NCBI GenBank assembly: GCA_001783715.1
Contig: MFNF01000001.1
Location: forward strand, 372,001-436,000
Direction: 5' to 3'
DNA from: Candidatus Lambdaproteobacteria bacterium RIFOXYD2_FULL_56_26
Lineage (GTDB): Bacteria; SAR324; XYD2-FULL-50-16
Length of the DNA: 64,000 nucleotides
Positions 1 to 64,000 of this stretch are shown one piece after another. The translations under genes were made by a program, and so were the position numbers. Each line of letters opens with the position of its first letter. The first letter of the stretch is position 1. The notes beneath the pieces are model-generated. The model was given only the letters and a program-made list of their open reading frames with translations, did not search any database and had not been told where the DNA came from.

Positions 1-552
1 GTTATGCCCGACAACACCATCAAGGCCGATTTTACCTTGAGCCAGTTTAAGGGAAAATATGTAGTCCTGTTCTTCTACCCCCTAGACTTCACCTTTGTCT
101 GCCCTTCCGAAATCATCGCCTTCGACCATCGGTTGGCCGAATTCAAGGCCCGTGGCGTTGAAGTCGTGGGCTGCTCGATCGACAGCCACTTCACCCACTT
201 GGCTTGGAAAAACACCCCGGTTGAAAAAGGCGGGATCGGCAACGTCCAATACCCCTTGGTCGCCGACCTGACCAAAGACATTGCTCGGGACTATGACGTG
301 CTGATCGCTGACGAAGTGGCGCTGCGCGGCTCCTTCCTGATCGACAAGGCCGGTGTGGTTCGCCACCAAGTGATCAACGACCTGCCCTTGGGCCGGAACA
401 TCGATGAAATGTTGCGGATGATCGATGCTCTCCAGTTCACCGAAGAGCACGGCGAAGTCTGCCCTGCCGGTTGGCACAAAGGGGAAAAGGGCATGAAGGC
501 TACCACCGCCGGTGTGGCCTCCTACTTGGCCGAAAACGCCAAGAAACTCTAA
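1..552 (+). CDS. 2-Cys peroxiredoxin (AhpC/Prx1 type), 5' end outside window
   Basis: Thiol peroxidase that reduces H2O2 and organic hydroperoxides in the cytoplasm. The peroxidatic Cys lies in the FVCPSE motif, about 33 residues after the Met at base 4, and the resolving Cys is in the EVCPAGW motif near the C-terminus, so both cysteines of a typical 2-Cys enzyme are present. Family members have about 10-15 residues before the 'DFTL' region. The codon before the Met at base 4 is sense (GTT) and in frame, so the true start is probably upstream of base 1 and the gene is partial. It ends with TAA and is followed by a GC-rich hairpin. Confidence 0.93.
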
Positions 553-570
553 GCCTTTCCTTTTTTTCAG

Positions 571-596
571 GCTCCCCCGTTCCGGTTCGGGGGGGC
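571..596 (+). terminator. GC-rich hairpin after peroxiredoxin
   Basis: A 9-bp stem (GCTCCCCCG with CGGGGGGGC, one G-U pair) and an 8-nt loop lie 18 bases after the peroxiredoxin stop. A poly-T run precedes the hairpin and none follows it, so it is an imperfect intrinsic terminator. It lies just upstream of the next start at 607. Confidence 0.45.
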
Positions 597-606
597 TTGG
601 GTCCTT

Positions 607-1710
607 ATGGGCGAAATTTCCCTCGGCTTTTTTATCACCGCCCACGGCCTGGGCCACGCTTCCCGAGCGGCGGCGGTCATTGAGGCGCTGGGGAAGCTGC
701 ACCCAAGCGTGCATTTTTTCCTTTTCACCAAAGTCCCACAGTTTTTTTTTGAGCAGTCCCTGACCGTTCCTTTCACCCGGATCGAGATGGAGACCGACTT
801 CGGCTTGGTCCAAACCTCCGCCTTGTCTGCGGACCTCAGAGCCTCCGCCTTGGGCTTGAGCCGTTGGCTGCCCTTTGCTCCCGCCACGATTTCCAGCCTA
901 GTCCAAACCCTCAAGGAATTGAACATTGCTGCGATTTGTTCGGACATCTCACCGCTGGGACTTGAAGCTGCAAAGGTTGCATTAGTTCCTTCCTTTCTGA
1001 TAGAGAATTTCACCTGGGATTGGATTTACGACCGCCTGGAACCCCCAGACCCTAGGTTCAAGGAAGCGGCAAGGTACTTGGGTCCAAAGTTTGTGCAGGC
1101 GGACTTCCACATCCAAACCACCCCTTTTTGTGGAGACCGGAATTCCGACTTGGTCTCCCTGCCGGTCTCCAGGGCGGTGCGCAAAGACCGGGAAACCACC
1201 CGGGCCGAACTGGGGGTCAAGGCCCAGGAAAAGCTGATCCTGCTGACCTTGGGTGGAACCAAGGGGGCCACGTTGCCGATCCCTGCACAAAACTGCCACC
1301 AGGACTGGTTTTTTGTTTGCCCCGGCGCAGCGGAGGCAGAGGAACGAGGCCCCGGTTGGCTGAAGTTGCCTTATGCCGGTCGTTTTTACCATCCAGACCT
1401 GATGGAGGCGGCCGACCTAGTGGTCTGCAAACTGGGCTACAGCACCCTGGCCGAGGCCTGGTCCAGCGGGACCCCGGTCTTGTACCTGGGCCGACCGGAC
1501 TTTCCGGAATCCGCTTTTTTGGAAGCTTTTTTGGCCTCCCATTCAATTCCCTCTTCCCCTTTGACCCTTGAGGCGGTAGAGCAAGGAACTTGGGGCCGAA
1601 AAATCTTACCGCTTTTGGACCAAAAGCAAAGGAAACCCGGCTTGGGCAATGGGGCAGAACAAATCGCCGTTTGGATATCCAACCATCTGGCCGTTTTACA
1701 AAAACCTTAG
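607..1710 (+). CDS. GT-B fold glycosyltransferase-like protein
   Basis: A 367-aa protein with the two-domain pattern of MurG/UGT-type GT-B transferases. The N-terminal GHGLGHASR motif near residue 13 is the glycine-rich acceptor-side loop. The C-terminal half has the CKLGYSTLAEAWSSGTPVL pattern (about residues 278-296), which resembles the nucleotide-sugar-binding loop of this fold. Donor and acceptor are not evident. Similar N-terminal motifs occur in proteins next to sugar kinases. It ends 8 bp before the HD-GYP regulator, so the two are likely cotranscribed. Confidence 0.7.
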   Translation: MGEISLGFFITAHGLGHASRAAAVIEALGKLHPSVHFFLFTKVPQFFFEQSLTVPFTRIEMETDFGLVQTSALSADLRASALGLSRWLPFAPATISSLVQTLKELNIAAICSDISPLGLEAAKVALVPSFLIENFTWDWIYDRLEPPDPRFKEAARYLGPKFVQADFHIQTTPFCGDRNSDLVSLPVSRAVRKDRETTRAELGVKAQEKLILLTLGGTKGATLPIPAQNCHQDWFFVCPGAAEAEERGPGWLKLPYAGRFYHPDLMEAADLVVCKLGYSTLAEAWSSGTPVLYLGRPDFPESAFLEAFLASHSIPSSPLTLEAVEQGTWGRKILPLLDQKQRKPGLGNGAEQIAVWISNHLAVLQKP

Positions 1711-1718
1711 GTGAAGAC

Positions 1719-2759
1719 ATGGGCATTCGACGAAAGTACCGGATCCTGGTAGTGGACGACGAGGCGGTCAACCTCAAGCTGATCGCCGAGATATTAAAGG
1801 AAGAATACGAGCTGGCCTTTGCCAAAAGCGGCGAAGAGGCCTTGTCCCTGTTGCCCAACCAACCCGACTTGATCCTGCTCGACATCATGATGCCCGAGAT
1901 GGATGGATACGCCGTGGCCCGCAGGATCAAGGACGATTACCACTACCAGAACATCCCGATCATCTTCGCTACGGCGATGAACGAGCCGGTTGACGAGATC
2001 AGGGGGCTCAACCTGGGGGCGGTGGACTACCTGACCAAGCCCTTGAACTCCCAGATCCTACGCTTGCGGGTCAACAACCAGATTCGGCTGCTCCAGGCCC
2101 AACGAGCCTTGGCCGACCAAAACCAAGCCTTGGAAAAGCAGGTTTCCGCCCGAACCAAGGAACTCCAGGAAAGCCAAATCGAGATGGTCAAACGAATGGG
2201 TCTGTTGGCCGAATACCGGGACCCGGAAACCGGCAACCATGTCGAACGGATGAGCCGCTTTGCCGCTGTCTTGGCCCGGCAGATTCGGCTGACCCCCGAG
2301 CGGTGTGAACTGATCCGTCTGGCCGCCCCGATGCACGACATAGGCAAGGTGGGGATTTCGGACAAGATCTTGACCAAGCCCGGCAAGCTGGACGCTGAGG
2401 AATGGCGGATCATGCAAAGCCATGCCTTGGTAGGGGCTTCCATTTTGGCGGGCGGGCACAGCCAATTGCTGACCACTGCCCATCTGATTGCCGCCCAGCA
2501 CCATGAACGGTGGGACGGCAAAGGATACCCCAACGGACTCAAGGAACTGGAAATCTCGGTGGAAGGCCGAGTTACGGCGCTGGCCGACGTTTTTGATGCC
2601 CTGAGCTGCAAACGGCCCTACAAGGCCCCCTGGCCGCTTGACCAAGTCTTAAAGTTGATTGACGAGGAAAAAGGCAAGCACTTTGACCCGATGATGGTGG
2701 ATGCCTTTTTGGAGGCCCTGCCCGAAATCCTAGAGATCCAAAAAGACTTCCCCAATTAA
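1719..2759 (+). CDS. Response regulator with HD-GYP domain (putative c-di-GMP phosphodiesterase)
   Basis: A 346-aa RpfG-like protein. The receiver domain (about 8-120) has the acidic pair VVDDE, phospho-acceptor Asp55 in LILLDIMMPE and Lys107 in YLTKP. A coiled linker (about 120-155) leads into an HD-GYP domain with His206-Asp207 (MHDIGK), HHERWDG near 261 and GYP at 269-271. All signature residues are present, so c-di-GMP hydrolysis under phosphorylation control is likely. An upstream in-frame start at 1590 lies inside the preceding gene; ATG 1719 begins directly before the receiver. No histidine kinase is adjacent. Confidence 0.9.
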   Translation: MGIRRKYRILVVDDEAVNLKLIAEILKEEYELAFAKSGEEALSLLPNQPDLILLDIMMPEMDGYAVARRIKDDYHYQNIPIIFATAMNEPVDEIRGLNLGAVDYLTKPLNSQILRLRVNNQIRLLQAQRALADQNQALEKQVSARTKELQESQIEMVKRMGLLAEYRDPETGNHVERMSRFAAVLARQIRLTPERCELIRLAAPMHDIGKVGISDKILTKPGKLDAEEWRIMQSHALVGASILAGGHSQLLTTAHLIAAQHHERWDGKGYPNGLKELEISVEGRVTALADVFDALSCKRPYKAPWPLDQVLKLIDEEKGKHFDPMMVDAFLEALPEILEIQKDFPN

Positions 2760-2764
2760 GCGGC

Positions 2765-4315
2765 ATGAAACTCCGCCTCCCGGCCCTTGGCCCCCAAGAC
2801 AAGGCCAGCTTTGGCCTAGCTCTGTTGGCCGGGGCTATGGGGGCCTTGGGTTTCCCCAATTACAACCTCTACCCCTTGGTTTTTTTATTCCCTCTGCCCC
2901 TGCTCTGGGCTTTGGAGCGGGCTTCGGGGCTTAGGGCCTACTGGCTGGGGGTTTGTACAGGGACCTTGTGGATCTGGTTGGGCTTTTATTGGGTCGGCAA
3001 CTGGGCAGAACTGGTGCTCGGCTGGCCACTGCTGTTTGCCCAACTCTTTGCCGGTGGGTACGCCCTGGTGATGGCCCAAAGTTATGGGCTGGTGGCCCTG
3101 TTGGCGACCCGGTTCAAAGTGCCGCTGCGACCCTTTGAACCCTTTGTTTTTCCGGTCCTGTGGGTCCTGGTCCAAAGCCTCTTCCCTTGGCTCTTCCCCT
3201 TTCGGCTGGCCGATTCCCAATCGGCGAACCTGAGTTTTCTCCAACCGGTGGAATGGACCGGGGTTTGGGGGGCGGAATTGGTGATCCTGTTGGTCGGCAC
3301 TTCCCTGTACAAGGCCTTTGCGCCCGGCCCCAAGCCCTGGGTGGGGATCGGTGTGGCCGCCCTGCTGGTGGGCGGCTGGGGTTGGGTGGGCTACGGCAGC
3401 CTCCAAAAGTGGGACCAAACAATGTCAAGTCTGCCTGCCAAAACCCTGGGGCTGGTCCAGACCAATCGCCCCGCCTCCCTAGAAGCCCCCGAGCCCGAAC
3501 CTGGGTACAGCCGGGTCTTCCCCTGGGAAATGGAGCTGAGCCACAAGCTGGCAGAAGAGGGCGCAGAGGTCTTGTTTTGGCCGGAAGGACATTTTTACGG
3601 CTACGCCTACTGGCTGGAGGTTCGGGCCAACTTTCAGGCCCAGGTGGCAACGATGGGGATTCCGCTGTTTTTTCTGGACTCCGGTTTTTCCCAAACCCCG
3701 TCGGGCAAACAAAACTACAACACCACTTTTGTGATCACAGGAGAAGGACGGGACGGCGGGATGTACCACAAAAGGCATCTGGTGCCCTTTGGGGAATACA
3801 CCCCCTGGATGGGCGAACTCCCCTGGATCAAAGGGCTGTTGGGAGACTTTTTGGCCGACCTCAGTGCAGGGACCTTTGACCGAACCTTCGAGGCGGCCGG
3901 GATGAGGATTACGCCAAAAATCTGTTACGAGGTCCTTTACCCCGAAGAAGTGGCCCAGGCGATTGGGGAAGACGGGGCGGGCAAGGTGATCCTGGTCCAA
4001 AGCCAGGACGGCTGGTATGGCCGTTCCTCCCAACCGGAGCAGCATTTGGCGGTTTCGGTGGTCCGGGCCATTGAAAACCGGGTGCCTTTGGTCCATGTGA
4101 TCAACAATGGCCCCTCTTCGGTGATCCTGCCCCAGGGGCGTTATGCCTTCAAGGCTCCCCCCTTTGAGGCCGGGCATTTTTTGGCCCCACTACCCTATGA
4201 CCCCAACCTAGGGGGCAGCTTTTACTCCCGCCACCCGACTTGGTTTTTACGGACCCTGCAAGGGTTGGGGGTCTTTTTGCTCGGTTGGGGATGGTGGAAA
4301 GGGAGGAGCCGATGA
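2765..4315 (+). CDS. lnt: Apolipoprotein N-acyltransferase
   Basis: Inner-membrane enzyme that adds the third acyl chain to the N-terminal Cys of lipoproteins. The protein has 516 aa, the usual Lnt length: hydrophobic segments in the first 215 residues, a periplasmic nitrilase domain (about 225-470) and a final membrane segment. The catalytic triad is visible as Glu274 (FWPEGHF), Lys336 (MYHKRHLVPFGEY) and Cys387 (PKICYEV). It starts 5 bp after the HD-GYP gene, and its stop overlaps the selA start in an ATGA. Several lipoproteins in this window (5662, 34651, 50435) are potential substrates. Confidence 0.93.
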   Translation: MKLRLPALGPQDKASFGLALLAGAMGALGFPNYNLYPLVFLFPLPLLWALERASGLRAYWLGVCTGTLWIWLGFYWVGNWAELVLGWPLLFAQLFAGGYALVMAQSYGLVALLATRFKVPLRPFEPFVFPVLWVLVQSLFPWLFPFRLADSQSANLSFLQPVEWTGVWGAELVILLVGTSLYKAFAPGPKPWVGIGVAALLVGGWGWVGYGSLQKWDQTMSSLPAKTLGLVQTNRPASLEAPEPEPGYSRVFPWEMELSHKLAEEGAEVLFWPEGHFYGYAYWLEVRANFQAQVATMGIPLFFLDSGFSQTPSGKQNYNTTFVITGEGRDGGMYHKRHLVPFGEYTPWMGELPWIKGLLGDFLADLSAGTFDRTFEAAGMRITPKICYEVLYPEEVAQAIGEDGAGKVILVQSQDGWYGRSSQPEQHLAVSVVRAIENRVPLVHVINNGPSSVILPQGRYAFKAPPFEAGHFLAPLPYDPNLGGSFYSRHPTWFLRTLQGLGVFLLGWGWWKGRSR

Positions 4316-5679
4316 ACCCGCTTTGGTCCAAACTGCCGCCGGTCCATGAAATCGACCGAGCCCTGGCCCGACGAGGCTTGGCCCAGGGGCTGGAGGTCCG
4401 GGATCTGGTGGGTGAACTGTTGGCGCAACTGCGCCAAAGCCCCCCGCTTTTGGAAACCCTGGACCGAGCCGGGCTGTTGGACTGGATCTGTACCCAGGTG
4501 GCAGCCCAGGCGGGCGGACAAAGGCCGGTGATCAACGGCACCGGCACGGTGGTCCACACCAACCTGGGTCGGTCGATTTTTGACCGGGAACTGTTGGCCA
4601 AACTGCCCGAACTTTTTAGCGGCTATACCAACCTGGAATACGACCTGGACAAAGGCCAGCGGGGCCAGAGAGTCGGCGGGGCCGAGAAGTTGATCTGCCG
4701 TCTGACCGGGGCCGAGGCGGCCTTGTTCGTCAACAACAACGCCTCCGCCTTGCTGCTCTGCCTCCAAGCCTTTGGCCAAGGGAAGGAAGTGCTGCTGTCT
4801 CGAGGCGAGATGGTGGAGATCGGCGGCAGCTTTCGGATCCCCGAGATGCTCGAAGCCTCCGGGGCAAGGCTCAAGGAGATCGGCACCACCAACAAGACCC
4901 ACCTCAAGGACTACCAAAAGGCCATCGGTCCCGAAACATCAATGGTCCTCAAGGTCCACCGGTCCAACTTCAAGATCACCGGTTTTACCTCCGAAGTTCC
5001 CCGCAAAGACCTGATTGCCTTGGCGGCGGAGCGGGGTTTGGTTTACCTGGAGGACCTAGGCAGCGGAGCGCTGGAGCCCCTGGAGTTGGGCGGCGGGGCG
5101 GCGGAGCCGGGGTTCAGCTCCATCCTGGCCCAAGGGGCGGAATTGGTGACCGCCAGCGGAGACAAGCTCCTAGGCGGCCCCCAAGCGGGGATCATCCTGG
5201 GCACCAAGGCCCGGATCGACCGACTCAAGGAACACCCCCTCTACCGCTGCCTCCGTTGCGACAAGATCACCCTCTTTTTGCTGGAACAAACCCTGCTTTC
5301 CTACGCCCGGGGGGCCTGGGAGAAGATACCGACCCAAAGGATGCTCAGGGAACCGGCCCAGGCGGTGTTGGACCGAGCCCAACAAGTCTTGCAGGCCTGC
5401 CCGGCCCGGAACCTGGAACTGGTCCCCACCCAAGCCACCCCCGGCGGCGGGGCCTTGGCCGAAGAGTCCTTTGGTTCTTATGCCCTGTGGGTCAAACTGC
5501 CGGGGGTCAGTGAAGAGGAACTGCACCTTGCCTTTCGGAGCCTCAAAACCCCAGTGGTGGGCCGGGTCAAGGAAGGGAAGTATTTGATCGACCTCAAGGC
5601 GGTCACCAACGAGCAACTGCCGACTTTGGTCCAAGCGATTCAAAGCGTCCTGGCAGGCCCGTCAGTTGGTGATCCTTAG
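4312..5679 (+). CDS. selA: L-seryl-tRNA(Sec) selenium transferase
   Basis: PLP enzyme that converts Ser-tRNA(Sec) to Sec-tRNA(Sec) with selenophosphate. The protein has 455 aa from ATG 4312, which overlaps the lnt stop by 4 bp (ATGA). Family hallmarks are INGTGTVVHTNLGRS (74-88), the VNNNASA block (140-146), the GTTNKTHLKDY block (191-201) and the PLP Lys285 in SGDKLLGGPQ. Its presence implies that this organism makes selenoproteins, but selB, selC and selD are not in the window. The 3' end overlaps the convergent lipoprotein gene by 18 bp. Confidence 0.95.
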   Translation: MNPLWSKLPPVHEIDRALARRGLAQGLEVRDLVGELLAQLRQSPPLLETLDRAGLLDWICTQVAAQAGGQRPVINGTGTVVHTNLGRSIFDRELLAKLPELFSGYTNLEYDLDKGQRGQRVGGAEKLICRLTGAEAALFVNNNASALLLCLQAFGQGKEVLLSRGEMVEIGGSFRIPEMLEASGARLKEIGTTNKTHLKDYQKAIGPETSMVLKVHRSNFKITGFTSEVPRKDLIALAAERGLVYLEDLGSGALEPLELGGGAAEPGFSSILAQGAELVTASGDKLLGGPQAGIILGTKARIDRLKEHPLYRCLRCDKITLFLLEQTLLSYARGAWEKIPTQRMLREPAQAVLDRAQQVLQACPARNLELVPTQATPGGGALAEESFGSYALWVKLPGVSEEELHLAFRSLKTPVVGRVKEGKYLIDLKAVTNEQLPTLVQAIQSVLAGPSVGDP

Positions 5680-6018
5680 ATTGGTGTAACCCACCACATC
5701 GGAGCTGGGATCGCTGGCCTTGAAGGTGGCCAGGAGAATAAAGCTGCCCAGTCGGTTGGGGGAGAGCAACCCCGGCACCGCCGTGGAAAACAGGTTGTCC
5801 CCGGTGGCATCCACCGACCAGACCACGGAGTCGGTCAGGTCCTTGGCGCTGTTGTCCGAATAGCTGCCCGTGGCGGTGTATTGGATCGCCGAGCTGTACA
5901 AGGTGGTCACTTGGCCCGCCGGGGTTACGGCGATGGACTTGAGGGACACCGAGTCCTTGCAGCCCCAAAGCCCCAGACAGACCGCCAAACCCAAGGTGAT
6001 TTTCTGGAATCCGGTCAT
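5662..6018 (-). CDS. Small lipoprotein with Ig-like (BIG2-type) domain
   Basis: A 118-aa protein with a lipoprotein signal: a hydrophobic stretch ending in the lipobox LWGC, with Cys20 as the lipidation site. The mature part opens with an LKSIAVTPAG pattern and continues through SVVWSVDATGD, typical of bacterial Ig-like group 2 modules, in a single copy. The start overlaps the stop of the upstream WD40 gene in an ATGA, so translation is probably coupled and the two products may work together in the periplasm. The partner function is inferred from this coupling only. Confidence 0.72.
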   Translation of the reverse strand: MTGFQKITLGLAVCLGLWGCKDSVSLKSIAVTPAGQVTTLYSSAIQYTATGSYSDNSAKDLTDSVVWSVDATGDNLFSTAVPGLLSPNRLGSFILLATFKASDPSSDVVGYTNLRITN

Positions 6019-8882
6019 TGGATTTTCTCGGTAATTTCTTCGCCTGCCTTGACCTCAAAGGCGCTTTTCACCCGGTCATTGACCTTAAGATAATATTCCC
6101 CCTTGAGCAGGATCAAGGTTTTTTTCCGGTCCGTGTCAGTCATAAAGGTTTGCCAATTTTTGGATTGTCGTTTGACCAAAAAGGTCACCCGCTTGGTTCC
6201 GGTGGAGAACTGTTCGACCCCGGTCATGTCGAGTTTGAGAGTCCCAAAGCCCGATTCGTGGGTCTTGGGGGCATATTGGCCCAAAATGGCCGTATCGATC
6301 CGGGTTTCCCCTGCGTCCACCGCCTCCACCAGACCAAAGAGCCGGTTTCTAAAGGTGTCCGACTGTCGGCCCAAGTCGGCAAAGGCCCGGAAGTCCAGGG
6401 AGACCCCGTTGTTGATCAGGGTCTCCACCGTCTCGACCGGCAGCTCGAAGTACAGCAGGTTCTTGGGCATGGAGCCCTTTTGGATGTCGTTGTTGCAGTC
6501 GATGAACTCCAGGTTCACCTCGGCCCCTTCGGCTACCGAGAGGTTAAAGACCGAGTCCACCCAGGTCTTAAAAAACAAATTGACCGTGTCGGGATTGGCG
6601 AACTTGTAGGTTTCCTGGTCAAGCTTGGCGGCAGCGCCAATCTTGGCCAGCAGGAAGACCGCCTGGAGGTCCTGGTTGAGGCCATAAACCTGGATCAAGC
6701 CGTAGTAGGCCGCTTGGTCCTCCGGGCTTCTGGCCAGCACCTTGAGGGCTACGGATTCTATGTCATCGTGGAGCTTGCAGACGTTTTTTTCCATCAACAG
6801 GCTGTTCAACCGGGCCTTGAGCGCCAACAGTTCCTCGTCCACCGCCACCACGGGGGCATCAAAAACCGTGTCTCGGCTGTTGCCTGCCTGTTCTTCCATG
6901 ATGTCCTTGTCCGAATACTCCCGAGCCGGAGGTTTTTCCGGTTCCTGGTTCTCTTCGGCGGAAGCTTCGGGACCGGTGGGGACGACCAGGGGCACCTCCT
7001 CCGCTTCCTTTTCTGAAGGTAGGACTCCCTTGCCTTCAAAGATATCCTTGGGCAACCGGATCAGGCTGATCGACCCGTTTTGGTTGCCGATCGACAAAAA
7101 CTTCCCGTCCGGCGATTCGGAAATCGCCGTGATCTGGTCTTCTTGGCCGATCAGGGTACGGATGAACTTGGAGCCCCGTACGTCCCAAAGCCGCACCGTC
7201 TTGTCCCTTGAGGCGGAAACCAGGGCCTTACCGTTGGGGGAAAAGGCGATGTCGCTGATGATGAATTCATGCCCCTTGAGTGGCTCCTTGGCTTGGCCGT
7301 TGCCCATCTCGTAGAGCCTGAGGGTATTGTCATCGCTGGCGGTGGCAAAATAGTCCTTGAGCGGCGAGAAGGCAATCGCCCGGATCCCCCGTTCGGCATC
7401 GCTGAAGGTGTACATCATCTGTTGGTCAAAGGCCCGGAAGACCTTGGCGGTTTTGTCCGCCGACCCGGTGCCGATCCAGTCGCCGTCCGGGGAATACCGG
7501 ACCATGTTGATCTGTCCGTTGTGGATCTCCCGTTGGAAGACCGGCCTTTTGGTGGTTAGGTCCCAAAGGATCAATTGTTTGTCGGCCCCGGCGGTGACCA
7601 GGAATTTTTCGGTCGGCGAAAAGTCCAGGCTGGTGATTTTGCCTTTGTGCCCGCTCAGTTCAACCAACACTTTGCCCGAAGAGCGAGACCAAATCTTGGT
7701 GTCCCCATTGTTGCCGCCGGTGGCGAACTGGCTACCGTCGGGGCTGAACCGGAGACTCTCCACCTTGTGTTCGGGCGGCAGGACAATGTCCTTGACCAAC
7801 CGGGAGGACTGGAGATCCCAAAGTTTGAGTTGGTTGTCGATGGACAGGGACAACAAAAAGTAGCCGGTCTTGCTGGTGTCCAAGGCGGCGATGGCTTTTT
7901 TGTGCCCATCCAGGCTGGCGACAAAACCGTTTTCCCCCAGGTTCCAACCTCGGACATAGGTGTTTTCAAAAACCCCCAGGATGCTTTTGGCGTTGTTCCC
8001 ATAGATACAGCCGGTCACCGGTTTTTCCACCAAGTTGAGATCTTCGGTCACCTTGTCTTTGCGGAGGTCCCAAACCTTGATGGTGCCGTCCAAGGAGCAG
8101 GACACCATCTCTTCCCCCCGCAGGTTGAAGGAGATTCCGGTGACTGGCTTTTGGTGGCCTTCGATTTTTTTGGCGGTTTTTTTGGTTTTGTAGTCCCAGA
8201 AGATCACAGAATTGTCGGCCCCGGCGCTGGCGATGTGTTGGCCCTGGGGGTGGAAGAGCACTTGGGAGACAAAACGGCCATGAAGCTTGTGGGCACCCAG
8301 CAAGACCCCGGCATCGGTGTCCCAAACCTTCACCTCTCCGGCACCGTTGGCCCAGGCAATGGTTTTGTTGTTGGGGTGGAAGTCCAAAGAGACCACTTGG
8401 CCGGAGATTTCGGTGATCTTTTTGGAAACCTTGTAGCGGTCCAGCCGCCACAGCAGGATCAATTTGTCCCGTCCCCCCGAAAGCAGCAGTTCCCCGTCCT
8501 TGGAAATCGCCAGGGCCTCGACCGGACCGGCTTGGCCGGAGAGGGACTGGACCTTGATCCCCCGGGCGATGTCCCAAACCTCGATCTTCCCGTCTTGCCC
8601 ACCGGTAAAATACAGGTTTCTGGAGGGATGAAAGATCCCCACCAGGGGCCGATGGGTGCCGGTTTTGATCGCCTTGAGGGGCCTACCGTTGGAATAGCGC
8701 CAGACCCGGAGGGTTTGAGACTTGTCGATGATCACCACATACTTGCCGTCCGGCGAGAGGGTGCCCGAAAAAATCTTCCCCTTGGGGCCGATGTAGCTTT
8801 GGTGGACGATAAAGCTTTCTTTGCCCCAGGCCCCCAAGGGGAGCAGTGACAAAGCGAGTATCAAGATTGCCCAAAATCTCAT
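6015..8882 (-). CDS. Exported protein with 14 WD40 repeats and a unique C-terminal domain
   Basis: A 955-aa protein. I chose ATG 8882 because it opens a clean signal peptide (MRFWAILILALSLLPLGAWG); the longer reading frame adds 37 polar residues in front. I count 14 WD40-like repeats of about 41 residues from about residue 24 to 610, many with SPDG/SADK/WD pattern elements, which would build two seven-bladed propellers. An acidic Pro/Glu-rich linker (about 615-660) follows, then a C-terminal part of about 290 residues that I do not recognise. The product is probably a periplasmic scaffold. The downstream lipoprotein gene is coupled. Confidence 0.82.
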   Translation of the reverse strand: MRFWAILILALSLLPLGAWGKESFIVHQSYIGPKGKIFSGTLSPDGKYVVIIDKSQTLRVWRYSNGRPLKAIKTGTHRPLVGIFHPSRNLYFTGGQDGKIEVWDIARGIKVQSLSGQAGPVEALAISKDGELLLSGGRDKLILLWRLDRYKVSKKITEISGQVVSLDFHPNNKTIAWANGAGEVKVWDTDAGVLLGAHKLHGRFVSQVLFHPQGQHIASAGADNSVIFWDYKTKKTAKKIEGHQKPVTGISFNLRGEEMVSCSLDGTIKVWDLRKDKVTEDLNLVEKPVTGCIYGNNAKSILGVFENTYVRGWNLGENGFVASLDGHKKAIAALDTSKTGYFLLSLSIDNQLKLWDLQSSRLVKDIVLPPEHKVESLRFSPDGSQFATGGNNGDTKIWSRSSGKVLVELSGHKGKITSLDFSPTEKFLVTAGADKQLILWDLTTKRPVFQREIHNGQINMVRYSPDGDWIGTGSADKTAKVFRAFDQQMMYTFSDAERGIRAIAFSPLKDYFATASDDNTLRLYEMGNGQAKEPLKGHEFIISDIAFSPNGKALVSASRDKTVRLWDVRGSKFIRTLIGQEDQITAISESPDGKFLSIGNQNGSISLIRLPKDIFEGKGVLPSEKEAEEVPLVVPTGPEASAEENQEPEKPPAREYSDKDIMEEQAGNSRDTVFDAPVVAVDEELLALKARLNSLLMEKNVCKLHDDIESVALKVLARSPEDQAAYYGLIQVYGLNQDLQAVFLLAKIGAAAKLDQETYKFANPDTVNLFFKTWVDSVFNLSVAEGAEVNLEFIDCNNDIQKGSMPKNLLYFELPVETVETLINNGVSLDFRAFADLGRQSDTFRNRLFGLVEAVDAGETRIDTAILGQYAPKTHESGFGTLKLDMTGVEQFSTGTKRVTFLVKRQSKNWQTFMTDTDRKKTLILLKGEYYLKVNDRVKSAFEVKAGEEITEKIQ

Positions 8883-9284
8883 TGGGTTATCCCAGCTAAT
8901 TTTTTTTGTCTTCGGTCCATGTCCTGGCCAAGAAATGGGGGCAAAGGTCTTGTGTTCCTGAGCCAAAGCCTTTACCATCTGTGCAAAAACCATCGGCAGA
9001 GGGGATTTTCGGCTTTTGGGGCTTTTTTGGCAATCTATTTACCTCATCCCTCCCCCAAGGAACGGATGAACTTCGGTCACCCCGCCCCGTTCGGCTGGGT
9101 TTTGGTACTTTGGGCGAAGATTTGGGGCGCACTTTTTGGGCGCAGTTTGGGTAAGCACAAACCGAACCCAAACCGGCAAACCGCTCCTGCTCAGGCCAAT
9201 CGAACCGAAGTTGGAGGCCAAAAACCCGCCGTCCCTCTGTAAACGCTTTTTAAAACCCCTTGGGTCAAAGGCTAGGGAAACAAC
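8883..9284. other. Intergenic region between divergent genes
   Basis: About 400 bp between the WD40 gene (-) and the unknown 583-aa gene (+). Reading frames here are short and lack a convincing ribosome-binding site or protein-like composition. It presumably holds the two divergent promoters, but I could not pick out boxes with good spacing. No hairpin or RNA gene was recognised. Confidence 0.5.
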
Positions 9285-11036
9285 ATGAGCAATGAAAAAC
9301 GGGTGATCGACCTGATCTACATCACCCCGCCCAAGTCGGTCGAAGAATTGGTCGCCGACTACCGGCAAAAGATGGACATTTGGGGCAAAAAGCTCAAGGA
9401 CCTGCAAACCTATTACTTCGAGCAACACGCCGACAGCGCCGGACCGGATGTCCAGGAAGTGTTGGCGATGCGCAACTTTTTGGGCAAGTTTCTCAAGCAC
9501 CGGATCGACTGGATTCTGGAGAAAACCGAGGACCCCAAGCTCCGCCGCCGGTATCTCCAAGTCCTGCCCCCCTTCCACCAAAAAGGGGCGATCAAGACCC
9601 TGCTGTTTCACTTTTTCCAGCTCAAGGAAAGTGAAGACAAAAAAAACGTCCTGTACAATGCCGCCACGGACATAGAAAAGGAAGTCCGCATCCTCTGGGA
9701 CATCTACAAGCTCCGTAAGACCATCGAGTCAATCACCGTCTTGCAAAAGGCCCTGGAAGACCCCAACCCCTTCCCCTCGCTGTTTTCGGTCCCCACCCGA
9801 ATCCAACGACTTGAGGAGCTAAAGACGGTCTTTAAGCTGATGTTCCAAATGTGCATCCAGCCTCAGTTCCAAAAGGACCTGTACAACAACCTGAGCCCTT
9901 CGCACATCAGCCCCGAGGCGATTTTGGCCCGTCAGGAACAAGGGGTCAGTCTGGTGTACCCCCACGTGATCCGCAAGTTCGACTACCGGAACCACTTCTT
10001 TTTCGTCTATTTTTACTCCGGTATGAAGGCGAAGATCGGCGGCGAGGTCAAGGACTTCCGGTTTAACTACCTGGATTTTGAGATCATCAAACAAGAATTT
10101 TTGACCTTCTGGCTCAACAAACGGCTGGAGGGCAACGATAAAAAGATGGAGATCTACGCCCGGTACAAGCTGGGGGACAAAACCCTGGCTGAGCTGATCG
10201 CCGAAAACCCGGCCGACGAGATCGAGATTTTGCAGCAGTTGCCCTATGAGATCTTCAACGACTTGACCGCCCAGGTGAACGAAGAGGTGGCCCCGGAATT
10301 CAAGACCGAAGTGGAAACCTTCAGCGAAAACCACGGCGAGTTTGCCGAGGTTCGCCGCCAGTTTGACCGGGCCAAGAAGGTGGCGACCCTTTCGATCCTC
10401 AAGATCAAGGAACTTTTGAGCAGCCCGGCTCCGGCCCCCGAACCGCCTCCCGAGGCCCCCAAGCCGGTTGCGGCCAAACCGGCTCCGGCCCCCCCGGCCG
10501 CTCCGATAACCAAGCCGGAACCGAGGTTTGAGCTGGTGAAGGTCAAAAAAACCGAAATCGACTTCCCCTACCTGGTCAAGGCGATTGCGGAATTCTCCAA
10601 ACGGATCAACGTGCTCCGTGCTAAAATGGGGGCACAGGCCTACCAGGACTATACCAAGCGGATGACCAAATTCTTGTCCAACACCACCGAATCGGCGATG
10701 ATCCAAAGACGGACCCCCAAGCACGAATGGGTGCTGCCCTACGTGGTCAAGGAGTTTTTGGGCAACGACTTGGTCCAGGAACATTTGGTGATCGTGGGAG
10801 CAGAGGTGAAGGCCAAGGGCCTGGGAATGGGCTACAGCGCCAATGCCGGACAAAACGCCTACCAGTTCAGCTGCTTTTTTGTGTACGGAGTCGCCAACCC
10901 GGACGGGGTTTTGGGCACGCCGGTGGAGCAGCGGCAGGTAAGAGGCAAAAACTTCAACGAATACAGCCCCGCCGAACTGGCGGTCCGAGAACGGTTTTTA
11001 CGTTTTTTTGACTTGATCGACAAACCTTCGGCTTAA
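9285..11036 (+). CDS. Unknown two-domain cytoplasmic protein with Pro/Ala-rich linker
   Basis: I do not recognise this 583-aa protein. There is no signal peptide or membrane segment. The N-terminal region (about 1-385) is charged and probably largely helical. A linker rich in Pro and Ala (about 386-415) follows, then a second domain (about 420-583) containing the motif TPKHEWVLPYVVKEF. The Pro/Ala linker resembles flexible tethers in multidomain proteins. The start is ATG 9285 after AGGCTAGGGAAACAAC. It is followed 45 bp later by ilvD, with which it has no obvious link. Confidence 0.6.
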   Translation: MSNEKRVIDLIYITPPKSVEELVADYRQKMDIWGKKLKDLQTYYFEQHADSAGPDVQEVLAMRNFLGKFLKHRIDWILEKTEDPKLRRRYLQVLPPFHQKGAIKTLLFHFFQLKESEDKKNVLYNAATDIEKEVRILWDIYKLRKTIESITVLQKALEDPNPFPSLFSVPTRIQRLEELKTVFKLMFQMCIQPQFQKDLYNNLSPSHISPEAILARQEQGVSLVYPHVIRKFDYRNHFFFVYFYSGMKAKIGGEVKDFRFNYLDFEIIKQEFLTFWLNKRLEGNDKKMEIYARYKLGDKTLAELIAENPADEIEILQQLPYEIFNDLTAQVNEEVAPEFKTEVETFSENHGEFAEVRRQFDRAKKVATLSILKIKELLSSPAPAPEPPPEAPKPVAAKPAPAPPAAPITKPEPRFELVKVKKTEIDFPYLVKAIAEFSKRINVLRAKMGAQAYQDYTKRMTKFLSNTTESAMIQRRTPKHEWVLPYVVKEFLGNDLVQEHLVIVGAEVKAKGLGMGYSANAGQNAYQFSCFFVYGVANPDGVLGTPVEQRQVRGKNFNEYSPAELAVRERFLRFFDLIDKPSA

Positions 11037-11081
11037 CCCAAAGGCAGTTTGCTCAAGGCAATTTACCTTTTAGGAACCAGC

Positions 11082-12908
11082 ATGACTCAAAAACTCAGAA
11101 GCGCCACCAGCACCGAAGGAAGAACCATGGCCGGAGCCCGCTCCTTGTGGCGGGCCAACGGCATGAAGGACCAGGACTTCGGTAAGCCGATCATCGCCAT
11201 TGCCAACAGCTTCACCCAATTTGTCCCCGGCCACGTGCACCTACACCCGATCGGCCAGAGGGTGAAAGCGGTGATCGACCAATGCGGCGGTTTCGGTGCG
11301 GAATTCAACACCATCGCCATTGACGACGGGATCGCCATGGGCCATGACGGGATGCTCTACTCCCTGCCCAGCCGGGACTTGATCGCCGATTCGGTGGAAT
11401 ACATGGTCAACGCCCACATGGCCGATGCCCTGATCTGTATCAGCAACTGCGACAAGATCACTCCGGGCATGATGATGGCCGCCATGCGGTTGAACATTCC
11501 CACGATCTTTGTTTCCGGCGGACCGATGGAAGCGGGGGTGGACCAGGGGAAAAAGCTTGATCTGATCGACGTGATGATCGCAGGAGGAGACAGTGCCGTG
11601 GGCAACGACCAACTGGCGGCCTTGGAGCGTTCCGGCTGCCCAACCTGCGGTTCCTGTTCCGGGCTCTTCACCGCCAACAGCATGAACTGCCTGGCCGAGG
11701 CTCTGGGCCTTGCACTGCCGGGCAACGGGACCCTGGTAGCCACCCACGCCGACCGTTGGGGCCTCTTTGAAGCGGCGGCCAAACGGATCGTGGCCTTGGC
11801 CAAGGAACATTACCAGGAAGGCAAGCCGGGACTCCTGCCCCGGGACCTCGCCAGCCCCAAGGCCTTTGAGAACGCCATGGCCCTGGACATCGCCATGGGC
11901 GGCTCGACCAACACGGTGCTGCACCTTTTGGCGGTCGCCCAGGAAGGGGAGGTGAACTTCACCTTGGCCGACATGGACCGGATCAGCCGCAAGGTCCCCA
12001 CCCTGTGCAAGGTGGCCCCCAGTAGTGCCTACCACATGGAGGACGTGCACCGGGCCGGAGGGATCAACGGCATCTTGGAAGAGCTTTTGGCCGCAAAGCT
12101 GCTGGACGGTTCCGCCAAAACCGTCTCGGGGGCCAGCATGGCCGAGCAGATTGCAGCCTACAGCCTCAAAAAGGGCAGCCCCAAAGGCAAGGCCCTTTAC
12201 TCTGCCGCTCCCGGCGGCTTTCGGACCGTCCACGCCTTCTCCCAGTCCAACCGGTACGGCACCCAGGATCTGGACCGAGAGATGGGCTGCATCCGTGCGG
12301 CAGGTTCGGCCTTTTCCAAGGAAGGCGGGCTTTGTGTCCTGTACGGCAATCTGGCCCAAAACGGCTGTGTGGTTAAAACCGCTGGGGTAGACGAAAAGAT
12401 TTGGACCTTTGAAGGTCCCGCCAAGGTTTGTGAATCCCAAGACGAAGCGACCGAAGCGATCTTGTCGGGAAAAATCCAGGCCGGGGACGTGGTGGTGATC
12501 CGTTACGAAGGCCCCAGGGGCGGACCGGGGATGCAGGAAATGTTGTACCCAACCACCTACCTGAAATCCAAAGGGCTGGGCAAGGTTTGCGCTTTGATCA
12601 CCGACGGCAGGTTTTCCGGCGGTACCTCGGGCCTTTCGATCGGCCACGTCTCCCCCGAAGCGGCGGCAGGCGGGACCATTGCCTTGGTCGAGGAAGGGGA
12701 CCGGATCAGGATCAACATCTCCAACCGGCAGATAGAACTCTTGGTCCCTCCTGCTGTCTTGGAACAGCGGCGGGCGGCCAAACAGGCCCAAGGCTTCCGG
12801 CCCAAAGAGCGAACCCGGAAGGTTTCCAAGGCCCTCCAGGCCTACGCCTTGATGGTCACCAGCGCAGACAAGGGTGCGATTCGGGATTTGGACCAACTGA
12901 AGGGTTAA
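11082..12908 (+). CDS. ilvD: Dihydroxy-acid dehydratase
   Basis: Fe-S enzyme of valine/isoleucine synthesis that dehydrates 2,3-dihydroxy acids to 2-keto acids. The protein has 608 aa, close to the usual 560-620. Cluster-ligand cysteines are Cys123 in [10 protein letters not shown] and those in the CPTCGSCSG motif (186-192). The C-terminal [20 protein letters not shown] block is intact. ATG 11082 is chosen over an upstream TTG (11049) because it has an AGGAACC ribosome-binding site and matches the family N-terminus ([14 protein letters not shown]). Confidence 0.96.
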
Positions 12909-12915
12909 AACCAAA

Positions 12916-12931
12916 GGGGTCCTAGGACCCC
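12916..12931. repeat. Perfect 16-bp palindrome between ilvD and ptsI
   Basis: GGGGTCCTAGGACCCC is a perfect palindrome 7 bp after the ilvD stop and 17 bp before the ptsI start. As RNA it could fold into a 6-bp GC stem with a CUAG loop, but no U-tract follows, so it is not a classical terminator. It could be an operator or a partial attenuator for ptsI. Confidence 0.5.
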
Positions 12932-12947
12932 AGCCGAAGGAACCGGG

Positions 12948-14681
12948 ATGATGCAGATCTACAAGGGCCTTGGGGTCTCCGAAGGGGTAGCGGTCGGAAA
13001 GGTCTTGAAGATCCATTCCGCCTTCATGAACTACCCGAGGATCGAGATTGAGGACGAGTCCGCCCTGCCCTTGGAGGTGGAACGTCTTAAAAAAGCCCAG
13101 CTCCAAACCCAGGCCCAACTGGAAGCCATCAGTGCCGATTCCGGCTCGGTGATCAACGACGAGTTGCGCCAAGTACTCACCAGTTTTCAACTCCTGCTGG
13201 CAGACAAAAAATTTGTCCCGGCGATGATCGACAAGGTCCTGACCGCCAAAATCAATGCGGAATGGGCCTTGATTCGCACCATCGCCAAGCTGGAAGAGCG
13301 TTTCAAAAAAATCGAAGACCCCTACATCAAGGCACGGGTGGACGACATCCGCCAGCTGGGGGGGAAGTTGATGAACAACCTGCTGGAAAAGCCTACCCTG
13401 GACATTTCGGGGCTCAAGGAACCGGTGATCATTGTCTGCCACGATATCAGCCCCGCCGATGCCTTCCACCTCAACAAGGACAACATCCTCGGTATCGTCA
13501 CCGAAATGGGCGGTATGACCAGCCACAGCTCCATCTTGGCTCGGGCGATGAACATCCCGGCGGTAGTCGGGGTTCCAGACGCAACCAACCGGGTCCTGGA
13601 CGACCATTTTTGTATCCTCGACGGCAGCACCGGGGAGGTGATCGACCAACCTTCCCCCGAGAAGATCAACGAGAAGCTGGACAAAAAGGAGCGGCGCAAC
13701 CTTTACCAACTGCAACTGAACAAATTGATCGGCCACCCTTGCAAGCTCAAGGACGGGCTGGTGGTGGACCTGGCGGCGAACCTGGATTTTTTGGCCGAGC
13801 TGCCGGAGATCAAAAAATTCCAGATCCCTTCCATCGGGCTGGTTCGGACCGAGTTTTTGTTTGACCTGGAAAGTGAGTTTCCCACCGAAGAGGAACAGTT
13901 CAACACCTACACCCAGGTAATCCTGGAGTCGAGCTGTAACCCCATCACTTTTCGGACCTGGGACATTGGCTCGGACAAGACCACCAAACTGCTCCACGAA
14001 CTCTCTGAAGAAGCCAACCCGGCCTTGGGTTTCCGGGGGATCCGTACCTGCCTCAAACACCCCGAGATTTTGCGACCCCAGATCCGGGCCTTGCTGCGGG
14101 CCAGCCTTTCGGCCCAAATCAAGGTGATGATCCCCATGGTCACCAGGATCGACGAGATCACCGCCTCCTTGGCGATTGTCGAAGAAGAGCGGGCCAATCT
14201 GGGGATCAAGTCGAGCAAGCTCCAATTGGGCTGTATGCTCGAAACCCCGGCGGCGGTGCACATCCTAGACGACCTTTTGGACCTCTGCGACTTTATCTCC
14301 ATCGGGACCAACGACTTGGTCCAGTACACCTTGGCGGTGGACCGTCTCAACGAGCATGTTTCTTCCCTCTACGATCCTTTCCACCCGGCGATTCTCAAGA
14401 TGCTGGAGTACACCGTACAAACCTGCAACCGCCGGGGGAAGCCTGTTTCGATCTGTGGAGAAATGGCGGCCAACCCGATCATGCAGATGTTTTTGTTGGG
14501 CAACGGAGAGATCACCTTTTCCATGAGCCCCAACCAAGTACTCAAGACCAAACGGGTTTTGGGCAAGGTGGACCAGGGAACCCTCAAAAAAATTGCCTTT
14601 AAGTTCATCAACAAACACAGCAGCGATGAGTCCAACCGACTGGCCAAAGAGTTACAAAGCCAGTATGTTGAAGAAAGTTAA
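12948..14681 (+). CDS. ptsI: Phosphoenolpyruvate-protein phosphotransferase (enzyme I)
   Basis: First enzyme of the PTS phosphorelay: it autophosphorylates from PEP and passes the phosphate to HPr. The protein has 577 aa, the typical length. The phospho-histidine is His193 in GGMTSHSSILARA, the PEP-binding barrel follows with LVRTEFLF and MLETPAAV, and the active-site Cys region is KPVSICGEMA near residue 500. ATG 12948 is directly followed by a second Met, and either could initiate. No HPr, HPr kinase or EII gene lies nearby, so the partner is encoded elsewhere. Confidence 0.95.
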   Translation: MMQIYKGLGVSEGVAVGKVLKIHSAFMNYPRIEIEDESALPLEVERLKKAQLQTQAQLEAISADSGSVINDELRQVLTSFQLLLADKKFVPAMIDKVLTAKINAEWALIRTIAKLEERFKKIEDPYIKARVDDIRQLGGKLMNNLLEKPTLDISGLKEPVIIVCHDISPADAFHLNKDNILGIVTEMGGMTSHSSILARAMNIPAVVGVPDATNRVLDDHFCILDGSTGEVIDQPSPEKINEKLDKKERRNLYQLQLNKLIGHPCKLKDGLVVDLAANLDFLAELPEIKKFQIPSIGLVRTEFLFDLESEFPTEEEQFNTYTQVILESSCNPITFRTWDIGSDKTTKLLHELSEEANPALGFRGIRTCLKHPEILRPQIRALLRASLSAQIKVMIPMVTRIDEITASLAIVEEERANLGIKSSKLQLGCMLETPAAVHILDDLLDLCDFISIGTNDLVQYTLAVDRLNEHVSSLYDPFHPAILKMLEYTVQTCNRRGKPVSICGEMAANPIMQMFLLGNGEITFSMSPNQVLKTKRVLGKVDQGTLKKIAFKFINKHSSDESNRLAKELQSQYVEES

Positions 14682-14704
14682 CCGATTTTTTTAAAGGAGG
14701 CCCC

Positions 14705-15109
14705 ATGTTGACCCCAGCCCAAGCCACGGCTTTGATCAAAAGCCACCCCAAGGTTGCGATTGTAGGCCTTAGCCCCAAGGACGACCGGCCTTCTTACCAT
14801 GTCGGCCAGTTCCTGGCCCGCAACGGATTCCAGATCACCCCCATCCATCCGGCCCACGACGAGATCTTGGGGTTCCCGGCCAAAAAATCCTTGACCGAAC
14901 TGGCCCCCGGCGAGGTGGATTGGGTGGACCTGTTTTTGAACCCCAGCCGCCTGATGGACCTGCTGCCCGAACTCAAGCGGCTCCGGCCCAAGTTGGTCTG
15001 GTGCCAGCTGGGGGTGGTGGACGAGGCCTTTAATGCCGCCTTGGACGAGGCTAAAATCCCCTACATCGCCGACCGGTGCCCCAAGATCGAATGGAGCCAA
15101 CAAGGATGA
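14705..15109 (+). CDS. CoA-binding domain protein (YccU-like)
   Basis: A 134-aa single-domain Rossmann protein of the CoA-binding family. It has the VAIVGLSPKDDRPSYHVGQFL stretch (16-36) and the VDLFLNPSRLMDLLPEL and VWCQLGVVDE segments. The physiological role of these proteins is unclear. A strong ribosome-binding site (AAAGGAGG) lies just before ATG 14705. The stop overlaps the next start in ATGA, which suggests coupled translation with the chorismate-mutase-like gene. Confidence 0.85.
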   Translation: MLTPAQATALIKSHPKVAIVGLSPKDDRPSYHVGQFLARNGFQITPIHPAHDEILGFPAKKSLTELAPGEVDWVDLFLNPSRLMDLLPELKRLRPKLVWCQLGVVDEAFNAALDEAKIPYIADRCPKIEWSQQG

Positions 15110-15609
15110 GCTTGTTCCCAGGTTTGGCGGAATTGCGGGATTCGATCGACCACTTGGACCACAGCCTATTGCTGCTGTGGGCGGAACGCAACAAATTCGC
15201 CCGGAACCTGCCCCCAAAAGAGCGAGAAGTCCAGTGGCAGGCCCAGGACTTTGTGGGGCTCGCCGCCCAATGGGGGCTGGCCCCGGCCTTTGTCGGCGAA
15301 CTGGGGCTGGCCCTGGACCAAGCGGCCCTGCCGACGGCCTTGGGTGCAACCTCCAACCTGGAGGACCTTTGGGGCAGCCTGATGCGGTTGGACCGGGTGC
15401 TGTTGGAGGTTTTGTCGGAACGGTTTAAGGTGGTGGTACGGATCGGACGGATCAAAAAAGAGCAGCAAATCGCCCCTTTGGACCCTTCCCGGTGGAACAG
15501 CCTGCTGGCCGAGCGGTTGGCCTTGGCCCGGGACCTGGGCCTCAAAGCCGAAGCGGTGGTCCACCTGTTTGAGGCGGTGCACCGTTATGCCCTGCAACTG
15601 GAGTCCTGA
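15106..15609 (+). CDS. Tandem chorismate-mutase-fold (AroQ) protein
   Basis: A 167-aa protein made of two AroQ-like helical repeats (about 6-78 and 84-165). Aligned without gaps to my recollection of the E. coli AroQ domain, the first repeat has R11 and R28 but Glu at the K39 position. The second has R106, K117, D126 and R129 at the R28/K39/D48/R51 positions, but Trp at the R11 and E52 positions. In the E. coli dimer R11 is supplied by the partner chain, so one composite site might survive in this fused pseudo-dimer. Chorismate to prephenate conversion is therefore possible but unproven. ATG 15106 overlaps the previous stop. Confidence 0.68.
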   Translation: MSLFPGLAELRDSIDHLDHSLLLLWAERNKFARNLPPKEREVQWQAQDFVGLAAQWGLAPAFVGELGLALDQAALPTALGATSNLEDLWGSLMRLDRVLLEVLSERFKVVVRIGRIKKEQQIAPLDPSRWNSLLAERLALARDLGLKAEAVVHLFEAVHRYALQLES

Positions 15610-16227
15610 TTGGCATTGCCGCTGTTGATTCTGTTCACCAAAGCCCCGGTGCCCGGCCAAGTCAAAACGAGGCTGATCCCGGCCTTGGGAGCTCAAGGAG
15701 CGGCGCTGGCCCATTCGCTGATGGTCCGGCGGATGGTAGAGCGGCTGCAAGGACCCTGGGACTTTGAGGTCCACTGCCCCGCTGCGGACCCCCAAGTCCT
15801 GGACCAATGGTTGGGCAACCTCCGGTTCCGCCCCCAAGGCCCCGGAGACTTAGGGGAAAAGATGTCCTTGGCTTTTGCGGAGGCCTTTGCTCGGGGGTAC
15901 AAAAAAGTGGCCTTGGTGGGCAGCGACATCCCCGACTTGGGGCCTGGGGAGATTCAAGGGGCCTTTGCGGCCCTGGACCAACAACCCCTGGCGCTTGGCC
16001 CGGCCCTGGACGGCGGGTACTATGCCATAGCCCTCAACCGGCCTTGCCCCGAACTGTTCCAGGGGGTCCCTTGGTCCAGCCCCCAGGTGTTGGCCCAAAC
16101 CCTGGCCACAGCCGCCGCCCTTAAAATCACCCCCACACTGCTGCCCCCCTTGGCGGACATCGACGAGCCCCAGGACCTGCCCCGGCTGCAAGCCCTGTTT
16201 CCCGACCAACCTTGGCTGGCCCGATGA
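15610..16227 (+). CDS. TIGR04282-type transferase 1, rSAM/selenodomain-associated (DUF2064)
   Basis: A 205-aa nucleotidyl/glycosyltransferase-fold protein. N-terminal LILFTKAPVPGQVKTRLIP (4-22) is the family signature, followed by VALVGSDIPDL (about 102-112) with the metal-binding DxP element, and ALGPALDGGYYAIAL. It starts with TTG 15610 directly after the previous stop (a second TTG at 15616 is possible); no ATG fits. The family is named for co-occurrence with a radical-SAM protein carrying a selenocysteine-associated domain. It is paired here with its usual partner, transferase 2, through an ATGA overlap. Confidence 0.82.
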   Translation: MALPLLILFTKAPVPGQVKTRLIPALGAQGAALAHSLMVRRMVERLQGPWDFEVHCPAADPQVLDQWLGNLRFRPQGPGDLGEKMSLAFAEAFARGYKKVALVGSDIPDLGPGEIQGAFAALDQQPLALGPALDGGYYAIALNRPCPELFQGVPWSSPQVLAQTLATAAALKITPTLLPPLADIDEPQDLPRLQALFPDQPWLAR

Positions 16228-16937
16228 TCTCGGTGGTCCTGACCTGCCTCAACGATGGTCCGCACCTGGAAGCCTGCCTCCAAAGCCTTGGGGGCTTCCA
16301 GGGCCTGGAGGTGCGGGTGGTGGATGGGGGCAGTAGCGAGTCCCTGGCCCCCCGGTTGGCCCGGATGGGTCCGGTCACCTTGCTGCATAGCCCCCCCGGA
16401 CGAGCCCGGCAGTTCAACCTTGGTGCCGCCCAGGCCCAAGGGGAGGTGCTACTTTTTCTGCATTCCGACTCCCTTTTGCCCACCGGCTGGCGGGAAGAAA
16501 TCGGGCGGATCTTGGCGAACCCCAAAAACATCGCCGGGGCCTTCTCCTTCAAAACCGACCTGGACCACCCCAAGATGGCCCGGATCGAGCGCTGGGCCAA
16601 CCGGCGCAGCCGCTACCTGCAACTGCCCTACGGTGACCAGGGCCTGTTTATGGCCAAGGCGACCTTTGAGGGCTTGGTTGGCTTTGCCCCGCTGCCTTTG
16701 ATGGAAGACTACGAACTTGTGTTGCGGCTGAAGAAACAAGGGAGGATTGAGACCAGCCCCCTGCCGCTGGTGACCAGTGGGAGAAGGTGGTTGGCTCAAG
16801 GTTTTGGGGCGGTTGGTTGGACCAACTTCAAGATTATCCTGCTGTATCATTTGGGGATTTCTCCAGACCGGTTGCAAAAAATTTACCGCTCCGGTCCCCA
16901 GCAAAAAGCCGTTGACAAGCAACAAAAGCCGGGCTAA
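16224..16937 (+). CDS. TIGR04283-type glycosyltransferase family 2, rSAM/selenodomain-associated transferase 2
   Basis: A 237-aa GT-A glycosyltransferase. It opens directly with ISVVLTCLNDGPHLEACLQSL, then VRVVDGGSSE and HSPPGRARQFNLGAAQAQGEVLLFLHSDS (the DxD-like donor region reads HSDS). GDQGLFM and MEDYELVLRLK follow, with a C-terminal amphipathic or hydrophobic part. The GRARQMN-type motif is characteristic of this subfamily. ATG 16224 overlaps the stop of transferase 1. Substrates are unknown. It is the last protein gene of the run before tRNA-Ala. Confidence 0.82.
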   Translation: MISVVLTCLNDGPHLEACLQSLGGFQGLEVRVVDGGSSESLAPRLARMGPVTLLHSPPGRARQFNLGAAQAQGEVLLFLHSDSLLPTGWREEIGRILANPKNIAGAFSFKTDLDHPKMARIERWANRRSRYLQLPYGDQGLFMAKATFEGLVGFAPLPLMEDYELVLRLKKQGRIETSPLPLVTSGRRWLAQGFGAVGWTNFKIILLYHLGISPDRLQKIYRSGPQQKAVDKQQKPG

Positions 16938-16954
16938 AAAGACGGATCACTTTG

Positions 16955-17030
16955 GGGGCCTTAGCTCAGCTGGTAGAGCGCAACGCTGGCAGCGTTGAGG
17001 TCAGGAGTTCGATCCTCCTAGGCTCCACCA
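16955..17030 (+). tRNA. tRNA-Ala, anticodon GGC
   Basis: A complete 76-nt cloverleaf. The acceptor stem GGGGCCT pairs with AGGCTCC and contains the G3-U70 wobble that specifies alanine. The D arm is AGCTCAGCTGGTAGAGC, the anticodon stem-loop is CAACG-CTGGCAG-CGTTG with GGC at 16988-16990, and the T arm has GTTCGATCC. The 3' CCA is encoded. It lies 17 bp after the glycosyltransferase gene. Confidence 0.97.
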
Positions 17031-17054
17031 AAACCCCCCCTTTCCGTTGGGTTT
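17031..17054 (+). terminator. Possible hairpin after tRNA-Ala
   Basis: AAACCC immediately after the encoded CCA can pair with GGGTTT 12 nt later. The stem is only 6 bp, with a short T stretch inside the right arm, so it is a weak terminator or processing signal. The rest of 17055-17233 shows no feature. Confidence 0.3.
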
Positions 17055-17233
17055 CCCTCCTTCGGAATTCCAGCTGGCCCCGCTCTACAGGTCAGGTTGG
17101 GTCCAAACCCGGCAAACACCGGGGCCGCATCTCCCGTTCAGCCTCAGTTCTCAGCCCTTCGTTGTTTATCCCCTTGCCTGTCCTGAAGCCCCTGGGCGCT
17201 GTCTTGTCCAAAGGCCCGCCGTTCTCCTGCGGC

Positions 17234-17695
17234 CTAGGACTTGGGGGCGGAGAAAAAGGGTTTGAGCCGGTGGGCCAAGGCTTCCTTTTGGATCTCCAGT
17301 TCCAACATCTTTTGGGCCCAACCTAAGATCAGTTCATGGGACGGGTCGTCGGTAAAGCCCAGCAGTCGGGCGAAGTGCTCGATCAGCTCCTGTTCGCTGA
17401 TCAGCAGTTCCCGGTCTTCGGTGGCCACCCGGATGACCTCGTTAATCATCAAAAAGGCCTTTTCAAAGCTCAACCTCGGCAGAGGCTCCAAGGGGCAAAG
17501 GGAATACTTTTCCACCGCCTGCTTTTCCAGCTCTTCCATCTCCTCTTGCCGCACCCAATTCATCGCCTCCCGCAGGTCTTCAAACTCTTCGGCAGAGACG
17601 TGCTTGTCCACCACCACTACTTTCCAGATGGCGGTGTAAAGCCATTTGCGTTCCTCGACATGCAGGTCTTTGATGGTGGTTTTGGCGGTGATCAC
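17234..17695 (-). CDS. TerB-like helical protein
   Basis: A 153-aa all-helical protein resembling the TerB/tellurite-resistance domain: the pattern VVVVDKHVSAEEFEDL (about 26-41) with acidic residues after the first helices and a later RVATEDRELLISEQELIEHF repeat. The paired acidic loops fit a metal-binding TerB-type fold, but no ter operon is present, so the role is unknown. The start is GTG 17695, preceded by a strong GAGGGGGG ribosome-binding site. A second protein of similar plan is encoded at 51890. Confidence 0.6.
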   Translation of the reverse strand: MITAKTTIKDLHVEERKWLYTAIWKVVVVDKHVSAEEFEDLREAMNWVRQEEMEELEKQAVEKYSLCPLEPLPRLSFEKAFLMINEVIRVATEDRELLISEQELIEHFARLLGFTDDPSHELILGWAQKMLELEIQKEALAHRLKPFFSAPKS

Positions 17696-17786
17696 GAGAA
17701 ATTGCCCCCCTCAGGCCAGTGTGTGGAATGTATGGTACTGCCGATGGTGAGGATACCCACAACCCCATAGATTTGGGAAGAATCCT

Positions 17787-18668
17787 TTACAGCGGGTCCA
17801 ACTTAGGACGGCCCAGCCCCCAAAGCAGTAAATTGGCACACAGCAGGACCAGCACCCCCGGCCAACCCAAAAAGCCGCCGGTCAGGCTGCTGGTGCCGGT
17901 CAAAAAGAGGGTCGAAAGCCCCGAGGTGCCGTTGATCAGGCCCATGAACAAGGCTGCGGCGGCAATGCTGTTGGCCCGCAGCCGGACCCACACCAGCAGG
18001 GGGCTCAAACCCAGACTGAGGCCCACACCCAATAAAATCCCCCACTCCGGTTCCCCAGGGTGACGGAACCCGGTCCAGGCCAGAGGGGCGTACCAGAGCC
18101 CTTGGAACAAACCGATTCCCAGGCTCGCTGGCCAAAAACCTCGACCACTCCATTCCTTGACCAACAGCCCTCGCCAGCCCAGTTCCTCGCCGAGCGCAAA
18201 AAAGGCCCCCAAGGTCGCACCACTCAGCACCCCCTGCAAGGCCAGCCAAGCAAAGGGCGGCATCTCCCAGGGGGCCACTTGCGGCAAGGCGGCCTGGGTC
18301 GCCCAAAACCCTTCCATCGACCAACTCCAACCCGCCCCGGCACCCAGCAGGCTGGCCGGAGCGGAGAGCGCCACCAGCCCCAAGGGCAGCAGAATCGCCC
18401 AGAGGTATCCCCAGTTGGGATTGAGGCTGAGGGGCAAAAAATGGGTCAGGTTTTTGTTGTAGATCAAAAAAACCACTGCCGCCGGGACAAACAACACCAC
18501 GATGCTGACCCCAAACCCCACATAAGAAGCAGGCCCCTGCCCGGCCAAGGAGGCCCCGCCGGCCAGCATCCAGGCTAGGCCAAAGGTCAGGACCAAAAAG
18601 TTTGCCGCTGCGACCCGAACCTTCTCGGCCTTGGACCGGAGCTGCTTTTTTGATTTCCCTTTGGCCAT
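17787..18668 (-). CDS. CPBP-family membrane protein (Rce1/CAAX protease-like) lacking motif histidines
   Basis: A 293-aa multi-pass membrane protein. A basic N-terminus (MAKGKSKKQLRSK) is followed by about eight hydrophobic segments. Motif 1 of the CPBP family, EELGWRG, is intact. At motif 2 the usual Trp-His reads WYAP, and at motif 3 the usual His-x3-Asn reads MGLIN, so both metal-site histidines appear replaced. It could be a non-catalytic member, for example a bacteriocin-immunity-like or scaffold protein. ATG 18668 has a GAGAGGGA ribosome-binding site. It may be cotranscribed with the TerB-like gene 91 bp downstream. Confidence 0.75.
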   Translation of the reverse strand: MAKGKSKKQLRSKAEKVRVAAANFLVLTFGLAWMLAGGASLAGQGPASYVGFGVSIVVLFVPAAVVFLIYNKNLTHFLPLSLNPNWGYLWAILLPLGLVALSAPASLLGAGAGWSWSMEGFWATQAALPQVAPWEMPPFAWLALQGVLSGATLGAFFALGEELGWRGLLVKEWSGRGFWPASLGIGLFQGLWYAPLAWTGFRHPGEPEWGILLGVGLSLGLSPLLVWVRLRANSIAAAALFMGLINGTSGLSTLFLTGTSSLTGGFLGWPGVLVLLCANLLLWGLGRPKLDPL

Positions 18669-18782
18669 GCTCTGTTCCCTCTCGTTTTTTTGCACAGTGA
18701 CAGAGCCGCAGTTCCCTGACAAGCAGGGGCCCTTAAAATTCCTGGGTCTTGGAAACCAGCACTTTCGAGGCTGTACAGGGTT

Positions 18783-18811
18783 TTGAAAAACCGTTAGCTT
18801 GGTCGAAGAAT
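18783..18811 (+). promoter_or_regulatory. Putative sigma-70 promoter for ctaA
   Basis: TTGAAA (18783-18788), a 17-bp spacer and AAGAAT (18806-18811) lie 35 bp before the chosen TTG start of ctaA. Five of six -35 bases and four of six -10 bases match consensus. Confidence 0.45.
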
Positions 18812-18846
18812 TCCTTTTTATTCCTGATCCTTTTTGGAGTCCGCAC

Positions 18847-19767
18847 TTGAAACTCAGTGGGTTTGCCAAATATGTCTGGGCCGTACTGGTCTATAATCTT
18901 GGGGTCATCCTTTGGGGGGCCTATGTCCGGGCCACCGGTTCGGGGGCGGGATGCGGCAAGCATTGGCCTACCTGCAACGGCGAGGTAATCCCGCTGGAGC
19001 CCAGCCTCAAGACCCTGGTCGAATACAGCCACCGGACCACCAGCGGGCTGGCCTTGGTTACGGTGCTGGTGATGCTGGTTTGGGCGTTCAAAGCCTTTCC
19101 CAAGGGGCACCCGGCCCGCAGAGGTTCGGCCTTGAGCGTACTGTTTATGATCACCGAAGGCGGATTGGGAGCCGGACTGGTGCTCTTTGAATTGGTCGCC
19201 CATGACACCTCAATGGCCCGGGTCTGGAGCATGGGGCTGCACCTGACCAACACCTTTTTGTTGCTTTCGAGCCTCGCCCTCACCGCATGGTGGGCCAGCG
19301 GCGGCGGCGACTTTAGCCTCAAGGGCCAAGGGGCCCAGGGCAAAAAATTGTACCTGGGCCTTTTGCTGGTCTTGGTCATCGGGGTGACCGGAGCGGTGAC
19401 CGCCTTGGGCGACACCCTTTTCCCGCCTCTGGAAGTGGGGGCTGGGTTGGTGGCCGACGGCGAAGGTGGGGTTTATTTCCTCAAACGGTTGCGGGTCTTT
19501 CACCCGATCTTGGCGGTGACCTTGGGGCTTTATCTGGTCTTTTTGGGCTTAAGCTTCAGAAAACCCCAGTTCCCCCCAGCCATCCGTACCGCCGGGCTGT
19601 TGGTGATCGTCAGTTATGTCTTGCAGATCTTGGTGGGGGTGACCAACATCTTTTTGAAGGTCCCGGTTTCCACCCAGATGATCCACCTTTTGTGCGCCGA
19701 CTTGGTCTGGATTTTCCTGGTCTTTCTGACCGCCGCTGTCTTTTCCGACCGGAGCACCCAGGGCTAA
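18847..19767 (+). CDS. ctaA: Heme A synthase (CtaA/Cox15 family)
   Basis: Membrane enzyme that oxidises the C8 methyl of heme O to make heme A for aa3-type oxidases. From TTG 18847 the protein has 306 aa and about eight hydrophobic segments. The signature VRATGSGAGCGKHWPTCNG (about 22-40) includes the conserved Cys pair, and EYSHRTTSG carries a heme-ligand His. Further His-containing segments are MGLHLTN and RVFHPILA in the second half. TTG 18847 is preferred over the upstream in-frame TTG 18799 because of the TGGAGT ribosome-binding site 7 nt upstream. It implies a heme-A oxidase encoded elsewhere. Confidence 0.88.
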   Translation: MKLSGFAKYVWAVLVYNLGVILWGAYVRATGSGAGCGKHWPTCNGEVIPLEPSLKTLVEYSHRTTSGLALVTVLVMLVWAFKAFPKGHPARRGSALSVLFMITEGGLGAGLVLFELVAHDTSMARVWSMGLHLTNTFLLLSSLALTAWWASGGGDFSLKGQGAQGKKLYLGLLLVLVIGVTGAVTALGDTLFPPLEVGAGLVADGEGGVYFLKRLRVFHPILAVTLGLYLVFLGLSFRKPQFPPAIRTAGLLVIVSYVLQILVGVTNIFLKVPVSTQMIHLLCADLVWIFLVFLTAAVFSDRSTQG

Positions 19768-19788
19768 ACCTTTATTCAGCAGTCAAGC

Positions 19789-20058
19789 ATGGACTTCGAC
19801 CGTATGATGGTTCGCTTGGAGATCGAAAAGGTTTTAACCCTTTTGGTCAAACAAACCCAATTGGTTGAACAACGTTCCTTGTTGGAATATTACCACGAAA
19901 TGTTTGTGGACCTCAAAAGCCTGATGGAGCCGATCTGCGAATACGGTTCCGTGGTCCATTTGATGGTGATTTTGCCCGAACGGCTCAAGGAGCTGCAAAA
20001 GGAATTGAAGGAAGACCTGGGCCTGGGGGCGGAGTTCCGGTCGCTGATCCGTTGGTAG
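19789..20058 (+). CDS. Small conserved-looking hypothetical protein
   Basis: An 89-aa protein rich in Leu, Glu and Val, predicted helical, with no signal peptide and no recognised domain. It begins 21 bp after ctaA in the same orientation and has codon use like its neighbours, which supports a real gene. No clear Shine-Dalgarno precedes ATG 19789. A role in oxidase biogenesis would be speculation from position alone. Confidence 0.55.
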   Translation: MDFDRMMVRLEIEKVLTLLVKQTQLVEQRSLLEYYHEMFVDLKSLMEPICEYGSVVHLMVILPERLKELQKELKEDLGLGAEFRSLIRW

Positions 20059-20134
20059 TTTTTAGCCTGTTCCATTGAATTCCCCCTTCTTTGCCTTTGC
20101 CCGATCTTTGTAAACAAAGGCCCGCAGTTGTTTT

Positions 20135-20152
20135 TTGGCATAAATACTGCTA
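20135..20152 (+). promoter_or_regulatory. Sigma-54-type promoter
   Basis: TTGGCATAAATACTGCTA matches the -24/-12 pattern (TGGCA at -24, TGC at -12), with the GG and GC doublets exactly 12 bp apart as RpoN promoters require. It lies about 107 bp before the 438-aa gene. A weaker sigma-70 reading of the same area (TTGTTT, 17 bp, TAGAGT) is possible. Confidence 0.55.
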
Positions 20153-20163
20153 GAGTGAAACCC

Positions 20164-20183
20164 TTACCGGGAGAATCCGGTAA
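20164..20183 (+). repeat. Inverted repeat in leader of the 438-aa gene
   Basis: TTACCGG-GAGAAT-CCGGTAA is a perfect 7-bp stem with a 6-nt loop, starting where the sigma-54 transcript would begin. A second possible stem (CCGAGT with ACTCGG) follows at about 20200-20226. These could stabilise the leader RNA or act as a regulatory hairpin. They resemble no riboswitch I know. Confidence 0.45.
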
Positions 20184-20258
20184 AAAGTTAGGAAAAAGGC
20201 CCGAGTAGCCCCAAACCGGAACTCGGCAGCCTCAACCCCCAAGCCCCTTTTCGTTTCG

Positions 20259-21575
20259 ATGGCCGAAGCAGAAGTCAAACAAGATCAGTCAGCTCAGGGG
20301 CAAAAAGGCGGCAGTGCGCCGCTGGACCCAGCTTTGGTCGAACGGACCAAAGAGGTCATGCCGCTGCCGCTTCCCGACGAAGAAAGCGACTGGGGTCTGC
20401 CGGTACTGAGCAAAACCAAGGAAAAGGCCAAATTCTTTGGGCTGATCAAAAAAAAGGAACTGAGCCTGGAAGTGGTTGCGGAGTTGCGCAAGTCCTCCAT
20501 GCTTTCGCCAGGCAACACGCTCATCGAGATCCAACGGCTGCGCAAGCTGCACCCCAACAATGCCGACCTCTTGATGCTTTCGGCGACCTGTTCGAACGGG
20601 ATGATGATGAACTCCTCCCAGAAAAAAGGGGTGCTCGAAGGGATCAAAGGGGCCTGTAAGGATGCCGGTGGTGCGCTTTTGGCGGATGGGATCACACTGT
20701 TCAACTGCGACAGCTTTTTTGCCATCTACTACAACTACCTTTCTCGGCTCAAACGAGAGCAGATATCAGTCCTCAAACAGCTGGCCACCGAGCACCGGCT
20801 GGAAGTGGAAAAAAAGAAGCTGCTGAAAAACACTGCGGTGGTGGACTACCTGCTGGGCGAAAAGCCCAAGGCCGTGGCCATCATGGGGCACCTGAAAAAG
20901 AAGATCAAAAGTTCCAAGTTCACCACTCCTTGGGAATTTGCCGAGATGCGCTCCGCCTACAAGGCGATTGAGACCAACCAAACCAAGGAAGAATTTGGCA
21001 TCGGCACGGCCAACGAGCTGGTGGGCTACGTTTATGCCATGACCGTAGCCTTTGCCCGGATTCCCATGTTGGCACCCTTGGTGGACACACTGCTGGAGAT
21101 GATCCCTGAAACCAACCATTCCCTGCTGTTGAGGAAACGTTCCATCGTTGGGGTCAAAAGGATCAATGCCGCCAAAATCGCCCAGGCCCGAGGGGACCGC
21201 AACGCCTTGGGCAAACATGCCTTGACTCTGTTCAAGGACAGCCAAGCGGTGCTGTCGAAGATCGAGGGGCAAGCGGTCAAACAGCCTTATGAATCGGAGC
21301 CCTACTTCAACCTCGCCTTGGCCGCCCAGCTTTCAATGGGTGCGGTCCACCCCGAGGAACAACTGAAGATGCTCAACTTGGCGCTCAAGGCGATGGAGCA
21401 GTTGATCCGCTTTGACATGTCAAAGGAACACAAGTTTACCGAAGTGGCCAAAAACCACACCCATTCGATCGCCAACATGATCAGCCGCTTTGGGGGGGAA
21501 GGTGATTCCGGGGGAGGAGCCCCAGCCGGGAAAAAGCCCCAAGGCCCACCGCCGCAAGAAGAGGACGACTTTTAA
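20259..21575 (+). CDS. Unknown 438-aa helical protein
   Basis: I do not recognise this protein. It has a charged N-terminus without signal peptide and an acidic Pro segment (about 20-50). A long helical body follows that reads like degenerate TPR/alpha-solenoid (for example SPGNTLIEIQRLRKLHPNNADLLMLSA, about 88-114, and the C-terminal NLALAAQLSMGAVHPEEQLKMLNLALKAM). A Gly/Pro-rich acidic tail closes it. The gene stands alone behind a sigma-54-type promoter and ends 8 bp before the convergent AEC transporter. Regulation by RpoN would suggest a motility-, nitrogen- or stress-linked role, but this is inference. Confidence 0.6.
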   Translation: MAEAEVKQDQSAQGQKGGSAPLDPALVERTKEVMPLPLPDEESDWGLPVLSKTKEKAKFFGLIKKKELSLEVVAELRKSSMLSPGNTLIEIQRLRKLHPNNADLLMLSATCSNGMMMNSSQKKGVLEGIKGACKDAGGALLADGITLFNCDSFFAIYYNYLSRLKREQISVLKQLATEHRLEVEKKKLLKNTAVVDYLLGEKPKAVAIMGHLKKKIKSSKFTTPWEFAEMRSAYKAIETNQTKEEFGIGTANELVGYVYAMTVAFARIPMLAPLVDTLLEMIPETNHSLLLRKRSIVGVKRINAAKIAQARGDRNALGKHALTLFKDSQAVLSKIEGQAVKQPYESEPYFNLALAAQLSMGAVHPEEQLKMLNLALKAMEQLIRFDMSKEHKFTEVAKNHTHSIANMISRFGGEGDSGGGAPAGKKPQGPPPQEEDDF

Positions 21576-21583
21576 GCCCCCCG

Positions 21584-22531
21584 TCACAGCGGCCATTGTT
21601 CCAGCAGCCCCAACGCAATCCCGTAAGCCCCCAAAGAAAATAAGACACTCAAGACCAGCACCTTGGCGGTCAGCTCGGCATCGGCCTTCAATTGCTGGCT
21701 CAAGATGAACGCTGCCGGAGCGGTCGGGGCCATCATCAGGATCACCAGAATCCGGGTCTCCATTCCCCCCAGCCCCAGCCATAGGGCAAAGCCAAAGCCC
21801 AGGAGCGGGGTCAGGGTCACCTTGGTCAAAGCGGCCACCACCTCGGGCAGACGGTACGAAGAAAACCCCAAAAGCTTGGCCGAAGCGCCCACCCCAATCA
21901 GGGCCAGCGGCAAAACCGCTCCCGAAAGGGTTTCCAAGGTGCGGTCCAAAAAGTCCCACAGCCCCAGGCCGGTTTTTTGGTACAACAGGCCCGCCAGGAT
22001 CGAGAGGACCAAGGGGTTCTTGCCCAACTCCAGCCCCATCCTCCCCCAAGCCTTGGCCTGGAACCGGAGCTGGGCGGACATCAAAATCACCACCCCAAAA
22101 AGATTGTAAAAAATGATCCCCGGAGCCAGGAGCAGGTATATCTTCCCCTCGGCCCCCGCCGTGTCTTGTCCGGTGGAGCGCAGGTAAAACAAGGCGACCG
22201 GGAGGCCCACAAAGGCCAGATTGCCCCGAAACCCGGCCTGCAAAAACGCCGCTCGACCGGGGGGAGTGAGGTTTATCCCCCAGCTGAGGACAAAACCCAA
22301 AACCACGCTGGCCAAACTGCCCAGCACCAAGGCCCCCAGTGCCGGACCTACATCGGGAACCCCAAAGGGGAGCCGGTAGGTCTTAAAAAACAGCAACGCC
22401 GGTAGGCAAAGCCAGTAGAGCAGGGCATTGGTTTTTTTGACGGTTGGGTCGTCCAAAATCCCCAGTCTCCGGGCCAACATCCCCAACCCGATCAGCAAAA
22501 AGATCGGCGCAACTATGGCTATCGGCCCCAT
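21584..22531 (-). CDS. AEC-family (auxin efflux carrier-like) transporter
   Basis: A 315-aa membrane protein with about ten hydrophobic segments in the AEC/BART pattern: N-terminal IVAPIFLLIGLGMLARRLG, a central region with ALFYLRSTGQDTAG, and a second half with LPLALIGVGASAKLLGF and MAPTAPAAFILSQQ. Bacterial members include malonate and organic-acid permeases; the substrate here is not evident. ATG 22531 is chosen because it opens the first membrane helix; the longer frame adds 56 residues of non-protein-like sequence. Confidence 0.85.
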   Translation of the reverse strand: MGPIAIVAPIFLLIGLGMLARRLGILDDPTVKKTNALLYWLCLPALLFFKTYRLPFGVPDVGPALGALVLGSLASVVLGFVLSWGINLTPPGRAAFLQAGFRGNLAFVGLPVALFYLRSTGQDTAGAEGKIYLLLAPGIIFYNLFGVVILMSAQLRFQAKAWGRMGLELGKNPLVLSILAGLLYQKTGLGLWDFLDRTLETLSGAVLPLALIGVGASAKLLGFSSYRLPEVVAALTKVTLTPLLGFGFALWLGLGGMETRILVILMMAPTAPAAFILSQQLKADAELTAKVLVLSVLFSLGAYGIALGLLEQWPL

Positions 22532-22835
22532 GGTTCGGGCCGGACAAAGGTCAACAATTCCATGGTGGGACAAAAACTTGGTTGTGGTCCAAACCTCAAA
22601 ACGGGTTGGACCTGATTCCAGGCCAAGACAGGGTAACCTTTGTGATACGGTTTCGCCAAGCCCAGGTGCCGCTTTCGCACCAGCCAAGCTTTTGGACAAT
22701 CGAAGGGCGACAATTTCTTTAAAATTGGCCTGCGAAAAGCCTTGCCTCGAAGCGAAAAAACCTGGGATAATTCACCCAAGGACCCTGTCCTTTTGCACCG
22801 GGTCAAGAAAACAACACCTGTTCCTGAGAGGAAAA
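22532..22835. other. Divergent intergenic region between AEC transporter and gltA
   Basis: About 300 bp containing the gltA promoter (22742-22771) and presumably that of the AEC gene. Frames crossing it from either side lack internal starts with ribosome-binding sites. No other feature was seen. Confidence 0.5.
22742..22771 (+). promoter_or_regulatory. Putative sigma-70 promoter for gltA
   Basis: TTGCCT (22742-22747), an 18-bp spacer and GATAAT (22766-22771; five of six match) lie 64 bp before the gltA ATG. Confidence 0.5.
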
Positions 22836-24122
22836 ATGGCTGACATGGCAAAACTGATCCTAGACGGCAAAGAGTACCAGTTGCCCGTAGTCCGCGGCAG
22901 CGAGGGGGAAGTGGGGCTGGACATCTCCAAACTTCGGGCCCAAAGCGGGGCGATCACCCTTGATCCGGGTTTCGGCAACACCGGGGCCTGCAACAGCGCC
23001 ATTACCTTCCTCGACGGGGAACAGGGCATCCTCCGCTACCGGGGCTACAAGATCGAGGACCTGTGCAAAAATTCCACCTTCTTGGAAGTGGCCCACCTCC
23101 TGATCAACGGTGCCCTACCCACTGGGGAGCAAAACAAGGAATGGCACCACCACATCACCCACCATTCGATGATCAAGGAAGACATCAAACGCTACTGGGA
23201 TGCATGGCCCCAAACGGCCCACCCAATGGCGTTGCTCAGTTCGGTGGTTTCGGCGCTTTCGACCTTTTACGAAGACAGCTTCGACGTTTTTGACCCTCGA
23301 CAGGTCGAAATCTCGATCCACCGGCTGTTGGCCAAGATCCCGACCGTAGCGGCCTATGCCTACAAAAAGTCGGTGGGCCAGCCTTACATCTACCCCAAAA
23401 ATTCCCTGGGTTATACCGAGAACTTCCTGCGCATGATGTTCGCCATGCCGACCGAGGACTATGAGGTCAACCCGATCCTGGCACAGGCGTTGGACCAAAT
23501 CTTGATCCTCCATGCGGACCACGAGCAGAACTGCTCGACCAGCACCGTCAGGATGGTGGGCTCTTCCCACGCCAACCTCTTCGCTTCGGTCGCCGCCGGG
23601 GTTTGCGCCCTGTGGGGACCCCTGCACGGCGGGGCCAACCAGGAAGTGTTGGAGATGCTCGAATTGATCCAAAAGGACGGCGGCAACGTGGACAAATATG
23701 TTGCCAAGGCCAAGGACAAGGACGATCACTTCAGGCTCTACGGCTTCGGCCACCGGGTTTACAAAAACTTCGACCCCAGGGCGACCATCTTGAAGGAAAC
23801 CGCCAAAGGGGTGCTCAAGACCCTGGGGGTGCAGGATCCGCTCTTGGAAGTGGCCCAGAAGTTGGAGGAAATCGCCCTCAAGGACCCCTATTTCATCGAA
23901 AAGAAGCTCTACCCCAACGTGGACTTTTATTCGGGGATCATTTACAAGGCCATGGGCTTCCCGACCAAGATGTTCCCGGTGCTTTTTGCCATGGGCCGTC
24001 TGCCCGGCTGGATCGCCCAGTGGAAGGAAATGATCGAAAGCCCCGAAACCAAGATTGGTCGGCCAAGGCAGATCTACACCGGTGCCAATGTTAGGGAATA
24101 CGTGCCTTTGTCCAAACGGTAG
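22836..24122 (+). CDS. gltA: Citrate synthase (type II)
   Basis: TCA-cycle entry enzyme condensing acetyl-CoA and oxaloacetate. The protein has 428 aa, the size of hexameric Gram-negative type II enzymes. Catalytic elements are the HADHEQNCSTSTVR segment (His), GPLHGGANQEVLEML (His) and GFGHRVYKNFDPRA with the following Asp region. The N-terminal small domain (LDPGFGNTGACNSAITFLDGE) is also typical. ATG 22836 has a GAGAGGA ribosome-binding site, whereas the frame is open far upstream without a credible start. Confidence 0.96.
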   Translation: MADMAKLILDGKEYQLPVVRGSEGEVGLDISKLRAQSGAITLDPGFGNTGACNSAITFLDGEQGILRYRGYKIEDLCKNSTFLEVAHLLINGALPTGEQNKEWHHHITHHSMIKEDIKRYWDAWPQTAHPMALLSSVVSALSTFYEDSFDVFDPRQVEISIHRLLAKIPTVAAYAYKKSVGQPYIYPKNSLGYTENFLRMMFAMPTEDYEVNPILAQALDQILILHADHEQNCSTSTVRMVGSSHANLFASVAAGVCALWGPLHGGANQEVLEMLELIQKDGGNVDKYVAKAKDKDDHFRLYGFGHRVYKNFDPRATILKETAKGVLKTLGVQDPLLEVAQKLEEIALKDPYFIEKKLYPNVDFYSGIIYKAMGFPTKMFPVLFAMGRLPGWIAQWKEMIESPETKIGRPRQIYTGANVREYVPLSKR

Positions 24123-24135
24123 GGTTCCCCCATAC

Positions 24136-24157
24136 CCCTGGGCCTTATGGCCTAGGG
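24136..24157. terminator. Hairpin between convergent gltA and TPR genes
   Basis: CCCTGGGCC and GGCCTAGGG form a 9-bp stem (one G-U) with a TTAT loop, 13 bp after the gltA stop. It overlaps the last codons and stop of the convergent TPR gene, so it could serve both directions. No T-tract follows. Confidence 0.45.
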
Positions 24158-26386
24158 TGCAAGGTCGGCCTGGACAAGGTCGGCCTCCGGCCCCGGTGCC
24201 TCTGGTTGGGGGGGGATTGTTCCTCCGGTCAACCGGGCCAGCTCCCTTTTGCAGGCCTCCTGTTTCTCTCCCTGTCCCAACCTGCCGTACACAAAGGCCA
24301 GATTGACCCAGCCGGTCTGGTAGGCCCGGTCCAGGGCCAAGGCTTTGAGGTAGTGCCTTTTGGCGGCCTCGAATTCCCCCAACTCCCGGTCCAGGCTACC
24401 CAGGGCGCTCCAGCCCTGGGGCTGCCTCCGGTTGAGTTGCAAAGACCGCTGCAATTCCTTGCGGGCCATTTCTAACCGGCCCAACTTTTTGAGGCACAAG
24501 CTGAGGTTGTAGTGGGTTTTGGGCTCGGAATCATAAAACCGCAAGGACTCTTCATAAAGCCCCACCGCCCGTTCAAACAGCCCCTGTTTAGCCGCCAGAT
24601 TGGCCAAGTGAAACCAGACCCGCCAGTCGTCCCGCCTCAGCTCCAAGGCCTTTTGGAACTGGGTTTGGGCCTCCAAAAGCCGCCCCTCGAAGCCATAGGC
24701 CTCCCCCAAGGTGACGATCAGGCCGTAGTCCAAAGGCTGGACCTTCAGCCCCCTCAGGGCCACATTATAGGCCTCCGGTGCCCGGTTGAGGGACAGCAGG
24801 GCATTGGCCCACAGGCCGTAGGTTTCCAGGTACAAAGGATACTGTTCAGCCACCTGCTTGTACAGCTCCAAGGCCGGAGTCTGGAGCCCCAACCGCTCCC
24901 AAAGCCGGGCAAACCCCAGGCCGTAAACCGCATCCACTCCGGGGCCATAAAGCCGCTGTTCCATCCAGCCCAAAAACCGGTCTTTCTCCCCAAACCGGCA
25001 AAACATCCGGTAAAAGCCTTCCCAAATCGCCGGGGCAAAGGCGATTTGCTCAAACACCTGATCACAGGCCTGCAACGCCTCGTCCCAGGCCCCCGCTTGG
25101 GCCAGCCGTTCAGCCAATTTGGGCCAAAGTTCCGGGTCGTTTTTTAGGGCCGGTGCGGCTTTGATCCAATACTTAAACGCCTTGAGCACCAACCCCTGGT
25201 CAAAGGCCACTTGGCCCAGCCTCGTCCAGGCGGCATGGTGGGCCGGGTTGGCCTTGAGTACCTTTTCGAGGCAATTGAACTCCTCTTCCAGCTTTTCTTC
25301 CAATTGGAAGGTTTGGGCCAATCGGTACCAGGTTTCGTATTCCTTTTCCGACAAGGTGAGGCAGTCTTGCAACAGTTTGTAGGCAATCTCCGGTTTGCCC
25401 TGGGAGAGCCTGATCTGGGCGATGGCAAAGTTGTTTTCCAGGTCGTAGGGGTTGAGCTTGGAAAGCTTGAGCCGCTGCTCGACCTCCTTTTCCCGTTCCC
25501 CGGTGCGGCTGTACAGCTGGGCCAAGGTGCCGATCAGTTCGGTGCTCTCCCCCTGCTGTTCGATCAGGGCCAAAAAACTGGCCTCCGCCTCTTTGGGTCT
25601 TGCTTCCAGTTGGGCCTGGGCCAAGTATTTTCGGGCTTCCAGGTCGCTCGGCACCGCCTCGATCACCTTCAAAAAGGGGTCGATCGCCTCCGCTTTGGTG
25701 GCATAGTGGAACAGCAACTCGCCCAGGTTGAACCAATAGGAGCTGTTTTTGGGGTCCAAGGAGAGGGCCTGCCGGTAGGCGTTTTCCGCTTCCTGGATCT
25801 GGTGGTTTTTCAGGTGGCTGTTGCCCAGGTTGTTCCAGACCGAGGGATTGCGGTTGTCTTGGGCCAAGGAACGGCTGAAGGATTCGATGGCCAACTCCAG
25901 CGCCCCTTGGGAGAGATGGATCAGCCCTTGCAGCTCCAGGCCCCAGGGGCTGGCCGGTTCCAAGGCAAAAGCCTGGGCCAGGGCTGCTTGGGCTTGGTCC
26001 AGCTGGCCTTGCCGGTAGGCCTGGAAGGCCAGCCCCTTGAGGGCGGTCAGGTTTTTCGGATTGACCTTGGTGGCCCGTCCATAAAGCTCCCAGGCCCGGC
26101 TAGGGCGGTTTTGCTCTTCACAAAGCATGGCCAGATGAACCAAGGCAAACTCATGGCCCCCAAAGAGGTCCAAGGTCCGTTCATAAGCCTCCATTGCCCG
26201 TTGGACCAACCCTTGGCGGTTGAAGGCCATGGCCAGATAAAAGCAGGCTTCCACATCATTGGGCTGTTTTTCCAACAAGTCCAAGAGGGCTTCGGTAGCA
26301 AAGCTGAAGTCCCCTTGCTCGAAGGCACTCTGGGCACGGTCGAACCGTTTTTGGGCTTTTGGGTCTCTCGGTTCTGCAAGGCTCAT
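24152..26386 (-). CDS. Large TPR-repeat protein
   Basis: A 744-aa protein built almost entirely of tetratricopeptide repeats of about 34 residues, roughly 18-20 in number (for example NPSVWNNLGNSHLKNHQIQEAENAYRQAL and PKTHYNLSLCLKKLGRLEMARKEL). There is no signal peptide, membrane segment or catalytic domain, so it is a cytoplasmic interaction scaffold with unknown partners. ATG 26386 overlaps the stop of the upstream serine hydrolase (ATGA), so the two are coupled. The longer frame adds 66 residues that read through the hydrolase gene in another frame and is rejected. Confidence 0.83.
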   Translation of the reverse strand: MSLAEPRDPKAQKRFDRAQSAFEQGDFSFATEALLDLLEKQPNDVEACFYLAMAFNRQGLVQRAMEAYERTLDLFGGHEFALVHLAMLCEEQNRPSRAWELYGRATKVNPKNLTALKGLAFQAYRQGQLDQAQAALAQAFALEPASPWGLELQGLIHLSQGALELAIESFSRSLAQDNRNPSVWNNLGNSHLKNHQIQEAENAYRQALSLDPKNSSYWFNLGELLFHYATKAEAIDPFLKVIEAVPSDLEARKYLAQAQLEARPKEAEASFLALIEQQGESTELIGTLAQLYSRTGEREKEVEQRLKLSKLNPYDLENNFAIAQIRLSQGKPEIAYKLLQDCLTLSEKEYETWYRLAQTFQLEEKLEEEFNCLEKVLKANPAHHAAWTRLGQVAFDQGLVLKAFKYWIKAAPALKNDPELWPKLAERLAQAGAWDEALQACDQVFEQIAFAPAIWEGFYRMFCRFGEKDRFLGWMEQRLYGPGVDAVYGLGFARLWERLGLQTPALELYKQVAEQYPLYLETYGLWANALLSLNRAPEAYNVALRGLKVQPLDYGLIVTLGEAYGFEGRLLEAQTQFQKALELRRDDWRVWFHLANLAAKQGLFERAVGLYEESLRFYDSEPKTHYNLSLCLKKLGRLEMARKELQRSLQLNRRQPQGWSALGSLDRELGEFEAAKRHYLKALALDRAYQTGWVNLAFVYGRLGQGEKQEACKRELARLTGGTIPPQPEAPGPEADLVQADLAP

Positions 26387-27522
26387 GGGGCCAATTCCGT
26401 CATCAGATTGTGCAGTTGGGGCCGCAGGGTCCGCATCTCCTCCAATTTTGCATCCTTCCCGTACCACACCCGGTGGCTTAGGTGCACGGCCACCGAGCCT
26501 TTGGCCCGGTCGATCCAAAGACCGGTGCCGGTAAAGCCCAGGTGTCCGATGGAACCCCGGCCAAACCTCTCTCCACAAGACCAATACCCAGGACTTTGGT
26601 CACAATAGTCCCACCCCAAGGCCCTAGGAGCGAGGCCGGGCGGGTTGTGGTTTTGGGTCCAAAGGGCAAGGGTTTTCTCCTCAAAGACCCTGACTCCTTG
26701 GAACAATCCCCCTTGGAGCAGCATCAGGGCATAGGTCCAGAGGTCGGCCCCGTTGCCAAAAAGTCCGGCGTTGCCGCCTTCTCCGTCAAACCGAGCGGCG
26801 TTTTCATCCTGCACCTCTCCCCAAAGCCGCCGGTTCCGCCAGGCGCAATGGGCACTGGGAACCACTTCCGTCCGGGGGCCGGGGTTAAACCGAAAGCTTT
26901 TGAGCCCCAAGGGGGCAAAAATCTGACGGTCACAAAACCCGGACAAGCTCTCTTGGGTCACCCGGCGGACCAGTTCGGCGAGCAACAAAAAATTGAGGCA
27001 AGAATAAATCACCCGGCTCCGGGGCTCCACCTTGGGCGGGGTTGCCACCAAGGCCTTCCAAGCCGCCGGGGCCGAATCTTCCAGGTACAAGGGAGCCCAG
27101 TGGGGCAGACCGGAGCGGTGGGTCAAAAGGTCCAGGCAGGAGAGAGAGACCGGATAGTTCCACTCGGGCAGCCACTCCTTCACCGGTGCGGCCAGATCCA
27201 GTCGCCCCTGCTCCCAAAGTTTAAGGCAAGCGGCAGCGGTGGCCAAGGGTTTGGTCAGGCTGGCCAAGTCAAAGCTTTGGCCCAAGGGCAACGGACTTGC
27301 CTTAGCTTCCCCGGTTGTTCTACCATAAGCCTTGTGCAGCAACAGCCGCTCCCCCTGGGCAAAGAGCAGCTCCAGGCCAGGGAAAACCTCAGCCTCCAGG
27401 GCCTGGGCCACCAAAAGGTCCAAAGGTTCCGTATCCAATCGAGTTGTGGGCCGAGCTGGGGGCATGGGTTGGTAGCGGCGAAAGAAGAAACCCTGGAAAG
27501 GCTCCAATGCTTGTTGTATCAA
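26383..27522 (-). CDS. Beta-lactamase-fold serine hydrolase (class C / PBP4-like)
   Basis: A 379-aa member of the S12 beta-lactamase family. Serine motif SxxK is SLTK (about residue 88), the second-motif tyrosine is in VIYSCLNFLLLAELV (about 190), and the third motif is HLGFTG near the C-terminus. There is no obvious signal peptide, so it may be cytoplasmic or an esterase/peptidase rather than a resistance enzyme. The start is TTG 27522 with a textbook AGGAGG 7 nt upstream; the first ATG (27465) lacks one. Only 25 bp separate this start from the divergent ABC ATPase gene. Confidence 0.8.
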   Translation of the reverse strand: MIQQALEPFQGFFFRRYQPMPPARPTTRLDTEPLDLLVAQALEAEVFPGLELLFAQGERLLLHKAYGRTTGEAKASPLPLGQSFDLASLTKPLATAAACLKLWEQGRLDLAAPVKEWLPEWNYPVSLSCLDLLTHRSGLPHWAPLYLEDSAPAAWKALVATPPKVEPRSRVIYSCLNFLLLAELVRRVTQESLSGFCDRQIFAPLGLKSFRFNPGPRTEVVPSAHCAWRNRRLWGEVQDENAARFDGEGGNAGLFGNGADLWTYALMLLQGGLFQGVRVFEEKTLALWTQNHNPPGLAPRALGWDYCDQSPGYWSCGERFGRGSIGHLGFTGTGLWIDRAKGSVAVHLSHRVWYGKDAKLEEMRTLRPQLHNLMTELAP

Positions 27523-27547
27523 GTTTCATCCTCCTACGAACGGCCCA

Positions 27548-28519
27548 TTGCTTCAAGTAAAAAATCTCGCCACCTCCTTTGAGATAGAGGGCCGGTGGTT
27601 CCAGGTCCTCAAAGGGGTTAGCTTTGAGGTCGCCCAAGGCCAAACCTTGGGCATCATCGGCGAATCCGGCTCAGGCAAAAGTGTGACCAGCCTTTCCTTG
27701 ATGCGGTTGATCCCCAAACCTTGGGGCCGCATCGACAGCGGTGAGGTGTGGCTGGAGGGCAGGGAACTTTTGTCCTTGAGCCCCCAAGCCTTCCGCTTGG
27801 TCCGGGGACGGGAAATGGCCATGGTTTTCCAAGACCCGATGACCAGCCTCAACCCGGTTTTGACCATCGGAGCACAGTTGCAGGAATCCCTGGCCTGGAA
27901 AGCCGGGGCCAATGGGGACCAGCGGCGGACGTTGGCCGAAAACCTGCTCAGGGAAGTAGGGATCACCGACCCGGCCCAACGGCTGGAGTCTTACCCCCAC
28001 GAGCTTTCGGGGGGGATGAAACAGCGGGTGATGATCGCCATGGCCATTGCCGCCGAGCCCAAACTGCTGATCGCCGACGAGCCGACTACCGCCCTGGACG
28101 TGACCATCCAGGCCCAGATCCTGGCGCTGCTCAAGGAGCTGCAACAAAAACACAAAATGGCCTTGATTTTGATCACCCATGACCTGGGCGTGGTCTCTCA
28201 AACCTGTAACCAAGTGGCGGTGATGTACGGCGGAACCTTGGTGGAAAAGGCACCGACCCGAACCTTGTTTGCCAACCCCCGGCACCCCTACAGCTTCGGG
28301 CTGATCAAAAGCATCCAAAGCCTGACCTGGCCCCAAGGGAACCGGCTGTACACCATCCCCGGCCAGGTCCCCGGCTTGGGCCAGTTTGGTTCTGGCTGTG
28401 TTTTTGTGGGCCGTTGTGACCGAGCTCAGGAACGGTGCAAGACCCAGGTTCCGCCAATGACCCAAACTGCACCGGAACGGGAAGTAGCCTGTTTTTATCC
28501 CTTGGGGGGCCAAACATGA
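27548..28519 (+). CDS. Oligopeptide/dipeptide ABC transporter ATP-binding protein (DppD/OppD-like)
   Basis: A 323-aa ATPase: Walker A GESGSGKS (about 38-45), Q-loop [12 protein letters not shown], signature LSGGMKQRV, Walker [13 protein letters not shown] and switch His in LITHDLGVV. The C-terminal oligopeptide-transporter extension with Cys-containing [12 protein letters not shown] is present, the region that binds an Fe-S cluster or zinc in some members. The start is TTG 27548, matching the family N-terminus. No permease or binding-protein gene is adjacent. The stop overlaps the next ATPase start (ATGA). Confidence 0.88.
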
Positions 28520-29478
28520 CCCGACCGATCTTGGAGGTAAAGGGCCTCTCCAAAGCCTTTGCGGTCAAATCCGGGCTGTTCAAACGGACCCAAGGCTGGG
28601 TCCATGCGGTTTCGGAAGTGGACCTTCAGATCTTTCCCGGAGAAACCCTGGGGCTGGTCGGGGAATCCGGTTCGGGCAAGTCCACCTTGGCCCGGTTGAT
28701 CTTGAGGCTGATCGAGCCCACGGCGGGGCAGGTTTTTTTCCAAGGCCAGGAATTGACCGGGCTCGGACACAAGGAAATGAGCCAAAAACGCAGCGGCATC
28801 CAAATGGTTTTCCAGGACCCTTTGGACAGCCTCAACAGCCGTTGGACCATCGGGCAGATCCTCCAGGAACCCCTGGCCATCCAGGGAACCTTGAGCCACC
28901 CTGAGCGGGAAGCGAGGGTTTCAGAGTTGCTGTCCCAAGTGGGCCTGGAACCGGCGATGAAACAGCGGTTTCCTCATGAGTTTTCCGGCGGCCAGCGCCA
29001 AAGGGTTGGCATCGCCAGGGCTTTGGCCTTGCGGCCCCAGTTGATCTTGGCCGACGAACCGGTCAGCGCCTTGGACGTTTCGGTACAGGCCCAGATCTTA
29101 AATCTGCTCAAAGACCTGCAAGAGGAATTGGGCTTGAGTTTTTTGTTTATCGCCCATGACATCCATGTGATCCGGTACGTCAGCCACAAGGTAGCGGTGA
29201 TGTACCTGGGCCGGATTGTGGAGTCCGGTCCGGCGGAGGTTTTAGCCAAGAACCCGCTGCACCCCTATACCCAGGCGCTTTGGGCCTCGGTTCCCAACCT
29301 GGGGAGCCCCAAAACCTCCTCTAGCCCCTTGCCTGGAGAGGTGCCCAGCTTGATCCATCCCCCCGGCGGTTGCCCCTTCCACCCCCGTTGCCCCAAGGCC
29401 ACCGCCCCTTGTCTGGAGCACCGGCCCGGTTTAAAAGAAATGGCCCCCGGTCATTTTGTCGCCTGCCCCTACAGCTAA
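28516..29478 (+). CDS. Oligopeptide/dipeptide ABC transporter ATP-binding protein (DppF/OppF-like)
   Basis: A 320-aa second ATPase of the heterodimeric NBD pair. Walker A is [10 protein letters not shown]-loop MVFQDPLDSLN, signature FSGGQRQRVG, Walker B LILADEPVSALD and switch His IAHDIHVIRY. The C-terminal motif CPFHPRCPKATAPC with clustered cysteines is the typical extension. ATG 28516 overlaps the preceding stop. With the partner it should power import of peptides, or of nickel or murein peptides; the substrate cannot be told without the missing permeases and binding protein. Confidence 0.88.
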   Translation: MTRPILEVKGLSKAFAVKSGLFKRTQGWVHAVSEVDLQIFPGETLGLVGESGSGKSTLARLILRLIEPTAGQVFFQGQELTGLGHKEMSQKRSGIQMVFQDPLDSLNSRWTIGQILQEPLAIQGTLSHPEREARVSELLSQVGLEPAMKQRFPHEFSGGQRQRVGIARALALRPQLILADEPVSALDVSVQAQILNLLKDLQEELGLSFLFIAHDIHVIRYVSHKVAVMYLGRIVESGPAEVLAKNPLHPYTQALWASVPNLGSPKTSSSPLPGEVPSLIHPPGGCPFHPRCPKATAPCLEHRPGLKEMAPGHFVACPYS

Positions 29479-29617
29479 GACAGAGGCCCCAGTGGAAACA
29501 AAACTTCCTTGGAATCCAGAATCTTCGGAGCCAAGCACAAAAGGCTGGCAACCTAATTGCATTGCAACTCAAAGAAGACCACCGATTTTTAACCCCGTTA
29601 ACCTTGAGGAGAGGATC

Positions 29618-29887
29618 ATGAGAAAGTGGATCATGACCGCTGCAGCGCTGACCCTGTTTGGGGGATTCGCCTTTGCCGCCGACGAAGAAACCAATTTGGA
29701 TACCTTTGAACTTTGCAACAACTGGGCGCGGCAGTTCTGCACCTCCGGTGCGCACGAGCGGGCCGTAAATGCAGAGTTGCTTAAACTCAAGCAACACGGC
29801 ATCCCGATCACCTTGGAGCGGATCAAATTGATGGCCCAAACCATCAACATGGGCAAGGTCCAACAGGCAGAGCAAGCCGGGCAGTAG
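29618..29887 (+). CDS. Small exported protein
   Basis: An 89-aa protein with a clear signal peptide (MRKWIMTAAALTLFGGFAFA) and predicted cleavage before ADEETN, leaving about 69 residues. The mature part has two Cys (LCNNWARQFC, 8 residues apart) that could form a disulfide, and a hydrophilic helical C-terminus. No family recognised. A strong GAGGAGAGGA ribosome-binding site precedes ATG 29618. It lies 139 bp after the ABC ATPases and may have its own promoter. Confidence 0.7.
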   Translation: MRKWIMTAAALTLFGGFAFAADEETNLDTFELCNNWARQFCTSGAHERAVNAELLKLKQHGIPITLERIKLMAQTINMGKVQQAEQAGQ

Positions 29888-29958
29888 GCTCGGACGTTAA
29901 GCCTCAAGAAATACGGGAACTCTGACCTTTCTAGTAGGGGAGGTCAGTAGTTTTACCC

Positions 29959-29988
29959 TTGCCAAGCCTCAATCCGCACCGTTAGAAT
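29959..29988 (+). promoter_or_regulatory. Putative sigma-70 promoter for the PilZ gene
   Basis: TTGCCA (29959-29964), an 18-bp spacer and TAGAAT (29983-29988) lie 33 bp before ATG 30022. The -10 box matches five of six. Confidence 0.5.
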
Positions 29989-30021
29989 GGGCGAGTTTCG
30001 TTCCAACGTTGAGGGGGGCAC

Positions 30022-30510
30022 ATGATTACTGTAAAAGGGGTCTATCGTAACGGCGAAGTCCATCTGGACTCACCTTCGGAAGGCCTACCGGCAAAAGCGG
30101 ATTTGATCCTCAATTTCCCCGACCAAGGGGGAAACAAGGTTTATTTTACCCACCGTTTTCCACAAAACGGTCTGGCCCGGGGCCAGCGGCTTTCCGCTCG
30201 GCAGCCCCTGGTTGGCCGCATCTGGGTCATGGATCAGGCCCAAACCTCACAAGTCCTGTACCAATATCCTTTGCTGGACCGCTCCTTTGGGGGGATCAGC
30301 TTTTTGTCTGACCGGCTGTTTGTTGAAGACGGCACGATCACCCTGGCCATCGTCAACCCTGCCCAGGAAGGGGAAGTGTTGATGGAGCTGGAAGTGGAGG
30401 TTCGGGCGGTGGAGCCGGTGGAGGCTGGATACAAGGTGGGCTGCATGTTCCTCAACAGCCTGGACGAAGGGGTGTTTCACGGACTGATCCAGACCCTCGG
30501 GCTCCATTGA
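30022..30510 (+). CDS. PilZ-domain protein with DUF104-like N-terminus
   Basis: A 162-aa protein. The first ~32 residues (MITVKGVYRNGEVHL...) resemble the short beta-hairpin of DUF104/AF2212-type antitoxins. The rest is a PilZ domain with the c-di-GMP-binding pattern RxxxR (Arg56, Arg60) and DxSxxG (Asp86, Ser88, Gly91), and a C-terminal GCMFLNSLDEG segment. It is therefore expected to bind c-di-GMP. It has its own promoter-like sequence. The stop overlaps the next gene's TTG start (TTGA), suggesting coupled translation. Confidence 0.72.
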   Translation: MITVKGVYRNGEVHLDSPSEGLPAKADLILNFPDQGGNKVYFTHRFPQNGLARGQRLSARQPLVGRIWVMDQAQTSQVLYQYPLLDRSFGGISFLSDRLFVEDGTITLAIVNPAQEGEVLMELEVEVRAVEPVEAGYKVGCMFLNSLDEGVFHGLIQTLGLH

Positions 30511-30803
30511 AATCCCTGGGTTTGCTGCTGGTTTTGTGCACTTTGGCCCCCGCCTTTTTGCACGCCGGTTTGCCCACCGAGCCGGGCCTGGATGCCCTGA
30601 CCTTAAAAAAAATGCGCTGGTTGGAACGGTTCGGCACCCCGATCCGGGCCGGAAGCCCGGACCACAAGGTCCAAACCTTCGGCTGCAACCACGGGGACCA
30701 AGTGCTCTTGCGCCACCAATGGGGCCTGGAACAAACTTGGCTCCAGGAGCATCTGGTCGAGTGTCCGGCCTTCTTTTTTGACCTCCAACCGCCCGAAGAC
30801 TAA
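30507..30803 (+). CDS. Small exported protein coupled to PilZ gene
   Basis: A 98-aa protein starting at TTG 30507 inside the PilZ stop (TTGA). A signal peptide (MKSLGLLLVLCTLAPAFLHA) precedes a mature part of about 78 residues with two Cys (FGCNHG and VECPAF) that could form a disulfide. No family recognised. Tight coupling to a c-di-GMP-binding protein suggests an envelope function, by inference. The 3' end overlaps the convergent nupC stop by 4 bp. Confidence 0.6.
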   Translation: MKSLGLLLVLCTLAPAFLHAGLPTEPGLDALTLKKMRWLERFGTPIRAGSPDHKVQTFGCNHGDQVLLRHQWGLEQTWLQEHLVECPAFFFDLQPPED

Positions 30804-32077
30804 CCGGCCAGCAACAAACTGGTGTGGTTGTAAAAGGTTCCGGCAATCGCCCCGGTCATCAGGCAAGCCAAAGTGGCGGCTAACAAGGCCCTCAGGCCCA
30901 CCTGGGCAATCGCCTTGGTCCGCTCCGGGGCCAGCGCCGCCGCTCCGCCCACAAAAATCGCCAGTGACGCAAAGTGGGCAAACCCACAAAGCACGTAAGA
31001 GGCAATCACCAGACTCCGAGGGTGCAACATCTGCCCCGACTGGGCCAGTTGGGCGAGGTCCTGGTAGCTGACCACTTCGGTGACCACCAACCGCTCCCCG
31101 AGGATCCGGCTGATCGCCACTGCGTCCTCCAGCGGGATACCCACCAAAAGGCTGAAAGGGTAAAAGAGATAGCCCAAGAGGGTTTGCAAGGTCAGGTCCA
31201 GCCCCGCCAAGCTCCCCAAAGCCCCCAGCCCCAGGTTGGCCAAGGCTACCAACCCCAAGACCGCCACCAACAGAGCCCCGATCCCCAAGATCAACTGCAC
31301 CCCCGACTGGGCCCCGTTGATCACCGCCTCAAAAAATCCAGAATCCCGGTCGTAGTGGGGGTGGATCGCCAGCCCCAGGGTCTCGGGCTGGCCCGTTTCG
31401 GGGAGCAGAAGTTTGGCCATCAAAACCGCCGCCGGGGCCGAAATGAAGGAAGCGGAGATCAAGTGACCGGCAATGGCCGGGAACACGCCCTGGAGGGTGA
31501 ACACGTACAGCGCCAGGATGTTGCTGGCTACGGTGGCCATGCCTGCGGTCAAGATGGTGCAAAGCTCCGAGGCGGTCATCTTGGCCAAGTGGGGTTTGAT
31601 GGTCAAAGTAGATTCCACGCCCACAAAGATGTTGCTGGCCACGCTCACCCCTTCGGCACCGGAAATTCCCAGGGTTTTGGTGAACAGCTTGGCAAAAACC
31701 CGGATCACCCAGGGCATCACCTTGAGGTAATACAAAATGGCCACCAGGGCCGAGAAGAAGATGATCGAAGGCAAGGTCTGGAAGGCCAAGATGAAGCCCA
31801 AAGAACCCTCTTGCCCCGGCCCCAACGCCAAGGGACCAAAGAGAAAACGAATCCCTTCCCCCGAAACCCCCAAAACCTGCACCACCAAGCTGTTGAGCAG
31901 CCAAAAGAGCTGCCGCCCTTGGGGCAGCAAAAACACAAACAGCCCAAAGAGCAATTGCAGGCCCAAGGCCCAAGCCACCATCTTCCAGGAAACCTTGGAG
32001 CGGTGGGCAGAAAGCAGGTAGGCCAGACCGATCAAGGCAAAAAGTCCCAAAAAGCTGACTAGGTTGTAACTCTCCAT
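30800..32077 (-). CDS. nupC: Concentrative nucleoside transporter (NupC/CNT family)
   Basis: A 425-aa membrane protein with CNT hallmarks: FILAFQTLPSIIFFSALVAILY, the VGVESTLTIKPHLAKMTASEL motif, TAGMATVASNILALYV, and the NGAQSGVQLILGIGALLVA helix. These mediate Na+- or H+-coupled nucleoside uptake. The length is normal for the bacterial family (about 400-425). It begins 19 bp after the phosphoesterase gene and is probably the last gene of the leftward operon. Confidence 0.9.
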   Translation of the reverse strand: MESYNLVSFLGLFALIGLAYLLSAHRSKVSWKMVAWALGLQLLFGLFVFLLPQGRQLFWLLNSLVVQVLGVSGEGIRFLFGPLALGPGQEGSLGFILAFQTLPSIIFFSALVAILYYLKVMPWVIRVFAKLFTKTLGISGAEGVSVASNIFVGVESTLTIKPHLAKMTASELCTILTAGMATVASNILALYVFTLQGVFPAIAGHLISASFISAPAAVLMAKLLLPETGQPETLGLAIHPHYDRDSGFFEAVINGAQSGVQLILGIGALLVAVLGLVALANLGLGALGSLAGLDLTLQTLLGYLFYPFSLLVGIPLEDAVAISRILGERLVVTEVVSYQDLAQLAQSGQMLHPRSLVIASYVLCGFAHFASLAIFVGGAAALAPERTKAIAQVGLRALLAATLACLMTGAIAGTFYNHTSLLLAG

Positions 32078-32096
32078 GGGGGCTAAAAAAACGAGG

Positions 32097-32801
32097 TTAT
32101 TGGGCGACCAGCTGGGGGCGGTGTTCGATATAGTCGCTGGCGGTGAGGTAGCAGTGGACCCCGTCCACCATGCCCTTGGGGATCAACTCCCATTCTTGCC
32201 GCATGTGGAAGTGGCCGTAGCTGCAGGTCTTGACCGGGTAGCGGCAGATCAGCTCCCAAAAGGGGGTCTTTTGGCCGTGGGTCGTAAAGGGGGGGAAGTG
32301 CAACAACAGATGGATCCCCTTTTGTTCTCCCCCCAGTTCCATCGATTGGTCCAAGGCGGCCTTGAGCAGCCCCATTTCCTTCTCGAAGGTTTTTTGGTCC
32401 AGCGGGTCCGAACAGGGGTCGTTGGGGGCCAGCCAGCCTCGGGTGCCGCTAAAAACCTGTCCTTCCAGTTCCATGGCCGTGCCCTGCAAGGCCCACATGC
32501 CCTTGGGCAGGGCAGCCTGCAACTTCTCCCGGCCTTTCCACCAATGGTCGTGGTTGCCTTTGACCAGAAGCTTGTACCGGCCCGGAAGTTCATTGAACTG
32601 TCGCAGATGGACCACCGCCTTCTCCAGGCTGGTGGCCCAAGAGAGGTCGCCACCGATCATCACTATGTCCGCCGGACGGACCGCTTCCTTCCAACGGGCC
32701 TTGATCTTTTCTTCATGGTCCACCCAAATCTCCCCATAGGCGTTCATGTTCCGGTCTGCCCGGTTGGAGAAGTGCAGGTCGGAAATCGCCCAAAGGTTCA
32801 T
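32097..32801 (-). CDS. Calcineurin-like metallophosphoesterase
   Basis: A 234-aa enzyme with the full metallophosphoesterase metal set: AISDLHFS (5-12), GGDLSW, KGNHDHWW, LLLHFPPF and the C-terminal YGHFHM. It is a predicted di-metal hydrolase; the substrate (phosphodiester, nucleotide or protein) is unknown. ATG 32801 overlaps the asnS stop in ATGA. The longer open frame upstream is the asnS gene read in another frame. Confidence 0.85.
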   Translation of the reverse strand: MNLWAISDLHFSNRADRNMNAYGEIWVDHEEKIKARWKEAVRPADIVMIGGDLSWATSLEKAVVHLRQFNELPGRYKLLVKGNHDHWWKGREKLQAALPKGMWALQGTAMELEGQVFSGTRGWLAPNDPCSDPLDQKTFEKEMGLLKAALDQSMELGGEQKGIHLLLHFPPFTTHGQKTPFWELICRYPVKTCSYGHFHMRQEWELIPKGMVDGVHCYLTASDYIEHRPQLVAQ

Positions 32802-34102
32802 GGGGTGATCCGTTCCATCATCCGTGGGAAGGGAATGGCTTCCCGAATGTGGTGGGTGCCGGTGATCCAGGCAACGAGGCGCTCCAGGCCGATACCAAAG
32901 CCGGAGTGAACCACCGAGCCGTACTTGCGCAGGTCCAGATACCAGTCGTAATGTTCCGGCTTGAGCCCTTTGTCCAACATCGCTTGGACCAGTTTGTCCA
33001 GGTTCTCTTCCCGTTCCGAACCGCCAATGATCTCTCCAAACCCTTCGGGGGCCAAAAGGTCGGCGCACCGGACCCGGTCGGGCCGGGCGGGGTCTTGTTT
33101 CATGTAAAAGGCTTTGACCGCTTTGGGGTAATGGGTCACGAACACCGGCACCTGGAAATGGTTGCCCAAGGCGGTTTCGTGGGGTGCACCCAGGTCGTCT
33201 CCGGGGGCCAGCGGCTCGCCCAGTTCGCCCAAGAGCTTGGAGGCATCGTCGTAGTCCAACCGCACGAAGGGGCGCATCGCCCGTTCCAGCGACTCCACCT
33301 CCCGCTCCAAGGTGAGCAGGTGGTACCCGCAACGCTCCAAAACCCGGCCCAGTACAAAGTGAATTAGGTCTTCCTGGAGGTCCAGGTTGTCTTCATGGGT
33401 AAAAAATGCGGCTTCCGCCTCCAACATCCAAAATTCGTTCAGGTGCCGTCTGGTCTTGGACTTTTCCGCCCTAAAAGTGGGGCCAAAGCAATAAACCCGG
33501 CCATGGGCAAAGATCGAGGCTTCCAGGTAGAGTTGCCCGGTTTGGGCAAGGAAGGCATCACCCAGATCAAAGTAAGGCACCCGAAAGAGGCCCTTGGGGT
33601 CTTCTCCGGCGGCGGTGGTCAAGATCGGGCTGTCCATCTTGACGAAGCCGGACTGGGCAAAAAAATCATTGATTGCCGAGATCACCTGGTCCCGGACCTT
33701 AAAGATCGCCACCTGCCTTTTGCTCCGCAGCCACAGGTGCCGCAGCCCCAGGAGAAAGTCGGCCCCGTGTTCCTTGGGGGTGATCGGGAAGTTGACCGAG
33801 CTGCCCAAAACCTTCAAGTCCTGCACCCAAAGTTCCACCTCAAATTGCCCTTGGGCCGAGGCCTTGACGGTGCCCTTGACCCAAATGGCCGCCTCTTGGG
33901 TCAGGTTGGGCCAAAGCTCAAACAAAGGGGCCGGGGTGAGGCCTTTTTCCATCACCAACTGGATCGTCCCCGAGCCGTCCCGAAAGCCTATAAAGCGGAC
34001 CTTGCCGGACTTGCGGGTGAACTGGACCCACCCTTGCAACTCCACTTCCTGTTCCACCCGCAGCGGCAGGTCCTTGATCAGAATCCGTTGGTTCCACTTC
34101 AT
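32798..34102 (-). CDS. asnS: Asparaginyl-tRNA synthetase
   Basis: Class II aminoacyl-tRNA synthetase of 434 aa. An N-terminal OB-fold anticodon-binding domain (VELQGWVQFTRKSGKVRFIGFRDG) is followed by the catalytic core with motif 2 FGPTFRAEKSKTRRHLNEFWMLE and motif 3 GFGIGLERLVAWITG. The HLNEFWMLE sequence separates AsnRS from AspRS, so direct Asn-tRNA charging is expected. It is flanked by coupled genes: an outer-membrane-like gene 3 bp upstream and the phosphoesterase overlapping downstream. Confidence 0.95.
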   Translation of the reverse strand: MKWNQRILIKDLPLRVEQEVELQGWVQFTRKSGKVRFIGFRDGSGTIQLVMEKGLTPAPLFELWPNLTQEAAIWVKGTVKASAQGQFEVELWVQDLKVLGSSVNFPITPKEHGADFLLGLRHLWLRSKRQVAIFKVRDQVISAINDFFAQSGFVKMDSPILTTAAGEDPKGLFRVPYFDLGDAFLAQTGQLYLEASIFAHGRVYCFGPTFRAEKSKTRRHLNEFWMLEAEAAFFTHEDNLDLQEDLIHFVLGRVLERCGYHLLTLEREVESLERAMRPFVRLDYDDASKLLGELGEPLAPGDDLGAPHETALGNHFQVPVFVTHYPKAVKAFYMKQDPARPDRVRCADLLAPEGFGEIIGGSEREENLDKLVQAMLDKGLKPEHYDWYLDLRKYGSVVHSGFGIGLERLVAWITGTHHIREAIPFPRMMERITP

Positions 34103-34105
34103 CGG

Positions 34106-34651
34106 TTAAAACCCCATCCCAATCCCCAGGGCAGTCATGGTACCACCGGCCTCCAGGTAGGTGTTGCCGCTCAGGTACTTGAGCTGGGCTGTGACCGAAT
34201 GGTAGCTGTAGGTCAGACGGATTGTTTCGGTGATCGGCAGACCGGCCTGGAAGATCCACTGGTAGGCGGTGGCCTGCTGGTATTCGGTGGCAAACCCGCT
34301 CTTGAGGTTGGCGGTACCCATCCCTACCCCAAAGGCCAAGTCCAGAAAGGGCAAGGAATAGGGATAAAGGAAGTCCGCCAAAAGGTAAGAAAACTTGGAA
34401 TTTTCTGAGTTTTTTAAGGCCACGTCGTAGGCCTCCAACATCACCATCCCGACCTCCGGGGCCTTGGCGTAGAGGATCAAACCGGCAGGACTGCCTTGGG
34501 CGGCAAACCTGCCTCCGTCTTTGGCTTGGTCGAATTTGTAGCTCAGTGGGGCTTCCAAGCCAAAAAAGAGCAGGTCCGCCGCCTGAGCCTTTGCACCCCA
34601 CCAGGCGGAGCAAAACAAGCCCATCACCAAAACGGTCGTTGTTCGTTTCAT
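34106..34651 (-). CDS. Putative outer-membrane beta-barrel protein
   Basis: A 181-aa protein with a signal peptide (MKRTTTVLVMGLFCSAWWGAKAQA) and cleavage before ADLLFF. The mature part has alternating aromatic/polar strands and ends in a C-terminal Phe (LGIGMGF), a common beta-barrel signal. No specific family recognised. The ATG shares a base with the stop of the M30 peptidase gene (TGATG), so translation is tightly coupled and the two envelope proteins may act together. A TTG one codon upstream is an alternative start. Confidence 0.65.
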   Translation of the reverse strand: MKRTTTVLVMGLFCSAWWGAKAQAADLLFFGLEAPLSYKFDQAKDGGRFAAQGSPAGLILYAKAPEVGMVMLEAYDVALKNSENSKFSYLLADFLYPYSLPFLDLAFGVGMGTANLKSGFATEYQQATAYQWIFQAGLPITETIRLTYSYHSVTAQLKYLSGNTYLEAGGTMTALGIGMGF

Positions 34652-36351
34652 CAAGGTTTTACCACCACTGTCAGGTCCAGACCCTTGGGCATGTCAATGG
34701 TCTTGGTTTGGTTGCCTTTGACCCCCGAGGCCGCCAGCATCATCACCCCCGAATAGGCCGGCATACTCGACATCGCCGTCCCGAGGTTGCTGGAGGTGTA
34801 GATAGTAGGCCCGGTGCCGTAGTTGAAGAAATTGATGGAACCCAGGCTGTAGGTCAGGGCTCCATAGGTCGAAGTAAAGGCCGCACCGGTGTTGAAGATG
34901 TAAGGTGCCAGGTTGTCGGTCCGGCTGGAAAGCAGCACCGCCGCCCAGAACTTTTTGAGCAGGCTGGGGTAGGTCTCGGTGTAGCCCAAGCTGGCCAGGG
35001 CGTTGACCACAGTAGTGGTATCATCGCCGTCGGTGACCATCAACTGGTGGGCCAATTTGGCACCGCCAAAGTTCCGGGCCAACCAAGCCCCAAAGGCGTA
35101 GTTGATCGAATACCGGGCCAGCACGTAACTGTCGTTGGCCCAATAGGCTTGGGAAATGTAGGGGTAGGTGTTAAACAGGGAGGGTCGGCCGTCCTGGTTG
35201 TTGGCCGAACCGGCCGTGTAGTCCGAATAGGTCACCCCCCGAGGGCCATTGACCAGGATCTTGTCGGCCACCAGATCTTCTGTCATCATGGACATCATCT
35301 CATGGATCCAGGAATTGCTGGAAGTAGAGCTGGTGCCGAGCAACACGTTCTTTTGGTAAAAGTGGATCATGTGCTGGAACTCATGGGCCAAAGTGGCCAC
35401 CATCTCCGCCGGCCAGTAGTCGAGCACCCCCCAGGTGGTCCCTTCTTTGGTCGCAGTCAGTATCGAGTCCATGTAAAACAGCAACCGTTGGTTGGAAAAG
35501 GACACGCTGGTGCTCAGGTAATTGTCCTTGCTGTAAAAAAAGCCCAGAATCCCGCCGGTGGTTGAGTTGTCGTTGCTGATGTCGTAAAAAAGGATATCGA
35601 TGCTGGTTTTGGCGGTCGAAGGGATCAGGTTGGAATAGGTCTGGGTTCCCCAGGGCTCCCCATAAAGGTTGGTCACCCAATCGTAGATGTCGTTGTTGGC
35701 CCCGGTGGTTAGGAACTTGTCGCCCAGGGCATCAACCATCGCTTGGGTCATGCAGTTGGCCTTGACGCAACCGGTCCAGCTGTCGTTGGCCACCCAAAGG
35801 TTGACCGTCACGGTGCCATCGGTCTTGATCGCCCGTAGGGTTGCCGCTGCGGTCTCCGAATTGCTTTCGGTGTAGAAGGTAAAGGTATCCCCAACCGCCG
35901 AGCGCAAGGGAGCGGTCGCCTGCTGGGATGCCGTCGTACCTTTGTACATGGGGGGAGGACTGGCGTTGTAGGCGGTGATCTCCGAGGTGCCCCGGAGGCC
36001 GATTTGGTGTGCCTTGGCGTAGGCCTCAAGGTTGGGACCCAGGTCGGGGGTCTCCATTGTCTGGGCCAAGGGGGCCGGTGAGCCTACGGTTTGCCCGTAG
36101 CTGGGGGTTCCGCTGACCGCACTGGAATTGGGGTTGGTGAAAATGTAATACAAGTCTGCGGTGGTATCGCCCAGCGCTTGGGTGTGTTTGAAGGGCGAAC
36201 CTCCGGCGATGTCCACATGGGTCACGCTGCCCGAACCGCTGGTCGGGGGGGCAATGGTGGAGATGGTGTCTTTGTTGCTCTTGACAACTTCCTTGCAGCC
36301 CACCAGAAAAACCAGTCCCAGACAGGCGAAGGCAATTTTTTTTGTTACCAT
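34651..36351 (-). CDS. Lipoprotein metallopeptidase (M30/hyicolysin-like)
   Basis: A 566-aa lipoprotein (lipobox LVGC, Cys19) with zinc motif HEFQH at 323-327 in the context LAHEFQHMIHF, and a following SWIHEMMSMMTEDL segment that may hold the third ligand. This resembles the HExxH context of M30 neutral peptidases. The region after the signal is Ser/Thr/Gly-rich, a surface linker. Secreted or surface proteolysis is likely. It heads a transcription unit with a perfect-consensus promoter (36389-36418) and a strong GGAGC-type leader. Confidence 0.75.
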   Translation of the reverse strand: MVTKKIAFACLGLVFLVGCKEVVKSNKDTISTIAPPTSGSGSVTHVDIAGGSPFKHTQALGDTTADLYYIFTNPNSSAVSGTPSYGQTVGSPAPLAQTMETPDLGPNLEAYAKAHQIGLRGTSEITAYNASPPPMYKGTTASQQATAPLRSAVGDTFTFYTESNSETAAATLRAIKTDGTVTVNLWVANDSWTGCVKANCMTQAMVDALGDKFLTTGANNDIYDWVTNLYGEPWGTQTYSNLIPSTAKTSIDILFYDISNDNSTTGGILGFFYSKDNYLSTSVSFSNQRLLFYMDSILTATKEGTTWGVLDYWPAEMVATLAHEFQHMIHFYQKNVLLGTSSTSSNSWIHEMMSMMTEDLVADKILVNGPRGVTYSDYTAGSANNQDGRPSLFNTYPYISQAYWANDSYVLARYSINYAFGAWLARNFGGAKLAHQLMVTDGDDTTTVVNALASLGYTETYPSLLKKFWAAVLLSSRTDNLAPYIFNTGAAFTSTYGALTYSLGSINFFNYGTGPTIYTSSNLGTAMSSMPAYSGVMMLAASGVKGNQTKTIDMPKGLDLTVVVKP

Positions 36352-36388
36352 GCTCCCTTTTGCTCCAAATTTACGGCCAATTTGTTGG

Positions 36389-36418
36389 ATTATAGCGACA
36401 GTGCCTTGTCACTGTCAA
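36389..36418 (-). promoter_or_regulatory. Perfect-consensus sigma-70 promoter with embedded inverted repeat
   Basis: On the minus strand TTGACA (36418-36413), an 18-bp spacer and TATAAT (36394-36389): both boxes match consensus at every base. The -35/spacer region contains a perfect inverted repeat GACAGTG-N6-CACTGTC (36397-36416), placed where a repressor dimer would block RNA polymerase. The predicted start lies about 30 bp before the M30 peptidase ATG. It is the best sigma-70 promoter I saw in the window. Confidence 0.8.
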
Positions 36419-36427
36419 AGCCTTGCT

Positions 36428-37102
36428 TTACCGCCCCCCAAAGATGGCGCTGCCGATCCTTAAAATCGTTGCCCCTTCTTCGAGCGCCCAGCGCCAATCC
36501 CAGGACATGCCCATAGACAGCTGGTCCATCTGAGCCTGGAGCCCCAAAGTGGAGCGGGTTTTTTCCAGCAATTCTCGGAGTTGGGCAAAGATTTTTTTGT
36601 TGCCCCCTTCGTCCAGGTTCGGGTGACCAATGGTCATCAACCCTTTTAGCTCCAACCCCGGTAAGTCCAGGAGGGACTCGCAAAAAGGGGCCAACTGGTC
36701 AAAACGGGTGATCCCCGACTTGCTGTCTTCCAAGGACAGGTTGAGTTGGACCAGGACCTTGATCCTCACTCCCTTTTCTTGGGCCTTTTGGCTGAGCAAT
36801 TGGGCCACGTCCAGCCGTTCCAGGCTGTGGACCCAACCGAACAAACCGGGGCAGGCCTTGGCCTTGTTTTTCTGTAAGGGACCAATCAAGTGGAATTCAG
36901 CCCCCGCAGGCATTTGGGGCTTTTTTTCCAAAGCCTCTTGGACCCGGTTTTCCCCAAACTGGGTTTGACCGGCGGCGAAGGCTTCCAGTAAAAGAGGGAG
37001 GGGTTTGGTTTTGGAGACCGCCAGCAAGGTGACGGGGCGGCCCGAAGCCGCCGCCTGGATTTGCGCCTGAAGTTGGGCTAGGTTCTGTGCAACCGAGCCC
37101 AT
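36428..37102 (-). CDS. PLP homeostasis protein, YggS/PROSC family
   Basis: A 224-aa alanine-racemase-N-terminal-fold protein that binds PLP and buffers vitamin B6 and amino-acid metabolism. The PLP lysine is in LLAVSKTKP (about 26-34), with FGENRVQEALEK, FHLIGPLQKNKAK, GLMTIGH and the C-terminal LSMGMSWDWRWALEEGATILRIGSAIFG completing the family signature. ATG 37102 lies 4 bp after the fabF stop; the longer frame would overlap fabF. Confidence 0.92.
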   Translation of the reverse strand: MGSVAQNLAQLQAQIQAAASGRPVTLLAVSKTKPLPLLLEAFAAGQTQFGENRVQEALEKKPQMPAGAEFHLIGPLQKNKAKACPGLFGWVHSLERLDVAQLLSQKAQEKGVRIKVLVQLNLSLEDSKSGITRFDQLAPFCESLLDLPGLELKGLMTIGHPNLDEGGNKKIFAQLRELLEKTRSTLGLQAQMDQLSMGMSWDWRWALEEGATILRIGSAIFGGR

Positions 37103-37106
37103 CAGG

Positions 37107-38339
37107 TCAGACCTTCTTGAAGACCAAGGTGGCGTTGGTGCCGCCGAAGCCAAAGCTGTTGGACATAGCCGCCCGAATCGCTCGGTGTTTGCCTTGGTTG
37201 GGAGTGATGTCCAAGTCACATGCCGGGTCCAGGTTTTCAACGTTGATGGTCGGGGGAATGAAGCCCTCTTGCATCGCCTTGAGGGTAATCACCGCCTCCA
37301 ATCCACCGGCGGCACCCAAAAGGTGACCGGTCATGGATTTGGAACTGCTGATCGACACCTTTTTGGCGGCTTCCTCCCCAAAGGCCAGCTTGATGGCGTT
37401 CAGTTCGTTGATGTCCCCGGCGGGAGTCGAGGTGCCGTGAGCGTTGACGTAGTCGATGTCCAAGGGGCTCAAACCGGCATCCTTCAAAGCCATGGTCATC
37501 GCCCTGGCAGGACCTTCGGTGGACGGAGAGGTGATGTGGTAGGCATCGGAGCTAAAACCGTAGCCCACCAATTCGCCGTAAATCTTGGCTCCCCTGGCTT
37601 TGGCGTACTCCATTTCTTCCAAAATCAGGATCCCGCAGCCTTCGGAAAGGACGAAGCCGTCCCGGCCTTGGTCGTAGGGCCGACTTGCCTTGGTGGGTTC
37701 ATCGTTGTGCCGAGAAAGCGCCTTCATGGCACCAAAGCCGCCAATCGCCAATTCACAAATCGCCGCTTCGGTCCCGCCGACGATCATCGCCTTGGCATCG
37801 CCCCGCTCGATGATCCTAGCAGCATCGCCGATGCTGTGGTTGGCCGAGCTACAAGCGCTGGTGGTGGTAGCATTGTACCCTTTAGCGCCGTACTCAATGG
37901 AAACATAGCCGGAGGCCATGTTGGAAATGGTCATGGGGATAAAAAACGGGGTCACCCGGCTGGGTCCCCGGTCCCGGATCACATAAGAATATTCCTGGAT
38001 GTTCGGCAAACCGCCGATCCCCACCCCAATGGAAACCCCGACCTCAAAGGCGTTGGCTTCGTCGATCACCAGCCCCGAGTCGGCCATTGCTTCCTTGGCG
38101 GCGGCCATGGCGTAATGGATGAAAACATCCATCTTTTTGATTTCTTTCTTCTCGATGAACTGCTCGGGATCAAAGCCTTTGATTTCCCCGGCAATTTGAG
38201 TGGTATAGGCAGAGGCATCAAACTTGGTGATCTTGGAAATCCCGCTGATCCCGTTTTTGATGTTCTGCCAATTCTCGGCAACCGTGTTCCCGCAAGGGCT
38301 AATGGCACCAAGGCCAGTGACGGCGATGCGTTTTCTCAT
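37107..38339 (-). CDS. fabF: 3-oxoacyl-ACP synthase II
   Basis: Condensing enzyme of type II fatty-acid synthesis: malonyl-ACP plus acyl-ACP to 3-oxoacyl-ACP. The protein has 410 aa. The catalytic triad is Cys163 (TTSACSSANHSIG), a His in VNAHGTSTPAGD and a His in KSMTGHLLGAAGG. ATG 38339 is preferred because MRKRIAVTGLG is the family start; the 14-residue extension falls in the gap after acpP. It follows acpP by 55 bp in the canonical fab order. Confidence 0.96.
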   Translation of the reverse strand: MRKRIAVTGLGAISPCGNTVAENWQNIKNGISGISKITKFDASAYTTQIAGEIKGFDPEQFIEKKEIKKMDVFIHYAMAAAKEAMADSGLVIDEANAFEVGVSIGVGIGGLPNIQEYSYVIRDRGPSRVTPFFIPMTISNMASGYVSIEYGAKGYNATTTSACSSANHSIGDAARIIERGDAKAMIVGGTEAAICELAIGGFGAMKALSRHNDEPTKASRPYDQGRDGFVLSEGCGILILEEMEYAKARGAKIYGELVGYGFSSDAYHITSPSTEGPARAMTMALKDAGLSPLDIDYVNAHGTSTPAGDINELNAIKLAFGEEAAKKVSISSSKSMTGHLLGAAGGLEAVITLKAMQEGFIPPTINVENLDPACDLDITPNQGKHRAIRAAMSNSFGFGGTNATLVFKKV

Positions 38340-38394
38340 ATCGCTTTCGGGAAGAAAGAGTTTTTTGAGTGGGCTCCCCAAAGGAGCCCCGGTC

Positions 38395-38631
38395 TTAACC
38401 TAAAGCGGCTTCGATATGGGTGATCGCAGCGTTGACAGTGGTGATCTTCTCGGCTTCGTCGTCAGGGATCTCCAAACCAAATTCCTCTTCAAAGGCCATC
38501 ACCAATTCAACGGTATCCAAGGAGTCTGCGCCCAGATCGTCGATGAAGCTGGAATTGTCTTTGACATCTTCTTCAGCAACACCCAGTTGTTCGACAATAA
38601 TTTTTTTCACTCTTGCTGCAACGTCGCTCAT
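38395..38631 (-). CDS. acpP: Acyl carrier protein
   Basis: A 78-aa acidic four-helix protein. Ser37 in [10 protein letters not shown] is the phosphopantetheine attachment site. It carries growing acyl chains between the Fab enzymes. ATG 38631 gives the standard length. It lies between fabG (115 bp upstream, with a TTGACA box and an inverted repeat) and fabF. Confidence 0.97.
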
Positions 38632-38689
38632 GAGCCTTCTCCAATGGATTTGTGGTTGTCGCCGGTGTTGGTTCCCCATACACCAAGCG

Positions 38690-38724
38690 GGGTAAGTTTC
38701 TTACGGAAGGAGGTACCTTGTCAA
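38690..38724 (-). promoter_or_regulatory. Candidate internal promoter/operator for acpP
   Basis: On the minus strand a consensus TTGACA (38724-38719) is followed about 15 bp later by a perfect inverted repeat GTAAG-AAA-CTTAC (near 38690-38702), which falls where the -10 would be. The -10 itself is poor (GAAACT at 18 bp). It may be an operator-controlled acpP promoter. Confidence 0.35.
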
Positions 38725-38746
38725 ACCCTTTTGGGGGGCTTGGAAA

Positions 38747-39487
38747 TTAGTACATCCCGCCGTTGATGTGCAAGACCGTACCGTTGACGTAATCGGCCAG
38801 CGGACTGGCCAAAAACAACACCCCTCCGGCAATGTCGGCGGCGGTGCCCAGTCGTTTGAGCGGGATCTGTTCCAACAGGGTTTGTTTTTGGGCTTCCGAA
38901 AGTTCCTCGGTCATGTCGGTGGCGATGAAGCCGGGGGCTATGGCGTTGCAAGTGATGTTGCGAGCCGCCACCTCCTTGGCCAGGGACTTGGTGAACCCGA
39001 TCACCGCCGCCTTGGTCGAGGCGTAGTTCACCTGGCCGGGGTTGCCGGTGGAACCGACCACCGAACCGATGTTGATGATCCGTCCGTACTTGGCCTTCAA
39101 CATCGGCTTGATCACCGCCTTGGTGACATTAAAGATGCCGGTCAGGTTGGTGTTGATCACTTGGCCCCAGTCTTCCTCGCTCATTTTGAGGAACAGTTGG
39201 TCTTTGGTGATCCCGGCGTTGTTGACTAAAATGTCGATCTTGCCCAGGTGGGCCAAGGCCTTTTCCACCAGCGCCGCAGATTCCGCAAAGCTGGCCACGT
39301 CCGCCCCGATTCCGTAGGCGGTAATCCCTCTGGCGGCCAGTTCCTCGACGGCGGCCTGGGCCGTGGCTTCGGTCCGGCCACTGAAAACGACCTTGGCCCC
39401 TGCTTGGGCCAAGGCTTCCACGATCCCACGGCCGATCCCGCGGGTTCCGCCGGTGACCAGGGCGGTTTTGCTGCTCAAATCAATCAT
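38747..39487 (-). CDS. fabG: 3-oxoacyl-ACP reductase
   Basis: A 246-aa short-chain dehydrogenase that reduces 3-oxoacyl-ACP with NADPH. Cofactor loop TGGTRGIGRG (12-21), NNAG (89-92), catalytic Ser142, Tyr155 and Lys159 (GSVVGSTGNPGQVNYASTK). The C-terminal AIAPGFIATDMTEEL and PLADYVNGTVLHINGGMY are typical of FabG. It lies 26 bp after fabD. Confidence 0.96.
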   Translation of the reverse strand: MIDLSSKTALVTGGTRGIGRGIVEALAQAGAKVVFSGRTEATAQAAVEELAARGITAYGIGADVASFAESAALVEKALAHLGKIDILVNNAGITKDQLFLKMSEEDWGQVINTNLTGIFNVTKAVIKPMLKAKYGRIINIGSVVGSTGNPGQVNYASTKAAVIGFTKSLAKEVAARNITCNAIAPGFIATDMTEELSEAQKQTLLEQIPLKRLGTAADIAGGVLFLASPLADYVNGTVLHINGGMY

Positions 39488-39513
39488 CGGCTTCCTTTGG
39501 GTTCAGGTTGGAT

Positions 39514-40437
39514 TTAGAGATAAGGTTGGAGCTGTTCTTTGAGGGCTTCCAACTCGCCCAGACCGGAGAACCCCAGGCAGGGGACGGTTTTGTCGATCCG
39601 CTTGGCCATCCCGGCGAGGACCTTGCCTTCGCCAAACTCCACCAAACCCTTTACGCCTTGGGCGACCATCTTGTGCACCCCGCTTTCCCAACGGACCGGA
39701 GCGGTCACCTGCAAGACCAGGGAGGGCAAAAAGTCCTCCGCTCGGTTCAGGGCCTTGTTTTCCGCATTGGTCATCACCGGGACAACGGCATCGTGGAAGG
39801 CCAAGGTTTTCAGCTTTTCCGCCAGCTTTGCCGCTGCGGGGGCCATCAAGGGGGAATGGAAGGGGGCGCTGACTTCCAAAAGCTTGCCTTTGGCCCGGCC
39901 CAACACCCGCTTAACCGCTTCCGCATCCCCGGAGATCACGATTTGCCCTTGGCAGTTGTAGTTCGCCGGGGCGACAAACTGCCCCTTTGCTTCTTCGGCG
40001 CAGAGGGCTTCCAGTTCCGGGCCTTCCATGCCCAAGACTGCCGCCATGGCCCCCACGCCTACCGGAACCGCTTCTTGCATCGCCAAGCCCCGGTAGTACA
40101 CCGCTTCGACCGCATCCTCAAAGGCCAAGACCCCGGCGGCCACCAAGGCGGAATATTCGCCCAGGCTGTGACCGGCAACAAACAGGGGTTTGACCCCCAG
40201 TTGGCTGGAGAGGATTTGGTAGGCAATCGAAGAGACTGTCAGAATGGCCGGTTGGGCAAACTGGGTCAAGGTCAAGGTCTCCACCGGACCTTCCAAACAA
40301 AGTTTTTTGAGGTCGAAGCCCAGCCGCTCGTTGGCCCGGTTGAACAGTTCCACCCCGGTGGGGTGGTCCAAAAAAGACGCTCCCATGCCGGGTTTTTGTG
40401 AACCTTGGCCGGGGAAGACAAAAGCGAGTTGGCTCAT
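39514..40437 (-). CDS. fabD: Malonyl-CoA:ACP transacylase
   Basis: A 307-aa enzyme that charges ACP with malonate. The N-terminal FVFPGQGSQKPGMG, catalytic Ser91 in GHSLGEYSAL, the QxxxV region and the catalytic His in VSAPFHSPLM are all visible. ATG 40437 is the family start; the frame upstream reads through plsX and is rejected. Usually fabH stands between plsX and fabD, but here only 38 bp separate them. Confidence 0.96.
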   Translation of the reverse strand: MSQLAFVFPGQGSQKPGMGASFLDHPTGVELFNRANERLGFDLKKLCLEGPVETLTLTQFAQPAILTVSSIAYQILSSQLGVKPLFVAGHSLGEYSALVAAGVLAFEDAVEAVYYRGLAMQEAVPVGVGAMAAVLGMEGPELEALCAEEAKGQFVAPANYNCQGQIVISGDAEAVKRVLGRAKGKLLEVSAPFHSPLMAPAAAKLAEKLKTLAFHDAVVPVMTNAENKALNRAEDFLPSLVLQVTAPVRWESGVHKMVAQGVKGLVEFGEGKVLAGMAKRIDKTVPCLGFSGLGELEALKEQLQPYL

Positions 40438-40475
40438 GATTTTGGTTCCCTTGGAGCGAAAAGATGGGGTTGGGA

Positions 40476-41489
40476 TTAGGGCAGTTCCGTTTCCAAAATG
40501 TCCCGGGAGGCTTCGATGCTCTCTTGCATCCGCTCGGTCAGTTTGCAGTCCACCGCCCATTGGGCGAACTTGAGGCCGTAAGCAATGGCCTTGGCATCGG
40601 AACTGCCGTGGCAAACCACTCCTACCCCGTTGAGCCCCAACAGCGGCGCACCGCCCCAGGACTGGTAGTCGGTCTTTTGTTTGAGCGCCTTGAAGGCAGG
40701 TTTCATGAACACCGCCCCCAACATGCTCCGTTTGGACTGTTTGACTTCGTAGGCCAAGGATTTCATCATAAACTTGGCCGCCCCCTGGACCGACTTGAGC
40801 AGGACGTTGCCCGCAAAGCCGTCGGTGACCACTACGTCCACCGCCCCGTCAAAAAATTCTTTGCCTTCGATGTTGCCCACAAAGTTGAGTGGCAGCTGTT
40901 TGATCAGCTCAAAGGCCCGTTTGCTCCGCTCGTCGCCCTTGCCTTCTTCCGAACCGATGTTGAGCAGGGCAACCTTGGGTTTGGGGATGTTGTGGATCAC
41001 CCGCATGTAAATCTCGCCCAAGGTGGCGAACTGGGCCAAGTGACCGGGGGTGCAGTCCATGTTGGCCCCTGCGTCCAAGAGCAAAAGCTTGCCGGTCAGA
41101 CTGGGCATCAAGGCGGAGATACAGGGCCGGTCCACCCCTTCGATGGTCCGAAGCACAAACTTGCCCAGGGCCAACATGGCCCCGCTGCTGCCTGCGCTGA
41201 CCACCCCGCCGACCTCTTTGGCCTTGTGCATGTCAAAACAGACCCTCAAGGAGGAGTCTTTTTTGGAGCGCATCGCCTTGACGATCGGCTCGTGCATCTC
41301 GATCACTTCGGAGGCGTGCCGAATCTCAAGCTTGGCGGCATCAAACCGTTTGCCTTCCAGTTCCTTTTTGATCTTCGGCTCATCGCCGACCAAAACGACT
41401 TTGATCCCTTCTTCCATCGCCATCAAGGCTCCGGCGACCGGGTTCTGGGGGTAAAAATCTCCCCCCATCGCATCCAAAGCAATGGCCAT
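40476..41489 (-). CDS. plsX: Phosphate acyltransferase
   Basis: A 337-aa enzyme that converts acyl-ACP to acyl-phosphate for phospholipid synthesis. The N-terminal IALDAMGGDFYPQNPVAGAL is diagnostic, and the HASEVIEMHEPIVKAMRSKKDSS segment and GGAPLLGLNGVGVVCHGSSDAKA near the C-terminus complete the family pattern. It is preceded by rpmF (10 bp) and followed by fabD, the conserved order minus fabH. Confidence 0.96.
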   Translation of the reverse strand: MAIALDAMGGDFYPQNPVAGALMAMEEGIKVVLVGDEPKIKKELEGKRFDAAKLEIRHASEVIEMHEPIVKAMRSKKDSSLRVCFDMHKAKEVGGVVSAGSSGAMLALGKFVLRTIEGVDRPCISALMPSLTGKLLLLDAGANMDCTPGHLAQFATLGEIYMRVIHNIPKPKVALLNIGSEEGKGDERSKRAFELIKQLPLNFVGNIEGKEFFDGAVDVVVTDGFAGNVLLKSVQGAAKFMMKSLAYEVKQSKRSMLGAVFMKPAFKALKQKTDYQSWGGAPLLGLNGVGVVCHGSSDAKAIAYGLKFAQWAVDCKLTERMQESIEASRDILETELP

Positions 41490-41499
41490 AGGTTTGGGC

Positions 41500-41679
41500 C
41501 TAAGCCTCGACCTCGACCACCTGTTTGCCTGCGTACTGTCCGCACTTGGGGCAAACCTTGTGGGAAGGGGTCAACTCACCGCAAGCGGGGCAAGGGGTGA
41601 AGTTGATCACCGGCATTTTTTTGTGGTTGCGCCGAGAACGGGTGACCGAGCGGGAAGTTCTTCTTTTGGGTACGGGCAT
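41500..41679 (-). CDS. rpmF: Ribosomal protein bL32 (zinc-binding form)
   Basis: A 59-aa protein read directly on the minus strand. The basic N-terminus MPVPKRRTSRSVTRSRR is the bL32 signature. Four cysteines in two CxxC pairs (Cys30/33 and Cys43/46) mark the zinc-ribbon form. It lies between yceD (11 bp) and plsX (10 bp), the standard bacterial arrangement. ATG 41679 is preceded by a ribosome-binding site containing AGGAGCC. Confidence 0.96.
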   Translation of the reverse strand: MPVPKRRTSRSVTRSRRNHKKMPVINFTPCPACGELTPSHKVCPKCGQYAGKQVVEVEA

Positions 41680-41690
41680 GCTTGGCTCCT

Positions 41691-42209
41691 TTAAGAGTCT
41701 TTGGGGTTAATGAGGTCTTTGAGGACCGCAAATGGGCTATCGGGATTCCACTTGGGGCAAGTGCATTGCCCCAGGTTGAGGTCGCCGCCACAGCGGCCAC
41801 AAAGGCCTAGGCATTCTTCCTGACAAAGGATCTGAAGCGGCAGATCCAAGATCAACTGGTCTTCAAAATAGGTGTCCAGCAGTACCTGGTTTCCGGTAAA
41901 ATAATCCTGGTCCGGGCCTTCCAGGCTAAATTCCTGGTCGTCCGAAGCCGGTTCTTGCGACTCCGATTGGACCAAAAGCAGCTCCAACTCCCCTGTGACC
42001 GGCAGTTCCAAGGGGCGGGTGCAACGATCACAAGTGCAGGCCAAAAGGACTTGGTAGTTCCCCTTGAGCGCCACTTGCTCCCCCTTAAGTTCTATCCGGG
42101 CCCAGGCTCGAATCGGACCGCCGATGGCCCGGCCTTCAAGGCGGGTCAGGGGCGCTTCAAATTCCAGGTCTAAGGGACCCTTCTCCAATTCGGAAAGGCT
42201 GACTTCCAT
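41691..42209 (-). CDS. yceD: DUF177/YceD-family protein
   Basis: A 172-aa protein of the YceD family, which is encoded next to rpmF in most bacteria and is linked to 23S rRNA maturation. The CDRCTRPL motif and the later Cys-rich segment CQEECLGLCGRCGGDLNLGQCTC are typical and suggest a structural zinc site. It is placed 59 bp after scpA and 11 bp before rpmF. Confidence 0.88.
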   Translation of the reverse strand: MEVSLSELEKGPLDLEFEAPLTRLEGRAIGGPIRAWARIELKGEQVALKGNYQVLLACTCDRCTRPLELPVTGELELLLVQSESQEPASDDQEFSLEGPDQDYFTGNQVLLDTYFEDQLILDLPLQILCQEECLGLCGRCGGDLNLGQCTCPKWNPDSPFAVLKDLINPKDS

Positions 42210-42268
42210 AGGTCGAGTGAAATATTGTTTGATAGCGAAGCCTACGGTCCTTTGTCAACGGGCAATCT

Positions 42269-43069
42269 TCAAACTGCGCCAGACTCGCCTGGGTAACTCT
42301 GTTTGAGCCGGGCAAAATTGGGAGTTACATAAAGGTGCAGTTCGGAAAACTGTTCCGCCTGGGTCAAGGTCAAGGCCCCAAATTTGGTCAACTCCAACAC
42401 CGCCAGGAACGACAGGACCACTTCTGGCTTGGCCGGGTCGGGCGGCAACAAGGCGCTGAACCGGCGGTGCTCCTTGGGGCTCAGGCTGCCCAACAGTTCC
42501 AAGACCCGGTCCTTGACGCTGAATTCCTCCCTTGCGACTTGGTGGGGCTTCTTGAAGCCTCGCTTGACCGTGGTCCGGCGGTAGGCCTCCAACAGACGAA
42601 AACTGGTCAGGTCGGTCAACTCCTCCTCAATCTCCTCTTGGGCAAGCTCCAGGTCAAAGGGTCGGGTGAAAAAATCCCGGCCCAGGTGCGGCAGACTGCC
42701 CAGCAAAAGGGAAAGGCGGCGGTTTTCCTGGTAGGCGATCAACTTGCGTTTTAATTCCTCTTCGGGATTCTCCCCTTCCTCTTCGGCGGGCGGCTCCAGG
42801 ATCGGCAGCAAGGCCCTGGATTTGATCAGCACCAAGGTGGAAGCGATGTCCAAAAATTCAAGGGCTACCTCCAGGTCAAAGGACTCCATCAGAAACAAAA
42901 ATTCCTGGTAAGGGGCACAGATCAAGGCCAGCTTGATCTCGTGGATCTCCACCTGGTGCTTTTTGATCAGTTCCAGCAGCAGCGCCAAAGGCCCCTCGAA
43001 CGCCTTTTGCCGGACTTCGAGCAGCTCCAGAAAGTTAAGTTGACCGACCGGGTCGATTTGTTGGGCCAT
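42269..43069 (-). CDS. scpA: Segregation and condensation protein A
   Basis: A 266-aa kleisin that bridges the SMC dimer with ScpB in chromosome condensation. The N-terminal FEGPLALLLELIKKHQVEIHEIKLALI is diagnostic, followed by FLDIASTLVLIKSRALLP, an acidic linker (EEEGENPEEE) and a C-terminal winged-helix segment (VVLSFLAVLELTKFGALTLTQ). scpB is not next to it. It is the first gene of the leftward cluster and is divergent from gltB. Confidence 0.93.
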   Translation of the reverse strand: MAQQIDPVGQLNFLELLEVRQKAFEGPLALLLELIKKHQVEIHEIKLALICAPYQEFLFLMESFDLEVALEFLDIASTLVLIKSRALLPILEPPAEEEGENPEEELKRKLIAYQENRRLSLLLGSLPHLGRDFFTRPFDLELAQEEIEEELTDLTSFRLLEAYRRTTVKRGFKKPHQVAREEFSVKDRVLELLGSLSPKEHRRFSALLPPDPAKPEVVLSFLAVLELTKFGALTLTQAEQFSELHLYVTPNFARLKQSYPGESGAV

Positions 43070-43237
43070 ATTTTCCCTGGGGTTTTGTTATCTCTATCCT
43101 TGAATTGGCTATGCTGTAAAGCCGTTAGACATTGCCCCCCAATATTGATTTACAAGTGCCGAAAAAGCCGTTAAGTTGCTAACTTCGACCAGAGATCGGA
43201 GACATTCTCTCCTTATAAGACCCTGCTACCCTTGACT

Positions 43238-47761
<4,524 letters not shown>

Positions 47762-47769
47762 GGAAGGTT

Positions 47770-49197
47770 ATGGGCAAAGACACAGGTTTTATCGAGTTTT
47801 CCAGGGAAAACCCCAAGAAACAGCCGGTCGAAGAACGGGTCCAACACTCCAAGGAATTTGAAGGGGCTCTTTCCACCCGGCGGCTGACCACCCAAGCGGC
47901 CCGTTGTATGGACTGCGGGGTGCCCTTCTGCAATTGGGGCTGTCCGGTCAAAAACCTGATCCCCGAATTCAACGAATACATCTACCGGGACCAGTGGCGC
48001 AACGCCTACGGGACCTTGCAGTCCACCAACAACTTCCCGGAGTTCACCGGACGGGTCTGCCCCGCCCCCTGTGAATCCGCTTGCTGTGCCGGACTGGTGG
48101 ATGAGCCGGTGGCGATCAAACAAATCGAACTGGCGATTATCGAACGGGCCTTCCAGGAAGGCTGGGTCAAGCCCAACACCCCAGTGCCTTCGACCGGCGT
48201 ACGGATTGCCATCATCGGCTCGGGGCCGGCCGGTTTGGCCGCCGCCCACCAGCTCAACTTGGCGGGACACGAAGTCACGGTGTTCGAGAAAAACGAGGTC
48301 CTGGGCGGCCTGCTACGGCTGGGCATCCCGGACTTTAAGTTGGAAAAGCACATCATCGAACGACGTTTGACCATCCTCAAACAACAGGGGATAGAGTTCC
48401 GCACCAACTGTAATGTTGGGGTCAACTTTCCGGTCGAACAAGTTTTGGAGGACTTTGACTATGTCTGCCTGACCGGTGGCTCCGAAACCCCCAGGGACAT
48501 CAACATCCGCAAACCCGGCCAAGAGGGTGTCCATTTTGCCATGGAATTTTTGACCCAACAAAACCGAAGGGTTGGGGGCAGGCCGGTGGAAGCCAAAGAA
48601 ATCTTGGCCACCGGCAAGCATGTGGTGGTGATCGGGGGTGGGGATACCGGTTCGGACTGTGTGGGGACCAGTATCCGCCAGAAGGCTTTGTCGGTCACCC
48701 AGATTGAGATCCTGCCCGAGCCGCCCAAAAACCGGGCTTCCGACAACCCCTGGCCGGAATACCCCCGGATTGCCCGGATCTCCTCTTCCCAAGAGGAAGG
48801 CTGCAAACGGCTGTATTCCATCGCCACCAAAGAACTGGTGGGGGACAAACAGGTCAAGGCCCTACGCTGCGCCGAGCTGGAATGGTTCAAAGACGAACAG
48901 GGCCGCTGGGCCTCCAAAGAAAAACCGGGGTCCGAGTTTGAGTTGCCTGCCGATCTGGTGCTGTTGGCCATGGGCTTTTTGTACCCGGTCAAGGAAGGGC
49001 TGCTCACCCAATTGGGTGTGGAGTTGGACGACCGGGGCAACGTAAAAACCAAAAACCACCGGACCAGCCTCAAAAAGGTTTATGCCGCCGGAGACATGGC
49101 CACTGGCCAGTCCTTGGTGGTCCGAGCGATCGACTCGGGGCGCAGCATGGCCCATGAATTGGACCGGGACATCAAAGGCTACAGCCACCTTTCTTAA
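47770..49197 (+). CDS. gltD: Glutamate synthase small subunit
   Basis: A 475-aa beta subunit that feeds NADPH electrons to GltB. N-terminal Cys motifs (RCMDCGVPFCNWGCP-type and CPAPCESACC) bind Fe-S clusters. An FAD site IIGSGPAGLAAAHQL (about 142-156) and an NADPH site VVVIGGGDTGSDC (about 288-300) follow. It starts 8 bp after gltB. Confidence 0.96.
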   Translation: MGKDTGFIEFSRENPKKQPVEERVQHSKEFEGALSTRRLTTQAARCMDCGVPFCNWGCPVKNLIPEFNEYIYRDQWRNAYGTLQSTNNFPEFTGRVCPAPCESACCAGLVDEPVAIKQIELAIIERAFQEGWVKPNTPVPSTGVRIAIIGSGPAGLAAAHQLNLAGHEVTVFEKNEVLGGLLRLGIPDFKLEKHIIERRLTILKQQGIEFRTNCNVGVNFPVEQVLEDFDYVCLTGGSETPRDINIRKPGQEGVHFAMEFLTQQNRRVGGRPVEAKEILATGKHVVVIGGGDTGSDCVGTSIRQKALSVTQIEILPEPPKNRASDNPWPEYPRIARISSSQEEGCKRLYSIATKELVGDKQVKALRCAELEWFKDEQGRWASKEKPGSEFELPADLVLLAMGFLYPVKEGLLTQLGVELDDRGNVKTKNHRTSLKKVYAAGDMATGQSLVVRAIDSGRSMAHELDRDIKGYSHLS

Positions 49198-49222
49198 AAA
49201 CCCTTTTGGCCCGCCACCGCAC

Positions 49223-50227
49223 ATGATCCAGCCGCTCTTTCGGCCCCGACGCAACCGGCTGACCCCGGCCATCCGGGACTTGGTTCGGGAAAACCAGCTC
49301 CAGGTGACCGACTTGGTCATGCCCCTTTTTGTCATCGAAGGGCAGAACCAAAAAACCGAGATCCATTCCATGCCGGGGGTGTTCCGGTACAGCCTGGACC
49401 TCTTGGTGGACGAATGCATCGACCTCTACCGCTTGGGGATCCGGGCAGTGGTGCTGTTTCCGGCGTTGGACGAAAGCAAAAAGGACCGGGTCGCCACCGA
49501 ATCGGCCAACCTTGAGGGACTTTACCACCGCAGTTTGCGGGCAATCAAGGCCAGGGTTCCCGGCCTTTGTCTGATCACCGACGTAGCCATGGACCCTTAC
49601 AGCAGCGATGGTCACGACGGTCTGGTCTCCCCAACTGGCGAGATCCTCAACGATGAAACCCTAAAAATCCTCTGCACCCAAGCGGTCTCCCAGGCCAAGG
49701 CCGGGGCGGACATCATCGCCCCCAGCGACATGATGGACGGCCGGGTGGCGGCGATTCGGGCCGCCTTGGACCAAGCGGGTTTTACCAATGTTGGGATTTT
49801 GTCTTACACCGCCAAATATGCCTCCGCCTTTTACGGCCCCTTCCGGGACGCTCTGGATTCGGCCCCCAAAAAGGGCGACAAAAAGACCTACCAAATGGAC
49901 CCGGCCAACGTGAAGGAAGCTTTACGGGAACTGGACCTGGACTTGGCCGAAGGGGCCGATCTGGTGATGGTCAAGCCGGGGCTGCCCTACCTGGACGTGG
50001 TGCGGGCCTTGGCGGAAGTCAGCGAGGTGCCGGTGGCGGTGTACAACGTCTCGGGCGAATACGCCATGCTCAAGGCGGCGGCCCAACTGGGTTGGCTGGA
50101 CTACCAGAAGTCGGTGATGGAAACCATGATGGCCTTCAAGCGGGCGGGGGCCAAGATCATCTTGACCTACCATGCCAAGGAAGTGGCCACTTGGCTCGCC
50201 CAGGAAGCGGTTTCGGGGCCTCGGTAG
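49223..50227 (+). CDS. hemB: Delta-aminolevulinic acid dehydratase (porphobilinogen synthase), Mg-type
   Basis: A 334-aa enzyme of heme synthesis that condenses two ALA molecules. Schiff-base lysines are Lys198 (SYTAKYASAFYGPFRDA) and the one in LVMVKPGLPYLD. The metal site reads TDVAMDPYSSDGHDG (119-133): aspartates replace the three cysteines of zinc enzymes, so this is the Mg-dependent type found in Pseudomonas-like enzymes. ATG 49223 starts at the family N-terminus; the frame upstream lies within gltD. It links the gltBD run to heme supply (see ctaA). Confidence 0.95.
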   Translation: MIQPLFRPRRNRLTPAIRDLVRENQLQVTDLVMPLFVIEGQNQKTEIHSMPGVFRYSLDLLVDECIDLYRLGIRAVVLFPALDESKKDRVATESANLEGLYHRSLRAIKARVPGLCLITDVAMDPYSSDGHDGLVSPTGEILNDETLKILCTQAVSQAKAGADIIAPSDMMDGRVAAIRAALDQAGFTNVGILSYTAKYASAFYGPFRDALDSAPKKGDKKTYQMDPANVKEALRELDLDLAEGADLVMVKPGLPYLDVVRALAEVSEVPVAVYNVSGEYAMLKAAAQLGWLDYQKSVMETMMAFKRAGAKIILTYHAKEVATWLAQEAVSGPR

Positions 50228-50434
50228 CGCTGCGCCAAAGAAACCGGAATCTTGGGAGCCGACAAGTCGTAAAGACTAGGCCTCCCCAAAATCCCTAATG
50301 CTGAAACTCAATTCTACCCCCAGGCACCGGCCCTCGTTGGACCTTGCCCAACTGGTTGCAACCGAAACGCCAATTTGCATCTGAACCCAGTTTGCCCACT
50401 TTGGGCCGCCCCACCAAATAACACTTGGAGCACA

Positions 50435-51055
50435 ATGAAATTGACCGGTCACGGGTCCTGGCTGATTCTTTCGGCCTTTTTTTTAGCCTCTTGCGCCACC
50501 ATCGCCACCAACGGCGGAAACTACAAAATGACCTTTGATTCCACTCCCTCCGGTGCTTTGGTTCGGGTCAATGGAGAGCTCCTGGGTGAAACCCCTTTGA
50601 CCCTCAATCTCAAAGGTAAACAAGACCAGATCCTGACCTTTGAAAAACCCGGTTACCGGATCTACCAAACCCGAATGGACACCTCGATAAACCTGTGGAT
50701 TTGGGGCAACATCGTTTGTTGTGGGGTCTTGGGCTCCACGACCGACCACTTTTCCGGGGCGATGTACGAATACAGCCCCAACCAGTACCTGATTTCCTTA
50801 ACCCCCGAGGGGGGCGAGGTGCTCAAAAGCGGTGACCAAAAGTTACAGGACTATGTGGTGCTCAATTGGGACGCTCTGCGGGAGCAGTTGTCCGCCGGAA
50901 AAGGGGAGCAGCTGGACGGGCTGGCTGCCTTTGCAGGCAAACCTTCCTTCACTGCCCCGGAGGTCAAACAACTGTTGTCGATGTCCAAAATCTACAACCC
51001 CTTGGAATTTGTCCAAGGGTTTGACCGGAACTTTGCCGGTTCGGCAAAAAACTAG
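50435..51055 (+). CDS. PEGA-domain lipoprotein
   Basis: A 206-aa lipoprotein with lipobox LASC (Cys20). A PEGA module (about 33-75) reads DSTPSGALVRVNGELLGETPLTL, the surface/S-layer-linked beta-fold. A hydrophobic NIVCCGVLGS segment and GAMYEYSP follow, a pattern seen in several Gram-negative PEGA lipoproteins. The C-terminal ~90 residues are unrecognised. ATG 50435 has TTGGAG as ribosome-binding site. The 207-bp gap before it (50228-50434) shows no confident promoter. Confidence 0.75.
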   Translation: MKLTGHGSWLILSAFFLASCATIATNGGNYKMTFDSTPSGALVRVNGELLGETPLTLNLKGKQDQILTFEKPGYRIYQTRMDTSINLWIWGNIVCCGVLGSTTDHFSGAMYEYSPNQYLISLTPEGGEVLKSGDQKLQDYVVLNWDALREQLSAGKGEQLDGLAAFAGKPSFTAPEVKQLLSMSKIYNPLEFVQGFDRNFAGSAKN

Positions 51056-51074
51056 GCTGCCCCCTTAACCCAAA

Positions 51075-51100
51075 CCCCTCCAAGGCTCTCCTTGGGGGGG
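51075..51100. terminator. Bidirectional hairpin between PEGA and larC genes
   Basis: CCCCTCCAAGG and CCTTGGGGGGG form an 11-bp stem (one G-U pair) with a CTCT loop. It sits between the convergent stops at 51055 and 51101. No long T-tract follows on either strand, so termination strength is uncertain. Confidence 0.6.
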
Positions 51101-51886
51101 CTAAAATTTGATCTTCAACCTTCGAGAAGGGGGCAATGCCTCGCCGGTCCACTCCCCTTCCAGTTCCCCCAAAACTACCCGCAACACGTTGGGCCGGTTG
51201 GGCAGCTCCCTCGTCCCGGCACCGTAGCCGATTTTGGAGACCCGCATCGCCGGAAGCCCTTCGGAAAACCCTTGGGCCAATTCTTTGGCAATGGCTGCAC
51301 CGGTCGGGGTGGTCAATTCAAAAGGCAGGTTGCCCGAACGGACCGGAACTTCTTTTAAAATCTCCAAAGTAGCCAGGGCGGGCACCGGATAGACCCCGTG
51401 GCTGCAAACAACTTCCCCATAACCCAAGGCCAGGGGAGAAAAAAGCACCAAATCCGGTTCCAAAAGGCCAATGGCCACGGCGGTCCCCACCAAATCCACA
51501 ATTGAGTCTATCGCCGCCACTTCGTGGAAGTGGACCTCTTCAAGCTTTACCCCATGAATCTTGGCTTCTGCCACCGCAATCCGTTCAAAAAAAGCCAAGG
51601 CCAAAGCCTCGGTCCGGGGCGGCAGTAGGGCCGACTCAATCAAGACCTTGATTTCTTTGTAATAGTGATGTTCAAACAGCGGCAGCGGTTCAAGCAAAGT
51701 CAATTTGAGCGCCGAAAGACCACAACGGTCCACCCGGTCAAAACCCAGCCTGATCGGCAAGAGGGGGCTCAAGGGGAAAAGGGCCGCTTCCAGGGCTTGG
51801 GGGTCCAGCCCCAGGTCCACCAAGGCGGCCAAGGTCATGTCCCCGCTGATCCCCGCCAAAGAAGGGTCAAAATATAGAACTTTCAT
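51101..51886 (-). CDS. larC: LarC-like nickel-insertion protein, N-terminal (LarC1) part only
   Basis: A 261-aa protein of the DUF111/LarC family, which inserts nickel into the pincer nucleotide cofactor of lactate racemase-type enzymes. Hallmarks are YFDPSLAGISGDMTLAALVDLG (5-26), VHFHEVAAIDSIVDLVGTA and the GYGEVVCSHGVYPVPALATLEIL segment with TTPTGAAIAK. Full LarC is about 390-420 aa; here the frame ends after RRLKIKF, and only 45 bp remain before the next gene, so the LarC2 half is absent here. larA, larB and larE are not in the window. Confidence 0.85.
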   Translation of the reverse strand: MKVLYFDPSLAGISGDMTLAALVDLGLDPQALEAALFPLSPLLPIRLGFDRVDRCGLSALKLTLLEPLPLFEHHYYKEIKVLIESALLPPRTEALALAFFERIAVAEAKIHGVKLEEVHFHEVAAIDSIVDLVGTAVAIGLLEPDLVLFSPLALGYGEVVCSHGVYPVPALATLEILKEVPVRSGNLPFELTTPTGAAIAKELAQGFSEGLPAMRVSKIGYGAGTRELPNRPNVLRVVLGELEGEWTGEALPPSRRLKIKF

Positions 51887-51889
51887 AGG

Positions 51890-52318
51890 CTATTGGGAAC
51901 GGCTGATGATCATCCGCCGCTCCTTCTCCATCTCATAAACCCGGTCAGCCCATTCCATGATTCCCTTGGTGGTGAACTCCGAAAGCCGGACCCTGCCCGC
52001 CACCTCTTCGATGAAGAGCTTTTCTTTGACCGAAAGGCTGCTGTCGGCGGTCATCACCACCACCACATGGGTCAAGATCAAGGCCAAAGCGGTTTTGGAA
52101 AAGCCTTTGGGGACCTCGGGTAAGGGCGGGCTGTCTCCTTTGGCTCGGAGAATTTCCTGGACTTCCTGCTTTTGGGCGACATCCAGAAAATGGAAGGTCA
52201 GGATCAAAAAATCGATCTCGTCCGGCGAAATCACCCCGTCCACCTTGACGGCCGTGGCAATCAGCTTTCCGTACCAAAGCCGTTGCTCAGGGGTGAATTC
52301 GGCAACCGGGACATGCAT
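51890..52318 (-). CDS. TerB-like helical protein (second copy)
   Basis: A 142-aa helical protein with a TerB-type pattern: LIATAVKVDGVISPDEIDFLILTF (about 18-41), with acidic residues after the first helix, and a later symmetric segment VVVMTADSSLSVKEKLFIEEVAGR. It resembles the product at 17234 in size and plan. I chose ATG 52318, which gives a family-like start (EFTPEQRLWYGKLI); a longer start at 52384 is possible. It lies 3 bp upstream of larC and is probably cotranscribed. Confidence 0.6.
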   Translation of the reverse strand: MHVPVAEFTPEQRLWYGKLIATAVKVDGVISPDEIDFLILTFHFLDVAQKQEVQEILRAKGDSPPLPEVPKGFSKTALALILTHVVVVMTADSSLSVKEKLFIEEVAGRVRLSEFTTKGIMEWADRVYEMEKERRMIISRSQ

Positions 52319-52457
52319 GTTCGGGTGGGGCAGAGGTTGACTGGCCTTCAGGGTACAAAAAGCCTTTTCCCCTTGACAAGGCAAAAGGCGAAAGGACCCT
52401 TCCTAAACTACAAAGAATCGGTTATGGCTAACGGATACTTTTCTTTTGGAGCTTCCT

Positions 52458-53558
52458 TTGAAAAAAACCCCCTTAAATCAATGGCACCACACCCATGGTG
52501 CCCGCATGGTGGACTTCGGTGGCTGGGACATGCCGATCCAGTACGAAGGCATTCTGGCCGAACACCTCAACTGCCGCAACCAAGTAAGTTTGTTTGATGT
52601 CAGCCACATGGGCGAACTGTACTTGGAAGGCCCCGATGCCTTGGCTAACCTGGAGCATCTGCTGCCCAACCAATTTGGGGACCAGCAGGTAGGCCAAGTT
52701 CGATACAGCCCCATGCTGTATCCCAACGGCACCTGCGTGGATGACCTCTCGGTTTATAAGCTTTGTGACACCAAATACCTGCTTTGCGTCAACGCTTCAA
52801 ACATCGACAAAGACCGGGAATGGATCAAAGAAAACCTCTTTGGTCAGGTGACCTTGACCGACAAAAGTGAAACCACCGGCCAAGTAGCGGTGCAAGGCCC
52901 CAAAGCGGTTTCGTTGGTCGAAGCCCTGGTGGGCAGGGACCTCAAAGCCATCCAGTATTGGTGGTTTGATTGGGCGATGGTGGAAGGCAAGGAACTGATG
53001 TTGGCCCGGATGGGTTATACCGGTGAAGATGGGTTTGAAATTTTTTGTGAGGCCAAGGACACCTTTTGGCTCTGGGAAAAGCTCCTTGCTTTGGGCCAAC
53101 CCTTGGGTGCCGCTCCGGCGGGGCTAGGGGCCAGGGATACCTTGCGGATGGAAGTCGCCTTTCCCCTCTACGGCCACGAAATCGACGACCAAAGGCCGGT
53201 CTGGGGCGCTGGGCTGGGGAAATTCCTCCAGCCGGAAAAGCCGGTTGCCTTCCTGGGACAAGAGGCTCTGCAAAAGGCCAAAAAGGAAGGGGTCTCCGAG
53301 AAGCTGGTCAAGTTCGTCTTTGAAGGCAAAGGTGTCCCCCGGAGCCATTATCCGGTGGTGGATCTCCAGTCGGGAGCCAAAATCGGCGAGGTGACCAGCG
53401 GGACCTTGTCCCCGATCCTCAACAACGGGTTTGGCATGGCCTACGTCAAGGCGGAATATGCCGAACCGGACCGGGCCATTGGCATCGAAATCCGAGGCCG
53501 AGTGATTGCCGCTCGGGTGATCAAGGGCTCCTTTGTCAAGACCGCCCGAAAGAGCTGA
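52458..53558 (+). CDS. gcvT: Aminomethyltransferase (glycine cleavage T protein)
   Basis: A 366-aa folate enzyme that moves the aminomethyl carbon from GcvH to tetrahydrofolate. MVDFGGWDMPIQY (about 17-29), LFDVSHMGE, and the folate-site segment MGYTGEDGFEIF are diagnostic. The start is TTG 52458 with GGAG 6 nt upstream, matching the family start LKKTPLNQWH; ATG 52423 is in another frame. A TTGACA (about 52373) lies upstream without a clear -10. First gene of gcvTHPP. Confidence 0.93.
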   Translation: MKKTPLNQWHHTHGARMVDFGGWDMPIQYEGILAEHLNCRNQVSLFDVSHMGELYLEGPDALANLEHLLPNQFGDQQVGQVRYSPMLYPNGTCVDDLSVYKLCDTKYLLCVNASNIDKDREWIKENLFGQVTLTDKSETTGQVAVQGPKAVSLVEALVGRDLKAIQYWWFDWAMVEGKELMLARMGYTGEDGFEIFCEAKDTFWLWEKLLALGQPLGAAPAGLGARDTLRMEVAFPLYGHEIDDQRPVWGAGLGKFLQPEKPVAFLGQEALQKAKKEGVSEKLVKFVFEGKGVPRSHYPVVDLQSGAKIGEVTSGTLSPILNNGFGMAYVKAEYAEPDRAIGIEIRGRVIAARVIKGSFVKTARKS

Positions 53559-53631
53559 AAATGGGGCTTGATTTTTTCTCGGTTCTAATTCCAAGATTGT
53601 GACCTCACGTAACTCTAACCGGAGCGAGAAG

Positions 53632-54018
53632 ATGGAAGTACGGGGCGATTTAAAATACACCGAAGAACATGAATGGTTGCAGCTCGAAGGGGACAAAGTC
53701 ACCCTGGGGATCACGGATTTCGCTCAAGACAAATTGGGGGACGTGGTTTTTGTGGAACTACCCGAAGTCGGCACGATCCTAGAAGCAGGCGAAGCGATCG
53801 GCAACATTGAGTCGGTCAAGGCGGTTTCCGAAATCTTCTGCCCGGTGGCCGGGGAAGTGATCGAAGTGAACAAACAGCTTGAAGAAGAACCGGACTTGGT
53901 CAACACCTCCCCCTACGAAGACGGCTGGATCGTCAAGATCAAGGTGGACCGATCCGATTTCGCAGATGCCGAGTTGATGAACGACGAGGAATACCAAAAC
54001 CACTGTGCAGCGGAGTAG
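53632..54018 (+). CDS. gcvH: Glycine cleavage H protein
   Basis: A 128-aa lipoyl carrier with Lys63 in NIESVKAVSE as lipoylation site. YTEEHEWLQLEGDKVTLGITDFAQDKLG is the family signature, and the C-terminal SPYEDGWIVKIKV is intact. ATG 53632 follows GGAGCGAGAAG. It shuttles the aminomethyl group between the P and T proteins. Confidence 0.96.
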   Translation: MEVRGDLKYTEEHEWLQLEGDKVTLGITDFAQDKLGDVVFVELPEVGTILEAGEAIGNIESVKAVSEIFCPVAGEVIEVNKQLEEEPDLVNTSPYEDGWIVKIKVDRSDFADAELMNDEEYQNHCAAE

Positions 54019-54033
54019 GCTTTAGGCCCGAAC

Positions 54034-55377
54034 ATGCGATACCTTCCCAACGACCCGAAAGCCAGAGCAGAAATGCTGGCCCAGATTGGCGTAAAATCCG
54101 AAGAGGAACTCTTCGATTCGATCCCCAAAAACTTGCAACTCAAGGGACTGCTGGGGATCAGCCCGCCTCGGTCAGAGTTTTCCTTGCTCAAGGAACTCAA
54201 GGAGAAGGCTTCCCAATACCCAACCGAAATGCCCAGCTTTTTGGGGGCCGGGGTGTACCGCCGGTTCATCCCGACCGCCGTTGGGTCTTTGGTGTCTCGG
54301 GCCGAGTTTTTGACCGCCTACACCCCCTACCAGCCCGAAGTGGCCCAGGGGACCTTGCAGGCAATGTTTGAGTTCCAGACGCTGTTGTCCCGGTTGAGCG
54401 GCATGGATGTCGCCAACGCCTCGATGTACGAAGGGGCCAGCGCTTGTGCGGAGGCGGTCATGATGGCTGCCAGGATCAACCCCAAAGCGACCCAAGTGCT
54501 GGTTTCCGCCGGGCTGCATCCTGAATACAAGGAAACCCTCAAAACCTACCTTTCTTTTGGCAAGCTTGAGCTCCAAGAGATTCCCCTGACCGATGAAGGC
54601 AAGACTGACCTCAAGGCGCTGGGTTCTGCTTTGGGCCCCAATACCCTTTGTTCAGTGCTTCAGGTGGTCAACTTTGCCGGGGTGATCGAAGACCAAGCGG
54701 CCCACGCCGAGCTTTTGGGCCCTACCAAGGTACTCAACATTGCGGTGATGACCGACCTATCCGTACTGGGGTTGATCCAGCCTCCAGGGCACTATGGGGC
54801 AGATATTTTTGTCGGTGAAGGCCAGTCCTTGGGGCTGCCGCTTTCTTTTGGCGGTCCGAACCTTGGGGTCTTTGCCTGCAAGGAAGCCTACCTACGAAAA
54901 ATGCCGGGCCGGTTGAGTGGGATGACCCATGATGACCGGGGACAACGGGCCTTTTGTCTGACCCTTTCGACCCGGGAGCAACACATCAGAAGGGAAAAGG
55001 CGACCAGCAACATTTGTAGCAACCAAGCGCTCTGCGCTTTGTGGGTTACCATTTACCTGAGCCTTTTGGGACAAGCCGGGCTCAAGCAACTGGCCCAGAT
55101 CAACCTGAGCCATGCCCAGTACGCCAAAGAACAGATTAAGTCCAAAACCCAGATCAAGCTTCGGTATGCGGGTCAGACCTACAACGAAATGGTCTTGGAG
55201 CTGCCTTGCAACGCTACCTTGTGGCTGGACAAGATGCTCCACGAAGGGCTGTTGGCCGGGGTGGACATGGCTCGGTTTGATGCAGACGACGAGGGAGGTT
55301 TGTTGGTCAGTTTCACCGAAACCAACAGCAAAGCGGAAATCGACCTTTTGGTCAGCAAGCTCAAGGAGTTGGCATGA
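54034..55377 (+). CDS. gcvPA: Glycine dehydrogenase (decarboxylating) subunit 1
   Basis: A 447-aa N-terminal half of the two-subunit P protein. RYLPNDPKARAEML at the N-terminus, FLGAGVYRRFIPTAV, TAYTPYQPEVAQGTLQAMFEFQ, and the SKTQIKLR/NEMVLELP end are typical. It forms the glycine decarboxylase with GcvPB. The stop overlaps the gcvPB start (ATGA). The split form, rather than the ~950-aa fused form, is the type seen in Bacillus and many deltaproteobacteria-like genomes. Confidence 0.95.
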   Translation: MRYLPNDPKARAEMLAQIGVKSEEELFDSIPKNLQLKGLLGISPPRSEFSLLKELKEKASQYPTEMPSFLGAGVYRRFIPTAVGSLVSRAEFLTAYTPYQPEVAQGTLQAMFEFQTLLSRLSGMDVANASMYEGASACAEAVMMAARINPKATQVLVSAGLHPEYKETLKTYLSFGKLELQEIPLTDEGKTDLKALGSALGPNTLCSVLQVVNFAGVIEDQAAHAELLGPTKVLNIAVMTDLSVLGLIQPPGHYGADIFVGEGQSLGLPLSFGGPNLGVFACKEAYLRKMPGRLSGMTHDDRGQRAFCLTLSTREQHIRREKATSNICSNQALCALWVTIYLSLLGQAGLKQLAQINLSHAQYAKEQIKSKTQIKLRYAGQTYNEMVLELPCNATLWLDKMLHEGLLAGVDMARFDADDEGGLLVSFTETNSKAEIDLLVSKLKELA

Positions 55378-56840
55378 GCGTCAGCAAAAACGGAATGGTC
55401 TTTAACGAGCCCTTGTTGTTTGAACTCAAAAGCCGGGGCAAAGCCGGGATGGACCTGCCGGAAACCGAGATTCCCCTATTGGACGGAACCGGGCTTTTGG
55501 CTGCCCAGCACCTGCGGGGAGCCGTGGCGATTCCCTCTTTGAGCGAACCGGAAGTGGTACGGCACTTCACGAGGCTTTCCCAGTGGAACTACTCGGTGGA
55601 CGGAGGGTTTTACCCCCTTGGTTCCTGTACCATGAAATACAACCCCAAGCTCAACGAAGCAGCAGCGGCCATCGAAGGCTTTGCTTCCGCCCACCCTTAT
55701 GCACCTTACGGCTGCAACCAAGGGCTGAAACGGCTGTTGTATGAGTTGGAACAAGACTTGGCTGAGATCAGCGGCATGGATGCGGTCAGCCTTCACCCGG
55801 CGGCAGGCAGCCACGGCGAGCTTTTGGGCATGATGTTGGTGGTCGCCTACCACAAGGACCGAGGGGACCACAAACGGACCCGGGTCTTGATCCCCGACTC
55901 GGCCCACGGCACCAACCCCTCCAGCGCCTCGATCGTCAACCTGGAAGCGGTCACCTTGCCTTCCGGCCCCAACGGCTTGATCGACTTGGCTACCTTGGAC
56001 CAGATGATGGACGACACGGTGGCCGGGATCATGATCACCAACCCCAATACCTGCGGGCTCTTTGAAAGTCAGATCAAAGAGGTTTGTGACTTGGTCCATG
56101 CCCGTGGCGGTTTGGTTTATTTTGACGGGGCCAACATGAACGCCCTGGTTGGGGTAGCCCGGCCCGGCGACATGGGGGCAGATGTTCTGCACTTCAACAC
56201 CCACAAAACCTTTTCGACCCCCCACGGCGGCGGTGGCCCCGGTGCCGGGCCGATTGGGGTTAAGTCGATCTTGGCTCCCTACCTGCCCAAGCCGATCTTG
56301 GTGGAACGGCGGGGACAGGTCCAGATGGACTACAACCGGCCCAAGTCGATCGGCAAGGTACGGAGTTTTTACGGCAACCTGGGGGTGTTGATCCGGGCTT
56401 GGACCTACATCAAAACCCTGGGGGCCTCGGGCCTACGGGAAATGACCCAGTCGGCGGTGACCAACGCCAACTACCTCAAGGCAAGGCTCAAGGACCATTT
56501 TGATGTGCCTTTTGTGGAACAGCGCAGTATGCACGAAGTGTTGTTGACCGACAAAAAGCAGCAGGAAGCCCATGTCAGTACCATGGACTTGGCCAAAGGG
56601 CTGATCGAAAGAGGTTTCCACCCGCCAACGGTTTATTTCCCGCTGGTGGTTTCCGGGGCCATGTTGATCGAACCTACTGAGACCGAAAACAAGGAAACCT
56701 TGGACCAGTTTGCCGATACCTTGATCGAGCTGGCCGGGCTGGACCACGAGACCTTGGCCGCCTACCCCAAGATGACCCCAGTGGGTCGGGTGGACGAAGT
56801 AGGAGCGGCCCGTAAGCCGATCTTGACCTACCAAGGTTAA
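55374..56840 (+). CDS. gcvPB: Glycine dehydrogenase (decarboxylating) subunit 2
   Basis: A 488-aa C-terminal half of the P protein, with the PLP lysine Lys278 in HFNTHKTFSTPHGGGGPGAG. FYPLGSCTMKYNPK and DSAHGTNPSSA blocks are intact. It decarboxylates glycine and loads the methylamine on GcvH. The final 167 bp are overlapped on the other strand by the Abi-like reading frame. Confidence 0.96.
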   Translation: MSVSKNGMVFNEPLLFELKSRGKAGMDLPETEIPLLDGTGLLAAQHLRGAVAIPSLSEPEVVRHFTRLSQWNYSVDGGFYPLGSCTMKYNPKLNEAAAAIEGFASAHPYAPYGCNQGLKRLLYELEQDLAEISGMDAVSLHPAAGSHGELLGMMLVVAYHKDRGDHKRTRVLIPDSAHGTNPSSASIVNLEAVTLPSGPNGLIDLATLDQMMDDTVAGIMITNPNTCGLFESQIKEVCDLVHARGGLVYFDGANMNALVGVARPGDMGADVLHFNTHKTFSTPHGGGGPGAGPIGVKSILAPYLPKPILVERRGQVQMDYNRPKSIGKVRSFYGNLGVLIRAWTYIKTLGASGLREMTQSAVTNANYLKARLKDHFDVPFVEQRSMHEVLLTDKKQQEAHVSTMDLAKGLIERGFHPPTVYFPLVVSGAMLIEPTETENKETLDQFADTLIELAGLDHETLAAYPKMTPVGRVDEVGAARKPILTYQG

Positions 56841-57591
56841 TCGCCCCAAAGGAGGGGCCACGCCCCTCTTGGAACAGTTCTTTGAGTTTGTCCATTTCCA
56901 AAGTTTTCCCCAACTTTTCTGCATTAAAATACTCGTGCCGTGCCATAACTTTATATTTCTTTTTTGCCAGGGCTTTTAACGTCAAAAATAACGAATCATA
57001 TTGGATCTCTAGGTGTTTTTTAAGGGTTTTATACTCCTCAGCCTCTTGGCCCAAAAGCGTTTGCAACTGAACAACGATTCCGTCAAGGCTTCGCAGGCAT
57101 TCATAAAACCTGCACCAATCGTTTGAGGAAATTCCTCTGAACAATTTGTCAAATATAACACAGTCCTTTTCTTTGCGTTCCTCCAACCGTGCAATTTGGT
57201 CGCAACGCCCCATGAGCGTAAAGCGTGGGTTTTTGTCGTCACCATAGAAGAACCTGAGGTCAGCCATCAGGCGAGCCTCTATGGTTGTGCCCAAGTCGAG
57301 CAAGCGACGGACCTGGACCTCTTTTTGTTGCTCAAGCAATGCTGTTTGTTGGTGCTTCTGCGTATCGTACATAAAAAACAGAACCACAGCGGTAAACAAC
57401 GGTCCCAACAAGCCCCCGACATAACCGCCAAAACTTCCCCAATCTTCCTGTCGATCCGACAACTCTCCAAAAAAATTGCAGTCGTCAAATCCTAGGAATG
57501 TTGAAAAATTGCAGAAGTAAAGGACTAGGACTGGGCAACTGAGCACGGCCAGCAAGGCAACAACCTTTATCCATTTTTTAATGCTCTTCAT
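56674..57591 (-). CDS. Putative phage abortive-infection-like membrane protein, C-terminus runs into gcvPB
   Basis: A 305-aa open frame. The N-terminus has a membrane helix (about 9-29), then WGSFGGYVGGLLGPLFTAVVLFFMY (about 51-75) and a coiled segment KHQQTALLEQQKEVQVRR. This layout resembles the putAbiC-type 'putative phage abortive infection' proteins. About 250 residues look native; the last ~55 (after KELFQEG) are antisense gcvPB, GC-rich and unlike the rest. The region 56880-57590 is clearly more AT-rich than its surroundings, suggesting acquisition and loss of the native 3' end. ATG 57591 has TGAGGAA upstream, 4 bp after the M18 gene. Confidence 0.55.
   Translation of the reverse strand: MKSIKKWIKVVALLAVLSCPVLVLYFCNFSTFLGFDDCNFFGELSDRQEDWGSFGGYVGGLLGPLFTAVVLFFMYDTQKHQQTALLEQQKEVQVRRLLDLGTTIEARLMADLRFFYGDDKNPRFTLMGRCDQIARLEERKEKDCVIFDKLFRGISSNDWCRFYECLRSLDGIVVQLQTLLGQEAEEYKTLKKHLEIQYDSLFLTLKALAKKKYKVMARHEYFNAEKLGKTLEMDKLKELFQEGRGPSFGAINLGRSRSAYGPLLLRPPDPLGSSWGRRPRSRGPARPARSRYRQTGPRFPCFRSQ
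56852..56868. terminator. Hairpin after gcvPB
   Basis: GAGGGGC-CAC-GCCCCTC is a perfect 7-bp stem with a 3-nt loop, 11 bp after the gcvPB stop. It lies inside the antisense Abi-like reading frame. No T-tract follows. Confidence 0.5.
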
Positions 57592-57595
57592 TTCC

Positions 57596-58852
57596 TCACT
57601 CCCCCAGCCAAGCCTGCATCAGTTCCACCAGATAACCCAAGTCCTTGACCGCCACCGTCTCCCGGGCACTGTGCATGGCCCAGTTGGGTACGCCGATGTC
57701 CAGACCCCGGACCCCGATCCGTCTGGCGGTCAAAGGCCCGATGGTCGAGCCACAACGGAGATCGGCCCGGATAGCAAAGTGCTGGAAGGGAATCTTTTTG
57801 TCCTTACACAGGCTTTGGAATCGGCCTGAAGACTCGGCATCGGTGATGTAACTTTGCCCGGCATTGGTTTTGATCACCAGCCCGCCGCCCAAAACCGGGG
57901 CGTGTCGTTCGTCGTGCATCTCCGCATAGTTGGGGTGCAGGCCGTGGGCATTGTCGGCAGAGAGAAAATGGCTGGCCGCCATGGCCCGGCCTCGGTCTTC
58001 GGGCTGGGGCAAAAGCCGCTCCAAGACGGACTCCAAAAAGTTACCCGCCGCCCCTGTAAAGCTACCGCTGCCCACTTCCTCATGGTCGTTGAGCACCATC
58101 ATAGCGCTGGGGCCAGGGCGGTGGGCGGAGATCGCCTGGACCGCCGCAAAACAACTGACCAGATTGTCCAGCCTCGCCCCGGTGATCATCTCCTTGTTAA
58201 TCCCCATCAGCCGGGGACCTTCAACGGGATAAAAAAACAGGTCAAAGTCCAGGACCTCTTTGGCCCCTTTGATCTTTTTTGCCAGCAATGCCTTTAAATC
58301 CCCCTTGTCCGCACCTGCCAGACCCAAGACCGGAGTCAGTTCCTTTTGGGGGTTGATCTTCCAGCCGTCGTTGGCCTCCCGGCGAAGGTGAATGGCCAAG
58401 TTGGGGATGATACCTACCGGCTCTTTGAGGTCCAGCAACTGGGTTTGGGTCGCTCCCTTGCGGTCAAGGTAACAAACCTTCCCGGCAATGCTCAAGTCTC
58501 GGTCAAACCAAGTGGCCAGCAACACCCCGCCGTAAACCTCAACCCCCAGCGCCCAATGGCCCTTTTTGTCTTCATCCCCTCGGGGTTTGACCTTGAGGCC
58601 GGGGCTGTCGGTATGGGCCCCCAAAAATCGAAAACCTCCTTTGCCCAGATCTGAGCCCAGCACAAAGGCGATCAGGCTAGAGTCGTTTCGGGTCACCCAG
58701 TACTTCCCCCCCTTTTTTGGGTTCCAGGACTCTGCCTCTTGCAGCTCCACAAACCCCGCCTCCTTCAGCCTCCCTATGGCGGCGGCAGTGGCGTGGAAAG
58801 GGGTGGGGGACTCGTTCAAAAAGGCCATCAGGCCTTGGGCAGGTTGGTTCAT
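57596..58852 (-). CDS. apeB: M18 family aminopeptidase
   Basis: A 418-aa dizinc aminopeptidase. The metal and catalytic residues are visible: His80-Thr-Asp82 in GAHTDSPGLK, Asp in GARLDNLVS, Glu-Glu in NDHEEVGSG, Asp in SADNAHGLHPNY, and the C-terminal His in VPNWAMHSARE. Family members cut N-terminal acidic or other residues from cytoplasmic peptides. ATG 58852 overlaps the stop of the spermidine-synthase-like gene (ATGA). Confidence 0.92.
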   Translation of the reverse strand: MNQPAQGLMAFLNESPTPFHATAAAIGRLKEAGFVELQEAESWNPKKGGKYWVTRNDSSLIAFVLGSDLGKGGFRFLGAHTDSPGLKVKPRGDEDKKGHWALGVEVYGGVLLATWFDRDLSIAGKVCYLDRKGATQTQLLDLKEPVGIIPNLAIHLRREANDGWKINPQKELTPVLGLAGADKGDLKALLAKKIKGAKEVLDFDLFFYPVEGPRLMGINKEMITGARLDNLVSCFAAVQAISAHRPGPSAMMVLNDHEEVGSGSFTGAAGNFLESVLERLLPQPEDRGRAMAASHFLSADNAHGLHPNYAEMHDERHAPVLGGGLVIKTNAGQSYITDAESSGRFQSLCKDKKIPFQHFAIRADLRCGSTIGPLTARRIGVRGLDIGVPNWAMHSARETVAVKDLGYLVELMQAWLGE

Positions 58853-59712
58853 TTGATAAAAGGGTCAGGTTGGATCCGGTCCGCCCACAGGGGCAAACTG
58901 ATCTGGAGTTGAGTTTCCAGTTCCTTGGACCGAGCCAGAAACTGTTTGCGGGCCACCATCCCGTTTGGGGCGGCAAAGGAAAAAAGAATTTTGTTGGTCC
59001 GGTCGGGGATGGGCAGGCTCATCACTTGGTGGGCAAAGGTCTCGCTCAGGTAACAGTGGTTGATCTGGTACAGCCCCCTGGGCTCACTCCAATAGTTGAT
59101 GGCCACAATCCCTTGGGCACCTAAAATGGCCTTGATCCGCCGGAAAAAGGGGTAACCTTGGACCGAATCGGCAGTGCCCTCTTTGGAGAAGGCATCTACA
59201 AAAATAAAGTCATAAGCCACCCCTTGGACCTTGGCCAAAAAGTCCTTGCAGTCGGCAATCAACAGGTGCAACCGGGGGTCTTTGGGCAGGGAAAAAAACT
59301 TTTGGGCCAATTCGACCACCAGGGGCCTCAGCTCCACCACGTCCACCCGGCAGTGGGGCAGGGTCGAAAGCAAAAATTTAGGGATCGAACCGCCCCCTAG
59401 GCCGATGCACAAGACCCGCTTAGGAAGCTCGGTAGCCAAGGCCAAACCGGCGACCATCGCTTTGGTGTATTCCAAGGTCAGCTGGTGGGGCCTCTGGACC
59501 GACATGGCGCTTTGTTTTTCTGGCCGACCAAAGTGCAGGCTACGGACCCCTTTGTGCTCGACCACCTCTACCTCCCCCCAAGGATCGGTCCCTTCAAACA
59601 GCAGGCGACCGCCGAACCTGCGTTCGGTCCAGTGGTGGATCAATTGTTCCAAACCAGATTGCATCCCTTGCCTGTCAAAAGGTTGTAGGCTAGACTTCGT
59701 CAGACTAAACAT
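58849..59712 (-). CDS. Spermidine synthase-like (class I SAM-fold) protein
   Basis: A 287-aa protein with the aminopropyltransferase/methyltransferase core: VLCIGLGGGSIPKFLL (SAM-loop), VDVVELRPLVVELA with acidic beta2 end, HLLIADCKDFL and YDFIFVDAFSKEG. The DAFS motif replaces the DSSDP of true spermidine synthases, so polyamine synthesis is uncertain. I took ATG 59712; ATG 59664 is a shorter option. The longer frame to 59958 overlaps the divergent thioesterase gene and is rejected. Confidence 0.75.
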   Translation of the reverse strand: MFSLTKSSLQPFDRQGMQSGLEQLIHHWTERRFGGRLLFEGTDPWGEVEVVEHKGVRSLHFGRPEKQSAMSVQRPHQLTLEYTKAMVAGLALATELPKRVLCIGLGGGSIPKFLLSTLPHCRVDVVELRPLVVELAQKFFSLPKDPRLHLLIADCKDFLAKVQGVAYDFIFVDAFSKEGTADSVQGYPFFRRIKAILGAQGIVAINYWSEPRGLYQINHCYLSETFAHQVMSLPIPDRTNKILFSFAAPNGMVARKQFLARSKELETQLQISLPLWADRIQPDPFIK

Positions 59713-59730
59713 CTTCTTTGGATTTGACAA

Positions 59731-60153
59731 ATGGCCAATCAAGCTTTGGAAAACTTCCCCTACCGGTTGGAATTTTTGGTCCGAGATTATGAACTGGACC
59801 TTTTGGGAATGGTCAACAACGGGGTGTACCAGGGTTACTTGGAACATGCCCGGCATGAGTACCTTAAAACCATCGGCCTCGACTTCGCCGGGATGTTTGC
59901 CCAAGGGTACCGTCTGGTCGTGGTTCGGGCCGAGTTGGACTACAAACAGACCCTCCATTCAGGGGACCGGTTTTTTGTGGCGGTCTCTATGAGTCGGGAG
60001 GGCAAGGTTCGGTTTCGGTTCGACCAAGCCATCTTCCGGGCAGACGGGGCTTTGGTTTTGGAAGCCAAGGTCTTTGGCACCTGCCTCAAACCTTCGGGCC
60101 GCCCTTGTTTTCCTCCCGGTTGGGAATCTTATTTCTCCACTCCAACGGTCTGA
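59731..60153 (+). CDS. Acyl-CoA thioesterase, hot-dog fold (YbgC/FadM-like)
   Basis: A 140-aa 4-hydroxybenzoyl-CoA-thioesterase-type protein. VRDYELDLLGMVNNGVYQGYLEHARHEYL (about 17-45) contains the helix and catalytic Asp region (the usual 'YxD..GxvyxxxYl.yle.aR'; here the acid is in DYELD). RAELDYKQTLHSGD is the second family block. Substrate unknown. It starts 18 bp from the divergent spermidine-synthase-like gene. Confidence 0.85.
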   Translation: MANQALENFPYRLEFLVRDYELDLLGMVNNGVYQGYLEHARHEYLKTIGLDFAGMFAQGYRLVVVRAELDYKQTLHSGDRFFVAVSMSREGKVRFRFDQAIFRADGALVLEAKVFGTCLKPSGRPCFPPGWESYFSTPTV

Positions 60154-60157
60154 CCCT

Positions 60158-61585
60158 ATGGAACCTTTGCTCCTTGTTTCCAACCTACTGTTTCTCTTGC
60201 TGTCGGTTGCCCTGTTGGTCTGGCTGGCCCGGCTCAAGGGCCGGTTGGCGGTGGCTTTGTTGGCGGAAAATACCGCTTTAGAACTGAAGACCCAGCTTTT
60301 GGCCCAGGCCAAAGAGCTGGAAGCGAACCGGGAAGAGTACGTCAGCCTACATTCCCAAAGGGCGGCTGCCGATGCGGCCCTGACCGAAACCCGGAGCGCC
60401 CTGGAGAAGTCGGAAGGGCTGGTGGCGGCCCAGAAGGCCGAACTGGTCGGCCTGACCCAGGCCAAGGGGCTGCTGGAAAACCGGTTCACCCAATCCCAAA
60501 CCCGGCTGGACCAAGAGGAAAAGGCGGCCAGGGAGAAGCTGGAGTTGCTCGACAAGGCCAAGGTCCAGCTGTCCGAACAATTTGAAAATCTGGCCAACCG
60601 GATCTTTGAGAACAAGGGCAAACAACTCTCCGAGAAGCACCAGGAGGAACTCAAGGGCCTGTTTGTGCCAATGAAAGACCAGCTGCAGGAGTTCAAAAAG
60701 AAGGTCGAGGAAAACCACGAAACCGACCTCCGGGACCGGGTGGCCCTCAAGACCGAGCTCACCCAGCTCAAGGGGCTCAACCAGCAACTGGCCCAAGAGG
60801 CCAAAGCCTTGACCGAAGCCCTCAAGGGGGATTCCAAGACCCAAGGGGTGTGGGGGGAATTGGTGTTGGAACGAATCTTGGAGGAATCCGGGCTGACCAA
60901 AGGCCGGGAGTACGACCTCCAGGTCAGCTTTGCCAACGAAGCGGGGGGCCGATCCAGGCCGGATGCGGTGATCCACCTGCCTGAAGGCAAGGACCTCTTT
61001 GTGGATGCCAAGGTGTCCTTGAAGGCCTATGAACAGTACCACAACGGGGAGACCGAAGAGGCCAAGGCCCTGGCGCTCAAAGCCCACCTGCTTTCGATCC
61101 GCAACCACATCAAGGAGCTTTCCGCCCGAGACTATCCCGGCCTGGAAAAGGTCCAAACCCTGGACTTTGTGTTGATGTTCATCCCCTTGGAAGCCGCCTT
61201 CCTGGCCGCCCACCACGAAGACCCCGGCTTGTTCAAGGACGCTTACGAGGCCAACATCCTCCTGGCCAGTCCCTCGACTCTGTTGGTCACCTTAAGAACC
61301 GTCGGCCACCTCTGGCGGACCGAGCGGCAGAACCAAAATGCCAAGGAAATTGCCGAGGCCGCCGGGCGGATGATCGACAAGATCACCTTGGTTTATGAAG
61401 CGGTCAAAGAAGTGGGGGACCAGCTCAAAAAGGCCGCCAAGGCCCAGGAAGAGGCCCTCTCCAGAATCGAGGGCGGCAGGGGGAACCTGCTTTCCCAGGC
61501 CCAAAAGATCATGGCCCTGGGGGCGAACCCCAAAAAATCTCTACCTGAGCCCAAGGACAATGCCCCGGACCTGCAAGAGCAATAG
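60158..61585 (+). CDS. rmuC: DNA recombination protein RmuC homolog
   Basis: A 475-aa protein with an N-terminal membrane anchor (LLLVSNLLFLLLSVALLVWLA), a long coiled coil (about 35-235) and the RmuC nuclease-like domain (about 245-420). That domain has GVWGELVLERILEESGL, RPDAVIHLPEGKDLFVDAKVSLKAYEQY and FVLMFIPLEAAF. In E. coli RmuC limits inversions at short repeats. ATG 60158 follows the thioesterase stop by 4 bp. Confidence 0.92.
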   Translation: MEPLLLVSNLLFLLLSVALLVWLARLKGRLAVALLAENTALELKTQLLAQAKELEANREEYVSLHSQRAAADAALTETRSALEKSEGLVAAQKAELVGLTQAKGLLENRFTQSQTRLDQEEKAAREKLELLDKAKVQLSEQFENLANRIFENKGKQLSEKHQEELKGLFVPMKDQLQEFKKKVEENHETDLRDRVALKTELTQLKGLNQQLAQEAKALTEALKGDSKTQGVWGELVLERILEESGLTKGREYDLQVSFANEAGGRSRPDAVIHLPEGKDLFVDAKVSLKAYEQYHNGETEEAKALALKAHLLSIRNHIKELSARDYPGLEKVQTLDFVLMFIPLEAAFLAAHHEDPGLFKDAYEANILLASPSTLLVTLRTVGHLWRTERQNQNAKEIAEAAGRMIDKITLVYEAVKEVGDQLKKAAKAQEEALSRIEGGRGNLLSQAQKIMALGANPKKSLPEPKDNAPDLQEQ

Positions 61586-61635
61586 CTCCCTTTTGGCCTC
61601 GCCTTTTTTTTGATCTCTTGTTATTCTTAAAAACA

Positions 61636-61651
61636 GGGGGCAAAAACCCCC
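61636..61651 (+). repeat. Hairpin in the leader of the pseudo-receiver/PilZ gene
   Basis: GGGGG-CAAAAA-CCCCC forms a 5-bp GC stem with a 6-nt loop, ending one base before the AGAGG ribosome-binding site of the gene at 61661. It could modulate initiation or mark the end of rmuC transcripts. Confidence 0.35.
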
Positions 61652-61660
61652 AAGAGGTCT

Positions 61661-62422
61661 ATGGAATACCGAGAAGTCTTGATCCTCCATCCCCAAACTG
61701 CGGTTCGGGAACTGTTGGAGGCATTTTTACATTCCGAGTTTGAAGACCTTCTGGTGGTCGGCGCTACCACTGGAGCCGAGGCAGAGGCCCTGATTGAGGA
61801 ACAACGGTTCGACTTGATCCTCTGTGCCAGCCGTCTGGCCGACCAAGCCGGGGTCCAGTTGTATGTAACCGCCAAGAAGTCTCGGCTCAACTGCGCCACT
61901 CCCTTGGTGATGTTGGTGGACCCGGAGTCCAAGGACCAGACTTCCGTGTTGTACCAACACGGGATCGAACACATTCTGAACCTTCCCACCAACCCGGAAC
62001 TGTTGCAGCGAAAAGTGCGGCAACTGACCAACCCGAGGGACAAGCGCAAGGCCGCCCGGTACTCCCATCCGGGCATCATCGCTCGGGTGTACGGCAAGGG
62101 TTGCGACTGTCCAGGCGAGGTGATCAACCTCAGCGGCGGTTCGGTGTTGTGTGAGTTGCGCTGCAAGGGGCTGTTGTCGTTGTTGATGCAGGCTACCAGC
62201 CTGGACCTCCAGTTCCCTGCCGACCTGAAGGTCGAAAAGTTGTCCAAGTTGCCCTGTCGGCTTTCCCGACTTTGGGTGCTGGAATGGAACGACGAAGGAC
62301 ACCCAACGGTCCTTCGGGTTGCTTGGTCCTTCCAAAACCTGGAAGGGGCCCAAGCAAGGCACTTGGACCAAGCGTTGGGACAGATAGATTCGGTTTACCA
62401 GCCTAATGGTTTTTTAGGATAA
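61661..62422 (+). CDS. Degenerate receiver domain fused to PilZ domain
   Basis: A 253-aa protein. Residues 1-120 follow a receiver fold (VLILHPQTAVRELLEAFL...FDLILCAS...LVMLVD), but the phospho-acceptor position is Cys55, the acidic pair reads HP, and the conserved Lys is absent, so it should not be phosphorylated. Residues about 126-245 look like PilZ: RKAAR (Arg129, Arg133) gives RxxxR, while NLSGGS (156-161) is an imperfect (D/N)xSxxG. It is probably a c-di-GMP-responsive adaptor; binding is uncertain because of the second motif. Confidence 0.65.
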   Translation: MEYREVLILHPQTAVRELLEAFLHSEFEDLLVVGATTGAEAEALIEEQRFDLILCASRLADQAGVQLYVTAKKSRLNCATPLVMLVDPESKDQTSVLYQHGIEHILNLPTNPELLQRKVRQLTNPRDKRKAARYSHPGIIARVYGKGCDCPGEVINLSGGSVLCELRCKGLLSLLMQATSLDLQFPADLKVEKLSKLPCRLSRLWVLEWNDEGHPTVLRVAWSFQNLEGAQARHLDQALGQIDSVYQPNGFLG

Positions 62423-62447
62423 AACCCTCAACCTCACAACCAAGACG

Positions 62448-63467
62448 ATGAAAGTTGCAATTGCCGGTGCCACTGGCGCAGTAGGAACCGATTTGATCGA
62501 CCTTTTGGAACGGCTGCATTTCCCGGTCACCTCCCTCAAACTCCTGGCCTCCGAACGTTCGGTTGGCAAAAAACTGAGGTTCAAGGGAAAGGAGATCGCC
62601 GTTGAAGAGTTGACCCACAACAGCTTTGAAGGGATCGACTTGGCTTTTTTTTCCGCCGGTGCTTCTCGGTCCAAGGAATTTGGCCCCGCTGCGGTTAAAG
62701 CCGGGGCGGTGGTGATCGACAACAGTTCCGCCTTTCGGATGGATGAGGGGATTCCCTTGGTGGTCCCCGAGGTGAACGGGGAACATGCTTTTATGCACAA
62801 AGGGCTGATTGCCAACCCCAACTGCACCACGATCCAGATGGTGGTGGCGCTCAACCCGCTGCACCGCAAAAGCCCGATCAAAAGGATCGTGGTTTCCACC
62901 TACCAAGCGGTTTCGGGCACCGGTGCCATGGCCTTGGAAGAATTAAAAACCCAAGTCAAAGACTGGGCGGCGGGCAACGAGATGAAACATTCGATCTACC
63001 CCTACCCCATCGCCTTCAACGTGATCCCTCACGTGGATGTCTTCTTGGAGAACGGTTACACCAAAGAAGAGATGAAGATGGTCTTTGAGACTCGCAAGAT
63101 CATGAGTGCCCCGGACATCCAGGTTTCCGCAACCTGCGTCCGGGTGCCGGTCTTCCGGGCCCATTCGGAAGCGATCAACATCGAAACCGAATCCAAGATC
63201 ACCGCTGCCGAGGCCACCGAGCTCCTCAAAAAGGCTCCTGGGGTCAAGGTGATGGACGAGCGGGCTCCCGGTGGGTACCCCGTGCCCGCCGAGATTGCCG
63301 GGCGTTTTGAGACCTATGTAGGCCGGATCAGGGAAGACATCTCGGTGAAAAACGGACTGAGCCTTTGGGTGGTTGCCGACCAACTGTACAAAGGGGCGGC
63401 CTTGAACGCAGTGCAAATTGCTGAGCTGTTGCTCACCCGGCCCAAAAACCAAGGCGGGCTGGCCTAA
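62448..63467 (+). CDS. asd: Aspartate-semialdehyde dehydrogenase
   Basis: A 339-aa enzyme that reduces aspartyl phosphate to the semialdehyde for Lys/Thr/Met and cell-wall DAP. NADP loop GATGAVGTDLI (7-17), catalytic Cys126 in NPNCTTIQMV, QAVSGTGAMALEELK and the ESxIxxEE-like end are present. It is followed by a bidirectional terminator. Confidence 0.95.
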   Translation: MKVAIAGATGAVGTDLIDLLERLHFPVTSLKLLASERSVGKKLRFKGKEIAVEELTHNSFEGIDLAFFSAGASRSKEFGPAAVKAGAVVIDNSSAFRMDEGIPLVVPEVNGEHAFMHKGLIANPNCTTIQMVVALNPLHRKSPIKRIVVSTYQAVSGTGAMALEELKTQVKDWAAGNEMKHSIYPYPIAFNVIPHVDVFLENGYTKEEMKMVFETRKIMSAPDIQVSATCVRVPVFRAHSEAINIETESKITAAEATELLKKAPGVKVMDERAPGGYPVPAEIAGRFETYVGRIREDISVKNGLSLWVVADQLYKGAALNAVQIAELLLTRPKNQGGLA

Positions 63468-63529
63468 GCACCGGGAGACCTCCTGGGGTCGGCATTTTTT
63501 GCCTATCCTTAAGGGGAACCCAGAGTCCA

Positions 63530-63577
63530 AAAAAAAAAGCCCCAGACTGTCACGGATACAGCCTGGGGCTTTTTTTT
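63530..63577. terminator. Bidirectional rho-independent terminator between asd and cysK
   Basis: GCCCCAG-A-CTGT, loop CACGGAT, ACAG-C-CTGGGGC: 7 bp plus 4 bp with one A/C mismatch. An A-run on the left and eight T on the right make it work on both strands. It serves asd (+) and cysK (-). Confidence 0.92.
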
Positions 63578-63611
63578 GCCTACAGATTTTTGGCTTCAAA
63601 AGCGAGACCCT

Positions 63612-64000
63612 TTACCCTTCAAACAACGGGGTAGAAAGGTACCGTTCCCCAGTGTCGGGCAACACCACTACGATCCGCTTGCCCGCCGCTTCCGGCCGTT
63701 TGGCCAACTCCAGGGCGGCATAAATCGCCGCACCTGAGGAAATCCCGGCCAGAATCCCTTCCTTGGAAGCCAAAAGCCGACTGGTCTTGGCGGCATCGTC
63801 GTCGGAAACCTGGATCACTTCATCGATCACCTTGGTGTCCAGCACCTGGGGCACGAATCCAGCCCCGATCCCTTGGATCTTGTGCAGCCCCGGAGCGCCT
63901 CCAGAAAGAACCGGGGAGCTTTTGGGCTCCACGGCAATGATCTTGATCTGGGGAAGTTTTTCCTTCAACCAAGAACCCACTCCGGTCACCGTTCCACCGG
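63612..64000 (-). CDS. cysK: Cysteine synthase (O-acetylserine sulfhydrylase), 5' part outside window
   Basis: The C-terminal ~129 residues of a PLP beta-family enzyme that makes cysteine from O-acetylserine and sulfide. The frame is open to the window edge, and [13 protein letters not shown] at the edge is the PLP phosphate-binding loop region of Cys[28 protein letters not shown] and [17 protein letters not shown] complete the CysK C-terminus. CysM or CBS is less likely because of the [17 protein letters not shown]-type segment. Partial gene. Confidence 0.93.

Follow-up and report, generated by a model that had tools for sequence, protein, structure and literature searches.

Whether a protein assembled from two fused AroQ-like chorismate mutase (CM) repeats retains two active sites, one or none is the question raised by a gene at positions 15106..15609 (+ strand, as are all features of the window given below) of a 64,000-nucleotide stretch of DNA, here called the window, from Candidatus Lambdaproteobacteria bacterium RIFOXYD2_FULL_56_26, a member of SAR324. 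The open reading frame starts with ATG and encodes 167 amino acids. The Pfam model CM_2 (PF01817; curated cut-off 27 bits) matches two stretches of the protein (71.1 bits, E 9.3e-20), residues 91-166 best, and relatives display two clear units, so that the two AroQ-like repeats that an earlier note had discerned in this single chain are borne out. Repeat 1 (approximately residues 1-74; 15106..15327) is a decayed unit which, judging from the alignment with relatives and from the AlphaFold2 (AF2) model, retains an intact start of helix 1 and is shortened further on; in the alignment, about 12-14 residues are missing where helix 1 ends and in the loop that leads to helix 2. Repeat 2 (residues 83-166; 15352..15603) is a full, EcCM-like unit according to Pfam and Foldseek and is the putative catalytic half. 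In the CM_2 scan of the whole genome, repeat 1 of the window protein alone scores E 0.8; that it is nevertheless not a chance match follows from the relatives, in which repeat 1 by itself reaches significance (E as low as 4.1e-10). A frame or assembly artefact was considered and rejected, because the fusion is found in 11 genomes. We favour, with a probability of about 80%, the reading that the gene encodes a housekeeping chorismate mutase in which two fused AroQ-alpha-like units would constitute a pseudo-dimer with one composite site built from both repeats.

Both repeats of the 11 fused homologues, the window protein included, were aligned with the E. coli enzyme EcCM, after which the site positions are numbered. 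In EcCM (AroQ-alpha; PDB 1ecm), which consists of the same three-helix unit and employs R11', R28, K39, D48 and R51, R11 serves the site of the other subunit and forms a D48-R11' salt bridge there (PMC12329711). EcCM forms two sites as a homodimer, whereas the fused protein has two units per chain and one intact site, with E52 replaced by Trp and Q88 by Glu. Arg11 of repeat 1 (15136..15138), the R11 equivalent and proposed donor to the repeat 2 site, is invariant in all 11 homologues, and so are Arg106 (R28; 15421..15423), Lys117 (K39; 15454..15456), Asp126 (D48, the partner of R11' in EcCM; 15481..15483) and the Arg129-Trp130 pair (R51 and E52 positions; 15490..15495) of repeat 2. Glu166 (15601..15603), at the Q88 position, is Glu in 10 homologues and Gln in one, and the S84 position of the kept site is occupied by Ala in the window protein. 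The R11 position of repeat 2, which would serve the mirror site, holds Trp89 (15370..15372) in the window protein, Gly in G003, Glu in G010 and Arg in the other eight. The alignment thus agrees with the residue assignments made previously, in which Arg11 was equated with R11 of repeat 1, and Trp89, Arg106, Lys117, Asp126, Arg129 and Trp130 with R11, R28, K39, D48, R51 and E52 of repeat 2.

The invariant columns are divided between the halves: R11, I14, D15 and D18, plus F72, in repeat 1, and L25, R28, I35, G36, K39, D48, R51, W52 and H81 in repeat 2 (Fisher p 0.005, a post hoc value computed once the pattern had been seen). When R11 is counted from repeat 1, the set R11', R28, K39 and R51 together with D48 is complete in 11/11 proteins. 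Given that R11 of EcCM serves the other subunit and is held by D48, the fused proteins keep everything that one site, formed by repeat 2 and the first part of helix 1 in repeat 1, needs. Mechanistically, two AroQ-alpha-like units have been joined into one chain, which would fold on itself into a pseudo-dimer mimicking the intertwined EcCM homodimer; the first half of helix 1 in repeat 1 would then bring Arg11, predicted to be held by Asp126, to a repeat 2 pocket consisting of Arg106, Lys117, Asp126, Arg129 and Glu166.

The same pattern of conservation speaks for the single composite site put forward in the earlier note, since the mirror site is decayed in every homologue. The absence of Lys39 (Glu instead) from the reverse site, claimed there, holds too, and this site is even worse off: D48 and Q88 are absent in all 11 members, and repeat 1 of the window protein is shortened. 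R11 of repeat 2 and K39 of repeat 1 are both lost in the window protein, G003 and G010 and both kept in the other eight homologues. On the whole-protein tree, each of the two losses corresponds to two changes; the coupling between them is suggestive only, because it rests on about two events. Decay of the mirror site was probably stepwise, D48 and Q88 being lost first across the whole group, and the other two residues subsequently disappearing twice, once in the lineage of the window protein.

The strong shortening of repeat 1 and its weak score in the window protein would also fit a scenario in which repeat 2 pairs with another repeat 2 and functions with no Arg at position R11, repeat 1 being a remnant. 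However, R11, I14, D15 and D18 stay invariant in a repeat 1 that otherwise decays, and a useless remnant would have lost Arg11 as well. In the enzyme *MtCM, the equivalent of R11' is, we assume, R134. An Arg at this place is needed for the activity of *MtCM, kcat/Km being 17 in the R134L variant versus 300,000 (PMC12329711), and we consider the remnant scenario very improbable. Certain observations do count against the composite site: R28 and E27 of repeat 1, unneeded by a single composite site, are kept in 10 of the 11 homologues, and the hydroxyl contact usually made at position 52 is lost with Trp; packing alone could account for the conservation of the N-terminal helix 1 motif. The eight relatives that possess R11 of repeat 2 as well as R28 and K39 of repeat 1, but lack D48 and Q88, raise the speculative and rather unlikely possibility that the remnant of the mirror site serves as a pocket in which a carboxylate effector, for example prephenate, Phe or Tyr, would bind.

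The earlier note had reservations about activity, reasoning that Trp130 in place of E52 could mean its loss. Glu at this position, which is not strictly a defining feature, is replaced by Trp in all 11 fused homologues, and the R51-W52 pair followed by H81 also marks 21/21 CM domains of DAHP synthase-mutase (DAHPS-CM) fusions of the Prevotella/Porphyromonas type, from the lineage of G113 (L013, L079-L098). These domains resemble repeat 2 in this signature but differ in that a single CM domain lies behind the DAHP synthase, whereas the fused protein has two CM domains and no synthase. The CM domain is nearly always the sole CM_2 of the respective genomes, a single CM_2 being present in 39/40 genomes with a CM_2 hit in the G113 lineage. 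*MtCM carries Val at position 52 and has a kcat/Km of 300,000, which the V73E substitution lowers to 24,000 (PMC12329711). Since Trp is invariant here and in the DAHPS-CM fusions and *MtCM is active with Val, the missing Glu52 is no argument for lost function; loss of activity through Trp130 was therefore rejected, Trp being a conserved feature of a subtype.

The genomic complement points in the same direction. A CM_2 scan of the whole window genome (97% complete) revealed no other AroQ, nor was AroH found in it. Chorismate synthase is present, as is a prephenate dehydratase (PDT), which is stand-alone and devoid of a mutase domain; the check for another aroQ or pheA, proposed earlier, revealed no second mutase. 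PDT was also found in 9/10 relatives. The TyrA protein (L078:7274-8122, +), a prephenate dehydrogenase, aligns to the T-protein model from position 98 onward only and is likewise without a mutase domain; it is most similar to the dehydrogenase part of the CM-PDH T-protein. The combination of PDT, a mutase-less TyrA and chorismate synthase with the lack of any other AroQ or AroH makes the fused protein very probably the working mutase, supplying phenylalanine and tyrosine synthesis.

That the protein is instead an inactive or regulatory AroQ-like pseudoenzyme, with Phe and Tyr being made through another, unrecognized mutase, might be argued from Trp at position 52, Ala at position 84, the ruined mirror site and the lack of an aromatic operon around the gene. 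Nevertheless, the invariance of R11, R28, K39, D48 and R51, the absence of another AroQ or AroH, the full activity of *MtCM with Val at position 52 and its slowing by V73E (PMC12329711), and the occurrence of W52 in what are nearly always the only CM_2 domains of their genomes together make this quite improbable. A PchB-like isochorismate-pyruvate lyase without mutase activity was considered as well: PchB also lacks the E52 carboxylate (Val55), the phmmer search produced a weak match to PchB (E 0.009), and the window genome encodes two chorismate-binding enzymes. Yet the D48 position is Ala in PchB (PMC12329711) but Asp in all 11 fused homologues, the better phmmer matches are mutases, the PchB model NF005475 scores 43 bits against a cut-off of 126, and the genome would then be left without any mutase. 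A lyase is thus extremely improbable, and it was rejected on the Asp at D48 and the scores. Taken together, the conserved site and the gene complement favour a working mutase, the catalytic activity of which we infer.

Structure predictions are compatible with the composite site lying within a single chain. The AF2 model of the window protein is of moderate confidence (pLDDT 76, pTM 0.76), with helices spanning residues 5-32, 46-55 and 60-72 in repeat 1, whereas that of one relative (pLDDT 85, pTM 0.83) comprises six helices arranged in two sets of three. A single repeat-sized unit superimposes on 1ecm with an rmsd of approximately 1 Å over 82-86 columns (Foldseek; 1.1 Å over 82). The best whole-chain matches in the PDB are single-chain chorismate mutases, namely, AroQ-gamma enzymes (2fp2, 2gbb) and an AroQ-beta-type enzyme from Ustilago, with TM-scores of about 0.5-0.7 and modest E values (~0.01). 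The same residues could, however, also be brought together between chains, in a homodimer where each repeat 1 pairs with the repeat 2 of its partner chain, generating two identical sites with the same chemistry. AroQ-alpha enzymes are intertwined dimers (PMC12329711; PMC10520331), the linker of the window protein is short, with about 12 residues between helices in the AF2 model, and conservation is blind to the distinction between cis and trans. Conversely, the single-chain models, which are monomer models only, are already compact (pTM 0.76-0.83) and closest to single-chain mutases. We regard pairing between chains as unlikely, although a more serious contender than a lyase or a pseudoenzyme, and the intramolecular pairing, with Arg11 placed at the repeat 2 pocket, as the probable arrangement.

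Assignment of the fused protein to the known AroQ subclasses is not straightforward. AroQ-alpha enzymes are defined by one three-helix unit per chain, a homodimer and two sites, whereas the fused protein has two units, and one of its sites has decayed. The yeast enzyme ScCM/Aro7 (AroQ-beta) is similar in having one site per chain, with the R11 donor coming first and the catalytic half second, which is the layout of the fused protein. We know of no internal repeat recognizable by sequence in ScCM, and its E246 presumably corresponds to a Glu at the Q88 position, as in the fused protein. In ScCM, R16 resides in the N-terminal part, and R157, K168, N194 and E198 in the C-terminal part (PMC5986790). 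It differs in being eukaryotic and about 256 aa long, with 12 helices per dimer, and it is allosteric (PMC10520331); allosteric control by Trp and Tyr is a mark of the AroQ-beta subclass. No AroQ-beta model was found among the NCBIfam matches up to E 10, and comparison of a whole-chain profile against the PDB recovered no yeast or plant mutase up to E 1. The AroQ-gamma enzymes (*MtCM, 2fp2; Y. pestis, 2gbb) are likewise single-chain pseudo-dimers of similar length with one site but, in contrast to the fused protein, are exported and have the catalytic part first; the repeat 2 profile (positions 132-186) falls on residues 10-67 of the AroQ-gamma chains, so that the order is reversed. Inspection of the N-termini by eye revealed no hydrophobic start resembling a signal peptide, all 11 homologues opening with charged residues within helix 1 or immediately ahead of it, and the AroQ-gamma model TIGR01806 yields 20.2 bits against a cut-off of 74.15. 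AroQ-gamma membership was hence rejected on order, absent signal and score. The protein is most aptly regarded as a novel AroQ variant, apparently AroQ-beta-like in layout without a sequence match to that subclass.

The fusion is restricted to a single bacterial order. The fused gene is the sole CM_2 (AroQ) gene in all 10 genomes of the host's GTDB family and, in a very divergent form, in G010, which belongs to the same order but to a sister family. The G010 mutase (L072:4015-4566, -), encoded in an AT-rich genome of 1.5 Mb, keeps R11 of repeat 1 along with R28, K39, D48, R51 and W52, and Gln occupies its Q88 position. Related loci carry the labels SAR324 cluster or Deltaproteobacteria, and two further families of the same class (f3 and f4) encode ordinary single-domain mutases in frames of about 90-170 aa. 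Outside SAR324, two CM_2 hits were detected in 16/331 genomes, in none of them within one frame, in a search that a first repeat as decayed as that of the window protein would escape. In a tree of the repeats, all repeat 1 copies form one group (91/83) and 10/11 repeat 2 copies another (98/98), although its 89 columns do not distinguish sister repeats from two different mutases that became joined. As the copies of each repeat group together in this manner, the distribution is most simply explained by one fusion event followed by vertical descent.

The gene resides in a conserved neighbourhood unrelated to an aromatic operon. Directly upstream is a CoA_binding_2 protein (14705..15109; Pfam), the stop codon of which is overlapped by the mutase ATG over four bases (ATGA), and the mutase stop codon is immediately followed by the TTG that opens the next gene, which encodes a CofC-like nucleotidyl- or glycosyltransferase (DUF2064/TIGR04282; 15610..16227; profile matches) and is followed by a family 2 glycosyltransferase (GT2; TIGR04283; 16212..16937; profile match). 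The location between a CoA-binding protein and two transferases had thus been read correctly. The TIGR04282 and TIGR04283 pair (15610-16937), named for arsenosugar biosynthesis, is kept in several relatives. Further upstream lie conserved genes for a PTS enzyme I family protein (phosphoenolpyruvate-protein phosphotransferase; 12948..14681; profile matches), for the dihydroxy-acid dehydratase IlvD (ilvD; 11049..12908; NF009103, 1033 bits) and for a 583-aa protein with a proline-rich stretch (9285-11036) that matches no curated family and has sub-threshold Pfam matches only. Likely homologues of the latter upstream of ilvD in G003, G005 and G001 mark it as a conserved SAR324 gene. The order 583-aa protein, ilvD, PTS enzyme I, CoA_binding_2, mutase, DUF2064, GT2 is kept in these three genomes, and a CoA_binding_2-like gene of 131-157 aa directly precedes the mutase in 7/7 relative loci examined, the identities of the neighbours in relatives being judged from their sequences rather than by profile scan. 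The mutase gene is part of a series of genes all on one strand; from ptsI to the GT2 gene, no terminator-like site was detected on the + strand, and a promoter scan of the region yielded nothing useful. Downstream, the open reading frame at 16952-17326 is probably no protein gene, since a tRNA-Ala (ggc) gene lies within it at 16955-17030.

Yeast chorismate mutase is proposed to have originated through duplication and fusion of an EcCM-like dimer. A search of the open-access literature, with subscription papers outside its scope, found no report of a SAR324 mutase or of a tandem bacterial AroQ. The composite-site mutase considered here would represent a natural step in enzyme evolution that has until now been deduced mainly from the yeast enzyme. 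In these uncultured SAR324 bacteria, the repeats are plain by sequence and the homologues stand at different stages of the loss of the second site. Owing to these plain repeats, the fusion restricted to one order and the graded site loss, natural proteins could serve to test the individual steps by which a homodimer with two sites became a pseudo-dimer with one. Should the effector-pocket reading be true, SAR324 would retrace in bacteria, through intermediates that are still alive, the route suggested for the allosteric yeast enzyme, and the window protein would represent a later stage, at which the pocket has been discarded.
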